A program made the position numbers and the translations under genes. DNA of 64,000 bases from Chloroflexota bacterium (GTDB lineage Bacteria > Chloroflexota > Dehalococcoidia > Lucifugimonadales > UBA3495). The notes under the pieces were generated by a model. The model did not search any database. It saw only the letters and a list, made by a program, of their open reading frames with translations, and was not told the origin of the DNA. Below are positions 1-64,000 of the stretch, one piece after another (the stretch's first letter is position 1; the number at the start of each line of letters is the position of its first letter). The stretch lies in assembly GCA_009837355.1 (NCBI GenBank), contig VXTR01000068.1, positions 1 through 64,000 of the forward strand, in the 5' to 3' direction.

Positions 1-115
1 TCACCGGCGGCCCCACAACCCCAACTTGACCCCCTTTTACCCCTGTGCTTTACTGGCCCAACTGCGGAATCGCCGGCAGCAGGGCCAGTCAGCAGCGGTT
101 CCAGGAGCGTGAACG

Positions 116-1165
116 ATGCACTTCGGTATGTTTATGCAGTTTGAAACCCGGCCCGGCGGCTCCCAGGCGGAGGCTTTCGCTGAAGGTTTCCAGCTGGTTG
201 ACACCGCCGAAGCCTGCGGGCTCGACGGCGCGTGGCTGGCCGAAATGCACTTCACGCCCGACCGCTCCGTGCTGTCGTCACCCATCACCATCGCCAGCAG
301 CATCGCCACCCGCACCCGGCGCCTGCGCATCGGCATGGCCGTGTACGTCCTGCCCCTGAACAACCCATTGCGCATCGCCGAGGAAGTCGCCACCGTTGAC
401 CAGATCAGCGAAGGCCGCTTTGACTTCGGCATCGGCCGCAGCGGTTTCGCCCGCTCCTACGACATCTACGGCGTCCCCTACGCCGAAAGCCGCGACCGTT
501 TCCGCGAGGCCCTGGACATCATCATGCAGGCATGGCAGGGCGATCCCTTTTCCTACGACGGCAAGTATCACCAGGTCAGCAACGCCACTGTCGCGCCCCT
601 GCCTTACCAGAAGCCGCACCCGCCCTTCCGCATGGCCGCCACCACCGCCGAAACCTTCCCCCGAGCCGGCGCCGACGGCTACCCCATCTTCGTCGGCCTG
701 CGCGGTATGGACGTGCCCGAGTTGCGCGATAACCTCAAGGAGTACCGCAAGGCCTGGCGCGCCGCCGGCCACGATGGCAACGGCGATGTGTCCCTGCGCG
801 TCCCCGTCTATCTCGGCCTCACCGAAAAGGCCGCCGTCGAAGAGCCTTTCGAGAGCATCCAGAACTACTTCGGACGCATGGGCCGCCTCTACGCCGCCGA
901 CTCCGGTTCCGCCGGCATCCAGGCAACCGAACTGCGCGACCAACGCGCCACCCGCCTTGCCGCCCTCAGCTACGACGACATTCTGCAAACCAAGGTGGCC
1001 TTCGGCACACCCGAGGGTCTGGTTGACCGCTTCACTGAACTGCGCGAGGAGTTGGGCCTCGACGGCGTCGTCGCCGAACTCAACGCCGGCGGCATAATTC
1101 CCCACGACACCGTGGTGCGCAACATCCGCCTCCTCTGCGAAAAAGTAATCCCTGCCTTCAAATAA
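116..1165 (+). CDS. LLM-class flavin-dependent oxidoreductase
   Basis: A 349-residue protein of the bacterial luciferase-like monooxygenase family, TIM-barrel enzymes that use reduced FMN or F420 to oxidise organic substrates in the cytosol. Family hallmarks are visible: an AWLAEMHF segment near residues 39-46 and the stretch around residues 86-110 (AEEVATVDQISEGRFDFGIG), which carries the usual DxxSxGR(F/L) and GIG-type motifs. The ATG follows an AGGAG site by about eight bases. It begins a run of same-strand catabolic genes. The substrate cannot be read from the sequence. Multiple paralogues are usual in SAR202-type genomes, and a second one lies at 4066. Confidence 0.9.
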   Translation: MHFGMFMQFETRPGGSQAEAFAEGFQLVDTAEACGLDGAWLAEMHFTPDRSVLSSPITIASSIATRTRRLRIGMAVYVLPLNNPLRIAEEVATVDQISEGRFDFGIGRSGFARSYDIYGVPYAESRDRFREALDIIMQAWQGDPFSYDGKYHQVSNATVAPLPYQKPHPPFRMAATTAETFPRAGADGYPIFVGLRGMDVPELRDNLKEYRKAWRAAGHDGNGDVSLRVPVYLGLTEKAAVEEPFESIQNYFGRMGRLYAADSGSAGIQATELRDQRATRLAALSYDDILQTKVAFGTPEGLVDRFTELREELGLDGVVAELNAGGIIPHDTVVRNIRLLCEKVIPAFK

Positions 1166-1182
1166 CCCGCTCCTTATCCGTC

Positions 1183-1202
1183 ATTCCCGCGCCAGCGGGA
1201 AT
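1183..1202. repeat. Short palindromic intergenic repeat (ATTCCCGC type)
   Basis: Two 8-bp arms, ATTCCCGC and GCGGGAAT, are separated by GCCA in the gap between two genes. The same arms recur at 34904-34923. It is probably a dispersed intergenic repeat able to form a hairpin; no function is visible. Confidence 0.6.
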
Positions 1203-1229
1203 CCGGGAACTATTGAGGAAGTCATTTGC

Positions 1230-2222
1230 ATGAAAGTAGCCATCCTTGACGATTACCAGAGCGTCGCCGCCGACCTGGCCGACTGGAGCAGTCTGCCGCC
1301 CGATACTGACGTAACCTTCTTCAGCGACCACATCACCGACGAGGACGCCCTGGCTGCCCGCCTCGCCGACTTCGACATCATCATGGGGATGCGCGAACGG
1401 ACTCCGTTCCCTCGCTCCCTGTTGGAACGCTTGCCCGCCTTGCGCTGCCTCATCACCACCGGCGGACGCAACGCCTCCTTCGACCTGAACGCCGCCACCG
1501 ACCTGGGCATCACCGTCTGCGGCTCCCCCGGCGCCGGCGAAGGCCCGACGGAACTCACCTGGGGCCTGATTCTCGGAATCCTGCGCCAAATACCCCAGGA
1601 AGACCGCGCCACCCGTGAGCAGGGCAAGTGGGGCATCCACGTCGGCGCCAGCCTGCAGGGCAAGACCCTGGCCCTCCTCGGCCTGGGACACATCGGCTCC
1701 CTGGTGGCCAGTGTCGGCAACGCTTTCGATATGCGCGTCATCGCCTGGAGCCAGAACCTTACGGCGGAACGAGCGGCGGAATGCAACGCGACCCTGGTGG
1801 ACAAGGACACCCTGTTCGCCCACGGCGACGTGGTATCCGTTCACGTCCAGCTCAGCGACCGCACCCGCGGGCTGGTCAGCGCCCACGAAATCGGATTGAT
1901 GAAGCCGACGGCCATCCTGGTCAACATCTCCCGCGGCCCCATAGTTGACGAAGCTGCCCTGGTGGACGCCCTGCAACGCCGGGCCATCGCCGGCGCCGCC
2001 CTGGACACCTTCGACGTGGAACCGCTGCCGGCCGGCCATCCGTTCCTCACCCTGGACAACACCCTCATCACTCCCCACGTTGGCTACGTCACCGATGACG
2101 GCTACCGCGCCTTCTACGCCGGCGTGGTCGAAGACATCCGCGCCTTCGCCGCCGGCGAACCCGTACGCGTCATCAACCCCGACGTCCTGACGGCCGGCAA
2201 CCTGCGCGGCCCGGCTGCATAA
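1230..2222 (+). CDS. D-2-hydroxyacid dehydrogenase family protein
   Basis: A 330-residue NAD(P)-dependent dehydrogenase of the D-isomer 2-hydroxyacid family, which interconverts 2-oxo acids and D-2-hydroxy acids in the cytosol. The dinucleotide-binding GLGHIG motif is at residues 151-156. The catalytic triad is recognisable as Arg235 (NISRGPIVDE), Glu264 (DVEPLP) and His283 (TPHVGY). Length is normal for the family. It lies 64 bases after the luciferase-like gene and 22 bases before a quinone oxidoreductase, so co-transcription of a small catabolic cluster is likely. The exact substrate is unknown; 3-phosphoglycerate is unlikely because no ACT domain is present. Confidence 0.88.
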   Translation: MKVAILDDYQSVAADLADWSSLPPDTDVTFFSDHITDEDALAARLADFDIIMGMRERTPFPRSLLERLPALRCLITTGGRNASFDLNAATDLGITVCGSPGAGEGPTELTWGLILGILRQIPQEDRATREQGKWGIHVGASLQGKTLALLGLGHIGSLVASVGNAFDMRVIAWSQNLTAERAAECNATLVDKDTLFAHGDVVSVHVQLSDRTRGLVSAHEIGLMKPTAILVNISRGPIVDEAALVDALQRRAIAGAALDTFDVEPLPAGHPFLTLDNTLITPHVGYVTDDGYRAFYAGVVEDIRAFAAGEPVRVINPDVLTAGNLRGPAA

Positions 2223-2244
2223 ATCCCTTGAACGGAGACACACA

Positions 2245-3216
2245 ATGAAAGCGCTACGAATTGAGGAATACGGCGACGTTGGCGTCCTGCAATGGAAAGA
2301 CGCCCCGGAACCCACGCCCAGCCCCCACCAGGTTCTCATCAAGGTGGACGCCGCCGGCGTGAACTACGCCGACATTATGCGGCGGCAGGGCAACTACCCG
2401 GGCCCCGACCTGCCGGCAACCCTGGGCCTGGAAGCAGCCGGAACCATCGCCGCGCTCGGTTCCGACGTAACCGACGGACGCCTCGCCGTCGGCCAGAAGG
2501 TGATGGCCATGGGCCCCCAGGGCCAGGCGGAGTACGTCGCTGTTAACCACAACTTCGTCTTTCCCTATCCCGACGGCATTGACCCGGTCCACGCCGGCGG
2601 TATGCCCATCACCTTTCTCACCTCCTACCACCTGCTCAAGTCCCGCGGCGCTATGCAACCCGGCGACACCGTGCTGGTCCAGGCCGGCGCTTCCGGCGTC
2701 GGCACCGTCGCCATCCAGCTCGCCAAAGAGTGGGGCGCACGGGTGATTGCGACAGCGTCCACCGAGGACAAGCTGGAGTTATGCCGCTCTCTCGGCGCCG
2801 ACATCACCATCAACTACACCGAGGTTGACTTTGAAGACGAGGTGAAGTCCTTGACCGAAGGGCGCGGCGTTGCCCTGGTGCTGGAATGCGTCGGCGGTCC
2901 GGTGCTGGAAAAGTCGGTGCGCTGCGTGGCCTCCTACGGACGGCTGGTCAGCTACGGCAACGCCAGCGGACAGCCGGCCAACCTGTCCGCTGCCGACATC
3001 ACCACGCTGAATCGCACCGTGGTCGGGTTCAGCATGGGCCGCTCTCCCATCGGCTCCCTGGACCATCAGGGCGCGATGCAAGACCTGGTTCCGATGATTA
3101 TGGACGGCCGGCTCAAGCTCATCGTTGACCGCATCTTGCCCATGTCAGAAGCCGGCAGCGCCCACCAACACCTGGCCTCTCGAGGCACCAGGGGAAAGGT
3201 GATTCTGACGCCATGA
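2245..3216 (+). CDS. NADPH:quinone oxidoreductase-like (zinc-less MDR family)
   Basis: A 323-residue medium-chain dehydrogenase/reductase resembling zeta-crystallin and QOR. An N-terminal GroES-like domain is followed by a Rossmann domain with the nucleotide motif AGASGVG at residues 147-153. The cysteine pattern of the structural zinc site is missing, as expected for quinone or enoyl reductases of this branch. The ATG follows GGAGA. The gene overlaps the next one by four bases (ATGA), indicating translational coupling. It probably reduces a quinone or an alpha,beta-unsaturated ketone with NADPH; the substrate is not determinable. Confidence 0.87.
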   Translation: MKALRIEEYGDVGVLQWKDAPEPTPSPHQVLIKVDAAGVNYADIMRRQGNYPGPDLPATLGLEAAGTIAALGSDVTDGRLAVGQKVMAMGPQGQAEYVAVNHNFVFPYPDGIDPVHAGGMPITFLTSYHLLKSRGAMQPGDTVLVQAGASGVGTVAIQLAKEWGARVIATASTEDKLELCRSLGADITINYTEVDFEDEVKSLTEGRGVALVLECVGGPVLEKSVRCVASYGRLVSYGNASGQPANLSAADITTLNRTVVGFSMGRSPIGSLDHQGAMQDLVPMIMDGRLKLIVDRILPMSEAGSAHQHLASRGTRGKVILTP

Positions 3217-4052
3217 CGTCCGCCGCCGGCCGATACGCAGCGGTGTATGACGCCGTGGTGGCAGCCGACCATTTTGTGGACCATCGAATGCCCGGGGACC
3301 ACTGGGCGGACATGGCCGAGATGTTCCGGCTGGATCCCAGCCGGCCCAGGGATGCCAACCTGTCGGCGTTGATCGATTACCTGGAGCCCTCGGACGTGCT
3401 GCTGGATGTTGGTGGCGGGGCCGGCCGCATTTCCCTGGCCCTGGCCGACTGTGTGAAAGAGGTCGTGCTGATCGAACCATCGGAAGGCATGCGGGAACAG
3501 TTCATCGCAGCGCGCGATCAGGCCGGCATCACCAACGCGCGCATCACCTCCGATTGGTGGCTGGAGTCTCACGAAACCGGCGACGTGGTTCACCTTTCCG
3601 ACGTTACCTACTTCGTCCGGGACATCGTGCCCTTCGTCGTCAAGCTGCACAACGCAGCGGCCCGTCGGGTGATGATAACCGTCTGGCGGCCCACGCCCGG
3701 GGACATGGCTTCCGACCTGCGGCGCGCGGTATATGGCGAAACCCCGCCCCCTTGGCCCGGTCTACCCGAACTCGCCGCCGTCCTGTGGGAAATGGGCCTC
3801 CTGCCTGAAATCCGTCCCCTGCCCGATGAACCCTGGTGGCTGACCGACGCCGAGCGCGGCCTGTCCAATACCGACGCCATCGCCCTGGCCATGCGCTGGC
3901 TGGACACCGATGACGACGCAGCCCGGCAGTCGGTATCGGCAAACCTGGAACGGCTTTTCCAGCGGACGGACGCCGGCCTGACCCCGCGCTGGCTCAGCCA
4001 ACCCCGCGCGGTTCTGATTACCTGGGAAACCGCCGATCAGCCACTATCCTGA
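3213..4052 (+). CDS. class I SAM-dependent methyltransferase
   Basis: A 279-residue protein with the Rossmann-like SAM-binding motif I, LLDVGGGAGRISLAL, at about residues 63-77, and an acidic residue after strand 2 (LIEPSEGM). Its start codon overlaps the stop of the preceding quinone oxidoreductase. It is probably a small-molecule methyltransferase acting within the same catabolic cluster. Its acceptor is unknown. It is followed 13 bases later by a second luciferase-like oxidoreductase. Confidence 0.82.
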   Translation: MTSAAGRYAAVYDAVVAADHFVDHRMPGDHWADMAEMFRLDPSRPRDANLSALIDYLEPSDVLLDVGGGAGRISLALADCVKEVVLIEPSEGMREQFIAARDQAGITNARITSDWWLESHETGDVVHLSDVTYFVRDIVPFVVKLHNAAARRVMITVWRPTPGDMASDLRRAVYGETPPPWPGLPELAAVLWEMGLLPEIRPLPDEPWWLTDAERGLSNTDAIALAMRWLDTDDDAARQSVSANLERLFQRTDAGLTPRWLSQPRAVLITWETADQPLS

Positions 4053-4065
4053 ACCGGGGCGCATT

Positions 4066-5061
4066 ATGGTAGAACGAATAGGCGTAGCCTTCACCGGTGG
4101 CGGGATGTCGCCGCCTGAAATCGTCCAGTGCGTGCAACTGGCCGAAGAGCTGGGCTACGAATCGGCGTGGGTTGCCGAGGGGCACGGCGGCGACCAGTTT
4201 GCCATCCTCACCGCCTGCGCCCTGGCAACTTCCACCATCAAGTTGGGCACCAGCATCAGCAGCGTTTTCGTCCGCAGCGCGCCCACCATCGCTATGGCCG
4301 CCGCCTGCGTTGACCATTATTCCCAGGGTCGTTTCATCCTCGGCCTGGGCAGCAGCCACAAGGTGCAGGTGGAGCCGGAACATGGGCTGGAGTTCTCGGC
4401 GCCAATCCCAAAGGTACGCGACACGGTGGAAATCGTGCGCACTCTGTTGCGCGACGGTAACCTGGTGAACTACCGTGGCGAGGTTATCAACATTGATACC
4501 TTTGACCTGCACTTCCCCGTTTTGCGACCGGATCTGCCCATCTACTTGGCGGCTGTGTTTCCCAGGATGCTGGAGATTGCCGGGGAAATCAGTGAGGGTA
4601 TCCTGCTCACCTGGTGCACGCCGGAGCACGCCCGCACTGCCGCCCACCACGTGGCCATTGGCGCGGGGCGCGCGGGAGTGGAGTCGTCGTCGGTGGAACT
4701 GGCTACCCTGTTGTCCGTCGCGCCGCCCGGCGCCGGAGACGGCGGGATGCGTCGTGTAGCGGCGACTTATGCTGGCCGGTTCCCCCGCTACCGCCGGCTG
4801 ATGGCCGAAGCGGGTTTTGCCGACGATGTGGAACTGGTGCTCCGGGCCTGGCGCGAGGGCAACTTACCGAGAGCGGAGCGGCTGGTTCCACAGCGACTGA
4901 TTGACCGGATGTCACTGCCGTCCGACGCCGGCGAGCGGCGAGAACGGCTGGCGGAGTATCGAGAAGCCGGTATAACGCTGCCGATTATCGCTCCGCGTGT
5001 AGCCGGCGAGGCCGCTGGCAAATCGGCCCTGGAAATTATTCGCGGCAACGCACCAGCCTAG
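4066..5061 (+). CDS. LLM-class flavin-dependent oxidoreductase (F420-type candidate)
   Basis: A 331-residue member of the luciferase-like family, only distantly similar to the protein at 116. The N-terminus (MVERIGVAFTGGGMSPPEIV) and the segments GYESAWVAEGHGGD and YSQGRFILGLGSSHK are typical of F420-dependent oxidoreductases related to methylene-H4MPT reductase. Which flavin is used cannot be decided by eye. The gene is the last of a + strand run; the next gene is convergent. No strong Shine-Dalgarno site precedes the ATG, so expression may depend on coupling with the upstream methyltransferase 13 bases away. Confidence 0.87.
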   Translation: MVERIGVAFTGGGMSPPEIVQCVQLAEELGYESAWVAEGHGGDQFAILTACALATSTIKLGTSISSVFVRSAPTIAMAAACVDHYSQGRFILGLGSSHKVQVEPEHGLEFSAPIPKVRDTVEIVRTLLRDGNLVNYRGEVINIDTFDLHFPVLRPDLPIYLAAVFPRMLEIAGEISEGILLTWCTPEHARTAAHHVAIGAGRAGVESSSVELATLLSVAPPGAGDGGMRRVAATYAGRFPRYRRLMAEAGFADDVELVLRAWREGNLPRAERLVPQRLIDRMSLPSDAGERRERLAEYREAGITLPIIAPRVAGEAAGKSALEIIRGNAPA

Positions 5062-5104
5062 CGCACCCCTATCCGCTCATCCTGAACTTGTCGAAGGACA
5101 CCCC

Positions 5105-5473
5105 TTACTCCTCCGCAGCGGGCAGCCAAGGCGACCACCGCGTGATCGGGATCGTTACGGATAGGCGAGGCTGGTCGCCTACCACCGCCGTAGTATGTCC
5201 CTGCCCCGTCAGGTCGTCCGCCATCAGGACGTCGCCAGCCCCGAATCGCCGCTTGGTGCCGTCGCCGATGCCGATTTCCATCTCGCCGGCCAGGGTGATG
5301 ACGTACTGCCGGCGCGGAGCGGTGTGCCAGTCGGAAAAGTACCCCGGTTCAAACCGCCGGAAGTTGACGCCCGGCGTCACCTGCATTCCGCTATGGACGG
5401 CACGTTCGGCCGGCAGGTCCAGGTCTTCGAAATGGGTCTGGCCGTCGTCTCCGGTGTAAATGCGCACGAACAT
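5105..5473 (-). CDS. cupin domain-containing protein
   Basis: A 122-residue single-domain beta-barrel protein. A cupin-like metal-site pattern is partly visible: DWHTAPRRQYVITLAGEMEIGIG (around residues 48-70) supplies a histidine and a glutamate, and GAGDVLMADDLTGQGH supplies the second-motif histidine. These proteins are small cytosolic enzymes or sensors. The ATG is preceded on the - strand by an AGGCAACC-type weak ribosome site. It is convergent with the upstream cluster. Enzymatic role is not determinable. Confidence 0.78.
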   Translation of the reverse strand: MFVRIYTGDDGQTHFEDLDLPAERAVHSGMQVTPGVNFRRFEPGYFSDWHTAPRRQYVITLAGEMEIGIGDGTKRRFGAGDVLMADDLTGQGHTTAVVGDQPRLSVTIPITRWSPWLPAAEE

Positions 5474-5579
5474 GGTTCAGGTTGCCTCCTCTATCGGGTT
5501 TGCCGGTAGTATTTTAGCGCATTGTAGAGCAAATGCAGATGTTGAGAAACCGCCGATTTCCGTCGTACAATATACGGGC

Positions 5580-5655
5580 GCCGATGTAGCTCAGCCGGAA
5601 GAGCAGCGGTTTCGTAAACCGCAGGTCAAGGGTTCGAGTCCCTTCATCGGCTCCA
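5580..5655 (+). tRNA. tRNA-Thr (anticodon CGT), CCA encoded
   Basis: A complete cloverleaf can be drawn. The acceptor stem GCCGATG pairs with CATCGGC, the D-arm is GCTC/GAGC, the anticodon arm GCGGT-TTCGTAA-ACCGC gives anticodon CGT, and the T-arm is AAGGG-TTCGAGT-CCCTT. The discriminator base is T and CCA is encoded at 5653-5655. The 3' half ends in a sequence repeated at 36367 and 38888, so this gene appears to be the attachment site of integrated elements. Confidence 0.95.
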
Positions 5656-5656
5656 T
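5639..5656 (+). repeat. Attachment-site direct repeat 1 (3' end of tRNA-Thr)
   Basis: The 18-base sequence TCCCTTCATCGGCTCCAT covers the T-stem 3' strand, the acceptor 3' strand and CCA of tRNA-Thr. It recurs identically at 38888-38905 and as 17 bases at 36367-36383. Identity with a tRNA 3' end is the classic att core of tyrosine integrases. Confidence 0.8.
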
Positions 5657-7078
5657 TTTTTGGAGCGGGGCGGTTTCCTACTCCATAGAGGCCGAATCGC
5701 GGGCGAAATCTTCTCCCCAAGCCGGTTTTGCTGGACAAATGCTGGACAAATTGTCAACACTGGGCCGCAGTTGACCTCATTCCCCGGCACCCGGCAGAAG
5801 GTTGAGGCGCCATGCTGGCCGGTGCCAGCTGGAGGCCTTGACGAGATCAGGTCAGCGCAAACCGATTCAAGATGGGCCACCCGAGCCATTGGTCGGTCAG
5901 ACGTAGCCGGACCGCTGGCGAACGCCTTGCGCTGACCTCGGACGGTACTATTTCGGGGTGTGTCCCCGCGAGGCGCAATTGCTGATGCCGTGAACTGTCG
6001 AACAGCAGTATGCCGGGAAACGGTTCCACTACGGTTTGTGAATTGGTATCGCTTGCCGGCGCGGCCGGACAGTTCGCCCAGTTGGAATCTCAGCATTGCG
6101 CTCCGTAGGAATTGGGCCATTTCCTGCCGCCGGCGTTGCATTGGGAGAAGTTCGCATTGCAGGGCCCCAGCGGCCGGCGTTAGCTTGATTGGCCTTGCCG
6201 CATTCATTGCACGTGAAGGCAGCGTGTAAAGTGTAGCGTTCGAGTACGTCAGGCTTCCTTGACGGTTAGCGGGAATTGGCTGGCGGGTGCCTTTAGCTCC
6301 GATGGGACGACTTGTGACAGGCAGGTGGTGGAACTGTTTTGACCCGTGCAGTGAAGCGTTGCGATGTCTAGCAGCCGGTAACGTGCAGCGGTGGGTAGGT
6401 TGGCAATCTCGTCTTCAGCTGCATTCTTACTGAGCGATACGTGGAAGCGACCCCATTTTGGGGCCGTCTTGGCATTTTGCTGACCATCTCCCTGGTCTCC
6501 CAACGTTGTGCGCCATTCGGATGCCTGTGGCAACACCACTTTGGGACAAGAGCTTGGATTTCAGCACCCGCATTTGGGGAGATGCCGATTTGGTGGTTTC
6601 CCAGTTGCTCGAGAGCGGAAAGATGTGGTTCCCAATAGCGCTCTATAAGGGTCCACGCCTTCCCGGCGCCGGTTCAGTACGACGCCCTCGTAGCTCGAGT
6701 GCCAGCCAAATGCGCTGTATTGGCAGCGTTACTGTAGCCGATTTGTGCTCAGGTCCAGTTGTCGAGTTTTCGGACCGATTTCCTTGTCCCAATGGACCGT
6801 CGCGCTCTCGCGGGCGCGTTTGCTGTTGGCGCCACGAACCAAATGGATGCCAGCGTCCTTGGGGCGCTGGTCGCACTGGATGATGGTGCCCACAACGATT
6901 CCCTACCTCCTACGCCCTTGAACCATGATCCACGCGAAGCCGCGCGGTGCGAGCTAGGGCCTACCGACAATCCGCCCTTCCACGACCCGGGTCGTCGCCC
7001 CTGGACAGATGCACCGCGATATGTGGTTAGTATCCCGAGGGCCTGCCTCTTCCGAAACTTCGGCAGGCGGAGGCCCTC
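5657..7078. other. Gene-poor left end of island
   Basis: No convincing coding region is present in about 1.4 kb. Open frames exist on both strands but show no recognisable domain, no ribosome site and no codon bias; a 96-codon frame on the - strand at 6249-6539 is the least unlikely. The left end has the GCTGGACAAAT motif described separately. A hairpin (GAGGGCCT-GCCT type arms) sits at 7039-7078, directly before the IS5 remnant. It is probably decayed mobile DNA. Confidence 0.6.
5725..5752 (+). repeat. GCTGGACAAAT tandem motif near left attachment site
   Basis: GTTTTGCTGGACAAAT at 5725-5740 is followed at once by a second TGCTGGACAAATT. The first 16 bases recur exactly at 36454-36469. Both copies lie about 70 bases after a tRNA-Thr-derived repeat, the geometry expected of integrase arm-binding sites. 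Confidence 0.5.
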
Positions 7079-7957
7079 ATGGGAGACTGCCGATGCCACA
7101 CCTGCCCAATTCCGGAGGGTTGGCCTCAGCTTACGGACGAACAATGGGAACAGTTGGCCCCTCTGTTGCCTCAGGGCACCGGAAGCCGCGCCGAAACCAC
7201 GCGCCGGCAGGTAAACGGGATGCTTTATGCATTGGAAACCGGGTGTCCCTGGCGCCTGCTGCCAACCCAGTTCGGGCCGACAGGTCTGGTGGAAACTCGC
7301 TTCCGGCGTTGGGCTTCGGGTGGAGTGTTGCGCACGGCGTACGCTCATCTGTACCCACCAAAATTGCTGGCCCAGGGCCGGACCGTCGTCATCAGCAATA
7401 GCTACGTCAAGGTACACCGTTCTGCCGCGGGTGCCCGGGCGGGCTGAACAGGACGGCGTTGCGGTTTGTGGTGCCCGTACCAGTGTCCGCCCGTCGAGCC
7501 CTGGGATTGCCCCGAACGGCAAGCCGTAGGGAAAACGTGTGGCGGGTTCAACACCATCATCACAGTTGCGGTAAATGACGACCACCAATTGCTGGGCTGG
7601 CACTTGCTGGCTGGGAACGTAGCCAAGTGGAAAGGAACACCGAAGCTGCTGGAAGGAATGCGGCCGTCGGTGGTGGTTGCTCCGAACGATCACGACAACA
7701 ACCGCTTTCGGCAGATTCTATGGTTGAGACTCATCCAAGCAGCGATCCCCAATCACTCCCGGCGCAAACGGCGCTATCCTGAGCATTCGGCGATTAAGCT
7801 ACAGCGCGTGGCGGACAGTGTCATAGCACGGTTGAAGCGGTTCCGACGCGTGGGGACTCGATACGAAAAAACTTCAGAAGGGTACGACGCAGTAGTCGCG
7901 CTGGCGGCCTTGTGGATCGCCCTCCTGCGAGACCACCCAGAGCAAACGGGCGGTTAG
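7079..7957 (+). pseudogene. IS5-family transposase remnant (interrupted)
   Basis: The first part (7079-7447) has the N-terminal IS5-type domain: LTDEQWEQLAPLLP, then GCPWRLLPTQFG and a VKVHRSAAGAR segment corresponding to the first DDE region. A TGA at 7445-7447 stops this frame. The same frame resumes and carries the remainder, with a GKTCGGFNT-like motif, NDHDNNRFR, and a C-terminal RRYPEHSAIKLQRVADSVIA-like region. Around the stop the sequence departs from the family, suggesting small frameshifts as well. It is therefore an inactive copy. A strong hairpin follows at 7984. Confidence 0.8.
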
Positions 7958-7983
7958 AAATATTGGCGCCACCCACGCTGGGG

Positions 7984-8019
7984 AATTGCGCCGGCCAGTC
8001 GCCCGGCCGGCGCAATTTT
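7984..8019 (+). terminator. Strong hairpin with T-tract
   Basis: Perfect 13-bp arms AATTGCGCCGGCC and GGCCGGCGCAATT enclose an 8-base loop and are followed by TT. It is placed just after the IS5 remnant, consistent with a rho-independent terminator or an element end. Confidence 0.6.
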
Positions 8020-8331
8020 CTGGGACTGGGATGGGCTTGGAGTGTGTACAAGGCCCCGAAGAAGGTTTTTGGGTGAGGCAGCCAATACCGCGGGTCCCAG
8101 AGGAATTGGACACGCACCATGCGAGGCGTTGCTGTTGGCGCGCGGAAGTAGGGTTGGGAATGTACGCCGGTCCGGGCGGAACCACACCGCCGGCCCGGGC
8201 AGCAGCCCAGATTTGCTTGATTTCCAACTTGACCGGGACATTGCAAAATCGCTGATTATAATCCGGGCAAACGATGGAGAAAGCTCCGGATTGCATCGCC
8301 CGACGGCAGGGATCCGAAGCGGGAGGCAAGT
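8020..8331. other. Intergenic stretch before HTH gene
   Basis: No gene is recognisable. A TATAAT hexamer lies at 8257-8262, and a TTGACC hexamer lies 22 bases upstream of it, too far for a standard promoter. The HTH gene has a GGGAGG ribosome site just before its ATG. Confidence 0.4.
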
Positions 8332-8541
8332 ATGGAAAATCAACGGTTGGCGTACTCGGTTGCTGAGGCTGCCGAAGCCCTGGGGGTTTCTCAATGGCTG
8401 ATGAGAGAGGCGTGCCGCCTACGGCAGGTCCATTCCTTCAGGGTCGGACGCCGGATTCTGATACCCCGTGACGCGCTTCAGCAGTTGCTAACCAACCCAG
8501 GCGAGATTGGCGCCGCCGAGGATGTTGGACCAGCTGAATGA
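8332..8541 (+). CDS. excisionase-family helix-turn-helix DNA-binding protein
   Basis: A 69-residue protein of the MerR-like/excisionase helix_turn_helix_17 type. The AYSVAEAAEALGVSQWLM segment (residues 7-24) forms the winged HTH, followed by the typical FRVGRRILIPRDALQQLL ending. Such proteins are recombination directionality factors or small regulators of mobile elements. A GGGAGG site precedes the ATG by about five bases. Its location inside the putative island fits a directionality role, but no integrase partner is visible. Confidence 0.75.
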   Translation: MENQRLAYSVAEAAEALGVSQWLMREACRLRQVHSFRVGRRILIPRDALQQLLTNPGEIGAAEDVGPAE

Positions 8542-8611
8542 AGTTACGCCTTGGGGCCGTCCCGACGGCCCCAACAGGTCAGGCCACAACTTACGCCAAA
8601 CGGAGGTCCGC

Positions 8612-9694
8612 ATGGCGGATAATCAGTACCAGCCCCTGTTCCAGTGGCATCAATACCCTTTGGAGCCGGACAGAGCCGTCGACATCGGATGCCAAGCCCA
8701 GACCGGCATTCCTGCCAGCTACAAAGCGGTGTTGTGGTCCTTGGGCGCGGACTTGCACCAGTTGGAGCTCCTGGCTGAGGCGTGTTTCGTGGCCATACGC
8801 TGGCCCGACGGAATCAGGTGCCCTCAATCGGACTGTGGCTCCAGCAATGTCCAAGAGGTCGCCAACTGCAAGCCAATGCCTTACCGTTGCCGCAAGTGTC
8901 GGAAACACTTCTCGAACACGTCGGGAACTTGGTTAGGCTCGACCAAGCTGGATCACCTGCAGCTGCTGGGAGCGTGTTATCTGACGGTGGGCCACTGGGA
9001 GGAGGTAACGGCCAGGCAGCTGGCGGAGTGTCTGCAATCCGACGTCAAGACGGCCCGAAAACTACGCAAACTGTTCCGGGAGGCCATTTCCGACGCCCAC
9101 TTTTCGCCTTTCGCCGCCGCGCAATCGGCTGCTGACGGCGTGGACCCACTGGTGCTGACCGGGGCGGCCTTGGCGGTCGTCCTGCGGGACAAGGACCGCA
9201 ATGCGGGTCAAGAGGCCGTTTTCGGGATGGCCCCTGACAGGGCGAACTCCGACCCAGCCGATGGCGACGGGGAGAAAGCGCCGTTCAAGGCGCTGGAACC
9301 GTATTGGTTCGAATTTTTCCCTTGCCTCAGGAATCCTGAAATCGGGACCGAAAACGAACCCCAAGAACCCATCCGTGCGCCAACTGACGAACTGGCGCCA
9401 AGGCGGACCGACCAGAAGGAGAAAGTGGCCGCGGGGCGAACCGCCAAGCCCACCAACGGGAGTGGTCAAGAACCGGATCCAAGCCATATACAAACGGCCG
9501 TGTGTTCCCAACCTCGGTTACCGGAAGCCGGCCAACGGCGATTCTGGGAACCGGAGCCAGCAACGCTGGTGGGCATGGCCTCGGAGAAAGCGGTGAAGGC
9601 GCCGGCGGTGACTGCCAGGAAGCGGAAGCCCCGACGCGCGCAACGCAGAATCGGCGGGCCCTACACGGAGCAGCTTCGTCTGTGGCTTTCCTGA
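8612..9694 (+). CDS. transposase-like zinc-ribbon protein (IS1595-like N-terminus)
   Basis: A 360-residue protein. The first part resembles the zinc-ribbon head of IS1595-type transposases, with a WPDGIRCPQSDCG motif, then YRCRKCRKHFS and NTSGTWLGSTKLDHLQLL. The rest lacks the DDE catalytic core: after residue 150 it becomes a basic, proline-rich, low-complexity tail ending RKPRRAQRRIGG. The start at 8612 is chosen because GGAGG lies five bases upstream; an in-frame extension upstream overlaps the preceding gene. It may be a truncated transposase, or a domesticated DNA-binding protein derived from one. Function is unknown. Confidence 0.6.
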   Translation: MADNQYQPLFQWHQYPLEPDRAVDIGCQAQTGIPASYKAVLWSLGADLHQLELLAEACFVAIRWPDGIRCPQSDCGSSNVQEVANCKPMPYRCRKCRKHFSNTSGTWLGSTKLDHLQLLGACYLTVGHWEEVTARQLAECLQSDVKTARKLRKLFREAISDAHFSPFAAAQSAADGVDPLVLTGAALAVVLRDKDRNAGQEAVFGMAPDRANSDPADGDGEKAPFKALEPYWFEFFPCLRNPEIGTENEPQEPIRAPTDELAPRRTDQKEKVAAGRTAKPTNGSGQEPDPSHIQTAVCSQPRLPEAGQRRFWEPEPATLVGMASEKAVKAPAVTARKRKPRRAQRRIGGPYTEQLRLWLS

Positions 9695-9865
9695 CGGAAG
9701 AATGCCGCCGCATTGCCGCTCAAGGGAGAACCCACTGCGAAGCTGGGGGCCAGGAAGCTGGCCTATGCTAGAGGGGACTCGTTTCCTTTGCTAACCGGTT
9801 ACGACGACAGGGGTTCGTCACCGAATTGGCGGGAACGGGGGCGGCTCGTTTGTGCCGTGGAAGCG

Positions 9866-9993
9866 GGCGGAAAATAGCCGAGGCCAACGGCGGCGCCTGG
9901 AAATTCCTGAGTTGGGCAACGGGAGAAAATTAGCCAAGCTCATCGCGGGAGATTGGCGCGCCCAGATTTAAGCGAGGGGAGAAAATTAGCCAC
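9866..9993 (+). repeat. Three short direct repeats about 57 bases apart
   Basis: GGGAGAAAATTAGCCA occurs at 9921-9936 and 9978-9993, with a degenerate copy (GGGCGGAAAATAGCCGA) at about 9866-9882. The regular spacing resembles iterated binding sites. Nothing else is recognisable between 9695 and 9940. Confidence 0.45.
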
Positions 9994-10614
9994 GGCCAGC
10001 GTTCTCCCGCCGTAGTCTATTGGCCCGCGCCACCAAGCACTCAACTGGTTAGATGGCCAGTTTTGGCGGCAGTCGTCGACGCTGGGCACTGGGGAGGGTG
10101 GTGTGTCGGCCGCCAGCCGTCGAATCAGCACCCCGAGGTCCTGGGTGAACCGGTTGGGCAGGGCTCTCCTGGGAATCCGCACCGCGTGGGTGGGGTAGAT
10201 GACCTCGCCGCCGATTCGTAGGTTCCGGCACTGTGGGAGCGCCAAGGGTGGGGCGTACTGGTAAATCATGACCTGGACGCGTTGCTAGGGCCGTTCCTGG
10301 CCGGTCTTGACGTCGATGATGGTGGCGCCGCAGTCGTCGAGGGCGGCCAGCGTGGCGGTCTTCCCCCGCAACCGGAAGGCGTTCTTGCCTTCGACCAAAC
10401 CGCGGTGGCCACGGGATTCCCATCCCCGTCGTTGCCGGTTCAGCAGCGCGGTATGGCCGAGCAACCACTGGGCCTGGTCGAAGTCCGACGGCGGCTTGTC
10501 CCAGTCGCGGTAATGGACCTTGAACCTGACGGCCCACTCGCAGGAGTTTTCGCCCGACAGCAGGCGGGGCAGCCAGGTGGTGCAGATGTAGAGATGTTGT
10601 CGTCGCTGCGGCAT
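9940..10614 (-). pseudogene. PD-(D/E)XK nuclease family protein, amber-interrupted
   Basis: Two same-frame segments form one gene. Upstream (10614 to 10285) it has GLVEGKNAFRLRGK and the nuclease motif IIDVKTGQ. A TAG at 10285-10287 interrupts it, and the frame continues with VQVMIYQYAPPLALP, GEVIYPTHAVRIP and LGVLIRRLA, as in Cas4/RecB-like nucleases of this family. The GxxD aspartate expected before the DVK motif is replaced (GKTA), and the C-terminal cysteines expected of a Fe-S type are absent. Both support loss of function. It may once have belonged with the helicase remnant at 15743. Confidence 0.65.
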
Positions 10615-10648
10615 GACACGGCTCCTCCAGATTGGGTAGCCGCCGTCA

Positions 10649-10780
10649 GCCTGAAGTCAGTGTATGTGTTCCTCGAGAGTTCGCGCTACGGCCGGCTGTC
10701 ACCAATTTGACGAGGCGCCTAAATTGCGGCGTTGCTGCCGAGGACGAAAACGGCCGCCCCGTCTGTCAGTAGCGGCCGGC
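10649..10780 (+). repeat. 132-base repeat with 30-base palindromic core, copy 1
   Basis: The region shares extended similarity with 12093-12222, starting GCCTGAAG(T/C)CAGT and ending in the 30-base core at 10751-10780. The core (CGGCCGC...GCGGCCGGC) can form a hairpin with a 7-bp stem. A third core is at 13255-13284. This copy lies downstream of the ART-like operon. Confidence 0.6.
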
Positions 10781-10794
10781 ATTTGGTAGAAAAA

Positions 10795-10820
10795 CAGCCG
10801 CCAAAGCTCTTTGGCGGCTG
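10795..10820 (-). terminator. Rho-independent terminator of the ART-like operon
   Basis: The arms CAGCCGCCAAAG and CTTTGGCGGCTG are perfect 12-bp complements around CT. On the - strand the hairpin is followed by TTTTTCTACC. It stands 27 bases after the stop of the small gene at 10847. Confidence 0.85.
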
Positions 10821-10846
10821 GGATGGAAGATCATTGTGGTGTTCGG

Positions 10847-11050
10847 TCATGCGGGAATTTTCTCGTACTCTTGGAGGTTGAAACGGACGATGCACTCTCG
10901 GTGGGTGCGAGGATCGTGTTGGGCCACATTAGCAAGGATCTCTTCGACGCTGAGGTCAATGAAATCCCAGACTTTGTTCTCGAAACCGGGGGTGTGCTTC
11001 AGGTAGGCGAGAAGATGAGATTTATCAGCTGACATTCTAGGAATGGTCAT
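10847..11050 (-). CDS. small 67-residue protein coupled to the ART-like gene
   Basis: A short protein, MTIPRMSADKSHLLAYLKHT at its start, with no recognised family. It is acidic in the middle (DFIDLSVEEILANVAQHD) and contains several histidines. The start is set at 11050 because its ATG overlaps the TGA of the upstream ADP-ribosyltransferase-like gene (ATGA), a sign of translational coupling. A strong terminator follows. A partner such as an antitoxin or immunity protein is a reasonable guess from position and size, but nothing in the sequence proves it. Confidence 0.6.
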   Translation of the reverse strand: MTIPRMSADKSHLLAYLKHTPGFENKVWDFIDLSVEEILANVAQHDPRTHRECIVRFNLQEYEKIPA

Positions 11051-11874
11051 GGTGTGATGGCCTCCTTGAGCTGGATCCTGGCTCGCCTTGCGGCGGGAGC
11101 GTATTGTAGTTGATGGAAGGAATCTTTGTCCATCGCGGGGCCGAGCGATGCGATCTCTCGTTGGATCTGTGCGTAGGATGGGGGTGATCTGGGTTGGTTT
11201 AGGAATTCTGGAGGGATTGGTTCGATTTTGTGGAACCATGGGGTCGTATCCTGCGAGCAGATGAGTTTGCCGTTGTTGTGGACAACGTAGTGGTCAAAGT
11301 CGGGTATTTTGGTCGCGTCGTATCCCATGAGGACGGCTCTGAAAGCAATGTCGTTGGGTGGTTCGTAGATCAAGCGGAGCATGTAGCTTGGTACGGCGAG
11401 GGACCTTTGAACGGTTTCGATGAAGAGCTCCTGGGAAATGTTTTCAAGCTGGTGGTAATCGGCGACGGTGGCGCTTTGGTGTAGTTTGAAGGCTGTCGCC
11501 CAACCCCACCGGGTAGAGTGATCGAACCCATACTCGGTGATGGCTTCGCAAAGGGCCGTTGGCCCGGCGTAGTAATTGCCGTCGCAAAATAGTCCGGTTC
11601 CGGACCAGTCTCCGTTCAGGTTTCCGCGGACATACTTGTAGTGGGACACGCCTCTGGCCAGCGTTATCCCCTGCGAGTCGCGAAAACGTTTGGATTCGGC
11701 TATATCGATCATGCCGTCGTGTTGGAAAACTGCGCGTGCCAGATCACGGAGAGCGATGGAGCGGCGGGAATCGGGCCCTATTGAGCGTTTTTCCTGGATT
11801 GCAAGGACTGTATTGCGGACGTCTGCGGTTAGGTAGCGGCGTTGGGGGGTCTGGGGGTTATTGGGCTGAAGCAA
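11047..11874 (-). CDS. putative ADP-ribosyltransferase-fold protein
   Basis: A 275-residue protein. Its centre resembles the ADP-ribosyltransferase domains attached to phage head-morphogenesis proteins: an Arg-containing strand (TLARGVSH, Arg74), the segment SGTGLFCDGNYYA at 91-103 (compare GTGIFGNGTYFA), and a late LMGYDA...HYVVHNNGKLI region at 182-205, matching the LGYDAI...VVLNRxALI pattern. The family transfers ADP-ribose from NAD to protein or nucleic acid targets. The start is a TTG with no good ribosome site, so the 5' end is uncertain. It is coupled to a 67-residue gene. The catalytic glutamate cannot be assigned with confidence. Confidence 0.55.
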   Translation of the reverse strand: MLQPNNPQTPQRRYLTADVRNTVLAIQEKRSIGPDSRRSIALRDLARAVFQHDGMIDIAESKRFRDSQGITLARGVSHYKYVRGNLNGDWSGTGLFCDGNYYAGPTALCEAITEYGFDHSTRWGWATAFKLHQSATVADYHQLENISQELFIETVQRSLAVPSYMLRLIYEPPNDIAFRAVLMGYDATKIPDFDHYVVHNNGKLICSQDTTPWFHKIEPIPPEFLNQPRSPPSYAQIQREIASLGPAMDKDSFHQLQYAPAARRARIQLKEAITP

Positions 11875-12414
11875 TGGTGCGTCCCGTTTGCGACTGAAGG
11901 ATTGCGCGAGCGATGGTCGCGTGAGGTATTATAGCGTTATGCCTGTAGCAGTTCGCTGGTGTTACCGGATCGCATGCGCGGGGAGATTGCGCGAGCAACA
12001 TGAACGTAGAAAGCGTCATGGCGACGATGCGCGGGTCGTCGATGGCCGGCCCGTCATCCCGCGTGTTGAGCAGTCCGAACGGAGCACGTTTGGCCTGAAG
12101 CCAGTACATGCGTTGGCGGCAGCCTCTCGCTATGGCTGCCTGTCATGAAATTGACAACGCCGAATTCGCGGTGTTGATGCCGCAAACGTAACCGGCCGCC
12201 CCGTCTGTCAGGAGCGGCCGGCGCCGCTGTTCGTCAACGACAAGGCCATTATGCCACCGGCTGAAACGTTGGCTCTACCTGCTGGTGTCGTCAAATTGCC
12301 CATGCCCCGCCTGCTTGTCATGTATCAACTAGCGCTGGGACTATTCAACACCGCGACGCTGTTCCCGCCGCAGGTTTTCCCTGGTGGCTCCCGCACGGGC
12401 CAGCGCCTCCGCAA
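11875..12414. other. Intergenic region upstream of the ART-like gene
   Basis: No gene is supported. On the - strand a TATAAT hexamer (plus-strand positions 11929-11934) could be the -10 box for the ART-like gene, though no -35 match is seen. The right part holds the second copy of the 132-base repeat. The last 200 bases show nothing recognisable. Confidence 0.45.
12093..12222 (+). repeat. 132-base repeat with palindromic core, copy 2
   Basis: It aligns along its whole length with 10649-10780, with substitutions and a 2-base gap. The 30-base core at 12193-12222 differs from copy 1 by one base. It separates the ART-like operon from the MNT-HEPN gene. Confidence 0.6.
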
Positions 12415-13200
12415 TCAGGCTTCCAGCGCCGGCCCTATCCAGCGCTTCACCCCTTCCAGCTCTGAGTCGCTCAGGTCGGGGTACTCCGCATCCCGCCGGT
12501 AGGCCTCGGAGAAGGCGGTGAGGCCGCACCCGAGTCCGTCTGGTGTCGCAGTGGCGGCCAGCAGGTTTTCCACCGCCAGAGTGCCCCCACGGTCCCCGAT
12601 GGGGCGGACGTTTTCCACGTGCCGCCATAGGAAGGCGGCGTCGCGCCGGAACCGGATGGGGTCGTTGCCGGCGGCCAGCAGCGCCTTAAAGGAGCGTTCC
12701 AGCCCCCACTGGGCCTCTCGACCCAGAAAATAGACGCCCCACATTGTGGGACGTTTGAGGACGTGCTCGACCATTTCCAGGTGCATTGCCGCTAATCTGA
12801 GCCAGCGCAGTGTCAGGTCCCGCACTTCATCCGGAGCTGGCTCCCTGTCCGGCCGGTAGTCAAGGCTCCGGCCGTCCAGCGTTACGCCGTAGCGGGCGGT
12901 CTGGCCGGCGAAGGACTGGGCCAGTGGTGCCTGGTCCTGGAATTCCTCCAACGTGATTGTCATGACGTTGACCACCGGGTCGTCGTACTGTCCTGCCAGG
13001 AGTTCCCTGAGCACGGCTTTCGTCCGTACGGCGGTGTCGATGTCGGGAGCGATGGCCGTGAGGTCCACGTCGGAGTCGGGGCGGTGGTCGCCGACGGCGC
13101 GGGAGCCGCACAGTATGACCTGCGCCGGATGCACCTGATCCTGGATATTCCGGGCCATGGCCAGGCCCACGGGGTCCGGAGGGTTGCGGGGAGTATTCAT
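12415..13200 (-). CDS. nucleotidyltransferase (MNT)-HEPN single-chain protein
   Basis: A 261-residue protein. The N-terminal minimal nucleotidyltransferase domain has the signature GSRAVGDHRPDSDVDL, with Gly-Ser at 32-33 and the metal-binding DVD at 44-46. A C-terminal helical domain with WGVYFLGREAQWGLERSFKALL resembles HEPN. MNT and HEPN proteins are usually separate antitoxin and toxin genes of type VII systems; fused chains are also known. The HEPN RNase motif R-x4-6-H is not clear here (RRDAAFLWRH), so nuclease activity is uncertain. The start at 13200 is chosen for its AAGGAG site. Flanking palindromes set the gene apart as a module. Confidence 0.75.
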   Translation of the reverse strand: MNTPRNPPDPVGLAMARNIQDQVHPAQVILCGSRAVGDHRPDSDVDLTAIAPDIDTAVRTKAVLRELLAGQYDDPVVNVMTITLEEFQDQAPLAQSFAGQTARYGVTLDGRSLDYRPDREPAPDEVRDLTLRWLRLAAMHLEMVEHVLKRPTMWGVYFLGREAQWGLERSFKALLAAGNDPIRFRRDAAFLWRHVENVRPIGDRGGTLAVENLLAATATPDGLGCGLTAFSEAYRRDAEYPDLSDSELEGVKRWIGPALEA

Positions 13201-13254
13201 GTCGGCTCCTTCTGGGTGGGAATGGGAGGCGCGGTTTGGGACCTGGCGGTGAGT

Positions 13255-13284
13255 CGGCCGCCCCGTCGGTCGTAGGCGGCCGGC
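13255..13284 (+). repeat. 30-base palindromic core, copy 3
   Basis: It shares the CGGCCGCCCCGTC start and the CGGCCGGC end with the cores at 10751 and 12193, but lacks their upstream extension. It lies just upstream of the MNT-HEPN gene. Confidence 0.5.
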
Positions 13285-13352
13285 GTCGCCATCGGTCGGC
13301 GACACCATCATTGTGGCAGCGCCGTGCTTGGCCCCGCCACTGGCAGGTGTCA

Positions 13353-13946
13353 TCAATCGTCGGTGGCCGCATCCTGAGGCGGGTCCGGTTCGCAGACCAG
13401 GCGGCCCAGGAAATGCAGGCCGGCGAAGACGGCGAAAACCCAGAGGGTGATGGCAACGCCCCGCAGCGCGCCGGACAGCGGTTGCCCCTTGACCCGAACG
13501 GTGACGTTCACCGGCTGGGCTGAGTCGGCCGAGGGAGCGGATTGGGACAGGCCGGCGCCGTGGCGGCGGACCCAGCCGATGGGGTCGCGTTCCATGTCAT
13601 AAAGGAGCTGGAGGTCGTCCTCGGGGACCACCAGGCTCTGGTCGTCGCCGGCCCGATGGGGATACCAGCCCCGCTGAATGGCGACGTGGTCCAGGTGGCG
13701 ACGGAAGTTGTCGCGGTCGCGCTTATGGACCACAGCGGTAAAGGGAACGGCGGCGCAGTCGTCGTGGCGGGTGGCGACGGCCACGAAGGACGCGATGCCC
13801 TGGGTCCGGAGCTGCGGCAGAGGGCCGGGTTCAGTGAGCTGGGCGTCGGGATGGATGGCCAAGTGCCAGAGGAAAAGGCCTAGGCCGGTGAGGACCAGCA
13901 GGGTCATGAGCAGGAATGGTGGCACGGGGCTTTTGGAATCTTGCAT
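13353..13946 (-). CDS. two-TM membrane protein of unknown function
   Basis: A 197-residue protein, not matched to a known family. It has an N-terminal membrane segment (FLLMTLLVLTGLGLFLWHLA, residues about 11-30), an extracytoplasmic or cytoplasmic middle domain of roughly 110 residues, and a second membrane segment near the C-terminus (VAITLWVFAVFAGLHFLG). The start at 13946 is supported by AGGAG upstream. It lies on the same strand as, and upstream of, the MNT-HEPN gene, separated by a palindromic repeat, so it need not be co-transcribed. Confidence 0.55.
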   Translation of the reverse strand: MQDSKSPVPPFLLMTLLVLTGLGLFLWHLAIHPDAQLTEPGPLPQLRTQGIASFVAVATRHDDCAAVPFTAVVHKRDRDNFRRHLDHVAIQRGWYPHRAGDDQSLVVPEDDLQLLYDMERDPIGWVRRHGAGLSQSAPSADSAQPVNVTVRVKGQPLSGALRGVAITLWVFAVFAGLHFLGRLVCEPDPPQDAATDD

Positions 13947-14504
13947 TGGATTTCTCCTGAACGGCCGCGGTGGCGGCTGCGCTGGGGTGGTAGTCTGGAA
14001 TGAATTGCGGGCGGAGTGGGCTGACAGACGACAGAAGGCAGCTATCCGGTTGGTCCGCTGGCCGGCGCCGTCCTCGCGGCAGACCATTGGTCAGGGGAAC
14101 GTCGCGTGACGCCGTGACAATCGGGCCGGTAGCGGCCCCCCGCGCCACGGCGAAGCAACGTCGCTACACCGAGGTGGCCAGCTGAGGATGGTTCCACTAG
14201 GCGCACCGGGTCGCGTCGAAACGGAAATGGAACCAGCCGCGGTGGGTGAAGGACAGCAGGTTTCCGTTGGGAAACAAACCGGGGGACCGAAGGTCGTCAA
14301 TCGTTGGGCATCCACTCCAATGGAATTCATTCCCTTTCCATGGGATGGACCGCGCAATGGATTGGTATGGAACCCGATGCATTGGTTTCCGTCGCATTCC
14401 AATTGGCGCCATCCACGGCCGGGCGCTCGCCAGAGGCAGGCACAGGCACATGGAGAATTGTCATTACAATGCCGGCAATGAGTTTGCTCACGGAGGTGAA
14501 CACC
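13947..14504. other. Intergenic stretch with ATTCC/GGAAT-rich sequence
   Basis: No gene is recognised. Around 14310-14410 the composition shifts to many ATTCC, GGAAT and CCATGG words, forming imperfect palindromes such as CCAATGGAATTCATTCC. This differs from its GC-rich surroundings and may be imported or regulatory DNA for the small gene at 14505. Confidence 0.4.
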
Positions 14505-14738
14505 ATGATTCAATGCGTTGCCTGCGGCGTGGAATTGGAGCCACCCGTCCGCGCTCCCCACACCGTCTACGTCAAGACCCTCTACCGCATCGGCGGCCAG
14601 GACTACTGCCGCCACCACATCATCAGGGCAGCCGTGGTCGCCGGCGTAGTTGCCGAGGTGAAGCCGGGCGCCGGACCGGTGTCGGTAACCCACCGGGCAG
14701 TGTCTGCGCCCGAGTATGGACAACCCCGCCAGCGCTGA
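14505..14738 (+). CDS. small putative zinc-binding protein (77 residues)
   Basis: The start MIQCVACGVELE gives a CxxC pair at residues 4-7, and YCRHHI later offers Cys/His ligands, so a single treble-clef-like zinc knuckle is plausible. GGAGG stands eight bases before the ATG. No family is recognised. It is the only + strand gene in a - strand neighbourhood and is preceded by an unusually composed intergenic region. Confidence 0.5.
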   Translation: MIQCVACGVELEPPVRAPHTVYVKTLYRIGGQDYCRHHIIRAAVVAGVVAEVKPGAGPVSVTHRAVSAPEYGQPRQR

Positions 14739-14835
14739 GTCGGTTTACGACGTGACGCCGGTCTCCGGAGCTGGCGCAAGTGCTTCGGAGCGTCCGTGCA
14801 ACGCGGCAAGCGTTGTCCGGACGTCCAGGTGGGCC

Positions 14836-15549
14836 TTACCGGCCCTGCACCGTGATCAGGGGAGGACTGGCGTCCTCATCGCCGTTGGCGATGGTGATGG
14901 TGATGTAGATGTTGACGGTCTCCGCCTGGTGCACGGACACGTGGCCAGCCTGGCCTTCTACGGGCTGGAGTTCACCAGCCGGGTTCGACTTCGCGGCGAC
15001 GGGTGCGCGGCTCAGTGCCGCCACTTCCCGCCGGATGTACTCGGCGCTGAGCTGGGGCTGCAGTTGTTCCCCGCTGGGCAGACTGGGGAGGAGCTGCACC
15101 AAGTCAACCTGACCGAAGGCCAGCCGCACGCTGCGGCCATTGGCTTCGTCCAGGATGTCCTCGTCCTCCGTCATGTCAGGGAACCAGGTCACTGGGATGA
15201 CGTAGTTGTTGGGGATAACCGCGCGCTTGAGATCGGTACGGACCGCCTTGCCGGCCTGCCAGGCGGCCTCCAGGGGGTTCTTCACCGGCGTCCGGATGCC
15301 GCTGGTTTCGTGGCGCCACCAGTCGCCTCCCTCAATGGAGTAGCGCCCTTCCAGGATGGTGACGGCGAAGCGTCCCACGCACTCGAAGAATGCGACGCAG
15401 CTGGGTGCGGGCTCGCCGGACGGCAACTGGGGGTTGAACAACAGCTGCCCGTCCTGGTCGCTCTGCTCGAACTGCCGGCAGGCCTCGAGTTCGGCCGGGG
15501 ACAGGGGTTGGTTGGGGTCGTTGTTGACGACTTTCATGGTTTCAATCAC
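14836..15549 (-). CDS. NERD-like nuclease-related domain protein
   Basis: A 237-residue protein. The segment GRFAVTILEGRYSIEGGDWW (about residues 59-78) followed by NPLEAAWQAGKAVRTDLK matches the layout of the nuclease-related domain: a beta strand with acidic residue, a glycine-tryptophan turn, then a helix carrying Q/A and K. NERD domains often accompany helicases in DNA processing and defence. A UvrD helicase remnant lies immediately upstream on the same strand. The C-terminal third is unassigned. A moderate call; the catalytic set is not complete by eye. Confidence 0.5.
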   Translation of the reverse strand: MIETMKVVNNDPNQPLSPAELEACRQFEQSDQDGQLLFNPQLPSGEPAPSCVAFFECVGRFAVTILEGRYSIEGGDWWRHETSGIRTPVKNPLEAAWQAGKAVRTDLKRAVIPNNYVIPVTWFPDMTEDEDILDEANGRSVRLAFGQVDLVQLLPSLPSGEQLQPQLSAEYIRREVAALSRAPVAAKSNPAGELQPVEGQAGHVSVHQAETVNIYITITIANGDEDASPPLITVQGR

Positions 15550-15603
15550 CTCTTTCGTGATTTGGGGTTGAATTACCGCGCCGGTACTCTGGGCATGAAT
15601 ACA

Positions 15604-15633
15604 GGCCGACCAGGGAGAAATCTCCGGTCGGCC
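15604..15633. repeat. Strong hairpin between NERD-like gene and helicase remnant
   Basis: Arms GGCCGACC and GGTCGGCC enclose an inner GGAGA-AA-TCTCC stem. It could attenuate transcription reaching the NERD-like gene. There is no T-tract on the - strand. Confidence 0.5.
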
Positions 15634-15742
15634 CTTGAAAGCCGGTTACAAGGCGCGGCGGGTTGGTTTGCGGGCGGGGACCTGCCCACAAGATGTCGTG
15701 GCTGCAGACGCCCCGCTCCGTTTGGGCAACGGCTTCGGGCGG

Positions 15743-16262
15743 TCAAGCCACGCGGCGCCGGGCGGGCGGAGCCCTGGCCATCGCAATGACGGCGTGCTTG
15801 GCGTTCATCGTGTTCATCATCTCCTTGGGCTGGATGGCGGCGACGTCCGGGGCGGCGCCCACCCACACGTCCAGGCGTTTCAGGTATGGGATGAGCCGCG
15901 ACGCCTCGGGGATGGCCGCCGCATCTCGAGTGGCTTCCGGGGGGTCAAAGCGTTGACCGGCCAGTGCGCTGCGGTCCATGCGGTCCCAACGGGGCAGGCC
16001 GTCCCAGGCCTCGGCGAAACGGGGATGCACGGCGCCGGCGGCCGTCAGCGCCAGGAGGCGCTTGGGACGGGAGAAGGCGACATAATGCTGGCGGGCATAG
16101 TCAAAGTCGGCGATGCGCTGGGCCGGTTCGAAACTTGGCCGTCGGCAGTATGAGGCCAGCTCCTCGCCCACCCGGTCCACCTCGTCGTTGTCCAGATGCA
16201 GAGAGCCCACGATAACCACGTCCCACTCCCTGCCCTTGGCCTGGTGGATGGTGGTTACGGTT
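15743..16262 (-). pseudogene. UvrD/PcrA-type helicase C-terminal remnant
   Basis: Only the end of a superfamily 1 helicase survives. It has the TIHQAKGREWDVVIVGSL segment (motif V region) and YVAFSRPKRLLALTAAG (motif VI), followed by a PRFAEAWDGLPRWDRM tail. The Walker A half is gone. The open frame continues upstream, in frame, into a truncated IS110 transposase start (ATG at 16471), giving a chimeric 242-codon frame. This fusion is a by-product of the insertion, not a known family. The helicase probably once worked with the NERD-like or PD-(D/E)XK protein nearby. Confidence 0.8.
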
Positions 16263-16471
16263 GCGGCCGGGGCGGCCACCAGGGGCGTCTCTAGTCCACC
16301 CGTGGACTCCAGTATTACCGCGGTGGGTTGCAGGGTTTGCAGGCGAACAAGCAACGCAGCGATCTCTGACTCCTCGTAGTTGACTCGCCAGACACAGCCA
16401 GCCGGCCGAACTGCGACATCCACCCAGTCCTTGGCCACATCGATCCCCACGTAGGTCGGTTGATGTTCCAT
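16263..16471 (-). pseudogene. IS110-family transposase N-terminal fragment (left copy)
   Basis: Starts MEHQPTYVGIDVAKDWVDVA, the first DEDD-catalytic strand of IS110 transposases, with a GGAGG site upstream. It is cut after about 70 codons, at the end of the inverted repeat. The downstream sequence belongs to a helicase. Confidence 0.85.
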
Positions 16472-16673
16472 ATGCACCTCCGGTGTCCCATTGGCCCGGC
16501 CTTGCGAGATGCGGGCTCAGTCGGCCCAGGCAATCGTTCGGGCTCTGCTGGGAATGAGTGCGACGACCCTCGCTTTTCCACGGCCTCCTATGACCAATGT
16601 CCGGTCGGTCTGCCGCACTCAGAACCATCCTGGTTACAGGATTGGCTCGTATTGTCAAAGATACAATGTCCGG
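16263..16673. repeat. 411-base inverted repeat, left arm
   Basis: The reverse complement matches 18203-18613; all parts compared by eye were identical, including two encoded 60-90-residue reading frames. It contains about 200 bases of non-coding DNA plus the first 70 or so codons of an IS110-type transposase reading outward to the left. Confidence 0.9.
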
Positions 16674-16675
16674 CC

Positions 16676-18288
16676 ATGAAGGACGTGATATTGAACCAGC
16701 GAGAGCAAGCCAGACTACAGGCACTCAACAGCGCGATGGAATACCGACTTCCCAGGGCCCGTACGGCCGAGATTCTGGGGATCAGCGAACGCCAGCTCCG
16801 GCGAGTTTTGGCGGCCTACCGGAGGGACGCGGCCGCCGCGCTGGTCCACGGCAATCGGGGACGCCAGCCCCGCAACGCGATTCCCGAGGTCGTCGCTGCC
16901 GCCGTGGTGTCGCTGGCCAGGGAGAAATACGCCGGCTTCAACCACAGTCACCTCGCCGAAGCGCCGGCCGAGCGGGAGGGTATCGACCTGAGCCGCTAGA
17001 CGGTAAGCCGTCTGTGCAACCGCTCCGGCCTGTCCAGCGCTAGGCGGCACCGTCCACCGAAGCATCCGTTGCGCCGGGAACGGATGCCCCAGGAGGGTAT
17101 GCTGCTGCAGATCGACGGCAGCCATCACCCCTGGCTGGAAGACCGCGGGCCCAGATTCGTTTTGCTGCTGGCGGTGGACGACGCCACCGGCACGGTGGTC
17201 AATGCCCTCTTCCGGCCCGAGGAGGACACCCGGGGCTACTTCCTGCTGATGGATGGCGTCATCCGCTGCTACGGCATTCCCCTGGCCATCTACGGCGACC
17301 GCCACGGCGTCTTCAAGTTCAGCGGCAAACCCCGACACTTCCCCAGCCCGTGGGACCGACCCAGTTCACCCGGGCCATGGGGGAATTGGGCATCCAGCAG
17401 CTCTTTGCCCGTTCGCCACAGGCCAAGGGCCGGGTGGAGCGCATGGCCGGCACCTTCCAGGACCGGCTGGTCAGCGAACTCCGGCTGGCGGGGGCCGTCA
17501 CCATCGACCAGGCCAACGCCGTGCTGCGGGACTTCCTCCCCCGCTTCAACCGCCAGTTGGCCGTCCCGGCCCAGCAGCCCCAGGCCGCCTATCGGCCCCT
17601 GGACTCCACGCTGCATCCGGAACGGATCCTCTGCTTCAAACACACCCGTCAGGTGGCCCGGGACAACACCGTCAAGTACCAGTTGCGCACCCTGCAACTG
17701 CTGCCAGCCCGGGACCGGCCCAGCTACGCCGGCGTCAAGGTGGAGGTGCTGGAGCAGAGCGATGGTCGCCTTGCCGTCCAACATGACGGGCATCTGATTG
17801 ACCATCAGGAAGCTCCTCCCAAAGCGGGAGCCCTGCGGGCCGCCCAGGGAGCTCAAGCCCCCACTCCCGAAATGGCCCAGGTGGTCAGGAATCTCAGCCA
17901 GCATAGCCTCACCAGGTCGCAGCTGCAGAAGCTGGCCGCTTTGGGGTCACCGGTCGATGAGCCGACAGATGATGAGAACAGCCCCACTGTTGACACTCCG
18001 CCACCCAGACAGGCGACGCCGCGAAAGCAGGCCCTGTGGAAGGCGGTGCAGCACGCCAAGCTGCAGGGCCTCTCCTTGAGGGGAATCGCCAGGCAACTGG
18101 GCATCTCCAGGAACACGGTCAGAAGGTACGTCGCGTTGGCCGCCCCGCCCATCAACCGGCCTCCCAGAAGCCCTGCCCGATCAGCACCTCAGCGCCATAC
18201 CACCGGACATTGTATCTTTGACAATACGAGCCAATCCTGTAACCAGGATGGTTCTGAGTGCGGCAGACCGACCGGACATTGGTCATAG
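16676..18288 (+). pseudogene. ISNCY-family transposase, interrupted
   Basis: The N-terminal HTH region (RTAEILGISERQLRRVLAAY) and LVHGNRGRQPRNAIPE are followed by a TAG at 16997-16999. The same frame resumes with RERMPQEGMLLQIDGSHHPW and a DDE-type segment (LLLAVDDATGTVVNALF, YGDRHGVFKF). Near 17340 the frame shifts and continues with MGELGIQQLFARSPQAKGRV and LPRFNRQLAVPAQQP. A late second HTH (LRGIARQLGISRNTVRRY) lies near the end. One stop and one frameshift make it inactive. It occupies the interior of a 411-base inverted repeat, starting 3 bases inside the left arm's edge. Confidence 0.8.
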
Positions 18289-18613
18289 GAGGCCGTGGAA
18301 AAGCGAGGGTCGTCGCACTCATTCCCAGCAGAGCCCGAACGATTGCCTGGGCCGACTGAGCCCGCATCTCGCAAGGCCGGGCCAATGGGACACCGGAGGT
18401 GCATATGGAACATCAACCGACCTACGTGGGGATCGATGTGGCCAAGGACTGGGTGGATGTCGCAGTTCGGCCGGCTGGCTGTGTCTGGCGAGTCAACTAC
18501 GAGGAGTCAGAGATCGCTGCGTTGCTTGTTCGCCTGCAAACCCTGCAACCCACCGCGGTAATACTGGAGTCCACGGGTGGACTAGAGACGCCCCTGGTGG
18601 CCGCCCCGGCCGC
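18203..18613. repeat. 411-base inverted repeat, right arm
   Basis: It starts CCGGACATTGTATCTTTGAC and ends GGTGGCCGCCCCGGCCGC. It mirrors 16263-16673. The last bases are where both IS110 fragments are cut. Confidence 0.9.
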
Positions 18614-18641
18614 TGCGGAGGTGCTTCAGACTAGGTGCTAA
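18405..18641 (+). pseudogene. IS110-family transposase N-terminal fragment (right copy)
   Basis: Identical to the left fragment for about 70 codons (MEHQPTYVGIDVAKDWVDVA onward), then leaves the repeat and stops at TAA nine codons later. It reads outward to the right. Confidence 0.85.
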
Positions 18642-18643
18642 AG

Positions 18644-18775
18644 GTGGATCAAGTGAAAAAGATTTACGAGTTGAAAGGAGCTGGGCATTCGATCCGGGAG
18701 GTAGCCCGGGAGTTAGACCTGCCCCGCAACGCGGCGCGGCGGTATTTGAAAACGCCGGAGGCGGGCGTTGGGTGA
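18644..18775 (+). pseudogene. IS21-family IstA N-terminal fragment
   Basis: A GTG start gives VDQVKKIYELKGAGHSIREV followed by ARELDLPRNAARRYLKTPEA, the N-terminal HTH of IS21-type transposases. It ends at TGA after 43 codons. The catalytic domain is absent. Confidence 0.7.
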
Positions 18776-18849
18776 CATCCTCGACGGGTCGGCAGCCACC
18801 GCTGTCGCCGCCGGCGGTGGCCGTGTGGGAAGCTTGTGGCTCGCCGTTT

Positions 18850-19360
18850 TCACCCAGCCACAATAACGAAGGGCCACACGGTTCCCAGGCTCAAGACCCC
18901 CACCAACAGGAACAGCGACCACGAAACCCAGAACCAGTTGGACCATGCGAACAGCGTCAAGCAGGCGCTAAACGATACCAGGCAGACCAGCAGCCAGCGG
19001 TACAGCCAGGCTCGATGCATGAAGGTGATAAGGAGGTTCCCTGCCAACGAACCGAGCCCGGATGCCAGCAACAGCAGACCAGCCCCCGAAGCTTTGGTAC
19101 CCAGATGTTCCTTGGCGAAGGCCGGGATCACCGCCAGGTGGCTCATGCCGAATCCGCGCGTCCAGCAAGTTGCGCTGGTCCACCAGGTCGGCGATCACGC
19201 CGCCGACCATGAGCAGTCCGACGTTGGGCAAGCCGTAGAGGAAAAGCACCAAGCCCACCTGCTTACTAGACCCGCTGATCTCCAGCACCAGCCAACTCAG
19301 CACCAGCATTTGCGCTCCCCGGAACAGGGCTTGCGTCAGGTGTGACGGATCATCAACCAA
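18850..19360 (-). pseudogene. MFS transporter remnant with internal deletion
   Basis: The 5' part (from a TTG at 19360) encodes two membrane helices (MLVLSWLVLEIS, LFLYGLPNVGLLMVGGVIAD) and the loop LVDQRNLLDAR of drug-exporter-like MFS proteins. Near 19150 the frame changes and resumes within a later part: HLAVIPAFAKEHLGTKASGA, GLLLLASGLGSLAGNLLI and two more helices. The intervening helices are missing, and the C-terminal end is cut near the IS21 fragment. Confidence 0.7.
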
Positions 19361-19734
19361 AGCACCTAAAACGGAACGCGACCTTTGATGCTATAGGCCC
19401 GTGCCAAAATGTCATTGCGAGCACACCGTGGCAATCTCGCTGCGGCAACGGCCGTTGCTTCGGGAACTAGATTGCCGCGTCGCTACGCTCCTCGCAATGA
19501 CAATCTGTACTGTGGCCGGAATTTTGCACGAACCTATTCATGATAGAAAACATTGACCAATTGAGCGATTCGGGCTAGCATGGCCCACAAATTAACGAAT
19601 TGCTGCCAACCACCGTCGTGTGCCCAAAGGAACGGCCGTCCCGGCACGCGCCGCCGTCATTCCTGGTAAGAAAACTCACTGCCGGGATATTGGCAGTCAA
19701 ACACGGCGAATATGCGCATCCAGGAGGTAACAGA
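19361..19734. other. Intergenic region upstream of DUF1800 gene
   Basis: It contains a dispersed palindromic repeat (19411-19502) and the upstream region of the DUF1800 operon. No gene is recognised. The frame of the DUF1800 gene is open further upstream, but the GGAGG site at 19723 supports the internal start. Confidence 0.5.
19411..19502. repeat. GTCATTGCGAG-type palindromic repeat, copy A
   Basis: It begins GTCATTGCGAGC and ends CTCCTCGCAATGACA, with GGCAATCTCG/GATTGCCGCG inside. Related copies are at 26993-27084 and 34945-35035 and a short one at 36010. About 92 bases with inverted ends suggests a miniature, non-autonomous element. Confidence 0.7.
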
Positions 19735-21141
19735 ATGGCAGAAAAGGACATTGCTTTGATGGCGCACCTCATGCGCCGCGCCGGATTTGGTGCAACGTAT
19801 GATGAACTGGAGGCACGCGCCGAGAAGGGCTACGAGGCCATGGTCGAAGAGCTGCTGAATCCGGAATCCCAGCCAGCCATTCAGGAAGACATTCTGATGC
19901 GCTATCAGCCGCAGTGGGTTTCCAAGGCCGGCCTCGAGGGTCAGCAGGAAGAGTGGACCTACCGGATGATCAACACCAAGCGGCCGCTTGAGGAGAAGAT
20001 CGCCCTGTTCTGGCACCACATTTTCTGCACGGGCCACGCCAAGTGCGAGTACCCCAAGCAACAGAGTATCGAGCTCGACATGTTCCGCACCCTGGGGTTC
20101 GGCAACTTCGAGGAACTGCTCATGGGCCTGTCCATGGACCCGGCGATGGTGTTCTACCTGGACAACTGCATGAGCCACAAGGACGCCATCAACGAGAACT
20201 GGGGCCGCGAACTGCTGGAGCTCTTCTCCCTGGGCGTTGGCATGGACGGCAACGCCAACTACTCCGAGGATGACGTCAAGGAAGCCGCCCGGGCCTTTAC
20301 CGGCTGGACCGTGACCAACTCCATTCCGCGCTACCCGTACGGCAAGTACGAGGCCGCGTTCATCTACGATCCGTCCGACCACGACTACACCGAAAAGACC
20401 TTCCTGGGCGAGACGGGGAACTTCAACGGTGAGGACATCGTGAAGATCGTAGCCCGGCAGCCGGCCGCGGCCCGGTTCGTTGCCCGGCACATGTACAACT
20501 TCTTCGTCGCTGACGAGCCGCAGGTTCCCGCCTGGCAGAACACTCCGCCCCGGGATCCCGAAGCCATCAAGATGCTCGAGGACGAGTACTTCCGCTCCGG
20601 CTACAACATCCGGTCGATGCTGCGCGTGCTGTTCAACTCCGACTTCTTCAAGAACGCTCGGTTCGAGAAGGTGAAGAGCCCCACCGAGACCGTGGTCAGC
20701 ACCATGCGCCTGGTTGGCGACTTCGACATGCCGCGTCCCGGCCTGAACGCCATGACCCTGACCATCCGCTACATGGGCCAGGACCTGCTCAACCCGCCCA
20801 CCGTGGAGGGTTGGCACACCGGCCGCGAGTGGATCGACAGCGGCACCCTGGTGGAGCGCATCAACTTCACCGCCGATGCCGTGGGCGACACCTCTCACCG
20901 GGGCGTGCAGGCCATCATCAACCGCCTGCGTTCCGAGGGCGACACAATTTCGTCCGAGCGGCTGGTGGACGGCTGCCTGCAGCTGCTGGGCCACTATGAG
21001 CTGGCCGACGTCACCCGCAACGAGCTCGTTGCGTTGGCGGACAGCGAAGGCGAGCTGTGGACCGGCACCGACGAGTTCGGCCAGAGGGTCGGGCAGATGC
21101 TGCAGTCCATCGTGGCGACCACCGAGTACCTGTTCGAGTAA
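19735..21141 (+). CDS. DUF1800 domain-containing protein
   Basis: A 468-residue protein of the DUF1800 family, whose function is unknown but which almost always neighbours a DUF1501 gene. Recognisable parts are HLMRRAGFGAT at the N-terminus, LFWHHIFCTG, and the conserved NWGRELLELFSLGV near residue 155, then ARAFTGWT and NPPTVEGWHTG. The start at 19735 follows CAGGAGG. No signal peptide is present. The DUF1501 gene starts 15 bases downstream and an NHL-repeat gene follows, so this is a three-gene operon. Confidence 0.9.
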   Translation: MAEKDIALMAHLMRRAGFGATYDELEARAEKGYEAMVEELLNPESQPAIQEDILMRYQPQWVSKAGLEGQQEEWTYRMINTKRPLEEKIALFWHHIFCTGHAKCEYPKQQSIELDMFRTLGFGNFEELLMGLSMDPAMVFYLDNCMSHKDAINENWGRELLELFSLGVGMDGNANYSEDDVKEAARAFTGWTVTNSIPRYPYGKYEAAFIYDPSDHDYTEKTFLGETGNFNGEDIVKIVARQPAAARFVARHMYNFFVADEPQVPAWQNTPPRDPEAIKMLEDEYFRSGYNIRSMLRVLFNSDFFKNARFEKVKSPTETVVSTMRLVGDFDMPRPGLNAMTLTIRYMGQDLLNPPTVEGWHTGREWIDSGTLVERINFTADAVGDTSHRGVQAIINRLRSEGDTISSERLVDGCLQLLGHYELADVTRNELVALADSEGELWTGTDEFGQRVGQMLQSIVATTEYLFE

Positions 21142-21156
21142 AAAAGGGGGCATGAT

Positions 21157-22290
21157 ATGACATCCACCAAGAAAGATCCGGTGCTGGTGGTCCTCCAGTT
21201 GTCGGGGGGCAATGACGCCCTGAACACGATCGTCCCTTACGGCGATCCGCTGTACCTGGACAACCGGCCCAACGTGCGGATACCTGTCGACCAGGTTCTG
21301 CCCATCAACGACCGCATCGGCTTCAACCCGGCCATGGCGCCCATGAAGCGGCTGTATGACGAGGGCAAGGTCGCCATCATCCAAGGCGTCGGCTACCCGA
21401 ACCCCAGCCGCTCGCACTTCCGCTCCATGGACATCTGGCACACCTGTGAGCCCGACAAGGTCGGAGACGAGGGCTGGCTGGGCCGCGCCGTGCGTGACCT
21501 GGACCCCGGCAAGGAAAACGTGCTCACCGGCGTCAACTTCGGCCGCGGCCTGCCGCGCTCGCTGGTCGCCCCGGGCGTTCCCGTAGCCTCGGTGGGCAAC
21601 CTGGAGACCTACGGCGTGCTCACCGGCATCGAAGTCGAAGAGCAGCGGACCAAGGCTCTGGACGTGTTCTCCCGTGTCTATTCGCCCATGCTGGGGCAGG
21701 GCCCGGTGCTGGACTACTTCGCCCAGACCGGCCTCGACGCCCTGGAAGGCGCCGACATCCTGAGCACTGCGCCCGCCATGTACTCCTCGTCCGTTGAGTA
21801 CGGCAACGACACCGTGGCCCAGTACATGCGCAACATCGCGCAGACGCACCTGGCCGGTTTCGGCACCCGCGTGCTCTACACCACCGCGCCGTACAACAGC
21901 TTCGACACCCACGCCGGCGAGTTGGCCAACCACACCCGCCTGTGGACCGAGACCTCCCACGCCGTCGCCGACTTCTACGACGACCTGAAGGAGCACAACG
22001 CCGGCGACGACGTCATCCTGCTGGTCTTCACCGAGTTCGGCCGCCGCGTCCACGACAACGGCTCCGGCACGGACCACGGTTCCGGCGGAGTCGCCTTCAT
22101 CGTTGGTGAGCAGGTTAAGGGTGGTCTCTACGGCGAGTACCCGTCGCTGGAGGAAAACAAGCTGCTGGAAGGCGACCTGCACTTCAACAACGACTTCCGC
22201 GGCCTGTACTCCACGCTGCTGGAGAAGTGGATGGGCCTGGACGCTCAGCCCATCGTGAACGGCTCCTTCGAGCAGATGGACTTCATTTAG
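21157..22290 (+). CDS. DUF1501 domain-containing protein
   Basis: A 377-residue protein of the DUF1501 family, distantly related to sulfatase/alkaline-phosphatase-fold enzymes. The motifs LSGGNDALN (residues 14-22), SHFRSMDIWHTC, FDTHAGE and FTEFGRRVHDNGSGTDHG (about 290-307) carry the likely metal-binding Asp, Ser and His residues. Most family members carry a Tat signal; this one begins MTSTKKDPVLVVLQLSGGND and has none, so it should be cytosolic. A close paralogue is at 63130. The ATG follows AAAGGGGG. Confidence 0.9.
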   Translation: MTSTKKDPVLVVLQLSGGNDALNTIVPYGDPLYLDNRPNVRIPVDQVLPINDRIGFNPAMAPMKRLYDEGKVAIIQGVGYPNPSRSHFRSMDIWHTCEPDKVGDEGWLGRAVRDLDPGKENVLTGVNFGRGLPRSLVAPGVPVASVGNLETYGVLTGIEVEEQRTKALDVFSRVYSPMLGQGPVLDYFAQTGLDALEGADILSTAPAMYSSSVEYGNDTVAQYMRNIAQTHLAGFGTRVLYTTAPYNSFDTHAGELANHTRLWTETSHAVADFYDDLKEHNAGDDVILLVFTEFGRRVHDNGSGTDHGSGGVAFIVGEQVKGGLYGEYPSLEENKLLEGDLHFNNDFRGLYSTLLEKWMGLDAQPIVNGSFEQMDFI

Positions 22291-22309
22291 TCGGCGCAGA
22301 GAGGCGATT

Positions 22310-23344
22310 ATGGTTACAGCACAGAGAATTTCCCACGTCCAGCTGCAATACAGCCACACCATCGGTCGCGGCGAGCAGTTCGGGCCCGGGTTCACCTATC
22401 CCATCCACATGGCTCGGGGCGAGGACGACTTGATGTACGTCCTGTGCCGGTCCTCCGAGTACCGGCCCGAGGGCACCCGGGTCACGGTCTGCACGGTTGA
22501 CGAGGAATACGTCAACGCCTTCGCTCGTGGCGTGCCTCAGCAGGGTCCTCACGAATACAACTTCGAAGACGGCTCCCTGGTCTGGCCGGTCAACGTGGCC
22601 GTCGCCAGCGACGGCACCGTCTACGTGTCTGACGAATGGCTCCACCGCATTTCCAAGTTCACCCGCGATGGCGAGTACATCGGCAAATGGCAGGAGAACA
22701 TCGGCAGCGGCGACGGGCAACTGGACCGGCCCGCCGGCCTGGCCATCGACGCGGACGACAACGTCTGGGTCGTGGACGGCAACAACCACCGGGTGCAAAA
22801 GTTCACGCCCGACGGCCAGTTCCTGATGAAATTTGGGAGCCAAGGCTCTGGCGACGGTGAGTTCGACCAGCCCTGGGGCATCGACATCGACCGCCAGGGG
22901 AACATCTACATCGCCGACTGGCGCAACGACCGCATCCAGAAGTTCACCCTGTCGGGCGACTTCGTGATGAAATTCGGCAGCTCAGGCGACGGCGACGGCG
23001 AGTTCAATCGCCCGGCCGACGTGGCCGTTGACAAGGACGGCATCATCTACGTCGCCGACTGGCTGAACAACCGCCTGCAGTACTTCGACCCGGACGGCAA
23101 TTTCTGCGGCTCGAAGACCGGCGAAGCCACCGTCTCCAAGTGGGGCAAGGATAAGCTCGACGCCAACCCCGAGATGTGGGACGAGCGCGACCGGGCTCCG
23201 GGCCTCGAGCGTGAGCGCGACTTCTGGGCGCCCACCGGCGTCGCAGTGGACGACGCCAACCGGGTGTTCGTCTGCGAGGGTCCGCGCAATCGCATCCAGG
23301 TGTTCCAGAAGCAGGGCCTCATGTTCATGGGACCCCGTCTGTAA
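22310..23344 (+). CDS. NHL-repeat 6-bladed beta-propeller protein
   Basis: A 344-residue protein made of four to five NHL-type blades: DRPAGLAIDADDNVWVVDGN, DQPWGIDIDRQGNIYIADWR and NRPADVAVDKDGIIYVADWL are successive units of about 47 residues. There is no signal peptide or catalytic signature, so a scaffold or ligand-binding role is possible. It follows the DUF1501 gene by 19 bases. A paralogue at 61974 also sits beside a DUF1501 gene, so the pairing is conserved within this genome. Confidence 0.88.
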   Translation: MVTAQRISHVQLQYSHTIGRGEQFGPGFTYPIHMARGEDDLMYVLCRSSEYRPEGTRVTVCTVDEEYVNAFARGVPQQGPHEYNFEDGSLVWPVNVAVASDGTVYVSDEWLHRISKFTRDGEYIGKWQENIGSGDGQLDRPAGLAIDADDNVWVVDGNNHRVQKFTPDGQFLMKFGSQGSGDGEFDQPWGIDIDRQGNIYIADWRNDRIQKFTLSGDFVMKFGSSGDGDGEFNRPADVAVDKDGIIYVADWLNNRLQYFDPDGNFCGSKTGEATVSKWGKDKLDANPEMWDERDRAPGLERERDFWAPTGVAVDDANRVFVCEGPRNRIQVFQKQGLMFMGPRL

Positions 23345-23368
23345 AGCCTGACCCCACCGGACAACGCT

Positions 23369-23433
23369 GGGGCCTCCGCTCCGGCCGGACCACCACCGGA
23401 TTGACCGGCGGTTCGGCTCTGGACGGAGGCCCC
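23369..23433 (+). terminator. Hairpin after the DUF1800-DUF1501-NHL operon
   Basis: The arms GGGGCCTCCG and CGGAGGCCCC are perfect 10-base complements with a 45-base loop that holds a further GC-rich stem. Position directly after the operon suggests termination, although no T-tract follows. Confidence 0.5.
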
Positions 23434-23490
23434 GTCGCATGATAATAGGATTTAGGTACGTCAATTTGATCCCAGGAGGCGGCCCGAACC

Positions 23491-24246
23491 ATGCCTATCA
23501 CCGTAGCCCACATCCCAAACCTGGAGTGCGAAGCCTTCTACTTTGACATGGAACGCCGCGGAATCATCCTGGCCGACATGGAGCCCAACGAGGTTGTAGG
23601 CGCTCTAGAACGGGGCGAAGTGGACGCCGGGCCGGTGTCCCTGCTGGACATCGACCGCCTGTCGAACCAGGCATCGGCCATCTCCCGCTTCTGCGTGGCA
23701 TCGGTGACCCGGGCGCCTTCGTGCGTCCTGCTCTCTAACTCTCCCGTGGCAGATATGAACGGGCCCTCAATCGCGGTGGACGATCCCGATCCCACGGCCC
23801 TGGAGTTGCTCCGCGTGCTGCTGAACCAGAAGCACGGGGTTAGCCGAACCACTTTCGTGGGACGAGACGACGAGCACGACGCGGTCTTCCTTACCGGCAA
23901 CCAGGGTCTGCGGGGCCGACGGGCAGTGCGCGGATACTCGGAACGCTACGATCTGGGCGAGGAGTGGGCCCAATGGACCGGGCTGCCCTTCGTGTTCAGC
24001 AAGTGGCTGGCCCGCAGCGACATGGAAAGGCAGGACTTTGTTGTCGTGCAGGATGCCCTATTCGTCGGCCAGGAGGACTGGATGAACAACCTCTATAAGT
24101 CCACGGGGCCGCGCAACGACCTGCTGATGCTGCCCCGCGAGGTGCTGGAGTACGTGCAAAACATGCGCTTCTTCATGGGCGTGCCCGAAGAAAAGGCCAT
24201 CGAACTGTTCCAGGAAAAGCTGGCCCTGCTGGACAACGCCGGCTAG
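23491..24246 (+). CDS. MqnA/MqnD-family (VitK2 biosynthesis) protein
   Basis: A 251-residue protein with the periplasmic-binding-like fold of MqnA/MqnD. VGALERGEVDAGPVSLLD near the N-terminus is the typical substrate-loop segment, and IAVDDPDPTALELLRVLL corresponds to the second lobe. MqnA (chorismate dehydratase) and MqnD act in futalosine-pathway menaquinone synthesis, but no other mqn gene is in the window. It may therefore be a divergent paralogue with another role. AGGAGG precedes the ATG by about eight bases. No signal peptide is seen. Confidence 0.65.
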   Translation: MPITVAHIPNLECEAFYFDMERRGIILADMEPNEVVGALERGEVDAGPVSLLDIDRLSNQASAISRFCVASVTRAPSCVLLSNSPVADMNGPSIAVDDPDPTALELLRVLLNQKHGVSRTTFVGRDDEHDAVFLTGNQGLRGRRAVRGYSERYDLGEEWAQWTGLPFVFSKWLARSDMERQDFVVVQDALFVGQEDWMNNLYKSTGPRNDLLMLPREVLEYVQNMRFFMGVPEEKAIELFQEKLALLDNAG

Positions 24247-24407
24247 TCACTCACCTAACCCGAATCAAGACAACTGGCCGCATCCATAGGGCCTTTTGAA
24301 ATTGGATTTCCGTCCCGCCCATGGTGAGATCGTCGGACCATGAGGGCCTCCTTCGACAGGCTCAGGACGAGCGGAAGATCAGACATATCCACTGACGGAG
24401 GTTGATG

Positions 24408-25142
24408 ATGGTACTCGTTGGACAGGAACTTCAAACCGGCACGATCCAGTACACCAGCCGCGACGGCACGACCATCGACGCCTTCTACAGCCGCCCTGCC
24501 GGAGCCGGATCCTACCCCGGCGTCATCGTCACCATGGAAGGTATGGGCTTGATGGACCACCACAAGGACATCGCGGTGCGCTTCGCCGGACAGGGCTACC
24601 TGGCAATCGCCCCGAACCTCTACACCCGGGAGGGCACGCCAGAGCCGGAAAACGTGCTGGCCACCCTTTTCGCATCTCCGGATCATCGCGCCATGGACGA
24701 CCTGGAGGGCGCAGCGCTGTTCCTCAAGTCGCAAGCCGACTGCAACGGCAGAGTGGGCATCATCGGCTTCTGCTCCGGCGGGCGCTATACCCTGATGATG
24801 GCGTGCGCCAGCAGCAATATCGACGCGGCGGTGGACTCAGCCGGAGGAAACATCGTCCACGAACCCACCGAACTGCGCCCGGTGCAGCCCATGGACATGG
24901 TTCCCGACCTGTCCTGCCCGCTGCTGGCGCTATTCGGCGTGGAAGACGAGAACCCCACGGCGGAACAGGCAGAGCATATGAAAGCCCTGCTGGATCAGCA
25001 CGGCAAGACCTACGAGTGGGTGATGTACAACAACGCCGGCCACGCGTTCTTCGCCGACTATCGCCCTAGCTACCGCGCCGCGCCGGCTCAGGATATGTGG
25101 CACCGGGTGCTGTTGTTCTACGAACGGCATTTGAGACTGTAG
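24408..25142 (+). CDS. dienelactone hydrolase family protein
   Basis: A 244-residue alpha/beta hydrolase. The nucleophile elbow is GFCSGGRY, with Cys as nucleophile as in dienelactone hydrolases. The acid lies in FGVEDENP and the catalytic His in NNAGHAFFADY near the C-terminus. It probably hydrolyses lactones or related esters in ring-cleavage pathways. Three possible starts lie together (TTG 24402, ATG 24405, ATG 24408); 24408 is chosen because GGAGG at 24397-24401 is then six bases away. A DUF255 gene follows after 50 bases. Confidence 0.88.
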   Translation: MVLVGQELQTGTIQYTSRDGTTIDAFYSRPAGAGSYPGVIVTMEGMGLMDHHKDIAVRFAGQGYLAIAPNLYTREGTPEPENVLATLFASPDHRAMDDLEGAALFLKSQADCNGRVGIIGFCSGGRYTLMMACASSNIDAAVDSAGGNIVHEPTELRPVQPMDMVPDLSCPLLALFGVEDENPTAEQAEHMKALLDQHGKTYEWVMYNNAGHAFFADYRPSYRAAPAQDMWHRVLLFYERHLRL

Positions 25143-25192
25143 GGATCAATGCCTGACCACCACACCCGGGATTCAGGTCGAGAGGTAAACGG

Positions 25193-26971
25193 ATGAGCCA
25201 ATCTCACGGCGCCGGCGGCATCGCCTGGCGCGACTGGAGCGAGGACGCTTTCACGGCTTCCCGGTCGGAGGACAAGCCGGTACTGCTCACTCTGGGAGCT
25301 ACCTGGTGCCACTGGTGCCACGTGATGGACGAGACCGCGTATTCGGATCCTCGCGTTATCTATTTGGTCAACTCCCGGTTCATCCCGGTGCGCGTGGACG
25401 TCGACCAACGGCCGGACATATCGCTGCGGTACAACCAGGGCACCTATCCGTCGGTGGCCTTTCTGACGCCGGACGGGGAGTTCCTGGCCGGTCTGCCCTA
25501 CACTCCGGCCGACGAGATGGCCGCCGTGCTGGAGCAGATATCCAGCGGGGAATCCGCCACGGAATTATCCAACCCGGCCGCCAGAGCCAAGGCGTCGACC
25601 AACAGCGGAACCAACGCCTCCGTAGACGCCGTGCTGGGTCGATTGCAGGATCTTTACGACGAAGAGTTCGGGGGGTTCGCACTGGAACCCAAACAGCCTC
25701 CGTGGGAGGCACTCCAATTCCTCCTGGCCCGCTACGAACTGACCGGCAACCGCTCGCTGCTGGCAATGGTCGAATCCACCCTGCAGGGCATGTGGCACGG
25801 CATCTACGACCGCAAGGATCAGGGGTTCTTCCGGTACGCAGTCAGCCGGGACTGGAAGGTGCCGCACTACGAGAAGATGCTGGTCACCAACGCCAACCTG
25901 GCGATGGCCTATCTGGCAGCGTTCCAGATCACCCGCAAAGCGATTTACAGAACCGCCGTCGACGGGATCCTGGATTATCTGCTGACCAGCCTATTCAACC
26001 CGGATGAAAGATTGTTCTACGCCAGCCAGGACGCCGACGAACCTTTCTACCAAGGGTCCTGGAAAGACCGCAACGCAAGCGTTCCTCCACCGATTGACCA
26101 TACATTCTACGCGGGATGGAACGCTCTGGCCGCCCAGTCTCTGATCCACGCGGGCGACGTGTTAAACCGCCCGTCCCATGGGCGTTTGGGGGCCGACATC
26201 CTGGACGAATTGTGGTCAGGAAGTTGGAGTGCCCAAGGCGGGCTGAGTCGCCGCGCCGGCGAGACCACCGGCGCCGTATCCACCCTCATCGACCAGGTGT
26301 ATTTCCTTCGGGCCTGGCTGGCCCGATACCAGTCCACCGGCCGGCCGGAATATCTGAGCCGGGCCGTCGAGATCGCCGCGACCACCCAGCGCATTTACGG
26401 CGCATCCGAAGGTGGCTGCTACGATACGGGCGCGCCGCAATCCTTTGAGGCTGGATTCCTGCGGCGAGAGCAACCTGTTTTGGACAACAGCTGCTGGGCT
26501 GAAGCCCTTTCGGTCCTTTCTCGACTGACCGGCGAAGAGAAGTATGGAGAGCAGGCTGCGGCCACCCTGAAGGTCTTCGAGCCGGTGGTTCCCGGCAAGA
26601 GTTATCTGGGCGACCACGCCTCGCGCCGCATGGAAGAGGACGAGGAAGCCCTGTTCCTGCCGGCGGGATCGGCATGGGGACGGGCCAAGAGCTGGCTGAC
26701 CCACGGACCGGTCAGCATGATGCTGGTGGGCGACGCGACCGACACGTCATACCGTCCGCTGCACCAGGCGGCTCTACGGGTCCACGCGCCGCACAAGGTG
26801 GCGCTGCCGCTGGACATCGCACGGGACGCCCAACGCATACACGATCTGGGTTTCCCGGCGCGCCGGGACGCCGCTCTCTACGTGTGCATGGGAGAGCAAT
26901 GCCTCGCTCCCATTACCACGCCTCAAGGCGTGCGGGAAATGGCCCGCTCCCGCCCCTGGGTCACGGAGTAA
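25193..26971 (+). CDS. DUF255/YyaL-type thioredoxin-domain protein
   Basis: A 592-residue protein. The N-terminal thioredoxin-like domain has WCHWCHVM with Cys39 and Cys42, the family hallmark, and WRDWSEDAF before it. The remaining 450 residues form the alpha/alpha-barrel region found in the spermatogenesis-associated protein 20/YyaL family, with DQGFFRYAVSRDWKVPHYEK and ASQDADEP. The family usually has about 650-700 residues, so this copy is slightly short. Role unknown; possibly a redox-linked carbohydrate enzyme. Confidence 0.88.
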   Translation: MSQSHGAGGIAWRDWSEDAFTASRSEDKPVLLTLGATWCHWCHVMDETAYSDPRVIYLVNSRFIPVRVDVDQRPDISLRYNQGTYPSVAFLTPDGEFLAGLPYTPADEMAAVLEQISSGESATELSNPAARAKASTNSGTNASVDAVLGRLQDLYDEEFGGFALEPKQPPWEALQFLLARYELTGNRSLLAMVESTLQGMWHGIYDRKDQGFFRYAVSRDWKVPHYEKMLVTNANLAMAYLAAFQITRKAIYRTAVDGILDYLLTSLFNPDERLFYASQDADEPFYQGSWKDRNASVPPPIDHTFYAGWNALAAQSLIHAGDVLNRPSHGRLGADILDELWSGSWSAQGGLSRRAGETTGAVSTLIDQVYFLRAWLARYQSTGRPEYLSRAVEIAATTQRIYGASEGGCYDTGAPQSFEAGFLRREQPVLDNSCWAEALSVLSRLTGEEKYGEQAAATLKVFEPVVPGKSYLGDHASRRMEEDEEALFLPAGSAWGRAKSWLTHGPVSMMLVGDATDTSYRPLHQAALRVHAPHKVALPLDIARDAQRIHDLGFPARRDAALYVCMGEQCLAPITTPQGVREMARSRPWVTE

Positions 26972-26992
26972 CGCCTCATGCGCACCCAGTTT

Positions 26993-27084
26993 GTCATCGC
27001 GAGGAGCGAAGCGGCGTGGCGATCTCCTGCCCGGAGCGACGTCCGTTGCCTCGACGAGATTGCCACGCTGCGCTCGCAATGACA
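26993..27084. repeat. GTCATTGCGAG-type palindromic repeat, copy B
   Basis: Starts GTCATCGCGAGGAGCGAAGC and ends CGCTGCGCTCGCAATGACA. It cuts off the coding-like fragment at 27085-27258. Confidence 0.7.
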
Positions 27085-27258
27085 GGCTCCATCAAGCCCG
27101 GCAGAACGAGCGATCTCGGCTTTCTGCTGATAGGCGTCGTAGCCCTTCACCGACGCGAAGTGGTCGCCCAGGAATTCGTAGTGGTAGAAATTGCTCTCCA
27201 CGAATTTGCCCTGGTACTGCCGCGCTCGATACCCAGGCGCAGCCGACCACCGCTCAGC
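27085..27258 (-). pseudogene. Unidentified coding remnant beside palindromic repeat
   Basis: On the - strand a protein-like stretch of about 57 residues reads YQGKFVESNFYHYEFLGD, then HFASVKGYDAYQQKAEIARS. Its composition is that of a real protein, not a shadow frame. It ends precisely where repeat copy B begins and loses coherence upstream. The parent family is not recognised. Confidence 0.4.
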
Positions 27259-27777
27259 AGATCCAGGAGGCAGCGTTCTCGGCGACACCGACATCGTCAA
27301 CGTGCTGGGCCGGGGCAAAGTCGCCCTGGAAGTTACTAACTCGTCCAGCCCCGGCGTCTTCCGCCCCGCCGACTCCGACCGCTATGTACACGTGGTAATG
27401 CCGTTGATGGGCACCAGACACCGGCGGCTGGCAAAGGCTGAGCGAAACGCGGGCTGCTCCGCTATCGTCTCGCTGCGGGCGTTGAATAGCGGGGGCCATG
27501 AGCCGGCACTGCTTCGGGCGCGGCTAAACGTAAAGCCCCAGTGCATGATGGACGCCTGCCGCTGGCCTGCTTTCGCCGTCAGGGCCAGGACAAGCCGGTT
27601 GGGGTGATGTCCCACGACGGCTAATAGCCGGTGTGGAGCTGGCAGGGATCGCACCGGAATTGGGGCCAGGTCGCCTAATTGTAATCGGCGAAAAGGCCCG
27701 GTCAGTCCGGGACAGCAGGCCGAACCTACCGGCGCGGCAGTTTCGGTGATTTGGCCACAGTGGCGGTCGGCGTTCGA
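27259..27777. other. Gene-poor stretch before the toxin-antitoxin pair
   Basis: No gene is supported. Weakly protein-like peptides appear on both strands around 27280-27430 and may be decayed coding DNA. The stretch ends in the promoter of the antitoxin gene. Confidence 0.4.
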
Positions 27778-27811
27778 TTGACGGTCTCGCAGATTAGTCT
27801 TAAGATTAGTC
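27778..27811 (+). promoter_or_regulatory. Promoter and repeat operator of the toxin-antitoxin pair
   Basis: TTGACG at 27778-27783, 17 bases, then TAAGAT at 27801-27806 form a near-consensus sigma-70 promoter. The direct repeats AGATTAGTC at 27791-27799 and 27803-27811 straddle the -10 box, as expected of an operator for autoregulation by the antitoxin. Confidence 0.65.
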
Positions 27812-27835
27812 AAGCCCGCCGGGCAGGAGACGGAA

Positions 27836-28069
27836 ATGGTAACGGTGAACATCCATGAGGCCAAGACTCATCTGTCCCGCCTGCTGGCCCAAGTAGAGGC
27901 GGGTGAAGAGGTCGTCATAGCCCGCAACGGCAAGCCGGTGGCCCGCCTGGTGAGCGTGCCAAAGCGCGGCAAACGGCAGTTCGGTGCGATGCGGGGGTTG
28001 ATCAAGCTTGACGCCGGATTCTTTGAGCCGTTGCCTGATGAAGAATTGTCCGCATGGGAGGGTGGGTAA
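27836..28069 (+). CDS. Phd/YefM-family antitoxin
   Basis: A 77-residue antitoxin. The N-terminal half VNIHEAKTHLSRLLAQVEAG with VVIARNGKPVARLV is the Phd DNA-binding fold; the C-terminal tail, EPLPDEELSAWEGG, should wrap the toxin. It neutralises the toxin encoded three bases downstream and represses the operon by binding its promoter. A GGAG site precedes the ATG by about seven bases. Confidence 0.92.
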   Translation: MVTVNIHEAKTHLSRLLAQVEAGEEVVIARNGKPVARLVSVPKRGKRQFGAMRGLIKLDAGFFEPLPDEELSAWEGG

Positions 28070-28072
28070 ACC

Positions 28073-28459
28073 TTGCAGTTGCTGTTGGACACCCACGCAC
28101 TCATCTGGTGGCTTGAAGGTAACAGAGGGTTGTCTGGGCCGGCCCGGCGGGCGATTGAGGATGAAGATAATGATGTGCTGGTGAGCGCGGCATCCGCGTG
28201 GGAGATTGCGACCAAGTTCCGGCTTGGCAAATTACCGAGCGCGGAGGCTCTGGCCCTGGACGTGGCCGGAGCGTTAGCTTCCCAAGACTTCGCAGAGCTG
28301 CCGATTACGGTGGCCGATGCCGTTCGCGCCGGAGCCCTGCCCGGCCCGCACCGCGACCCCTTCGACCGCCTACTCATCGCACAAGCCCAGGCCCGCGACC
28401 TCTATTTGGTGTCCAACGAGACGTTTTTCGACGCCTATGGCGTTCGCCGCCTGTGGTAA
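28073..28459 (+). CDS. PIN-domain toxin (VapC-like)
   Basis: A 128-residue PIN-domain ribonuclease. The acidic residues are at LLLDTHALIWW (Asp6), SAASAWEIATK (the Glu), and DPFDRLLIAQA (Asp), with SNETFFDAYGV completing the active site. Such toxins cleave RNA when the antitoxin is degraded. It starts with TTG three bases after the antitoxin stop; the GGAGGG site lies inside the antitoxin gene. Confidence 0.92.
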   Translation: MQLLLDTHALIWWLEGNRGLSGPARRAIEDEDNDVLVSAASAWEIATKFRLGKLPSAEALALDVAGALASQDFAELPITVADAVRAGALPGPHRDPFDRLLIAQAQARDLYLVSNETFFDAYGVRRLW

Positions 28460-28625
28460 AGCCTGAACGTGTTCCCCATTGGACTCACTCACTTCCTGCT
28501 GGAAAGGCCGCGCCCTCTCAGTACCGTGTGCCAACCGGGCATCACCAGCCGGTGAAACGTTGCAAGGTTAACTTGGACCACTGCCACCGGTATTGGGTGG
28601 AATTTGTACAAACCGTAGCTCGGCT

Positions 28626-29087
28626 TCAGTAACGGCTTGCGGCCAGCGCTTCCCGCGAGACTTCGATAAACTCGTCGGTGTCCGGCAGACGGTCCAGCTT
28701 GACACGCCGGCCGTCGGCGCCGTGGATAGTCGCCGACGGGCCTACCAGCAGTTTGGCCGTCCAGCCGGCGCTGGTCATTCCGGCAATTTGGCGATGTTCA
28801 AATTCTTGCAGGCGCCGCGGCTGTCCCCATTCGGCGACGATGACACGCCTGGAGGTCACCACGCACTCGGCGCTGCCGTACCGTTCTAGGAGCGTGCCGC
28901 GGTTGGCGAGCGCCGACGCCAGTCCCATGGCGAGGATGAGGATGCCCGGCAGCACGAACAGCAACAGCCCGATTACGGTTCTGACCGTCAGGCTGGCCCA
29001 GTACCGGTGCGCGTCCAGGTCGGGGTGGGTAACGTAGAGCGTCCACTCGTCGTAGGCGAGGGCGGGTGTCATGCGGGAACGGAACAT
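28626..29087 (-). CDS. small membrane protein with PH-like domain
   Basis: A 153-residue protein. One strongly hydrophobic span (VIGLLLFVLPGILILAMGLA, about residues 39-58) is followed by a beta-rich domain (CVVTSRRVIVAEWGQPRRLQ, then LLVGPSATIHGADGRRVKL) resembling bacterial PH or YdbS-like domains. The N-terminal part also contains LYVTHPD-type strands. Role unknown, probably membrane-associated. It is transcribed on the - strand, alone. Confidence 0.6.
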   Translation of the reverse strand: MFRSRMTPALAYDEWTLYVTHPDLDAHRYWASLTVRTVIGLLLFVLPGILILAMGLASALANRGTLLERYGSAECVVTSRRVIVAEWGQPRRLQEFEHRQIAGMTSAGWTAKLLVGPSATIHGADGRRVKLDRLPDTDEFIEVSREALAASRY

Positions 29088-29610
29088 GGTTACTTGCGGG
29101 CACGGGCGGCATTTTACCGATGATAGGCTGGCAAATGCCGCCGGTCAATTTTCGAACGCTGCCACAGAGGGCCTGCTCCGCTAAAGGGACAGAATGGCTT
29201 CTCCCTGCCGTCAGCAGTTGGCAGCGCCGGTGGACCGTGGTCGGAGTGCGCAAATTGGCCGACCGGCTGGTCGATGACTTGCGCCGTTTCTTGAGTTGCC
29301 CGGGCTTTGCCGGGCCGTAAAGCTTGTGCGTGAGGACCGGGAAGTCGAATTCGTACTCAAAGGTACTGCCTGCCGCCCACGTGTGCGGGGTTACCCCACT
29401 GGGCATAGTCTAAACAGCGTAAACCACGGGTCTATCCCCGCCCTTGCCAACGAGATTGCCACCCAGCCTCGAGTGCAGGGTCGCGCTGTCATCGGGCTAA
29501 CGCCCTTGAATTCCCACGCCCGTCACTCCGGCTTTCGCCGGAATGACGGTGTCAACTGTGTAACTCCTAAGACAGTTCGGGGGAAATAGGTACGCATGAG
29601 CGGCCGCAAT
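29088..29610. other. Intergenic stretch with palindrome
   Basis: No gene is recognised. At 29521-29548 there is a near-perfect hairpin, CGTCA-CTCCGGC/GCCGGAA-TGACG, of the same dispersed type as those at 1183 and 34904. Confidence 0.5.
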
Positions 29611-30099
29611 TTATTGCTCCGAAGCCGGCAGGAACACCGGCAGCACCACGTCGGGATTATCCACAGCCGGCACGAAGGTCACTCGCACAGGCATGTCGAT
29701 TTCGATGTCCTCGGGCTCGACCTGCAGGACGTTGCTGCAGATGCGCAGGCTTTCTTGTTCCGCGAGCTCGATCATGCAGATGTTGTAGGGGGTTTGCTCC
29801 CTTTCCCGGATGGCCGGGTGCACCGGGTGCCCCACGATCACGAAGGAGTACACGAACCCGCGCCCGCTCACCCGGGTCCAGTCGTATGCTAGCGACGAGC
29901 ATTCGGGACACATTGGCGTGGGCAGGTGCCGGAACCGCCGGCAGTCCGCACACTGCTGAATTCGCAGCTCGCCGGCCCGTGTTCCCTCCCAGAACCCTCG
30001 CTCGTAGTCCGGTACGCGATCCAAGTCGGGCAGCGGCACGCCCTCCAGCGGCTTGGCCATCGCCAGCGACTTCGCGGCCGGTTCGGTCTGCTGGGCCAT
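29611..30099 (-). CDS. DUF35 Zn-ribbon/OB-fold protein
   Basis: A 162-residue protein. A rubredoxin-like zinc ribbon is formed by Cys50, Cys53, Cys64 and Cys67 (CADC, CPEC), followed by the OB-fold (GRGFVYSFVIVGHPVHP and later VRVTFVPAVD). DUF35 proteins are partners of thiolase-like enzymes: they bind acyl-CoA and are needed for activity of such enzymes as HMG-CoA synthase of archaea and Ltp2-type aldolases. The upstream gene encodes exactly such a thiolase, 12 bases away. Confidence 0.9.
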   Translation of the reverse strand: MAQQTEPAAKSLAMAKPLEGVPLPDLDRVPDYERGFWEGTRAGELRIQQCADCRRFRHLPTPMCPECSSLAYDWTRVSGRGFVYSFVIVGHPVHPAIREREQTPYNICMIELAEQESLRICSNVLQVEPEDIEIDMPVRVTFVPAVDNPDVVLPVFLPASEQ

Positions 30100-30111
30100 T
30101 CCATTACCTCG

Positions 30112-31305
30112 CTATCCCCGGCGGATGATAACCGCGCCGCTCAGTTGGGCGACGCTGCTGCATGACAGCACCCGGTTGATGGTCTTGTGGGGCGGTTGCG
30201 CGGTGGATGTGCCCCGTATCAGCCGCACCGCCTCCTGCACGTGGGTCAGGCCGTGGACGTAGGCCTCGGAGTGGTTGCCGCCGTGGGTGTTGACGGGCAG
30301 CATCCCGTCGAACCTGATGTTGCCGCCTCCCTCCACGAAGTCCTTGGCCTCGCCCGGCGGCACGAACCCGTAGGTTTCCAGGTTTATCAGGCAGAACGGG
30401 GTGAAGTGGTCGTAGAACATCATCGCGTCCATGTCCGCCGCGCTCAGCCGGGCTCGTGCCCACAGATCCCGCGCCGTGTGCTCCGACTCCGCCACGGCCA
30501 GGTCGGGACGGTAGACGATGCCGTCGTTGCCGGGACCCGCCCCCTGAGCCGCCGCCTCAACCAGGGTCAGGGTGTCCGAGTGGCGCAGTTCCCGGGCGCG
30601 CTCGGGCGTCGTCATTACAACGGCGGCCGCCCCATCGTTTTCCTGGCAAAAGTCCAGGACGTGCAGCGGATCCACCACCATGCGGGAGTTCTGGTGGTCG
30701 TCAATGGTGATGCGCTCCCGGCGCAACGCCCGGGGGTTCCGGGAGGCATGCTCCCGCAGTGTCACGGCGACCCAACCGAAGTGGCGGCTGGTTGCTCGGT
30801 ACTGGTGCATGTAGCGCCGCACGAACATGCCGAACCGGTGAGCCGGCGCCATGCTGCCCCAGGGCACGGCGAAGCTGTCCGCCCCTCCGGGTATGCTCTC
30901 CGGCCCCCGGGCTCGCCCCAGGCGCACGCCGGAGCGCAGGTTGGCGGCGCGGAAGCACACCACGTAGTTGGCATACCCCGCCGCTATCGCAGCGGCGGCG
31001 TGTCCCACCGTCGCATTGCCCGCGCCTCCGCCGTAGGAGACCGATTCCCAGTGCCGCAGGTTCTTGATGCCCAAGGACTGCGTCAGCAGGGTCTCGTGGT
31101 TCGACTCCATATCGTAGCGGATGAGGCCGTCAATATCCTGCGGCGCGATGCCAGCGTCGTCGCAGGCGGCCTTGATGGCCTCCGAGGCCAGTTGCAACTC
31201 ACTGCGGCCCGAGTGCCACGAGAACTCGGTCTCGCCGATGCCGACGATGGCGGCCTTGTCCCGTATGCCGTTGGCGTTCGCGGGAATGATGTTGGGCGAC
31301 GTCAC
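30112..31305 (-). CDS. thiolase-like (SCP-x/Ltp2-type) protein
   Basis: A 397-residue member of the lipid-transfer-protein/thiolase family. The region that normally carries the nucleophilic Cys reads SVSYGGGAGNATVGH, lacking that Cys, while the late histidine motif NTHGGNHSEAY is kept. This is the situation in Ltp2-type aldolases, which work with a DUF35 partner to cleave C-C bonds in steroid side chains. The neighbouring DUF35 gene fits. The start is GTG at 31305, with GGAGGAA inside the end of the preceding CoA-transferase gene, three bases away. Confidence 0.82.
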   Translation of the reverse strand: MTSPNIIPANANGIRDKAAIVGIGETEFSWHSGRSELQLASEAIKAACDDAGIAPQDIDGLIRYDMESNHETLLTQSLGIKNLRHWESVSYGGGAGNATVGHAAAAIAAGYANYVVCFRAANLRSGVRLGRARGPESIPGGADSFAVPWGSMAPAHRFGMFVRRYMHQYRATSRHFGWVAVTLREHASRNPRALRRERITIDDHQNSRMVVDPLHVLDFCQENDGAAAVVMTTPERARELRHSDTLTLVEAAAQGAGPGNDGIVYRPDLAVAESEHTARDLWARARLSAADMDAMMFYDHFTPFCLINLETYGFVPPGEAKDFVEGGGNIRFDGMLPVNTHGGNHSEAYVHGLTHVQEAVRLIRGTSTAQPPHKTINRVLSCSSVAQLSGAVIIRRG

Positions 31306-31308
31306 CGT

Positions 31309-33735
31309 CTATTCCTCCTCCCAGAACACAACCTTGCGCTGTTGCAGGTCGTAAATCTGTTCGTCGGTGTACCCCAGCTCGCGGAGGATGGGGCGGGTCT
31401 GCTGCCCTTTCAGTGGCCCGGGGCCGACCCGACCCGGAGTGGCGGAGAAGTCCACCACCGGAGCGTACCGCCAGAACTCGCCGTAACGCGGCGCTTCCAC
31501 CCGGGTGAGCAGCCCGTTGTCGCGCACGTGAGGATCCTCGTTGAAGAAGAAGTACATCCCCCGGTCCTCGGCCTTGACGCACATCACGTCGGCGGCGGTG
31601 AGCAGCCGCTCCCAGTGCGCTGGCTCTTGGCCGGCGAAGACTCGGGCCAGTTCGTCGGCCAGCGCGCCGTCGTATTCCGCGCGCGATTCCGGAGTGGCAA
31701 AACGCTGATCGGTCAGCATTTCGATGCGGTTGATGGTCCGGCACAATGCCTGCCACTCGTCTTCGAAGGGACAAGCCAGGAACACCCAGCCGGTCTTCGC
31801 CCGGTACAGGCGGTAGAGAGCGTGTAGGCCGTATCCGTCCCCATCTGGCAGCGGGCGCGGCTGTTTGCCCTCGTGCCAGTAGAAGTCGTTGATGTTGGCA
31901 TAGGCGTTGGCCGCGATCATCGTCGACTCGACGTACTGCGCCTCGCCGGTGCGTTCGCGGGCGTAAAGGCCCAGCACCAGGCCAACGGCGTTGACCATGC
32001 CCGTGTTGTGATCCGCGGTGCCGTCGTTGGCCCGTTTGAGCTTGCGGGAGACGGCGGCGATTTCATCGATGGACATGGCCTGTTCCGGCGGCGGGAAAGC
32101 GTCCCTACCCATCTGGGCCACGCCGCCACCGGAGACGGCGCCCGCGATAGGGGCCATGGACGGCCGGTGCGAATAGGGCCCTGTGGAGCCGTAGCCGCCC
32201 GCATAGAGGTACACCAGGTTGGGGTTGATCTCGGACAACTGCTCGTAGCCGATGCCCGTCCGCTCGGGCGCGCCTGGACGCATGCTGTGCAGCAGCAAGT
32301 CGGCCCTGGACGCCAGCTTGCCCATGATCTCCCGGCCCTCCGGGGTCTTGAGATCCAGGCAAATGCACTCCGAGCCTCCCATGGTCCGGTGCACCGACAT
32401 GGGCATGCCTTGCCGGCCCCAGTCACCGCCCGGCGCCTCGATGCGGATCACTCGCGCGCCCAGCTCGGCCACCAAAGCGCAACCCAGCGGCCCGTTGATC
32501 ACCGTGCCCAGGTCCAGCAGCGTTATCCCGTCCAGGGCGTGTTTCGGCATGGGCGCTTTTTTGCCGTTGGAACGCTCGACGGCGCCGTTGCCCAATCGTG
32601 ACAGCACCTCCGCCGTGTGCTGGCCCAGCGCCGGAGCCGGTCCCCGCGTTCGGCCCGGCGTGCCGCTCATGCTCACCATCGGGCCCAGTTGGCGCGTGTC
32701 GCCCACGCCCGGCACGGGCACGTCCTGCACATTGCCGTTGTGCACGATCTGGGGGTGGCCCAGGGCCTGCTCGGAGGTCAGGTAGGGCTCGGCGGCGACA
32801 TCGCCGGCCTCGCTCAGGAATATGTCCATCCATTCCTGCAGGGTCTTATCCTGCACCTTCTCCAGCATGATGCGTTCCAGGGCTGCCACGGAGTCCTGAT
32901 CTAGGAAGGGCGCGCGCTCGAATCGCGGGTCCTCGTAGATGAAGTCCATGCCCAGCCAGTGCATCATGGAGCGGAACAGCCGCTCCACCACGTTGCCCAA
33001 CTGGATCCATTGCCCATCTCTGGTGCGGGCGGGCAGGTAGCCCGTGGGGTTGGGTCGCCCGATGCCAACCCTGGGGTCCGGCGGATACGCGTCGGGCAGG
33101 TTTTCGATCATCTGGCCGTACACCCAGGACACGTGGTCGTAGGTCGTGATGGCCTTGAGCATGCTGGTTTCCACCCGCTGGCCCAGGCCCGTCTTTTGCC
33201 GCACGTACAGGGCCGACGTGATGCCCCGAACCAGCGCCGTGGCCGCCGCGTGGCAGACCCCCTGTACGACCACAAAATTGGGGCCCTCCCTGGGGTTCTG
33301 CTCGGCGAACATCATCATCCGACCGCTCTTGGCCGCCACCACCCCGTCGTAACCCCGGTAGTTGGCGTAGGGCCCGTCGGATCCGAACCCGGTCAGCGTG
33401 GCAAAGACCAGGCCGGGATGGTCTTCACGCAGTGTGTCGTAGTCGACGCCGAGCCGGTTGGCAACGCCCGGCCGGAAGTTCTCGACCACCACATCGGACC
33501 GCCGCACCAACTCTCGGGCATTGTCCCTTCCTTCCGGCGACTTCAGGTCCAGGACGACGCTCTTTTTGCCCCGATTCCACTGGATGGAACCCGGCGAGGC
33601 TCGAAACTTCTCGCCGCCCGGCGGCTCAACCTTGACCACCTCGGCGCCGAAGTCGGCCATCACCATGGTGGCGACGCCTCCGGCCCGGCCGCTGGTGAAA
33701 TCCAGGACGGTGATGCCATCAAAGACCTGCGCCAT
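31309..33735 (-). CDS. double-domain CaiB/BaiF CoA-transferase
   Basis: An 808-residue protein with two tandem family III CoA-transferase domains. Domain 1 starts VFDGITVLDFTSGRAGGVAT with VENFRPGVANRLGVDY; domain 2 begins near residue 415 with ALDGITLLDLGTVINGPLGC and LLHSMRPGAPERTGIGY. Single-domain members are about 400 residues, so this is a full fusion in which one chain could form the interlocked dimer. It moves CoA between carboxylic acids. The start at 33735 follows GAGGGGG; the longer open frame upstream lacks such a site. Confidence 0.9.
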   Translation of the reverse strand: MAQVFDGITVLDFTSGRAGGVATMVMADFGAEVVKVEPPGGEKFRASPGSIQWNRGKKSVVLDLKSPEGRDNARELVRRSDVVVENFRPGVANRLGVDYDTLREDHPGLVFATLTGFGSDGPYANYRGYDGVVAAKSGRMMMFAEQNPREGPNFVVVQGVCHAAATALVRGITSALYVRQKTGLGQRVETSMLKAITTYDHVSWVYGQMIENLPDAYPPDPRVGIGRPNPTGYLPARTRDGQWIQLGNVVERLFRSMMHWLGMDFIYEDPRFERAPFLDQDSVAALERIMLEKVQDKTLQEWMDIFLSEAGDVAAEPYLTSEQALGHPQIVHNGNVQDVPVPGVGDTRQLGPMVSMSGTPGRTRGPAPALGQHTAEVLSRLGNGAVERSNGKKAPMPKHALDGITLLDLGTVINGPLGCALVAELGARVIRIEAPGGDWGRQGMPMSVHRTMGGSECICLDLKTPEGREIMGKLASRADLLLHSMRPGAPERTGIGYEQLSEINPNLVYLYAGGYGSTGPYSHRPSMAPIAGAVSGGGVAQMGRDAFPPPEQAMSIDEIAAVSRKLKRANDGTADHNTGMVNAVGLVLGLYARERTGEAQYVESTMIAANAYANINDFYWHEGKQPRPLPDGDGYGLHALYRLYRAKTGWVFLACPFEDEWQALCRTINRIEMLTDQRFATPESRAEYDGALADELARVFAGQEPAHWERLLTAADVMCVKAEDRGMYFFFNEDPHVRDNGLLTRVEAPRYGEFWRYAPVVDFSATPGRVGPGPLKGQQTRPILRELGYTDEQIYDLQQRKVVFWEEE

Positions 33736-33960
33736 CGTGCCCCCTCGCAGTTGGTCGTCTCTGCCCCATGTTACGGTTTTTTTGCCGTGGCCGCCATCCA
33801 GTTTACATCGCCGCAAAGTCCATGCCCAATCGCGGAAGCATGGGCTTCTACTCCGCGCCGGTTCGTTGACGGGGCCAACCCCGCTGTTTACACTGCCAGA
33901 CACCGTACAGGATAAATCGCGTGGGTTCCAAAAGACCCACGGCCCAGGGAGGCGCTAATT

Positions 33961-34869
33961 ATGCCGCTGCCGCCGAACCGCGTAGATTACAGCCCCATCA
34001 TCGACCGCCCCGTGATCAAGTGGCCCAACGGCGCTAGGGTCGCGTTGTGGATCGCCCCCAACGTTGAGCACTACGAGTACGAGCCGGAATTCGACGGGAA
34101 CCGAGACCCGTGGCCACGTATGCCTTATCCCGACGTTCAGCAATACTCCTACCGTGACTACGGCAACCGGGTGGGATTCTGGCGCATGGCCGACGTGCTG
34201 GACCGGTACGACATTCGCTGCTGCGTGTCCCTGAACATGGCCGTCCTGGAGCACTTCCCCGAAATCGGCGAGGCCATGGTGCAGCGCAACTGGGACTTCA
34301 TGAGCCACGGCATCTACAACACCCGCTACCTGAACAACTACACGGAGGAGCAGGAGCGGGAGTTCTACCGGGACACCATCGACACATTGAAGCGGCATAC
34401 CGGCAAGCAGCTCAAGGGCATGCTGGGGCCGGCCATTTCCGGAACCGAGCGCACCCCCGACCTGATGGCCGAGGCGGGCCTCATCTACCATACCGACTGG
34501 ATGCACGACGACCAGCCCGTGCCCATTCGGGTCAACAGCGGCAAGCTCGTGTCGGTGCCGTACTCCATCGAGCTCAACGACGCGCCGTTGTTCCGGCAGC
34601 ATTACGAGGGCGACTACTTCGCCGAGATCTGCAAGGCCCAGTTCGACCAGCTCTACCAGGAAGGCGCCCAGAGCGGACGGGTGATGTGCATCGCCCTGCA
34701 TCCCTATCTCATCGGTCAGCCCCACCGCGCCAGGTACCTGGACGAGGTGCTGAGCTACATCATGTCCCACGACGGGGTCTGGCAAACCACCGCCGATGAC
34801 ATCGCCGAGTACTACATCGCCAACTACTACGACGAGGCGGTGGCCCACGCGGCGCAGTTGAACGCCTGA
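33961..34869 (+). CDS. polysaccharide deacetylase family protein (paralogue 1)
   Basis: A 302-residue protein of the NodB-like carbohydrate esterase 4 / PuuE family. The MSHGIYNTRY and IALHPYLIGQP segments carry histidines expected at the metal site. No signal peptide is seen, so it works in the cytosol, perhaps on a small amide rather than a polymer, as PuuE-type allantoinases do. It is divergent from the CoA-transferase operon. GGGAGG lies before the ATG. A tandem paralogue is at 35062. Confidence 0.85.
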   Translation: MPLPPNRVDYSPIIDRPVIKWPNGARVALWIAPNVEHYEYEPEFDGNRDPWPRMPYPDVQQYSYRDYGNRVGFWRMADVLDRYDIRCCVSLNMAVLEHFPEIGEAMVQRNWDFMSHGIYNTRYLNNYTEEQEREFYRDTIDTLKRHTGKQLKGMLGPAISGTERTPDLMAEAGLIYHTDWMHDDQPVPIRVNSGKLVSVPYSIELNDAPLFRQHYEGDYFAEICKAQFDQLYQEGAQSGRVMCIALHPYLIGQPHRARYLDEVLSYIMSHDGVWQTTADDIAEYYIANYYDEAVAHAAQLNA

Positions 34870-34903
34870 TACCGCCCCGTTCGTCAGATTGCGCCCCACT
34901 GTC

Positions 34904-35035
34904 ATTCCCGCGAAAGCGGGAATCCAGAACGGTAACTTCAGCTTGTCATGGCGAGCGCAGCGCGGCAATCTCGTTGCGACCAGAACCGTTGCTACGCCAA
35001 AGGGATTGTCACGTCGCTACGCTCCTCGCAATGAC
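34904..35035. repeat. Two dispersed repeats between the deacetylase genes
   Basis: A short palindrome, ATTCCCGC-GAAA-GCGGGAAT, is at 34904-34923. It is followed at 34945-35035 by GTCATTGCGAG-type repeat copy C, beginning GTCATGGCGAGCGCAGCG and ending CTCCTCGCAATGAC. Together they fill the gap between the two paralogous genes. Confidence 0.65.
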
Positions 35036-35061
35036 TTCCCCACCAAATAGGAGATAAAGTC

Positions 35062-35976
35062 ATGCCCGCAGAACGGCGATTCGGGATGGACCACCCCCAC
35101 TACGACTGGTCGCCCCTCAACACGCGGGGCATCCTGCGCTGGCCGGATAACGCACGGGTCGCCCTGTGCGTCATCGTCAACCTCGAACATCCGGAGTGGG
35201 ACCCGCCAGCCGACAGCTTTACCACGCCCTTCTCCGGTGGCCTGGGCGCCCGAGGATTCCCAGACTACGCCCGGCTGTCCCACCGGGAATACGGGCACCG
35301 GGTGGGCATCTTCCGCGTGCTGGATACCCTGCGGAGGCACGGCATCCCGGCCACCGTGGCCATGGACGCCATGACCGCGGAGAACTACCCTTACTTGGTG
35401 CGCCATTGCCAGCAAACCGGGGCCGAAATCATCGGCCACGGGATGTCCCTGTCGCAGATGATAACCAGCAATATGTCCGAGGACGCCGAGCGGGAATACA
35501 TCAGCCAATCAGTCGCCGCCCTTACCCGCGCCACCGGCAGTGCGCCCGCCGGCTGGTTGGGGCCGGAATACGGGGAGTCAAACCGCACTCCGCAGCTGCT
35601 GTCCGAGGCTGGCCTGCGCTACGTCTGCGACTGGGTCAACGACGAGCAGCCCTACCCGTTGCACAGCCCCCACGGCGAGCTGTTCACCCTTCCGGTGATG
35701 TGGGAATTGGACGACGTGTCCGCTCTGTGGGAGCGCCGGGTGGTCGTCGGGAGGTATCAGCAGCTCCTGGAAGAGAGTTTCGAAACGCTGTACGAGGATG
35801 GCCAGCAGAACGGGCGGGTGATGGCGCTGAACCTGCACCCCTGGCTCATCGGCCAGCCCTTCCGCATCGGCTACCTGGACCGGGCGCTGGGACGCATGAT
35901 GCGTCGCAGCGGCGTGTGGGCCGCCACCGGCTCCGACATCGTGAATTGGTACCGGGACAACCCGCCGACGGCGTAG
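35062..35976 (+). CDS. polysaccharide deacetylase family protein (paralogue 2)
   Basis: A 304-residue paralogue of the protein at 33961, with the same order of motifs: YDWSPLNTRGILRWPDNARV, GHGMSLSQMI, GPEYGESNRTPQLL and LNLHPWLIGQPFR. The ATG follows TAGGAG. The two genes probably arose by tandem duplication but have diverged considerably. Both are likely cytosolic amide or deacetylation hydrolases with different substrates. Confidence 0.85.
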   Translation: MPAERRFGMDHPHYDWSPLNTRGILRWPDNARVALCVIVNLEHPEWDPPADSFTTPFSGGLGARGFPDYARLSHREYGHRVGIFRVLDTLRRHGIPATVAMDAMTAENYPYLVRHCQQTGAEIIGHGMSLSQMITSNMSEDAEREYISQSVAALTRATGSAPAGWLGPEYGESNRTPQLLSEAGLRYVCDWVNDEQPYPLHSPHGELFTLPVMWELDDVSALWERRVVVGRYQQLLEESFETLYEDGQQNGRVMALNLHPWLIGQPFRIGYLDRALGRMMRRSGVWAATGSDIVNWYRDNPPTA

Positions 35977-36009
35977 TCGTCACTAGCGAGCCTCGCTAAC
36001 GCCCAGAAA

Positions 36010-36040
36010 GTCATTGCCGCGCTGCGTTCCGCGCGATGAC
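36010..36040. repeat. GTCATTGCGAG-type repeat, short copy D
   Basis: GTCATTGCCGCGCTGCGTTC with CGCGCGATGAC at its end: only the two termini of the element remain. Confidence 0.5.
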
Positions 36041-36074
36041 AATATGAGGATGCGGGGAATGATACCGCCAAGGT

Positions 36075-36345
36075 TCACCGCGCAATCGCGTACACAAACT
36101 GGTTGATGATCTTGCCGTCTTTGATGACGCTCTTTTTCAGACGCCCCTGGCGCTGGTAGTCCACCTTCTCTAGGACCGGGGCCGAGGCGGGATTCCACTC
36201 GTAAACCTAGCCGTAGACGCGCAACAGGTCGAACTGCTCGAATGCGTACTCGGTGAACGCCCGCAGCACGGCTGTGGCAAGCCCCCCATCTCCAGAAGGG
36301 CTCCCCCAGCCAGTAGCCGATCTCGCCCGGACGGAGATGGACGTC
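36075..36345 (-). pseudogene. GNAT acetyltransferase remnant
   Basis: The first fragment reads GEIGYWLGEPFW, the acetyl-CoA-proximal strand of RimJ-type GNAT enzymes. A frameshift leads to LRAFTEYAFEQFDLLRVYG, then a TAG, then VYEWNPASAPVLEKVDYQRQ and GRLKKSVIKDGKIINQFVYA. The order matches the family C-terminal half. The N-terminal half is missing; the remnant ends about 20 bases from attachment repeat 2, so integration may have cut it. Confidence 0.8.
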
Positions 36346-36366
36346 ACGCCGCGTCTGTAGCCCGAT

Positions 36367-36383
36367 TCCCTTCATCGGCTCCA
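36367..36383 (+). repeat. Attachment-site direct repeat 2
   Basis: TCCCTTCATCGGCTCCA, identical over 17 bases to the tRNA-Thr 3' end, with GA also shared two to three bases further left. No other part of a tRNA precedes it. Confidence 0.8.
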
Positions 36384-36453
36384 CTCTCTTAATAAGGGCA
36401 TTCACCGCACTTAGACCGGTATCAATAAGCAGGGTTTCAACCGATTTTGGCCC

Positions 36454-36469
36454 GTTTTGCTGGACAAAT
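36454..36469 (+). repeat. GTTTTGCTGGACAAAT motif, second copy
   Basis: Exactly the 16 bases found at 5725-5740. It lies 71 bases after attachment repeat 2; the first lies 69 bases after repeat 1. Confidence 0.6.
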
Positions 36470-36516
36470 TCCCCGCAACGTCCAGCATCAGGCCTTACTC
36501 CACACCACTAGACGGC

Positions 36517-36607
36517 AATCACGCCTTGGTCCCTCCAGGGCGTGATTTTGTTCCGGATTGGCCTAATGGCAATACGCCCCGGGGTAATGCAAAGTCGTCC
36601 GGGGCGT
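36517..36607 (-). terminator. Two hairpins downstream of the GMC gene
   Basis: AATCACGCC/GGCGTGATT (36517-36547) and ACGCCCCGG/CCGGGGCGT (36574-36607) each have perfect 9-base arms. They follow the - strand GMC gene, at distances of 165 bases and more, and could end its transcript. Confidence 0.5.
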
Positions 36608-36771
36608 AGCACATTCTTCTTCAGGGCAACTGGATTCTGACCAGACATCGGCCGAAACGGTCCTGCAGTTCAGCCTCAAGACCGAAGATCACCGGATCTT
36701 CACCCTTTTCGCCAGAGCCGGGGTCCTCGACCCGGCTTAGACCATAGATTTCAGGCAGCGGCCAGGCGGGG

Positions 36772-38346
36772 TTAAGCCGACGCAATGAGGTCGGCGGCGC
36801 GTTCCCCGATCATGACAACCGTTGCATGGCTGCCACCTGACCTTGTAACCCGCGGCATCACCGATGCATCGACCACCGACAACCCCGTTACTCCTTTGAC
36901 GTTGCAGTATTGATCTACAACTGCCATTGGGTCTGAATCCGGGCCCATCTTGCAGGTGCCGGACACATGCCTGGCTGTTCCAACGGTTTGGCGGATATAG
37001 ACGTCCAAAGCGTTGTCGTCGGCCATGATTTCATCCGTTGGATGGAGCCGATAATCTGCCACGTCTTTATACGCATCGGTTTCAAGGAATCCGATGGCCA
37101 TTCGGATGCCTTCCCTCACCCGACGGATGTCGTTTGGATGCTGAAGGTAGCGGTAGTTGAACTCTGGCTGCACTGTTGGATCGGCAGACGCGAGCCTGAC
37201 GTAGCCTGCGCCGTCGGGTAGTCCGAGCGTGCACGAGATTCGCGCAACCCGGTCCGCGGGAACGTCATCATTGAGGAACTTGGTCCGTAAACCGGGGACG
37301 CGCTCCGGCCGTTCGTCAACCATCGGGGTGGTCCTCAGCAACATATCATTGACTTCGCCGGACCCCTGGGCGGTGTAGTGCAAACAGAAGCGCGCCGCAT
37401 CGAGATCGGAAGTCAGGGAAACTCCGTCTTTTACCTTAAAGGTGATCTGGGCGCTCAGGTGGTTGAACAGGTTCTGTCCCACTCCGGGAAGTTCGTGAAC
37501 GAGAGGTATCCCAAATTGCTCAAGTTGGTCTTTGGGGCCGATTCCCGACAGCATCAGCAGGTGGGGCGACTTGAGAGCTCCCGCGCTCAACACAACCCGG
37601 TCCGCTTCAACGTTGAAAATTTCGCCTCCGCTTTCTGCTTCGACACCGACGACCTTTCGATCCTCGATCAATACCTTCCTGACGAAAACCTCTCCCCTCA
37701 CCGTAAGGTTCAACCGGTGGCGCATGGGATTCAGGTGAGTGATAGCAGCGCTCATCCTCCAGCCGTCCAAGTTATTCGAAGGCCACACGCCAATGCCCGC
37801 CGGGTTCGGGCCATTGGTATCCTCGACTATCCCGTAACCCGCCTCCAAACAGGCTGCGTGGAAGGCCTTCTGGATGCCTGACAAGAGCCCGGTTTGACGA
37901 CGCCTTACCGGCATCGGTCCGTCGGTTCCATGGAAATCATCACGAATGTCGAGGTCGTGTTCAGATTTCCTGAAGTAGGGCAGTACCTTGTCGTAGGACC
38001 ATTCATCATTGCCCATGGCAGACCAGGAGTCGAAATCCTCGGGTAACCCCCTTTGCATTGCCTGGCCGTTGATGGACGACCCGCCGCCGATCACCTTACC
38101 CTGCGCTACGTGGATCTCCCCTTGCTCCTCGGTGATCGTTCCCCGCAGGGCCCAGTTGTGCTCCGATTCTGGGGATTCGGCATAACTTGTGTAGCCGAAC
38201 TTTATCTCGTCCGGGAGATAGTCTGGGTCAGGGTAATCTCGGCCGGCTTCCAGCAACAAAACGGAGGTATTCGCGTTCTCAGCCAATCTGGAGGCCAACA
38301 CCGATCCAGCCGCTCCCCCGCCGACGATAACAACGTCATATTTCAT
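36772..38346 (-). CDS. GMC family FAD-dependent oxidoreductase
   Basis: A 524-residue glucose-methanol-choline oxidoreductase. The FAD motif VVIVGGGAAGSVLASRLAE starts at residue 5; the GMC signature AQGKVIGGGSSINGQ is near residue 80, and the C-terminal GTARHVSGTCKMG holds the catalytic His with VVDASVMPRV after it. These cytosolic enzymes oxidise alcohols. AAGGAG precedes the ATG. Base composition is lower in GC than its paralogue at 40245, with which it shares length and most motifs, suggesting transfer from a relative and not a recent duplication. It is the only gene of the second insertion. Confidence 0.93.
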   Translation of the reverse strand: MKYDVVIVGGGAAGSVLASRLAENANTSVLLLEAGRDYPDPDYLPDEIKFGYTSYAESPESEHNWALRGTITEEQGEIHVAQGKVIGGGSSINGQAMQRGLPEDFDSWSAMGNDEWSYDKVLPYFRKSEHDLDIRDDFHGTDGPMPVRRRQTGLLSGIQKAFHAACLEAGYGIVEDTNGPNPAGIGVWPSNNLDGWRMSAAITHLNPMRHRLNLTVRGEVFVRKVLIEDRKVVGVEAESGGEIFNVEADRVVLSAGALKSPHLLMLSGIGPKDQLEQFGIPLVHELPGVGQNLFNHLSAQITFKVKDGVSLTSDLDAARFCLHYTAQGSGEVNDMLLRTTPMVDERPERVPGLRTKFLNDDVPADRVARISCTLGLPDGAGYVRLASADPTVQPEFNYRYLQHPNDIRRVREGIRMAIGFLETDAYKDVADYRLHPTDEIMADDNALDVYIRQTVGTARHVSGTCKMGPDSDPMAVVDQYCNVKGVTGLSVVDASVMPRVTRSGGSHATVVMIGERAADLIASA

Positions 38347-38957
38347 GGGTTCTCCTTAAATGCTTCGTCTTCCAACGCAGGATTTCCCAGATTCGACCGA
38401 TTCCGCTGAGGATAGGACGTTCTGGGATTTCACCGATTATAAACCGGCGTTCTCCATATCGGCCGACCAGCAGGGTCCGAATAAAGTGGTTGGAGCTTAT
38501 TGCCGGTCTTCGGTGCTTGTCAATCCGCTTTCGCTCCTGTGTCAAGGGTGTCGACCAACCGTACCCGGAGTCAGGCCATTGTCGAAAAACCGGCGCAGAA
38601 TCGCTCGAACATCAGACGAGAACGACATCGACCAGCTTCCGGCACATGGCAGACAGTGCCTCGAACCATCACCCTCGTGATCTACGCCCGCTGTCTCCCA
38701 GGCTCGCAGCGTAGCGCGGCCCACGCCTTCTCGGACCTGATGCGGAAAGCGGCCTGATTTTGTTGTCCAATTTGCCGGACAAATTCCCAGCACCCTACAT
38801 CACCAATCCGCACCGCGGATAGAGATTTGAGTAGGAAATCTCACTCTACAGCACTCAATAATGCCCTGCTTTAATGATATTATCGTCTCCCTTCATCGGC
38901 TCCATCCTTCCACTTCTTGGTGCTCCAACTGCCGGCTGCGGTACATACTGGTCTGCG
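38347..38957. other. Intergenic right end of second insertion
   Basis: Upstream region of the GMC gene; no coding sequence is supported. TTTGCCGGACAAATT near 38769 resembles the GCTGGACAAAT motif of the left ends and could be the opposite arm site. Attachment repeat 3 lies at 38888. Confidence 0.45.
38888..38905 (+). repeat. Attachment-site direct repeat 3
   Basis: TCCCTTCATCGGCTCCAT, identical for 18 bases to the tRNA-Thr end at 5639. It marks the right-hand junction with the chromosome. Confidence 0.8.
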
Positions 38958-40157
38958 ATGTTTGAATCGGAAGTCGTCGTTATCGAAGGCGGTATTGCCG
39001 GAGCTTCCACTGCCTTCCACCTGGCGCAGCACGGTCGCCGGGTTACCTTGCTTGAGCGCGGCGCTATCGCATCCGAAGCTTCCGGGGTCAACGCGGGTGG
39101 CATCGGAGCTTTGGGTTGGGGCAACGTTCCCGATTTGGAATCCCACCTTACCATGGGAAGCCTGGAAATCTTCCGCAGCCTGCAACTCGACCTCGGCTAC
39201 GACATCGAGTTTCGGCAATCCGGCGGCCTCCAGGCCGTTCAGTCGCCTGAAGAGTACGAATACGCCAGGAATCGCATCTCTGCCCTGCGTTCCCGCGGCT
39301 ATACGGCGGAACTGCTTACCGCCAGAGAAGCCCGCAGCATCGAGCCGAACTTGAACCCCCGATTGGCCGGCGCCATGCATTTCCCGTTGCGAGCCCAGGC
39401 TGACCCCTCGAAAGCAACCCGCGCTCTCGCGGACGCGGCCCAACGCCAGGGCGCCGATGTCATCACCGGCAAAACGGTTACTGGCATTGCTCGCGCCTCC
39501 GATGGAACCTATCGTATCGATTGCTCTGGTGATACCTTCCGCGCCGGACGCCTGGTGCTGGCGGCTGGCGCGTGGTGTGCCCCATTCGGTGAAATGCTCG
39601 GGATTTCCATTCCCATCGTTCCGGTGCGCGGCCAGATGTGGGCCACCGAGCCCTTGCCTCCTAGAGTGTTTCACTCGATTTCCGCAGTCGAGTCATACTC
39701 CTATTGGGCTGGCAACCCGGAGATATCCCCCGGCCAACCACCGGAACTAACCCACGTTGGCGACCAACGCGTAACCCGACACCTGTACGGTCGGCAAACC
39801 CGGGATGGGGAGGTTATCTTCGGGGGAGACCGGCAGGCCCTTGGCTATGACCGTACCCTGGACGCCGGCGGCATCGACGCCAACTTCTGTCACGTAGCAG
39901 AAATCTTGCCCTTCCTGGCTGAGTTGTCCATCAAGCGCTCATGGTCGGGGTTGATGCCGTTTTCTATGGACGGAAAGCCCATCATCGGCAGCATCCCCCA
40001 GGCGGACAATCTTTACGTCGTCAGCGGTTTGGCATCGTCCGGGTTCGGGCGTGGCCCCATGGCCGGCAAGTTGCTCGCCGACTATATTCGCACCGGACAT
40101 CGCGACCGGGTGCTGCTGGATGCCGACCCGGCCCGCTGCGTAACTGCTCTGGATTGA
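38958..40157 (+). CDS. DAO-type FAD-dependent oxidoreductase
   Basis: A 399-residue protein of the D-amino acid/sarcosine oxidase family. The N-terminus VVVIEGGIAGASTAFHLAQ is the dinucleotide fold, followed by LLERGAIASEASGVNAGGIG. The C-terminal LYVVSGLASSGFGRGPMAGK is the second FAD contact. The first glycine of the GxGxxG motif is Glu (codon GAA), which should weaken FAD binding. No ribosome site precedes the ATG at 38958, and an alternative start at 38874 would run through attachment repeat 3. The integration may have removed the original control region, so the gene could be silent or decaying. Confidence 0.8.
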   Translation: MFESEVVVIEGGIAGASTAFHLAQHGRRVTLLERGAIASEASGVNAGGIGALGWGNVPDLESHLTMGSLEIFRSLQLDLGYDIEFRQSGGLQAVQSPEEYEYARNRISALRSRGYTAELLTAREARSIEPNLNPRLAGAMHFPLRAQADPSKATRALADAAQRQGADVITGKTVTGIARASDGTYRIDCSGDTFRAGRLVLAAGAWCAPFGEMLGISIPIVPVRGQMWATEPLPPRVFHSISAVESYSYWAGNPEISPGQPPELTHVGDQRVTRHLYGRQTRDGEVIFGGDRQALGYDRTLDAGGIDANFCHVAEILPFLAELSIKRSWSGLMPFSMDGKPIIGSIPQADNLYVVSGLASSGFGRGPMAGKLLADYIRTGHRDRVLLDADPARCVTALD

Positions 40158-40244
40158 GCCGTCGCTGCCGATTCCCGTATGGTATAAAATCTCCCCTATC
40201 CTTTCTCCGTCTTTTACGTCATGCCCGATGCCCAAGGAGGCACC

Positions 40245-41819
40245 ATGAAATACGACGTTATCGTTGTCGGCGGCGGCGCTGCCGGCTCTACCCTGGCCGG
40301 GCGACTTGCCGAAGACGCCAATACCTCCGTCCTCTTGCTGGAGGCCGGCAACGACTACCCCGACCCGGAAAACCTGCCCGACGACGTCAAGTTCGGCGGC
40401 ACCCGCTACGCCGAGGCCCAGGATTCCGTCCACAACTGGGCCCTCCGCGGCACTCCCACCGAGGAGCAGGGCGAGATTCACGTCGCCCAGGGCAAGGTCA
40501 TCGGCGGCGGTTCCTCCATCAACGGACAGGCTATGCAGCGCGGCTTCCCCGAAGACTTCGACACTTGGGCCGCCATGGGCAACGACCAGTGGTCTTACGA
40601 CAAGGTGCTCCCCTTCTATCGCAAGATGGAGCATGACATGGACATCCAGGACGACTACCACGGTACCGACGGCCCCATGCCGGTGCGCCGCCGGCAGTCG
40701 GGTACCTGGGCTGACATCCAGAAAGCCTTCTATGACGCCTGCCTGGGCGAAGGCTATGGCCCGGTGGCCGACACCAATGGCCCCAATCCCACCGGTGTCG
40801 GCGTGTCTCCCACCAACAACCTCTGCGGCGTCCGCATGAGCGCCGCCATGACCCACCTCAATCCCATGCGCCACCGCCTTAACCTCACCGTTCGCGGCAA
40901 CGTGTACGTCCGTCGCGTGCTGTTCGAGGGTGCGAAAGCCGTCGGCGTGGAAGCCGAAAGCGGCGGCGAGATTTTCACTGCCTCCGCCGACCGCGTCGTC
41001 CTCAGCTCTGGCGCCATCCGTTCGCCCCAGCTGTTGATGCTCTCCGGCGTCGGGCCCGAGGACCACCTGCAGCAGTTTGCGATACCGGTAGTCCACGATA
41101 GCCCCGGCGTAGGTCATGGCCTGTGGAACCATCTCAGCGTCCACATCACCTACAAGGTGAAAGACGATAAGACCCTAACCGGCGACCACGACGCGCCCCA
41201 TTTCAGCCTCCATTACAGCGCCGACGGGTCGAACTACACCAACGACATGGTGCTGCGCTCCAGCACCGTCGTTGATGAGCGGGAAGAGAAGGTCGCCGGC
41301 GTGCGTACCCGCTACAACACCGGCGACGTGCCGTCCGAACGGGCCGCGCGCATCTCTTGCACCCTCGGTCTGCCCGATGGCTCAGGCTTCGTGCGACTGG
41401 CGTCCTCCGACCCCGGCGTGCAGCCGGAGTTCAACTATCAGTACCTGCGGCATCCCAACGACGCCCGGCGCGTCCGCGACGGCCTGCGCAAAGGGGCGCG
41501 GCTGCTGGAATCCGATGCCTTCAAGGACGTCTGCGACTTCCGCATCAATCCCACCGACGAAATCCTGAACGATGACGACGCCCTGGACCTTTGGGGCCGT
41601 CAGAACGTCGGCACCGCCCGCCACGTCTCCGGCACCTGCCGCATGGGCCCCGACGGCGATGACATGGCCGTGGTTGACCAGTACTGTCGCGTCCGCGGCG
41701 TGGAGAACCTGTGGGTCGTTGACGCTTCGGTGATGCCCCGCATCCCCCGTTCCGGCGGCATCCATCCCACCGTCATCATGGTTGCCGAACGCGTCGCCGA
41801 TTGGGTGGCGGCCGGCTGA
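40245..41819 (+). CDS. GMC family FAD-dependent oxidoreductase (chromosomal paralogue)
   Basis: A 524-residue GMC oxidoreductase with VIVVGGGAAGSTLAGRLAE at the N-terminus, AQGKVIGGGSSINGQ and SGAIRSPQLLMLSGVGPE as signatures, and GTARHVSGTCRMG with the catalytic His late. The start at 40245 is chosen because AAGGAGG lies five bases upstream; an ATG at 40221 is in frame but lacks such a site. It is strongly similar to the insertion-borne copy at 36772. A TATAAA box is at 40183. Confidence 0.93.
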   Translation: MKYDVIVVGGGAAGSTLAGRLAEDANTSVLLLEAGNDYPDPENLPDDVKFGGTRYAEAQDSVHNWALRGTPTEEQGEIHVAQGKVIGGGSSINGQAMQRGFPEDFDTWAAMGNDQWSYDKVLPFYRKMEHDMDIQDDYHGTDGPMPVRRRQSGTWADIQKAFYDACLGEGYGPVADTNGPNPTGVGVSPTNNLCGVRMSAAMTHLNPMRHRLNLTVRGNVYVRRVLFEGAKAVGVEAESGGEIFTASADRVVLSSGAIRSPQLLMLSGVGPEDHLQQFAIPVVHDSPGVGHGLWNHLSVHITYKVKDDKTLTGDHDAPHFSLHYSADGSNYTNDMVLRSSTVVDEREEKVAGVRTRYNTGDVPSERAARISCTLGLPDGSGFVRLASSDPGVQPEFNYQYLRHPNDARRVRDGLRKGARLLESDAFKDVCDFRINPTDEILNDDDALDLWGRQNVGTARHVSGTCRMGPDGDDMAVVDQYCRVRGVENLWVVDASVMPRIPRSGGIHPTVIMVAERVADWVAAG

Positions 41820-41842
41820 CCCGCACCGCAATCACCAACCAC

Positions 41843-41870
41843 GTCGGGGCGAATAACTATTCGCCCCGAC
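41843..41870. terminator. Perfect hairpin between convergent genes (GGGGCGAATA family)
   Basis: GTCGGGGCGAATA and TATTCGCCCCGAC are perfect 13-base arms around AC. It lies between converging genes and could act as a two-way terminator. Related palindromes are at 61925 and 63098. Confidence 0.65.
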
Positions 41871-41896
41871 TGCTTGAAAACTCCTGCTGGCCTGGT

Positions 41897-43321
41897 TCAC
41901 CCCAAATCCGGCCAAACGCCACGGCTGGGCGAAACCCCCTCGTAAGCGTGGGCAATGCGGAACATATTCCCCTCTTCCCACGGCCGGCCGATGAACTGCA
42001 ACCCGATGGGCAGCCCGGCTCCGCTGAACCCGCAGGGTACCGTGATGGCCGGGAAGCCGGTGGCGTTCATCGGGCTGGTGTTGCGGGAGATGTGTCCCGA
42101 ACCCGGCCCACGCACCTTCTGCGACTGGCCGTCCACCACGATGTTCTCGGCGTCGATACGCGGCGCCGGCATCGGCGTGGTCGGCGTAACCAGGAAGTCC
42201 ACGTCCCGCAACACCCGGGCGTGTTCTTCCTTGATGATGCGCTGAACCTTCATCGCCTTGGAGTAATCTCGCCCCAGCACGAACTGGCCGGCCAACGTGC
42301 GATACAGCGTGTCCGGGCCATAATCCTCCCGGCTGGACGCGATGTATGGCTCGTGCGTAACCACGCTGTCCGCCATTGCGGAAAAGCGCAACGCGCCGAC
42401 GTACTCCATGCTGGGCAAGCTGACCTCCCGGCTGGCGACGCCCAGCTCCTCCAACGCGGCGATGGCCCGGCGCACTGCCGCCTCGACTTCGGGGTCCAGC
42501 AGGTCAAAGTAGTGATTGCTGGGAATGCCCATGGTGAGCCCCTGAATCCCGCGCTCCATGATCAGAGTGTAATCGTCCAGCGGAACCGGCACGGTGCTGG
42601 GATCCAGCGGGTCGTAGCCGGCGATGACCTGCAGCACCAGCGCGCTGTCCCGCACCGAGCGGGTCATCGGCCCGATGTGGTCGCCGTTAAAACTGGTAAC
42701 CAGCAGCCCGCGCTGGCTCACCCGGCCAAAGGTCTGCTTCAATCCGACCACGCCGCAGAAGGCTCCCGGCAGCCGTACCGATCCCCCCAGGTCAGTGCCC
42801 AGCGACGCAAAGGTTATGCCGGCGGCCACGTTGGCGCCGCCGCCCCCGCTGGAACCGCCGGGTACGTGGTCGAGACCCCAAGGGTTGTGCACCGCGCCGT
42901 AATGCGGGTTGTTGGACGTTGCGCCGGCGGCGAATTCTTCCAGGTTTTCCTTGCCGATGATGATTGCGCCGGCAGCCTGGCATCGGCGAACCACTTCGGC
43001 ATCCTCATCGGGAACGTGGTCCCTCAGCACCTTGGTTCCCACGGTAGTGGTGATGCCCGCCGTGGCGATGTTGTCCTTGATTCCTATGGGGATGCCGTGC
43101 AGCGGCCCCAGGTATTCGCCACGCGCCAGCGATTCCTCGGTGGCCTCCGCTTGCGCCAGCGCTTCGTCCCGCAGAATGGTGATGAACGAGTTCAGTGTCG
43201 GCTGTCGCCGCTCGGCTTCGGCCAGGGCAGCCTCGGTCAATTCCACCGGCGACACTTCCCGCGACTGTATCAGGGGCGCTACTTCGGAAATGGTGAGCTT
43301 GAGCAGTTCGGAATCAGGCAT
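41897..43321 (-). CDS. amidase (GatA/AtzF-type)
   Basis: A 474-residue amidase-signature enzyme. The catalytic Ser-cisSer-Lys triad is recognisable as Lys in GIPIGIKDNIATAG, with the serine-rich loop GGSSGGGGANVAAG and the nucleophile region LGTDLGGSVRLPGAFCG. It hydrolyses carboxamides or, as a GatA relative, supplies ammonia. The start at 43321 is chosen because AAGGAG lies nine bases upstream; the nearby ATG at 43330 touches that site. It overlaps the end of the small gene upstream by eight bases. Confidence 0.92.
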   Translation of the reverse strand: MPDSELLKLTISEVAPLIQSREVSPVELTEAALAEAERRQPTLNSFITILRDEALAQAEATEESLARGEYLGPLHGIPIGIKDNIATAGITTTVGTKVLRDHVPDEDAEVVRRCQAAGAIIIGKENLEEFAAGATSNNPHYGAVHNPWGLDHVPGGSSGGGGANVAAGITFASLGTDLGGSVRLPGAFCGVVGLKQTFGRVSQRGLLVTSFNGDHIGPMTRSVRDSALVLQVIAGYDPLDPSTVPVPLDDYTLIMERGIQGLTMGIPSNHYFDLLDPEVEAAVRRAIAALEELGVASREVSLPSMEYVGALRFSAMADSVVTHEPYIASSREDYGPDTLYRTLAGQFVLGRDYSKAMKVQRIIKEEHARVLRDVDFLVTPTTPMPAPRIDAENIVVDGQSQKVRGPGSGHISRNTSPMNATGFPAITVPCGFSGAGLPIGLQFIGRPWEEGNMFRIAHAYEGVSPSRGVWPDLG

Positions 43322-43514
43322 CGGCTTCATCTCCTTCCGCCGCCCGCAGCAGGCGCGACGACATCACGTCGGACAGGTCCAGGTCTCGCAGGTTCTGCAA
43401 CTCGGCCAAGTAATTATCCAGTTCCGGCCTGACCAGCTCCAGCTCCGCGTCGGACAGTTCGAACCCGCCGTACTCGGCGATAATTCGCTTCAGGGTTTCA
43501 TTGGATACCGGCAT
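43314..43514 (-). CDS. small amidase-associated protein (GatC-like)
   Basis: A 66-residue protein starting MPVSNETLKRIIAEYGGFEL, with two helices and a linker (LVRPELDNYLAELQNLRDLD). Its size, helical pattern and overlap with an amidase gene recall GatC or DUF4089 subunits that wrap around GatA-type amidases. GGGAGG lies eight bases before the ATG at 43514. It is probably an accessory subunit; the family assignment is by context. Confidence 0.65.
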   Translation of the reverse strand: MPVSNETLKRIIAEYGGFELSDAELELVRPELDNYLAELQNLRDLDLSDVMSSRLLRAAEGDEADA

Positions 43515-43587
43515 TGGCAACACCTCCCGGTATAGGCCAGGGTCAGCGTGAGTGTACATCCTGGCATCCAACGGGGCAATGGCGATT

Positions 43588-43615
43588 TTGTCAGCGGGCC
43601 CGCTGCGGGTACAAT
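43588..43615 (+). promoter_or_regulatory. Sigma-70-like promoter of the CoA-transferase gene
   Basis: TTGTCA at 43588-43593, 16 bases, then TACAAT at 43610-43615. Transcription would begin near 43622, giving a leader of about 28 bases with a GGGAGGAA ribosome site. Confidence 0.6.
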
Positions 43616-43649
43616 GGCAACGTTCAAGTCAAGTTACGGGAGGAACCTT

Positions 43650-44834
43650 ATGGCAGCCAACGGCGCAGCGGCGACACTGGACGGAGTGCGGATTCTGGAG
43701 CTGGCCCGCTGGCAGGCGGCTCCACGCGGCGGTCTGATTCTGCGCGACATGGGCGCAGAGGTCATCAAGCTGGAATGGCGCAAGGGCGCCGACCTGCGTG
43801 ATTCCGGTCCCTTCGTGGGCAAAATGAGCGTGCAGTTCGCCGCCTACAACCGGGGCAAGAAGAGCGTTACCCTGAATACGCGCCACGCTGAAGGCAAAGA
43901 ACTGTTCTTCCGGCTGCTGGAGGTTTCTGACGTCGTGCTGGAAAACTTCCGTCCAGGAACTATGGAGCAGATGGGATTCGGCTACGAGGAAATGCGTAAG
44001 GTCAACCCCGGGATCATTCTCGCCTCGGTGTCCGGCTTCGGGCAGTACGGTCCCTACCGCGATCGCCAGTGCTTCGACCCCATAATCCAGGCCATGAGTG
44101 GCTTCGGCGACCAGACGGGCCGGGGCTTCGGCGAACCGATAATGGGCAACGGCCCGGTAATGGATCGTACCGCCGCGCTGCACGCCGTCATCGGTATCCT
44201 AGGCGCCCTCCGCCATCGCGACCGCACCGGTGAAGGCCAGTGGCTGGAAGTGGCCATGCTCGACGGCGGCATCACCCTGGAGGAAGTCGCCCTGGCAATG
44301 TGCTACGAGACGAACACCAACGACTTCGTGCGGGTGGGCACCTTCCTCAAGTGCACCGATGGATGGGTAACCACCGGCGCGGCCCGCGCCGGTATGTGGG
44401 AGCGGATGCTCAAGGTGATGGACTACGACGAGTTGGCGAAGGATCCCGAATTCGCCGCGCCCATGTTTGCCACCGACATGGCTCAGATCCGCATGGAACT
44501 GCTGCGGATGTGGTGCGAGGAGCGAACCGTCAAGGAGGTGGAGGAAGCCCTGGTCGCGGCCGACATCCCGGTGGGCGCGGTCAAGTCCATCCCCGAAGTG
44601 CTGGCCGATGGCCATATGTGGGAGCGTGAGGTGATGATGGAAGCCGACGCTCACGAACCGCCGGGCCAGAAGATACTCGTGCCCGGCCCGACCATCATTA
44701 AGTTTTCCCAAACGCCCACCACCGCCGGCCCTATACCGCACTATGGTGAGCACAACCAGGAAATCTACGGAGACTTGCTGGGCCTGTCCGAGGACCAGAT
44801 GGCTGACTTGGTGGAGAGAGAGATCATAACCTGA
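43650..44834 (+). CDS. CaiB/BaiF family CoA-transferase
   Basis: A 394-residue family III CoA-transferase of standard single-domain length. It starts with LDGVRILELARWQAAPRGG, followed by LRDMGAEVIKLEW, NRGKKSVTLNT and VLENFRPGTMEQMGFGYEEM, all characteristic. It exchanges CoA between organic acids in the cytosol. The start at 43650 follows GGGAGGAA; longer in-frame starts extend back across the promoter and are rejected. Confidence 0.92.
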   Translation: MAANGAAATLDGVRILELARWQAAPRGGLILRDMGAEVIKLEWRKGADLRDSGPFVGKMSVQFAAYNRGKKSVTLNTRHAEGKELFFRLLEVSDVVLENFRPGTMEQMGFGYEEMRKVNPGIILASVSGFGQYGPYRDRQCFDPIIQAMSGFGDQTGRGFGEPIMGNGPVMDRTAALHAVIGILGALRHRDRTGEGQWLEVAMLDGGITLEEVALAMCYETNTNDFVRVGTFLKCTDGWVTTGAARAGMWERMLKVMDYDELAKDPEFAAPMFATDMAQIRMELLRMWCEERTVKEVEEALVAADIPVGAVKSIPEVLADGHMWEREVMMEADAHEPPGQKILVPGPTIIKFSQTPTTAGPIPHYGEHNQEIYGDLLGLSEDQMADLVEREIIT

Positions 44835-44844
44835 AACGGACGGC

Positions 44845-46830
44845 TCAGCCGGCCTTAATCTCGGCCAGTTGTCGGTCAATCTCCTCGGCTTCCAGCGACA
44901 GCCGCTCCCATTCGTCCCACAGCCTCTGCTCTTCGTCCTTAATCATCCGGTACTGCTCGCCGGACGCTTCCAGTTGACCCCGGTCGTCAAACTGTTCCGG
45001 TGCAGCGAACATCGCTTCCAACTGCGCGCTGCGGGACTCCCGCTCGCTGATGGCTGCGCCAATCTCGTCGATGCGGGCGGCAAGCCTGCGGGCCTGGCTG
45101 TTCAGAGCACGCTGCTGTTGCTCTTCAACCGTGAGCGGTCGCCGTCGTGAGCGCCGAGCCGTCTGGACCTTGATGGAATCGTCCGGCTGGCTGCCGTTGG
45201 CGGAAGCTGCTACGGGTTTTACGTCGGCCTGTTGCTGCTTGCGGTACAAGTAATTGTCATAATCACCGGGGAATACCCGTGGTCGTCCGCCGTCGATTTC
45301 GATGATTTTGTTGGCAACCTGCCGGATGAGAGTGCGATCGTGGGTAATCAGGCAGATTGTGCCCTGGTAATCTCCCAGGGCGTCGGCCAGAATTTCGCGT
45401 GATGCTATGTCGAGGTGGTTGGTGGGCTCGTCCATCAGTAGGCAATTACTCGGCTGCATCAGCATTTTCGCCAGCGCCACCCGTGCCTTTTCGCCGCCCG
45501 AGAGCACCGAGACCGGTTTCAGAATGTCGTCGCCGCTGAACAGGAATCCGCCCAGCGTGTTGCGCAGGTTCTGCTCCGATTCCGCCGGCGCGGCCTCCTG
45601 CAATTCCTCAATAGGCGTGTTGGCCGGATTGAGCAGATCCAGCACGTGCTGCGCGTAGTAGGTCGTCTGTACGTTATGGCCGGTCTTGCGCTGGCCGGCG
45701 TCGATGGGCAGCGCTCCGGCCAGTATCTTCAACAGCGTTGACTTCCCTGCTCCGTTGGGGCCAACCAGCGCCACTCGGTCGCCCCGCTCCAGCGTCAGAT
45801 CCAAGCCGCCATAAACTGTGTTGTCGCCGTAGGACTTGCTCACCCCGGCGAGTGTGATGACCTCGGAACCGCTCCGTGGTGGTTCCGGAAACGAATAACG
45901 GACTTTCCTGGTGGCCCTGGGCAGCTCGATGACTTCAACCTTTTCCAGCTGCTTCAGGCGGCTCTGCACCTGCCTCGCCTTGGTGGCCTTATAGCGGAAC
46001 CGCTCGACGAAACGCATCTCCCGCCGCATCTCCCGTTCCTGACGGGCCGCCGCAGCCTCCTTGATTTCCAGCGCGCGCTCCCTGGCCGTCAGGTAGTCGT
46101 CATAGTTGCCTCGATGATGCACAACCTCACCCGGCTCAATGGCCAGCACACGGGTGGCCACCTGATTCAAAAAGGCCCGGTCGTGAGAGGTGATAATCAC
46201 ACCGCCCGGAAAGCCGGCGAGGTACTTCTCAAACCAGAGATTGGCTTCCAGGTCCAGATGGTTGGTCGGCTCGTCCAGCAGCAGCACGTCCGGATTGCGA
46301 AACAGCAGCCGGGCCAACTCGGCCCGCATAATCCACCCGCCGCTGAACTCGCTCATTGACCGGGAAAAATCGGCCGGCTTGAATCCCAGTCCGGACAGAA
46401 TCGCCTTGGCCTCATACTCTCGGTCGTCTCCGCCAGCGTATTCCAACTCCCGGTCAAGTTGGGCTAGTCTTGCCATCAATTCACGCTGTTTCTCCGGGTC
46501 CGTCTCCGAGGCCAGGATACTGCGCTCGTCGGCTATCCGCCTGGAGACAGCGATGACCTCGGTGTTGGCTTGCAGCACTTCGTCCAGCAGCGAACGTCCG
46601 GCAAAGGGCGCGGGTTCCTGCTTCAGGTAGCCCGCTGTAGCTCTGCGTTGCCCCGATACCGTTCCGGTATCCGGCGGCGTTTCGCCGGCGAGAATGTCCA
46701 GCAGCGTGGTCTTGCCGGAGCCGTTTGCGCCAATCAGGGCGATCCGGTCGCCGGCCGTTATGGAGAAATCCAGCCTGCTGAACAAGATGCGGTCGGCGTA
46801 GGCCTTGCTGATGTTGGCTGCGGTCAGCAT
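44845..46830 (-). CDS. ABC-F family ATP-binding protein
   Basis: A 661-residue soluble protein with two ABC ATPase domains: Walker [10 protein letters not shown] (near residue 33) and GPNGAGKST (near 355), signatures EFSGGWIMR and LSGGEKAR, and Walker [20 protein letters not shown] and [13 protein letters not shown]. The linker between them is basic, as usual for ribosome-interacting ABC-F proteins (Uup, EttA, YdiF-like), and the C-terminus is a coiled coil (about residues 580-661). No membrane parts are present. It probably acts on translating ribosomes. A methyltransferase gene ends six bases upstream. Confidence 0.93.
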
Positions 46831-46836
46831 TCGGCG

Positions 46837-47664
46837 CTATCCGCGGGGTTTGACGCCGATGACCTCTCCGAACGCAAGGCCGCCCACGGCTCCGGGGTCG
46901 TCCTTCCACTCATCCATCTCGACGCGCCATCGCTCGAATTGCTCGTGGGTCGCCAGCCTATACTGCGTCGCCGCCTCAACCACTCTCGGCATAAAGAACC
47001 AGTCGCAGATAAACGCGTGCAGAAATGCCACGTCGGGGGCGGAGCTGAAGAAGTCAAACGACGCGCTGGTGCGGATGTCGGCGAACCCGGCCCGCAGCAG
47101 GTGAGCTTTCAGCTCCTTTCCCATTTCCGGATGCCCTCCGTTGGCGGCCAGCAGATTGATGAACGTGCTCCACGCTTCCGGAGTAGTTTCGCCCATCGGC
47201 TCGCTGAAGGAACTGGAGGCAATCATCTCCCGGCTGGCGATAATGCCGCCGGGTTTCAGCACCCGCTGCACCTCTTGCAATGCCCGCTGGGTGTCGGGGA
47301 CGTGCATCAGTACGGCGTGGCAGTGCGCTGCGTCAAAGTAGCCGTCCTCAAAGGGAAGTTCGTACACGTTGCCCACGTGAAAGGTGATGTTGTCGTGCCC
47401 GCCGGCCGCGGCGGCGGCGCGGGCCAGCTCGACCCGCGATTCCTCCATGTCAATGCCGTGGACTTCCCCGGGCCGCACTGCCTCGGCCAAGCCCACTGTG
47501 ATGGTGCCGGGCCCGCAGCCGAAGTCAAGCAGGCGGAACCCGCTATCCAAATTCGGCAGCAGGTGAGCGGCGTTGGCCTGAGCGTTGCGTCGGTCCAGCA
47601 GTTGCAGGAATTCCGGGCTGTAGCCCATGGTGTATTCGGGTGTCGGGGCGGCAGCCTCTGGCAT
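46837..47664 (-). CDS. class I SAM-dependent methyltransferase
   Basis: A 275-residue methyltransferase with LLDFGCGPGTITVGLAEAV as SAM motif I (about residues 47-65), an acidic residue in GIDMEESRVELAR, and FDAAHCHAVLMHVPD as motif II/III of the UbiE-like group. GGAG lies upstream of the ATG. The ABC-F gene starts six bases after its stop, so they are co-transcribed. The acceptor is unknown. Confidence 0.88.
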   Translation of the reverse strand: MPEAAAPTPEYTMGYSPEFLQLLDRRNAQANAAHLLPNLDSGFRLLDFGCGPGTITVGLAEAVRPGEVHGIDMEESRVELARAAAAAGGHDNITFHVGNVYELPFEDGYFDAAHCHAVLMHVPDTQRALQEVQRVLKPGGIIASREMIASSSFSEPMGETTPEAWSTFINLLAANGGHPEMGKELKAHLLRAGFADIRTSASFDFFSSAPDVAFLHAFICDWFFMPRVVEAATQYRLATHEQFERWRVEMDEWKDDPGAVGGLAFGEVIGVKPRG

Positions 47665-47770
47665 TAGCGTGGCTCCTGGCTAAAAATTCACGACGGCAAA
47701 ACGGCCATTTCGTTTCGCAATCAAGCGCGAAATGGCCATTGCACAGCAAAGACCGATTACCCTGGTGAAA

Positions 47771-47861
47771 TGGCGGAGAGAGCGGGATTCGAACCCGCGA
47801 TGCGCCAGAGACGCATACCGGTTTTCGAGACCGGCGCCTTCAACCACTCGGCCACCTCTCC
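47771..47861 (-). tRNA. tRNA-Ser (anticodon CGA), CCA encoded
   Basis: On the - strand the gene starts GGAGAGGTGGCCGAGTGG and ends with CCA at 47771-47773. The anticodon stem CCGGT/ACCGG holds CTCGAAA, giving CGA. A long variable arm (TATGCGTCTCTGGCGCAT) is typical of tRNA-Ser, and the T-arm has GGTTCGAATCC. Confidence 0.95.
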
Positions 47862-47910
47862 GCGTGGGTTCCCCTAATATTGTAGCAGATACCGAGTAAT
47901 TAGTGCGTGC

Positions 47911-47916
47911 TATAAT
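47911..47916 (+). promoter_or_regulatory. -10 box of a near-leaderless helicase transcript
   Basis: TATAAT stands ten bases before the ATG at 47926, so transcription would begin about three bases before the start codon. No ribosome site exists in this gap. The -35 region shows no good match. Confidence 0.5.
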
Positions 47917-47925
47917 CGCCGCGTT

Positions 47926-50466
47926 ATGTCGTTGCAGCCGCAGTTTTCCGAACATCCGCCCAGTGATTCCAGCCCACCGGCGTCCGCTCCCTACTGGGCA
48001 GAGCCGCCCTCCTCGCCCTACTGGAGTGATGCGGAACTGGCAGAAATCGGGGCCGGTGTAACCTCCGGCATAACCCCCTCGGAGGGTTCGCCAGCCATCC
48101 TGCAAGGGCTGAACGAACCGCAACAGCAGGCCGTGCTCTGCACCAGGGGGCCGCTGCTGATTGTAGCCGGCCCGGGTTCCGGCAAAACCCGCGTGATTAC
48201 CCACCGCATCGCCTATCTGGTCACCGAATGCGGCGTAGCGCCGTGGCGCATCCTGGCCGTGACCTTTACCAACAAGGCGGCCCGGGAGATGCGGGAGCGG
48301 CTGGACCGCCTGATGCTCGGCTCCGGCGAGGCCGTAACCATGGGAACCTTTCATGCGGTTTGCGCCCGTATCCTCCGGCGCCACGGCGAACGGGTTGGCC
48401 TTGACCGCAACTTCACGATTTACGACCAGGACGACCAGGTTGACGCCGTCAAGTCGGCCATGCAGCTGGCGGATATTGACCCCCGAAGCTACAACCCCCG
48501 TGCCCTGCTGTCCCGCATCTCGGCGGCTAAAAGCGGCTTGCTGGACTCTCGGCAAATGGCGGCGACGGCTTACGACGCTGACGACGAGTACGGCGCCCAC
48601 TGGATTGACGTCTGCGCGCGAGTCTATCACTACTACGAAGAGGCGCTGACCCGGCAAAACGCGCTGGATTTCGACGACCTGCTGATGCGCACGATCCAAC
48701 TGCTGGAAAACACGCCGGAAGTGCAGGCGCAGTACCATGATCGCTACCGGCATCTGCTAATCGACGAGTTCCAGGACACCAACGTGGCGCAGTACCGGCT
48801 GGCCCGGCTGCTTACCGGGCCCCACCAGAACCTCTGCGTGGTGGGCGATCCCGACCAGAGCATCTACTCCTGGCGTAACGCCGACATCCGCAACATACTG
48901 AGCTTTCAGAACGATTTTCCCAACGCCACAGTAATCGGCCTGGGCGAGAACTATCGCTCCACGCAGAATATCCTGAACGCCGCTGCATCCGTCATCTCCG
49001 TTAACACGGAGCGCATTGAGCGTCCCCTGTTCACCAATAACCCGGTGGGGCGGTCCATCACCCTGCACGAGGCGTACAGTGAAGAGGATGAAGCGGCCTG
49101 GGCGGTGGACGAAGTTACCCGGCTCGCCAGGTCGAAGGAATACCGATCCGGCGACTGCGCGATTATGTACCGCATCAACGCCCAGAGCCGGGCCTTTGAA
49201 GACCAGTGTATGCGCCAGGGTGTTCCCTACCGCTTGGTCGGTGGAGTCCGGTTTTACCACCGCAAGGAAATCAAGGATGCTATGTGCTACCTGCGGGTGA
49301 TTTACAACCCCGACGATGAGGTCAGCCTGCAGCGAATAATCAACACACCGCCCCGCGGCATCGGCGCCAAGACCGTGCAACAGTTGACGATGTTCGCCGC
49401 CAGGTCGGGCATTACCACACGGGCCGCGATGCGCGAAATGGCGGCTGCCCGAACGGAAGACCGCCCTTATCCCATCCAGGTTACGCCGCGGGCGGCGCGC
49501 TCCATCGCAGACCTGTCGGTTACGCTGGACCGGCTGGGCGGGGCGGCGCGGGAGCTTGGGGTTGCCGACCTGTTGGACCGGGTTATGGACATGAGCGGGC
49601 TGGCCCGGCACATCCAGGCGCAGGACGACAGCGAAGAGCGTTGGGAGAACATCCTGGAGCTGCGCGGCCTGGCGGAAGACTACGGCCCGTCCGGAGACGG
49701 CTCCGCCGACGGGCTGAGCGCTTTCCTGGAACGCGTGTCCCTGGTATCGGACGTGGACAGCTACGAGCAGTCCGATGATGCGCTGACCTTGATTACCCTG
49801 CACCAGGCCAAGGGGCTGGAGTTTCCCGTCGTGATGATGGCCGGTATGGAAGAAGGGCTGCTGCCCCACAGCCGCTCCATGGATACGGCGCGCGAAATTG
49901 AAGAAGAACGCCGCCTCTGCTACGTGGGAATGACGCGGGCCAAAGAGCGGCTGTACCTCCTGCGGGCTTTCCGGCGGCGTTATCCATCTTCCGGCGGGGT
50001 TTCCCTGCCCTCGCGCTTCTTGGAAGACGTGCCTGAGGAAGTTCTGGCTTCTCCAGCGTCGGAACGACGCCCGGGTTCGCAATCCGGCGAGTACGGCTTG
50101 ACGCCGGGACGTCCCGGCCGCAACGAAAACGCCGTCATAGGCGGGGAATACAGCACCCGCCGCCGCGAATCACGCACTCGCTTGGGCGACGGCGCCGGAG
50201 CCGGCGGCGAAGCGACCCGGGGTCGGCTGCGCGGCAACATCGACGAGCGACTCACTGAATGGGATTCCAGCCGCTCGGCGCGGCCCAAAAAATCGGAGCC
50301 TGTTCCCCTGTCAGTGGGCGAAATCGTGCGCCATTCCGTATTCGGAGAGGGCGTAGTGCAGGAAGTGCAGGGAACCGGCGACACCGAGCAGGCCACGGTG
50401 AACTTCGGCGGCGATGTGGGACTGAAACGCCTCCTGGTCTCTCTGGCGCCTTTGGAAAGAGGCTAG
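47926..50466 (+). CDS. UvrD/PcrA-type ATP-dependent DNA helicase
   Basis: An 846-residue superfamily 1A helicase. A disordered 60-residue N-terminus precedes LNEPQQQAVLCTRGPLLIVA and the Walker A GPGSGKT at 83-89. Motif Ia (AVTFTNKAAREMRERL), Walker B (DEFQDTN), motif IV (RSTQNILNAAASVI), motif V (LITLHQAKGLEFPVVMMAG) and motif VI (YVGMTRAKERLYLL) are all intact. The C-terminal tail with VGEIVRHSVFGEGVV is the PcrA/UvrD Tudor-like domain that binds RNA polymerase. It unwinds DNA in repair and replication. The transcript may be leaderless. Confidence 0.95.
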   Translation: MSLQPQFSEHPPSDSSPPASAPYWAEPPSSPYWSDAELAEIGAGVTSGITPSEGSPAILQGLNEPQQQAVLCTRGPLLIVAGPGSGKTRVITHRIAYLVTECGVAPWRILAVTFTNKAAREMRERLDRLMLGSGEAVTMGTFHAVCARILRRHGERVGLDRNFTIYDQDDQVDAVKSAMQLADIDPRSYNPRALLSRISAAKSGLLDSRQMAATAYDADDEYGAHWIDVCARVYHYYEEALTRQNALDFDDLLMRTIQLLENTPEVQAQYHDRYRHLLIDEFQDTNVAQYRLARLLTGPHQNLCVVGDPDQSIYSWRNADIRNILSFQNDFPNATVIGLGENYRSTQNILNAAASVISVNTERIERPLFTNNPVGRSITLHEAYSEEDEAAWAVDEVTRLARSKEYRSGDCAIMYRINAQSRAFEDQCMRQGVPYRLVGGVRFYHRKEIKDAMCYLRVIYNPDDEVSLQRIINTPPRGIGAKTVQQLTMFAARSGITTRAAMREMAAARTEDRPYPIQVTPRAARSIADLSVTLDRLGGAARELGVADLLDRVMDMSGLARHIQAQDDSEERWENILELRGLAEDYGPSGDGSADGLSAFLERVSLVSDVDSYEQSDDALTLITLHQAKGLEFPVVMMAGMEEGLLPHSRSMDTAREIEEERRLCYVGMTRAKERLYLLRAFRRRYPSSGGVSLPSRFLEDVPEEVLASPASERRPGSQSGEYGLTPGRPGRNENAVIGGEYSTRRRESRTRLGDGAGAGGEATRGRLRGNIDERLTEWDSSRSARPKKSEPVPLSVGEIVRHSVFGEGVVQEVQGTGDTEQATVNFGGDVGLKRLLVSLAPLERG

Positions 50467-50476
50467 TTTTAGGGAA

Positions 50477-50505
50477 TTGACCTGCCAGTGCGCGGGTAAT
50501 ATACT
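50477..50505 (+). promoter_or_regulatory. Sigma-70-like promoter of the ABC importer operon
   Basis: TTGACC at 50477-50482, 17 bases, then TATACT at 50500-50505. It lies 66 bases before the TTG start of the binding-protein gene. Confidence 0.7.
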
Positions 50506-50571
50506 AGGCGAACTCTGTCGCCCCGGCTCGAACCCCGGCGGCACAAACGCTACGTCATCGGAGGGACCAAA

Positions 50572-52395
50572 TTGGTTAAGCCTACGATTATCACCGTAAT
50601 GGTTGCAGCTCTTCTGTTGGCCATCGGCATTGCCTGCGGCGGCACAACTGACGAGCCGTCAGCCCCGGCTTCCGGACAAACCACTGAACAGCAACAGACC
50701 GGCTCCGCTCCGGCGGCTACCGAAGCGCCTGCTCAGCCCGCTACTCCAATTCCCACCGTCATCGCAACGGCAACTCCCAGCCCGACCAACACGCCCAGCG
50801 CCGCGCAGGAGACTGCCGCCTTGGGCGGCCGACTGCGTATCGCGACGATTCCGCCGGTGCAGCAATTGGTCGGCAGTTGGTTGGGAACTACAACCTCGGC
50901 CAACACCCAGGTTCGCCCCTTTACCGACCCGCTGGTTCACACCGACCGCTTTGACGGTTCCCTGGTGCCGGGCCTGGCGACGGAATGGGAAGCCAACGAG
51001 GACGGCACTCAGTGGACGTTCCATCTGCGGGACGACGTGAACTTCCACGACGGAACGCCCTTCACGGCCAACGACGTGCCTCACAGCGCCTCTCTCATCA
51101 TTCGCGAAGACGCTATCGCCACCGACACCGGTCTGTTCCGAGGGCTGTTCGGAGATGACGAAGCAGAACTGCTCTCCAACATCGTTGCCTTGGATGACAG
51201 CACCGTCCAATTCAACTTGAAGACGCCCAACTCCCTGATGGACTTCTTCGCCGGCGCCCAGCAGGGTAACCTGTTTATGTACTCCAAGGCCCAGTACGAC
51301 GACGGCGGCATCGAGGCTTATGAGAACCCCACCGGCGTGGGTCCCTGGCAGTTTGTAGAGCGCACCATCGACGTCAACCTCCTGTACTCGCGCAACGCGG
51401 ACCACTACCGCCGCTCGCCCTTCTTCGAAGAAATGGAATACGTGCTGATTCCTGAAGAAACTACCCGGCTGGCCCAGTTGACCACCGGGCAGGTGCAGAT
51501 TGGCGAAATCAGCCGCGAGCTGCACACGGACGCGCAAGGCCAGAATCTGGCTGTCCTGCAAAGCGAACTGCCCTCCATCCAGGTGGCCTTCATTATCGGC
51601 GGTGTGTACAACCCTGAGGAAGCCGGCCCCTGTAAGCAGGAAGGCTTTGAGGACTGCTTCTACCAGGAAGGCGATCCCCACCTGAACCCGATGGTTCGTG
51701 AAGCTATCAACCGGGCCATCAATCGGGAAGAAATCAACACCGAGTTGTTCGGCGGCATTGGTCGGCAGCACACCGTTTGGGGCTACCACCCGGCTCTGCC
51801 CGGATACAACCCCCGCTGGACCGAAGAGTTTGACGAAAAGTATGGCTACGACCCGGACAGGGCGCGCCAGCTGCTGGAAGAGTCCGGCTACGCCGGTTAC
51901 GACCTGACGTTGCTCCTCACCGAGCTCCCCGGGGTTCCGGAAATGATTCCTATGGGTGAGGCGGCCTTCTCCTATTTGAGCGCCGTGGGCATCAACGTCA
52001 CCACCCAGCCCATCAAGTGGTCTGACTACCGGGCCAAGTACTACCGTCCCGGCAAGACCCATGGCACGCTGGCGGCAACGCGCGGTACGTATCGGCCGGC
52101 CGACATCACCCTGCGCTTTTACAACCGCAGCGGCGACGCCGGTTTCTGGCGCACCTCGGTTGATCCCATGACCGACGTGCTGTACGACAAGGCCACCCAG
52201 AGCGTGGACCCGGAGGTCAAAGCCAAGGCTCTCTCCGATCTGGGAGACCTGAAGTTTGACCTGTATTCGGAAGTGCCCATCGTGTGGCTGCCCGCGCAGA
52301 TCGTGGTCAACCCCGCCGAGATTGGCGAGATGGCCTGGCCCGGCAACATCAACGCATCTTTCACTCACACCGAGTACATCACTCCCGCCCAGTAA
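50572..52395 (+). CDS. ABC transporter substrate-binding lipoprotein (peptide/opine type)
   Basis: A 607-residue solute-binding protein of family 5 (SBP_bac_5). A TTG start with GGAGGG six bases upstream leads to a lipoprotein signal (VMVAALLLAIGIAC, with the lipidated Cys near residue 22), followed by a Thr/Pro/Ala-rich linker. The mature part has WTFHLRDDVNFHDGTPFTAN and the C-terminal EVPIVWLPAQ region. Family members bind oligopeptides, nickel or sugars. It starts a three-gene operon with two permeases. Confidence 0.92.
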   Translation: MVKPTIITVMVAALLLAIGIACGGTTDEPSAPASGQTTEQQQTGSAPAATEAPAQPATPIPTVIATATPSPTNTPSAAQETAALGGRLRIATIPPVQQLVGSWLGTTTSANTQVRPFTDPLVHTDRFDGSLVPGLATEWEANEDGTQWTFHLRDDVNFHDGTPFTANDVPHSASLIIREDAIATDTGLFRGLFGDDEAELLSNIVALDDSTVQFNLKTPNSLMDFFAGAQQGNLFMYSKAQYDDGGIEAYENPTGVGPWQFVERTIDVNLLYSRNADHYRRSPFFEEMEYVLIPEETTRLAQLTTGQVQIGEISRELHTDAQGQNLAVLQSELPSIQVAFIIGGVYNPEEAGPCKQEGFEDCFYQEGDPHLNPMVREAINRAINREEINTELFGGIGRQHTVWGYHPALPGYNPRWTEEFDEKYGYDPDRARQLLEESGYAGYDLTLLLTELPGVPEMIPMGEAAFSYLSAVGINVTTQPIKWSDYRAKYYRPGKTHGTLAATRGTYRPADITLRFYNRSGDAGFWRTSVDPMTDVLYDKATQSVDPEVKAKALSDLGDLKFDLYSEVPIVWLPAQIVVNPAEIGEMAWPGNINASFTHTEYITPAQ

Positions 52396-52537
52396 ATCGC
52401 TGGCGAGACAGTGCCAAATGGTAGAGGCGGGTGGCAAACTCGCCTCTACACCGAATGACAATCCACCAACCGACGAAATAATCGGCATCCCGGTTTTGTC
52501 ATTTGCCGATGCCGGACACGTCGTAAGGTAACGAACT

Positions 52538-53461
52538 GTGCAACGTTACATTCTGATGCGGGTCGCTCAGTCTGTTCTGACCCTCCTAATCTTGACGGTT
52601 ATCGTCTTTTCACTGGCTCGTATTGCCGGCGACCCGTTGGACGTCTTGCTGCCTTTGGAGGCAACTGTACAGGACGCCGAACGGCTGCGCGCGGAATGGG
52701 GCTTGGACCGCCCGCTCTATGTCCAATACTTCACGTTCCTGGGCAACGCTCTGACCGGCGACTTCGGAGAATCGCTGCGCGTGCGCGGTCGCACCGCCAT
52801 GAGCCTGGTGCTGGAGCGCCTACCCAACACTGCAGCCCTGGCCGGCGTGGCGGTCGTGGTTGCCACGGCAATTGCCGTACCCATTGGCGTGTTGTCGGCG
52901 GTGAAGAAAGACACGCCCTTTGACTATGTGGGCAAGGCGATAGCCTTATTCGGACAGTCCCTGCCGGCTTTTTGGCTGGGACTGATGTTGATGTGGGTAT
53001 TCGCCGCGCAGCTGGGATGGTTCCCTGTATCCGGCAAGGAACAGGGAGTGCTGTCCTACATTCTGCCGGCTATCGCCATCGGCTGGTTCCAGGTGGCGGC
53101 CCTCATGCGACTGGTCCGGTCGTCAATGCTGGACGTGCTGGATTCGGAATACGTCAAGCTGGCTCGCATCAAGGGTGTCGTGGAGTGGAAGGTAATCTGG
53201 AAACACTGTCTGCGCAACGCGGCAATCGCGCCGTTCACGTACTTCGCGCTGATTATCGGGTCCCTGATGGTTGGCTCTGTCTCCATCGAGTTCGTGTTCG
53301 CCTGGCCCGGAGTGGGCCGGCTGGCGGTGGACGCCGCGAACACCAAGGACTTTCCGGTAGTGCAGGCGGTTGTGATTACCTTCTGCATGGTCTATATCGT
53401 GGCCAACCTGCTGGTGGACATTGCCTACGCTTACGTTGACCCTCGGATTCGTTTCGATTAG
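52538..53461 (+). CDS. ABC transporter permease (DppB-like)
   Basis: A 307-residue integral membrane protein starting at a GTG: MQRYILMRVAQSVLTLLILT, typical of DppB/OppB with an N-terminal helix and a periplasmic domain. The EAA loop is at YVKLARIKGVVEWKVIWKHC, contacting the ATPase. About six membrane spans are expected. The second permease starts 12 bases downstream. Confidence 0.92.
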   Translation: MQRYILMRVAQSVLTLLILTVIVFSLARIAGDPLDVLLPLEATVQDAERLRAEWGLDRPLYVQYFTFLGNALTGDFGESLRVRGRTAMSLVLERLPNTAALAGVAVVVATAIAVPIGVLSAVKKDTPFDYVGKAIALFGQSLPAFWLGLMLMWVFAAQLGWFPVSGKEQGVLSYILPAIAIGWFQVAALMRLVRSSMLDVLDSEYVKLARIKGVVEWKVIWKHCLRNAAIAPFTYFALIIGSLMVGSVSIEFVFAWPGVGRLAVDAANTKDFPVVQAVVITFCMVYIVANLLVDIAYAYVDPRIRFD

Positions 53462-53473
53462 GAGAATGCCTCT

Positions 53474-54406
53474 ATGGCAACGGAAAACCGTGTTGCCACT
53501 CCATCGGCAATAGAAGAGTTGGCGGTCGAATCATCGGCAAGGCCGAGCTTTTTGGGACGCTTCTGGGCGGAAGCGCGGCGTTACCCGCTGTTCCCCATCG
53601 TCCTGCTGCTGGTGGTACTGGTCATTCCGGCCATCTTTTCCGACATTATCGCTCCTCACTCCGCCACTACCGGAAGTCTGTCGGCCCGGTTGCAGCCACC
53701 ATTCTGGATGGAAGGCGGCGACACTAACCACCTGCTGGGCACCGACCGGGTGGGGCGCGACATCTTGTCCCGGATTATGCACGGCGCGCGCGTGTCGGTG
53801 ACTATCGCCGCGGTAGCCATCTTTATCGCCGGCGTTCTGGGCACTTCCCTGGGAATCATCGCCGGATACTGGGGTGGCTGGGTGGACGCCCTGGTCATGC
53901 GGCTGGTGGACATATCCCTCTCGATACCTATCATACTGTTGGCCTTGGTAATTGTGGCCGCAACCCAGCCGAGCATTCTGAACGTTATTGTCGTGCTGGT
54001 TCTGCTGATGTGGTCGAGGTACGCTCGACTGGTGCGCGGCGAAACCCTGGCGGTGCGGGTCCAGGACTTTATCTCCCGGGCACAGGTCGCCGGCTCCAGC
54101 CACCGGCGCATCATGTTCCGCCACGTGTTCCCCAACGTGTTCAACAGCGTTATCGTGCTGGCGACGCTCAACGTGGGATTCGTCATCGTGCTGGAAGCCA
54201 CGCTGAGCTTCCTGGCCGTCGGCATTCCGCCTCCACAGCCGGCATGGGGTCTCATGGTAGCCGACGGGCGGGTGCTGATTGCATCGGCGCAGGGCTGGTG
54301 GGTCTCGCTGTTCCCCGGCCTGGCGATTATGCTGGTGGTGCTGTGCATGAACCTGCTGGGAGACTGGCTGCGCGACCGGCTGGACCCCAAGCAACGCCAG
54401 GTATAG
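53474..54406 (+). CDS. ABC transporter permease (DppC-like)
   Basis: A 310-residue permease of DppC/OppC type. The N-terminal cytosolic 40 residues are followed by a first membrane helix, then LLGTDRVGRDILSRIMHGAR, a hallmark of this subfamily. The EAA loop is DFISRAQVAGSSHRRIMFRH. Six spans are expected. A terminator follows; no ATPase gene of the Dpp/Opp type is present, so the importer must borrow one. Confidence 0.92.
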   Translation: MATENRVATPSAIEELAVESSARPSFLGRFWAEARRYPLFPIVLLLVVLVIPAIFSDIIAPHSATTGSLSARLQPPFWMEGGDTNHLLGTDRVGRDILSRIMHGARVSVTIAAVAIFIAGVLGTSLGIIAGYWGGWVDALVMRLVDISLSIPIILLALVIVAATQPSILNVIVVLVLLMWSRYARLVRGETLAVRVQDFISRAQVAGSSHRRIMFRHVFPNVFNSVIVLATLNVGFVIVLEATLSFLAVGIPPPQPAWGLMVADGRVLIASAQGWWVSLFPGLAIMLVVLCMNLLGDWLRDRLDPKQRQV

Positions 54407-54435
54407 GCAACACACACAGGACGGCTCTACAGCGG

Positions 54436-54465
54436 GGGCGGCGGGAACATTTCCGCCGCCCTTTG
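54436..54465 (+). terminator. Rho-independent terminator of the ABC operon
   Basis: Arms GGGCGGCGG and CCGCCGCCC with an 8-base loop, followed by TTTGTTCT. It stands 30 bases after the permease stop. Confidence 0.8.
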
Positions 54466-54583
54466 TTCTGCCATCCTGCCGGCTATGGCGGGATTGGGCT
54501 GGGTAATTTACAATGGGCCTGCGACACAGACTAGCGCCATGGCCAACGGCCGGCTGCGCAGCACCTGTCAGGAGGGACACGTT

Positions 54584-55684
54584 TTGAAGGTTAAAGCTGC
54601 TGTATTGTGGGAAGTGGGTCAGCCCCTGGACATTTGCGAGGTTGACCTGGACGAACCGAAAGCCGGCGAAGTGCTAGTGAAGGTAGGCGCGGCCGGCATT
54701 TGCCGCAGCGACCGCCACTTTATGCACGGGGATGCTCCCATCGCCATTCCGGTGGTGCTGGGGCACGAAGGCGCCGGCACTGTCGTTCAAACCGGCCCAG
54801 GCGTTACCCTGGCCAGCGAGGGTGACCAGGTTATCCTGTCCTTTGTGCCGGCCTGCGGACGCTGTCGTTCCTGCCTGGAGGGGTACAGCAACCTGTGCGA
54901 CCTGCACGCCGCCACCGGGGCCAACCTGCTGGACGGCACCACCCGCCTCCACGCCGCCGGCAAGGACATTCACCACATGGGCAAAGTGGCCTGCTTTGCC
55001 GAGTACGCCGTGATTCCCGAAACCGGCGTAGTCCCGGTAACCGACTCGCTGCCGATGGACAAGGCCGCCATGATTGGCTGTTCGGTAACCACCGGCGTGG
55101 GCGCGGCGTTGTACAGCGCTGAAATCAAGGCCGGCAGCACCGTGGCCGTCATCGGCTGCGGCGGCGTGGGCCTGAACGTGATCATGGGCGCGGCCCTGGC
55201 CAGCGCGGGGCAGATTATCGCCGTGGACATCCGCGAAGCGCAGCTGGAGTTCGCCATGCGCTTTGGCGCCACCCACACCGTCAACGCCTCCGACCAGGAC
55301 CCGGTGCAGCAGGTCAAAGACCTCACCGGCGGGCGCGGCGCCGATTACACCTTTGAGGTTTTCGGCGGCGGGGATACTACCAAGGCAGCCTATGACATGG
55401 CTGCCAAACGGGGCGTGGTTACCGTCGTCGGCATTGCGCCGTGGGGCCAGGAAGCCGCCATCAACGCCGTTGACTTGGTGCGCAACGAAAAGACCTTGCG
55501 GGGTTCTTACTACGGCTCCGCCCGTTCTCGGACGGATATGCCGGTGATGGTGGATATGTACCGGTCGGGAAAGCTGAACCTGGACGACCTGGTGGTGCGC
55601 CACTACACCCTGGACCAGATCAACGAAGCCTACGCCGACCTGGACAACGGCGAAATCGGCCGCGGGGCCATCATGTTCGACTAG
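54584..55684 (+). CDS. zinc-dependent alcohol dehydrogenase (class III-like)
   Basis: A 366-residue medium-chain zinc dehydrogenase. The start is TTG at 54584, with GGAGGG seven bases upstream. Catalytic zinc ligands are in AAGICRSDRHFMHG and GHEGAGTVV; the structural zinc is bound by CGRCRSCLEGYSNLC; NAD(H) by VIGCGGVGLNVI. It oxidises alcohols or reduces aldehydes. The gene is followed 10 bases later by the GrdB-family gene; the pair is probably co-transcribed. Confidence 0.92.
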   Translation: MKVKAAVLWEVGQPLDICEVDLDEPKAGEVLVKVGAAGICRSDRHFMHGDAPIAIPVVLGHEGAGTVVQTGPGVTLASEGDQVILSFVPACGRCRSCLEGYSNLCDLHAATGANLLDGTTRLHAAGKDIHHMGKVACFAEYAVIPETGVVPVTDSLPMDKAAMIGCSVTTGVGAALYSAEIKAGSTVAVIGCGGVGLNVIMGAALASAGQIIAVDIREAQLEFAMRFGATHTVNASDQDPVQQVKDLTGGRGADYTFEVFGGGDTTKAAYDMAAKRGVVTVVGIAPWGQEAAINAVDLVRNEKTLRGSYYGSARSRTDMPVMVDMYRSGKLNLDDLVVRHYTLDQINEAYADLDNGEIGRGAIMFD

Positions 55685-55694
55685 GAGACCGGGA

Positions 55695-56903
55695 ATGCCA
55701 CGTCTTTCAATTCTCTCTGAAGTCCAGCGCCGGATGCTGGAGTTCTTCCCCTGCATGGAGGCCGATGGCGTTCCCTGGACACCGTTAGCAAAACCCTTGT
55801 CGGAAAGCACGGTAGCCATCGTTACCACTGCCGGCCTGCACCTGCGGGACGACAGGCCCTTCAACCGCGACCATCCCGGCGGCGAATCCACCTACCGGGT
55901 GCTGCCCGGCGACGCCGACGTTGCCGACATCGTGCAGAGCCACTTCAGCATCGGCTTTGACCGAACCGCCATTTATCGGGACATCAACATCACCTATCCC
56001 ATTGACCGGCTGCAGGAACTGGCTGAGCGAGGCGTGATCGGCAGCGTCGCGACCAACAACTACTCCTTCATGGGCGCGTTGCGTGATTGCACCGTTGTCG
56101 CCGAGCAAACTGGACCGGAAGTGGCGCAGCTCCTCAAGGACGAAGGCGTTGACCTGGTACTCCTGACACCCACTTGACCGCTTTGCACGCACGCCGTGAG
56201 CGTGCTGGCGCGGGTTTTCGAATCTGCCGGGTTGACGACGGTTGCCGTGGCGCTGGTCCGGGAACACGCCGAGCGGGTGCGTCCGCCCCGGGTGCTGTGG
56301 GTGCCATTCTACTTCGGCTACGCTCTGGGCAAGCCGGACGACCCGGACTTCCAGCACCAGGTGATTGCCGCAATGCTGGCGACGCTGGAGGCAGAGGCCG
56401 GCCCGGTGCTGGCCGACTATCCGGAAGAAGCCGGCCCTATCGGGATGCCCCAAGCCTCCGAAGTGGCTGAGGCGTCAAATGGCAATAGCAGCGCTGCCAA
56501 ACCGCTGGACGCTGCCGGTGAAGTCACCGCGCTGCGCGGCTACTACGAACGCTGGCAGGAGCAGCGGGGCCGCACCGCCGTGGGCATTACCGGAATACCG
56601 CAGCGGCGGTTCCGGGGCATCATCCGTTTCCTGGAAGCCTACGCCGAAAGTGATGATGCCGACATGGACGAACGGCCGGCCGACGTTTCCGTGCCCCAGT
56701 TCGCTCGCTATTGCGCCGACGACTTGAAGGCTTTCTGTTACGAGGCGCGGATGGCGCAGCGGCCAGGCGATAACGAAATGGACATCCATCGCTGGTTCTG
56801 GGGCGAAACCGCCGTGGGCGCGCTGATTGACAGCATCACCCAGCGCCTGAACGCCACGGGAGACGCCAAACTGCAGGCGACGGCCTACGGGTTGTCGCGG
56901 TAG
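55695..56903 (+). CDS. GrdB-family (glycine/sarcosine/betaine reductase B-like) selenoprotein candidate
   Basis: One reading frame of 402 residues runs through a UGA at 56175-56177. The upstream part has VAIVTTAGLHLRDDRPFN, GVIGSVATNNYSFMG and VDLVLLTPT; the downstream part continues PLCTHAVSVLARVFESAG and LWVPFYFGYALGKPDDPDFQ. Both match one family. The UGA codon falls at the family's redox position, giving TPT-U-PLC, a UxxC pair (Sec161, Cys164). A hairpin suited to SECIS follows. Reading as two separate genes would leave the second without a ribosome site. Family members use Sec or Cys here to reduce C-N or C-S bonds. The reaction and partners are unknown. Confidence 0.82.
56178..56205 (+). 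promoter_or_regulatory. Putative bacterial SECIS element
   Basis: Starting 11 bases after the UGA, GCACGC (56189-56194) pairs with GCGTGC (56200-56205) around the loop CGTGA, which exposes a G. An alternative register uses GCACGC at 56185-56190. Position and loop type fit known SelB-binding hairpins. Confidence 0.6.
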
Positions 56904-56916
56904 CGCCCCCAGCCGT

Positions 56917-58146
56917 CTAAACGTCCGGCCCGTCGCCACCGCCGCCGGGAGTATCGGCCGGCAACGGGCCTTGCGGCTGCGGAGGAGTTGAGGGACGGCG
57001 GGAGCGCGCTGCTTGCTCCCTGGTTGGTGGTTGCCCGTCGGGTGTCCAGCCGTCCGGGAAGTGCAGGGTCCGCACCGGGTAGTTGATTGTGATGCCTTCG
57101 TCAATGAGCCGGGCGTGCAACTGCTTGATGAGCGCGGTGCGAACTTCGAAGCTGGCCAGGCGGCTGCTGGCCTGCATAAAGAGCCAGAAGTCCACGTTGT
57201 TCTCGCCGAAAGTGTCGTACCCGAAGTACACCCCGTAATCTTTCACCACGCCGGGGTGTTCCCGTTCCACCTGCCGCATAACGTCCATGCTGACGGCTTC
57301 CACGTGTTGCAGGTCGCTTTCGTAGGCGACGCCGCAGGTCAAGAACACGTTGACGTGCTCTTGGGGCTGGTCGTAGTTGGTGATGATCGTCTCGGCGAAT
57401 CGGGAGTTGGGTATTACCACCAGGTTGTTGGTCCAGGTGCGCAGGCGAGTGCTGCGCCAGCTCACGTCCACCACGTAGCCGGTGACGCCGTTCTCCATCT
57501 CGATGTAATCGCCCTCGTTGACGACGCCTTCGGTGATTACGTAGGTGCCGGCGAACAGGTTGCTCAGTGTGGGCTGGAGGGCCAGCGCGATGGCCAGGCC
57601 GCCAATGCCCAGGCCGGCGATGAGCGGGCTGATGTTGATTCCCAATATGTCCAGGGATACCATCGCCGACATGGCGAACACGACGATGACCATACCGCGG
57701 CGCGCCAGCGGCAACGCCCAGCCGCCGGTGTTGGCGGCGTCCCTGCTCTCCAGGTGCTCTTCAAGCCATCTCAGCACGGCTGACCCGATGGCGTTTATCA
57801 TATAAGCGCCGATAAAGATGGCGGCCAGGGACGCAACTTTATTTGCCACGTCGTGGACGGCAGGCGCGAGAGTCAATGGGACGGTTATGGCCAGGTATGC
57901 CCCGATCAGTATGATGAAGGCGGTGACCGGACCACGGCCGGCTGCAATGATGGTGTCGTCCAGGTCCCCGGCGGAGAAGCGGGCTACGCGCAGCAGCAAC
58001 CGGGAGAACAGCCGGCTGAACGCGAAGGCGACCGCCGCTGCCGCTGCCAATATTATGAGACTGACCAGCAGGTCAACCCAGGTTACGGTGGTTCCGGCAG
58101 CCCAGTTGGAAATGGCTTGCCACCAGCTTTGCATGATGTCGCTCAT
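56917..58146 (-). CDS. MscS-type mechanosensitive channel (copy 1)
   Basis: A 409-residue small-conductance mechanosensitive channel. Several membrane helices precede ISPLIAGLGIGGLAIALALQ, the pore-lining TM3, then the MscS beta domain with VVDVSWRSTRLRTWTNNLVV and IPNSRFAETIITNY. The C-terminal tail (about residues 365-409) is proline- and glycine-rich, likely disordered. It protects against osmotic shock. Its ATG overlaps the stop of the upstream paralogue (ATGA). Confidence 0.94.
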   Translation of the reverse strand: MSDIMQSWWQAISNWAAGTTVTWVDLLVSLIILAAAAAVAFAFSRLFSRLLLRVARFSAGDLDDTIIAAGRGPVTAFIILIGAYLAITVPLTLAPAVHDVANKVASLAAIFIGAYMINAIGSAVLRWLEEHLESRDAANTGGWALPLARRGMVIVVFAMSAMVSLDILGINISPLIAGLGIGGLAIALALQPTLSNLFAGTYVITEGVVNEGDYIEMENGVTGYVVDVSWRSTRLRTWTNNLVVIPNSRFAETIITNYDQPQEHVNVFLTCGVAYESDLQHVEAVSMDVMRQVEREHPGVVKDYGVYFGYDTFGENNVDFWLFMQASSRLASFEVRTALIKQLHARLIDEGITINYPVRTLHFPDGWTPDGQPPTREQAARSRRPSTPPQPQGPLPADTPGGGGDGPDV

Positions 58147-59300
58147 TGGGCTTCGTCTCCGGTCCCGCCAGGCAGTTGCGCCATGTTTTGCGCCACGAAG
58201 CCTTCGGGAAAGTTGAGGGTGCGTACCGGGTAATTGATGGTGATGCCTTCTGTGGCGAAGCGGGAATGAAGCCGTTTGATGAGTTCGCTGCGGACTGCGA
58301 AGCCGGCCAGGCGGTTCTGCGCCCGGATGACTACGACGAAGTCGATGTTGCTGTCGCCAAAGGCTTGATAGAAGAAGCGGGGTTCAAATTCTGGCTCTGC
58401 CTCAGGAAGTTCCTCGCGCACCGCGGTCGCTACTTCCAGGCTGACCGCCTCAACCCGTGGCAGGTCGCTATCATATGCTACGCCGCAGGGTATTATCATA
58501 TTCACCGGCTCTTCCGGCTTGTTGAAATTGGTGATGACGGTTTCGGCAAAGTGTGAGTTGGGCACGATGACCAGGTTGTTGGTCCTGGTGCGGATACGGG
58601 TGCTGCGCCAACTGACGTCCATGACGAAGCCGGCAGTGCCGTCCGACATTTCGATATAGTCGCCAACACTGATGACCCCTTCGCTGACGACGTAAGTGCC
58701 GGCGAAAAGGTTCCCGAGGGTGGGCTGTAAAGCCAGCGCGACGGCCAAACCGGCGATGCCTAGGCCGGCAACCAGAGGCGTGATGTTGATGCCGAGAATG
58801 TCCAGAGAGACCATGGCGGCGGCGGAAATTATGAAGACCAGCACGCCGCGCCGAATCATCGGGAAAAGCCAATTGCTGGCATGATGCGGCTCAGGGTCCG
58901 AACGATGTAAATAGACTTCGAGCCAAAGCAAACCCGCCGAGATGACCCCATTAATCAACACAGCCCCAATAGCCACCGCCACCACGGCGCTGGCCTTGTT
59001 CACCACAGCCTGGACTGTGGGTGGCGGCGACAGCGCTCCCAGCGCCAGATATAGGCCGGACAGAACAATGAAGGCCGCCAGGGGCAACCTAACCGAGGCG
59101 ACCGTCTTCACGTCGAAGTTGGGGCCTGACCTGATTAACATCCGCAGCAGCCTCGGAAAAACCACTATGCTGAACACCGCCGCAATGACTATTGCTGCCG
59201 CCAGTATTGCCCCGCCAAGTATCAGGTCAATCCAGCTTACGGCTGGGCTCGTAGCCCAATCGATCACCGCCTGCCACCAATTTCGGATGCTTTCGCCCAC
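58143..59300 (-). CDS. MscS-type mechanosensitive channel (copy 2)
   Basis: A 385-residue paralogue of the channel downstream, starting at GTG. The pore helix is ITPLVAGLGIAGLAVALALQ; the beta domain has FVMDVSWRSTRIRTRTNNLV. Four or five membrane spans are expected. The sirtuin gene ends one base before this start and the next channel overlaps by four bases, so three genes are tightly coupled. Confidence 0.94.
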   Translation of the reverse strand: MGESIRNWWQAVIDWATSPAVSWIDLILGGAILAAAIVIAAVFSIVVFPRLLRMLIRSGPNFDVKTVASVRLPLAAFIVLSGLYLALGALSPPPTVQAVVNKASAVVAVAIGAVLINGVISAGLLWLEVYLHRSDPEPHHASNWLFPMIRRGVLVFIISAAAMVSLDILGINITPLVAGLGIAGLAVALALQPTLGNLFAGTYVVSEGVISVGDYIEMSDGTAGFVMDVSWRSTRIRTRTNNLVIVPNSHFAETVITNFNKPEEPVNMIIPCGVAYDSDLPRVEAVSLEVATAVREELPEAEPEFEPRFFYQAFGDSNIDFVVVIRAQNRLAGFAVRSELIKRLHSRFATEGITINYPVRTLNFPEGFVAQNMAQLPGGTGDEAQ

Positions 59301-59301
59301 G

Positions 59302-60087
59302 TTACCGAGACCTTATGGCGCGTGTGCGAATGGCGTGGGCTAGAGAAGGCATGACCTCGCCCGCTGGCCCGCTCACTACGACGTGGGCAGCAGGGGTTAG
59401 TTGTGTGGGAACCGGGTTGACCTCGATGATTCGCGCGCCGCGCTCACGAGCCAGCAGCGGGAATTGAGCGGCCGGGCTGACGGCGCCGGACGTGCCCACC
59501 AGTAGCATGGCGTCGCATCGCTGTACTTCAGCGGAGCAGGCTTCCAGTGTAGCCGATGGGATCGGCTCGCCGAACATTACGGTATCCATCTTGATGATGC
59601 CGCCGCAGCGAGGGCAAACCGGAGGCAAGTCACTGATGATGTAAGTGGCCCTAGGTTTGCGAGACCCGCAGCTGATGCAGCGCAGGTAACTGCGGTTGCC
59701 GTGGATTTCCAGCAGGTTCCGGCTGCCAGCCCGCGAATGTAGGCCATCCACGTTCTGGGTGATGACCGACTTGACGACGCCCATAGTTTCCAGTTCTGCG
59801 ACGGCCAGGTGACCTGGGTTGGGCACGGCGTTGTCCACCGCGTCCTTTAGGTCGTAGGTTGGGTTGCCGGGAGTATCCTCGTCGCTCAGGCGGCGTTCCC
59901 ACCAGCCTTGCGGGTCCTGTGAAAACGCGCGGTAGGACAGGTTGGAAGGCTGGCCGTATTTGGTCCACAGGCCATCCTGTCCCCGGAAGGTGGGAATACC
60001 GCTCTCGGCGGACAGTCCGGCGCCGGTGAGCGCGATGGCGTATTCGGATGCTGCCAGGATGTCAGCAGCGGCGTTAATGGAGTCCAT
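59302..60087 (-). CDS. NAD-dependent protein deacylase (sirtuin)
   Basis: A 261-residue Sir2-family enzyme. NAD-binding motifs are GAGLSAESGIPTFRG, TQNVDGLHSRAG with the catalytic His in LEIHGN, and GTSGAVSPAAQFP. The structural zinc is bound by CISCG and CPRCGG. It removes acyl groups from lysines using NAD. No obvious ribosome site precedes the ATG. Two MscS genes follow without a gap. The class is close to bacterial CobB-like deacylases. Confidence 0.94.
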   Translation of the reverse strand: MDSINAAADILAASEYAIALTGAGLSAESGIPTFRGQDGLWTKYGQPSNLSYRAFSQDPQGWWERRLSDEDTPGNPTYDLKDAVDNAVPNPGHLAVAELETMGVVKSVITQNVDGLHSRAGSRNLLEIHGNRSYLRCISCGSRKPRATYIISDLPPVCPRCGGIIKMDTVMFGEPIPSATLEACSAEVQRCDAMLLVGTSGAVSPAAQFPLLARERGARIIEVNPVPTQLTPAAHVVVSGPAGEVMPSLAHAIRTRAIRSR

Positions 60088-60125
60088 GTCGCAATTCTAT
60101 CAGGAAGAATCGGAGATAAGCAGGC

Positions 60126-61313
60126 TCAAGACTCCGGCGGAGATACGAAGCCGTTCGAGACGTGAAAGTAGGCCGCTCCATTGCCCAGCACGGCGCGCAC
60201 CGCTTCAGGGTCGGTAGTGGTGATAAGAGTCTGCCGGTAAGCGGCGGCCTTGCGTAATACTCTCTCCCTCCGTTGAGCGTCCATTTCGGAGAAAACGTCA
60301 TCCAGCATAATTACAGGATCGTCATCGCGGGCCTGGGCCAGGTAGTCGGCTTCGGCCAGTCGCAGAGATAGTGCGATGGTGCGGGCTTCGCCCCGGGATG
60401 CAAAAGCGTGGGCGTCCATGCCGCTAGCAAAAATGGCAAAGTCATCCCGATGAGGGCCTACAGCGGTAACTGCAGTGGCGCGCTCCCGCGCTTCGCTCTG
60501 TTGCAGCATCCTCCGAAAGAGGGCTTCGGTGTCAGCAGTTGAGTCCTGCGGTGGCACGCTGGGCCGATGCTCTATGGTCAGGGTTTGGTCCGACTCGGCA
60601 AGTTCCACGTAATGACTGTCAGCGGAATCCGCCAAACGGTCAATAGTTTCTGCGCGCTCGCTTACAACTGTGGCGCCGGCCTGTACCAGTTGCGTGTCCC
60701 AATACTCCATTTCATCTGAGGCGACGGGAACTGCGCGCTGGCGACGGAGCAGGCCGTTCCGGTTGCGCAGCGCAGCCTGGTAGCGTTGCAGCGCATCAAG
60801 ATATGGGCGATGGGATTGTGAAATCAGCACGTCCAGGTAACGGCGGCGATGGGACGGAGAGCCGAGAACCAGATTAAGGTCATCAACTACGAAAAGAACC
60901 GCCCCGATGCGCCCCAGGAGACCGGCGGCGGTGCTGGGCCGTCGGTTGACGCGAATCTGTTTAGATACGGACGGCGGCGCCGTCGGGATTCCGTAGTCAT
61001 CCGGGGGCAGGTCCGTCGCGGCGGCGGGCTGGTAGCCGACCACCACCGTAAACGCTTGCTGGTCCCGCTCGGCGGCGCCGGTGATGTACGCGGCCTTGCC
61101 GCTGCGGGCAGCGCCAAGGTTAACTACCTGTCGCTCACGTTCTGCCCGGAAGGAGCGTCCCACCGCCAGGGTGTAGGCGGCCTCCAGCAGGGCGGTTTTT
61201 CCCTGGGCGTTGGCGCCGTAGAACACCGATACTCCCGCTGGCAGTTCGAGGTCAACCTGCCGGAAATTGCGGTAGTTGGTAAGGCTCAATCGGGACAGGT
61301 AAGCCAACGGCAA
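60126..61313 (-). CDS. recF: DNA replication and repair protein RecF
   Basis: A 395-residue SMC-like ATPase. It starts at TTG (61313) with LSRLSLTNYRNFRQVDLELP; Walker A is GANAQGKTALLEA; RRYLDVLISQ and MLDDVFSEMDAQRRERVL supply the signature and Walker B regions. RecF loads RecA at single-strand gaps with RecO and RecR. In many genomes it sits next to dnaN; here it stands near a Fur gene and a sirtuin. No clear ribosome site is seen. Confidence 0.93.
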   Translation of the reverse strand: MPLAYLSRLSLTNYRNFRQVDLELPAGVSVFYGANAQGKTALLEAAYTLAVGRSFRAERERQVVNLGAARSGKAAYITGAAERDQQAFTVVVGYQPAAATDLPPDDYGIPTAPPSVSKQIRVNRRPSTAAGLLGRIGAVLFVVDDLNLVLGSPSHRRRYLDVLISQSHRPYLDALQRYQAALRNRNGLLRRQRAVPVASDEMEYWDTQLVQAGATVVSERAETIDRLADSADSHYVELAESDQTLTIEHRPSVPPQDSTADTEALFRRMLQQSEARERATAVTAVGPHRDDFAIFASGMDAHAFASRGEARTIALSLRLAEADYLAQARDDDPVIMLDDVFSEMDAQRRERVLRKAAAYRQTLITTTDPEAVRAVLGNGAAYFHVSNGFVSPPES

Positions 61314-61396
61314 GCCCCGGGGGTAACTGGTTGCCGCCCGCTGCGCCGGCGCACCTGGTGGTCTCGGCGGTTCACACTAGCTGACGAGATAGCGGG

Positions 61397-61825
61397 TCAT
61401 GCGTTTCTGGCGCAACCGTCGCAGTAGCCGTAGAAATCTACCCGCTGGGATGAGATACGGAACTCGCTGGTCTGGCTGATGGAGCGCTCCAGCTCGGCCA
61501 CCCGTTCCTGTCCCACGTCGGCGTCCACTATGGAGCCGCAGCCGAGGCAAACGAGGTTGGCGTGTGGCGACAGGTTGGCGTCGTAGCGAGACAGTTTTTG
61601 GAAAGGCAGCTCGCGAACGATGCCAGCCTGCTCCAGCAGGCCCAACGTGGAGTAAACCGTTGCCAAGGTTACGTAGGGGAAGAAATCCCTCACCCTCTCA
61701 AAGATTTCTCGGACCGTGGGATGGTCGGCGGAATTGACCACCACCTCGGCAATGGCGAGGCGCTGAGGAGTCAGGCGGATTCCCAGCGGCTTGAGCCGGG
61801 ATACCAGATGTTCCTGAGTAGTCAA
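61397..61825 (-). CDS. Fur-family transcriptional regulator (Fur/PerR-like)
   Basis: A 142-residue winged-helix repressor. The HTH lies in LGIRLTPQRLAIAEVVVNSA and HPTVREIFERV; the dimer domain has the HxH-type metal site in NLSPHANLVCLGCGS and a structural zinc site of CLGCG with CDGCA at the C-terminus. It should respond to iron, manganese or peroxide; which cannot be told. The start is TTG. On the - strand TATACT (plus-strand 61859-61864 region) may be its -10 box, and GAAAATCATTGATG there recalls a degenerate Fur half-site. Confidence 0.92.
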   Translation of the reverse strand: MTTQEHLVSRLKPLGIRLTPQRLAIAEVVVNSADHPTVREIFERVRDFFPYVTLATVYSTLGLLEQAGIVRELPFQKLSRYDANLSPHANLVCLGCGSIVDADVGQERVAELERSISQTSEFRISSQRVDFYGYCDGCARNA

Positions 61826-61924
61826 ATCGTTCCGTCCGCTTTGGCAAGTTTCCTAGTACAGTATAGCATCCGTGAAAATCATTGATGCTGTGCGGAATGG
61901 GAGTGTTCCCCAGCGTCATAAACA

Positions 61925-61952
61925 GTAGGGGCGAATAACAATCCGCCCCTAC
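61925..61952. repeat. GTAGGGGCG palindrome (GGGGCGAATA family)
   Basis: GTAGGGGCG and CGCCCCTAC are perfect 9-base arms with a 10-base middle (AATAACAATC). It is related to those at 41843 and 63098 and stands between the NHL gene and the Fur gene. Confidence 0.6.
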
Positions 61953-61973
61953 CTGAGATGAACGCCAACGAGC

Positions 61974-63047
61974 CTAGAGGCGACCGCCGCCACCGGCAAC
62001 CCGTTCGTTGACCCCGTAGAACAGCGGGGTCTGCTTCTGGAAGACCTGGATGCGCGAGCGGGCAGTTTCAACCACGAAGATGCGCCCCTCGTCATCGCAC
62101 TCGACGGCAATGGGCCCCCAGAACAGCTTTTCCCGGTCCAGCCCCTGGGCAATCTTGCGCTCTTCCCACATTTCGGGATTCGCTTCCAGCTTGCCGATGC
62201 CCCACTGGGAGATGGTGGCTTGGCCGTAGGTCATGCCGGCAAAGGAGCCGTCAGGATGGAAAGCCTGCATCCGGTCGTTGTTCCAGTCGGCGACATAGAT
62301 GGCGCCGTCCCTGTCCACGGCCACGTCGGTGGGCCGGTTGAACTGGCCGGGGCCGTCGCCGGTCTCGCCGAAAGCCATCAGGAACTTTCCGTCGGCGGTG
62401 AACTTCTGGATGCGGTCGTTGCGCCAGTCGGCGACGTACACGTTGCCGGCCGCGTCGGTTTCAATGCCGAAGGGCATATTGAACTGTCCGGGACCGGAAC
62501 CGAGCTCACCCCACTGGCCGATATATTCGCCGTCGGCGCTGAGCATCTGAATCCGGTGATTGTTGCAGTCCACCAGATACAGCACGCCGTCCCTGCCGAA
62601 GACGAGACCGCTGGGTTTGTTCCACTGGCCGTCGCCGTCGCCGGAACGCTCCCACTTGGTGAGGTACTCGCCTTCCGGGGAGTAGATGCTGATGCGGTCC
62701 AGGTACTCGTCGGCCAGATAGACGTTGCCATTCGGGCCGATGGTAATGGCGGTGGGCCAGATAATGGCGCCGTCGGTGGCCACCGGTTCGCCGTCGCCCT
62801 GCTCGAACACGCCCTTGGCGAACTCGCTGATGAACTCCTCTCCCACGGTGCACATGGTGATGCGCTTGCCGTCGGGACGGTAGTCGTAGGAGCGGCTGGC
62901 GACGTACATCACGTCGTCTTCGGCGCGCGCCATGGCGGTGGGATTGCGGAAGCCAGGCCCGGAGAACTCGGCTCTGCCAATGGTGTGGCTGTATTGCAGG
63001 GAAATGCCGATGGTCGGCAAAGCCGTGCGTTCAATGGTAGTGGTCAT
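61974..63047 (-). CDS. NHL-repeat 6-bladed beta-propeller protein (paralogue)
   Basis: A 357-residue propeller, a paralogue of 22310: ISLQYSHTIGRAEFSGPGFR at the start parallels VQLQYSHTIGRGEQFGPGFT there. Blades include NKPSGLVFGRDGVLYLVDCN, NMPFGIETDAAGNVYVADWR and NRPTDVAVDRDGAIYVADWN. No signal peptide is present. The start at 63047 follows GGAGGAA. It lies downstream of a DUF1501 gene, 82 bases away, as in the first module. Confidence 0.9.
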   Translation of the reverse strand: MTTTIERTALPTIGISLQYSHTIGRAEFSGPGFRNPTAMARAEDDVMYVASRSYDYRPDGKRITMCTVGEEFISEFAKGVFEQGDGEPVATDGAIIWPTAITIGPNGNVYLADEYLDRISIYSPEGEYLTKWERSGDGDGQWNKPSGLVFGRDGVLYLVDCNNHRIQMLSADGEYIGQWGELGSGPGQFNMPFGIETDAAGNVYVADWRNDRIQKFTADGKFLMAFGETGDGPGQFNRPTDVAVDRDGAIYVADWNNDRMQAFHPDGSFAGMTYGQATISQWGIGKLEANPEMWEERKIAQGLDREKLFWGPIAVECDDEGRIFVVETARSRIQVFQKQTPLFYGVNERVAGGGGRL

Positions 63048-63097
63048 AAAGGTTCCTCCGTTGGCACGGATGGCGGGATTACAATCAGCAGGGTGCT

Positions 63098-63119
63098 GGG
63101 GCGAATACTTATTCGCCCC
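63098..63119. repeat. GGGGCGAATA palindrome
   Basis: GGGGCGAATA and TATTCGCCCC are perfect 10-base arms around CT, in the gap between the DUF1501 and NHL genes. Confidence 0.65.
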
Positions 63120-63129
63120 TGTGTACCGG

Positions 63130-64000
63130 CTAGACGAAGTTGAACTTCTCGAACTGGCCGTTGACCAGCGGCTGGGCATCCATCCCCATCCAGTTTTCCA
63201 GCAGGTCGGTGTAGATGCTGCGGAAGTCATTGTTGAAGTGGAGGTCGCCTTCCAGGAGCTTGTCCTCTTCCAGGGAGGGGTACTCGCCGTAGAGGCCGCC
63301 CTTCACGTTTTCGCCTATGACGAAGGCGACGCCACCGCTGCCGTGGTCGGTGCCGGAGCCGTTGTCGTGGACGCGGCGGCCGAACTCGGTGAACACCAGC
63401 AGGGTAACGTTGTCGCTGGCGTCATGCTCGCGCAGGTCGTCCATGAAGTCGCCGACTGCGTTGGAGGTGTTTTGCCAGAGTTTGGCGTGGGCCGCCAGCT
63501 CGCCGGCGTGGGTGTCAAAGCTGTTGTAGGGCGCCGTGGTGTACAGGATGCGAGTGCCGAAGCCGGCCAGGTGCACCTGGGCGATGTTCTTCATGTACTG
63601 GGCGACCACGTCGTCGCCGTACTCCACGGAGGAGCTGTACATTTCGGGAGCGGTGCTGAGGATGTCGGCGCCTTTCAGGGCGTCCATGCCGGTCTGGGAC
63701 AGGTAGTCCACGACGGAACTGCGCCCGATGGTGGGGGAGTACATCTTGGAGAAGATGTCCAGGGCTTCGGTGCGCTGCTCATCGGCCTCAATTCCGGTGA
63801 GAACGCCGTAGGTGGCCAGGTTGCCGACGGAGGCGACGGGCACGCCGGGGGCGGCCAGCGCACGGGGCAGGCCGCGGCCGAAGTTCACGCCGGTCAGCAC
63901 GTTTTCCTTGTTGGGGTCGATTTCCCGGATGGCGCGGCCCAGCCAGCCTTCGGTGCCCTGCTTGTCGGGCTCGCAGGTGTGCCAGATGTCCATGCTGCGG
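63130..64000 (-). CDS. DUF1501 domain-containing protein (5' end beyond window)
   Basis: The last 290 codons of a DUF1501 protein, closely similar to 21157: SMDIWHTCEPDKQGTEGWLG here, SMDIWHTCEPDKVGDEGWLG there. FDTHAGELAAHAKLW and FTEFGRRVHDNGSGTDHG are kept. The frame remains open to the window edge, so the start lies outside; a DUF1800 gene may lie beyond it, by analogy with the first module. Confidence 0.92.
   Translation of the reverse strand, partial: RSMDIWHTCEPDKQGTEGWLGRAIREIDPNKENVLTGVNFGRGLPRALAAPGVPVASVGNLATYGVLTGIEADEQRTEALDIFSKMYSPTIGRSSVVDYLSQTGMDALKGADILSTAPEMYSSSVEYGDDVVAQYMKNIAQVHLAGFGTRILYTTAPYNSFDTHAGELAAHAKLWQNTSNAVGDFMDDLREHDASDNVTLLVFTEFGRRVHDNGSGTDHGSGGVAFVIGENVKGGLYGEYPSLEEDKLLEGDLHFNNDFRSIYTDLLENWMGMDAQPLVNGQFEKFNFV

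Follow-up and report, generated by a model that had tools for sequence, protein, structure and literature searches.

A PrdB-like candidate selenoprotein with an unclassified C-terminal helical domain in SAR202-type Chloroflexota

Described relatives and the placement of the gene

D-proline reductase is an enzyme of Stickland fermentation. In the mechanism proposed for PrdB, which is termed hypothetical by its source, a selenolate attacks the carbon beside the nitrogen and a cysteine then breaks the selenium-carbon bond to leave a selenium-sulfur bond (PMC10298544). For FarB, the GrdB-related Sec protein of fluoroacetate reductase, an attack on a carbon-halogen bond has been proposed; its partner FarE is described as not being a pyruvoyl-forming pro-protein, and it has been argued that the substrate of this reduction requires no Schiff base (PMC10838667). 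Proteins of the PrdB type are also known from the sea. The 2005 survey of the Sargasso Sea lists 42 selenoproteins as 'PrdB, pfam07355, UxxC' and reports that all of the selenoprotein genes in that paper had been misannotated (PMC1088965), and the 2008 GOS survey lists 235 PrdB-type selenoproteins, among its commonest, under the label D-proline reductase (PMC2398784). For the branch described here, the parts of these surveys that present the PrdB entries do not say how the domains are arranged, which genes act as partners or which organisms the sequences come from; likened by description (pfam07355/PrdB with UxxC), the entries very likely include its relatives. The gene had been called an unrecognised selenoprotein in a first-pass annotation of the locus, a claim that is not new as a kind, because marine PrdB-type UxxC selenoproteins have already been published. 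A search for literature linking SAR202 with selenoproteins gave no match for selenoproteins as such and two incidental papers for selenocysteine.

The window examined in this study is a stretch of 64,000 nucleotides within contig C46 of a host genome assembly of 3.25 Mb in 89 contigs that is 96.6% complete. On its forward strand, the frame at 55695-56903 is interrupted only by one TGA, at 56175-56177 (codon 161), and is open on both sides of it, as the first-pass annotation had described. Read through, it gives 402 residues with the peptide LLTPT-U161-PLCTHAVS, in which residue 161 and Cys164 form the expected UxxC pair. The segment downstream of the UGA stayed open in just 7 of 2000 shuffles. 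The records matching the gene are nearly all metagenome-assembled genomes of the SAR202 cluster, Dehalococcoidia and other Chloroflexota, presumably of marine or sponge-associated origin, judging by some record names and by general knowledge of SAR202. No relatives were found among viral contigs, and an Rfam gathering scan of positions 50000-60000 gave no match.

Profile searches placed a PrdB/GrdB domain at about residues 20-235 (55752-56399), which is Rossmann-like in the structure model. The gene had been assigned to the GrdB family; membership of the PF07355 superfamily was upheld (residues 20-160, model positions 208-347 of 347, 45.1 bits against a cut-off of 22, the match stopping at Sec because the Pfam model itself ends there), while the placement in GrdB proper gave way to one nearer PrdB. 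The NCBIfam PrdB model TIGR04483 gave the best NCBIfam match, running through the UGA from residue 28 to 232 with 157.2 bits, which is below its equivalog cut-off of 300 bits; TIGR01918 scored 50.8 bits, below its cut-off of 65.45, and no full-length GrdB match (PF07355/TIGR01918) was obtained. Compared with GrdB, the protein is homologous to the C-terminal half, with Sec falling where the Pfam model stops, but lacks the N-terminal half and reads UPLC where the GrdB of locus L090 reads UGTS. With PrdB it shares the length of the N-terminal domain, Sec at the same position of a UxxC motif and the core residues, those common to clostridial PrdB including H83, D96, N98, P102, G127, U161, C164, E176, R199 and G208. 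By sequence, the nearest described family is PrdB, closer than GrdB. The differences from PrdB are the sub-threshold score, the missing PrdA, an additional C-terminal domain of about 130 residues and a clade of its own: a phylogeny of the domain common to these proteins groups the long proteins with the paralogues of the type found on host contig C34 (100/100) and keeps this clade separate from the PrdB of clostridia and lactobacilli. Deeper nodes of the phylogeny are weakly supported, and its GrdB branch is very long. Two alphaproteobacterial proteins (L126 and L127, named 'glycine/sarcosine/betaine reductase selenoprotein B family protein' by NCBI) likewise have a PrdB-type domain and stand alone, but they carry CxxC at the UxxC position, with Cys for Sec, and are distant in the tree. 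A search of PDB sequences with a profile of the gene family found nothing below E 0.38, and a fold search with the whole model was uninformative, giving no E below 0.001 and, for widespread Rossmann-like folds, VIA Z scores that reached 8.0.

Decoding of the UGA codon

The earlier suggestion that the organism decodes UGA as Sec is borne out by the host genome, in which all four components of the machinery were found. Profile searches recovered selA (556 bits), selB (355 bits) and selD (382 bits), and a tRNA-Sec with anticodon UCA scored 66.4 bits and was also reported by ARAGORN; the searches for tRNA-Sec, SelB and SelD gave weak matches in control genomes too, and the matches of the host itself lie above the curated cut-offs and well above these secondary matches. 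The host selD is itself a Sec gene with an in-frame TGA near its start (L053 1480-1700, G000:C39). A second PrdB-like gene with an in-frame TGA lies on the minus strand at about 4427-5680 of L128 (G000:C34); its product is 38% identical to the window protein, scores 95 bits with TIGR04483 and has a C-terminal domain of the same kind.

A homologue of some sort was present in 43 of 60 relatives, with TGA in every orthologue spanning the site, and TGA was also found in all 34 Dehalococcoidia/SAR202 loci from the public genome collection. Thirty shorter Chloroflexota homologues, in contrast, divide between TGA (16) and TGC or TGT (14) at this codon, and one TGA form (L105) and one TGC form (L110) with nearly identical flanking peptides fall within a single supported group of three (99/92). 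Such exchange of Sec and Cys at an exact position is a classic sign of a Sec site. Selection also points to a continuous product: dN/dS against congeners is about 0.065-0.13 before the UGA and 0.056-0.14 after it (0.053-0.13 in the C-terminal extension), that is, strong purifying selection on both sides as judged from these sequence comparisons.

A hairpin of bacterial SECIS type follows 11 bases after the UGA (56189-56205), with the 5' arm GCACGC at 56189-56194, the loop CGTGA at 56195-56199 and the 3' arm GCGTGC at 56200-56205. The position, arms, loop and spacing agree with the first-pass annotation; its sixth and outermost pair (56189 with 56205) does not hold up, failing in 20 of 36 distinct sequences, so the conserved core consists of five pairs. 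Across these 36 sequences, 89.8% of pairing cells can pair; shuffled sequences reach 83.5%, and sliding the arms gives no more than 58%. A consensus fold adds to the evidence for the hairpin. One pair is G-C in 23 sequences, A-U in 13 and broken in none, a compensatory change (23:0/0:13, Fisher p about 4e-10 by a statistic that ignores relatedness) whose 5' side alters an amino acid (Ala/Thr 167) and whose 3' side is mostly silent (Ser AGC/AGT). The loop G and T at 56196-56197 are invariant. For bacterial selenoprotein genes, the Sargasso Sea survey describes a hairpin just downstream of the UGA whose small apical loop contains a G (PMC1088965), and the hairpin found here, with its invariant G at 56196, has that form. 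A comparison of 13 congeners revealed no synonymous variation in codons 166-170, the mean variability per codon being 0.25; this signal is not decisive alone because other short stretches of the gene are about equally invariant.

Taken at face value, the UGA could instead be a true stop, in a pseudogene, through a sequencing error, or between two genes of which the second starts anew at GTG 56196, and a standard ORF caller does cut the gene into 160 and 235 residues, the split that had been foreseen. Against this stand the TGA kept across dozens of genomes, Cys in homologues at the same position, the covariation within the hairpin, purifying selection before and after the codon and the complete Sec machinery of the genome. 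A true stop is therefore extremely improbable, and we reject the stop-codon, pseudogene and two-gene readings on the grounds of conservation and covariation. By the same evidence, the gene almost certainly codes for a selenoprotein.

C-terminal domain and genomic context

The first-pass annotation overlooked a conserved C-terminal domain without counterpart in PrdB, spanning residues 271-402 (56505-56900) and containing 32 invariant columns in 16 sequences. Modelled alone, this domain is all helical (pLDDT 93). It has no match in a Pfam scan and no clear relative among solved structures (best Foldseek E 2.4, best VIA-align Z 5.3). Within the class, a profile of the domain matches 68 of 393 genomes; among plasmids it matches none. 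Apart from L160 and some fragments, the open frames at these matches span about 235-300 codons, a size that would fit a segment beginning after a UGA. The 488-codon frame of L160 (G732:C17) was considered as a Cys version and rejected, having no PrdB domain ahead; there the domain is in frame with unrelated sensor-kinase-like sequence, and the joined frame is probably a misassembly. A short piece resembling residues 350-378 alone (L142, about 2000-2086, G030:C11) is perhaps a gene remnant. In the literature searched, with incomplete coverage, neither the fused domain nor an absent partner was found to be described.

Upstream, with 10 bases between them, the selenoprotein gene is preceded by a zinc alcohol dehydrogenase gene (54584-55684, plus strand); the likely start of the latter, by comparison with congeners, is TTG 54584, and the nearest model to its product is TIGR03989 (NDMA-dependent alcohol dehydrogenase), below the cut-off. 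A mycofactocin link of this enzyme was considered and rejected, as the maturase model TIGR03962 gave only sub-threshold matches (best 57.5 bits against 265). The dehydrogenase had been taken as an operon partner in place of GrdA/GrdE and as a sign of a possibly new reaction. The lack of a GrdA/GrdE-type operon partner stands, whereas the dehydrogenase lies upstream in only 16 of 34 loci, all from two related clades (two more loci end too near to tell), and so says little in favor of any particular new reaction. At other loci the genes nearby encode a luciferase-like monooxygenase, a glyoxalase-like protein or a peptide ABC transporter, and the neighbours of the shorter homologues L149-L151 (a sugar-type oxidoreductase, ATP-grasp and pantothenate genes, and others) show no common theme.

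In several congeners, one or two small PaREP1/PaREP8-related genes that are absent from the window lie between the dehydrogenase and the selenoprotein gene (L060 4201-4988 and similar). Downstream, the minus strand at 56917-60087 holds two related channel-like genes, which on reading their sequence we take to be of MscS type, and a Sir2-like gene, an order kept in most congeners. An annotated prdB on a plasmid of Peptoclostridium acidaminophilum (L125 2965-3678) has no annotated prdA within 3 kb on either side.

Members of PF09338, the PrdA/GrdE family, were absent from the host genome and 12 congeners in a search that did find one in relative G026. The absence of PrdA is not provable from an incomplete assembly in many contigs alone, and the congeners agree with it. 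GrdC-beta was absent from the host and 13 congeners, with seven other relatives positive. GrdA was not found in the host either, a weak result since the search matched no control genome. In G026, a distant relative within Dehalococcoidia, the orthologue lies 78 bases upstream of GrdC-beta (606 bits) on the same strand, and the glycine reductase type cluster continues with a GrdA-like frame, GrdE and a Sec-containing GrdB (L090 6243-11191); the GrdA-like frame, with CFVUTSAGALDL, is presumed to be such from its resemblance to the GrdA motif. This arrangement would tie the protein to reductase chemistry in one lineage, and may be a coincidence, being seen in 1 of 34 loci.

Possible function and its significance

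Several explanations for the function of the protein can be considered, of which we favor, as probable and well short of certain, a Sec/Cys reductase of the PrdB branch that cleaves a carbon-heteroatom bond and acts without a PrdA/GrdE subunit. We infer its chemistry from homology. SelB and tRNA-Sec, aided by the hairpin, almost certainly decode UGA 161 as Sec, and the Sec selenolate would attack a substrate carbon beside a leaving group (an amine or other heteroatom). Cys164 would then resolve the selenium-carbon adduct to release the reduced product and form a Se-S bond, which a dithiol would reduce again; Sec161 and Cys164 fit the attacking and resolving roles of the mechanism proposed for PrdB. 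No carbonyl subunit of the PrdA/GrdE kind would be used, and the C-terminal helical domain may provide substrate binding or contacts with a partner. Either the substrate may need no Schiff base, or the extra domain may take over the role of the missing subunit. FarB, which resembles the window protein in being a GrdB-related Sec protein with a proposed attack of this sort, differs in keeping its FarE partner, and no such gene was found here.

The main rival, with a real though clearly smaller chance of being correct, is a thiol-redox selenoprotein in which the PrdB fold has been put to another use, the reduction of disulfides or peroxides. Such a role predicts the same UxxC pattern and would suit a gene that stands alone in varied neighbourhoods and has alphaproteobacterial homologues outside any obvious reductase cluster, but the retention of PrdB-shared residues beyond UxxC and the one orthologue inside a glycine reductase type cluster speak against it. 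An ordinary D-proline reductase PrdB with PrdA encoded elsewhere is improbable: the best NCBIfam match and the key residues shared with clostridial PrdB speak for it, whereas the score of about half the equivalog cut-off, the absence of a PF09338 subunit in host and congeners, the separate clade and the extra domain do not, and the prdB genes of Ligilactobacillus and Terrisporobacter adjoin prdA, which the window gene does not. Marginally less probable again is a protein B of the glycine, betaine or sarcosine reductase type that feeds GrdA/GrdC; the above-threshold PF07355 match and the G026 cluster would accord with this, against which weigh the absence of GrdC-beta and PF09338 from host and congeners, the sub-threshold TIGR01918 score and, weakly given its failed control, the lack of a GrdA match.

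What is unusual at this locus, on present sequence comparisons, is a conserved C-terminal domain in a genome and genus without a detectable PrdA/GrdE subunit. Extending the favored reading of a PrdB-branch reductase, it is conceivable, on a tentative view, that marine Chloroflexota of the SAR202 type break C-N, C-S or C-halogen bonds in dissolved organic matter by means of a self-contained Sec reductase whose fused helical domain replaces PrdA/GrdE. Because the partner is undetectable and an uncharacterised domain is fused to the protein, the label D-proline reductase is probably wrong for this branch. Standard gene callers will cut such genes in two. If the label is indeed wrong, the branch would represent a widespread marine selenoprotein without known function, for which the domain layout provides a concrete target.
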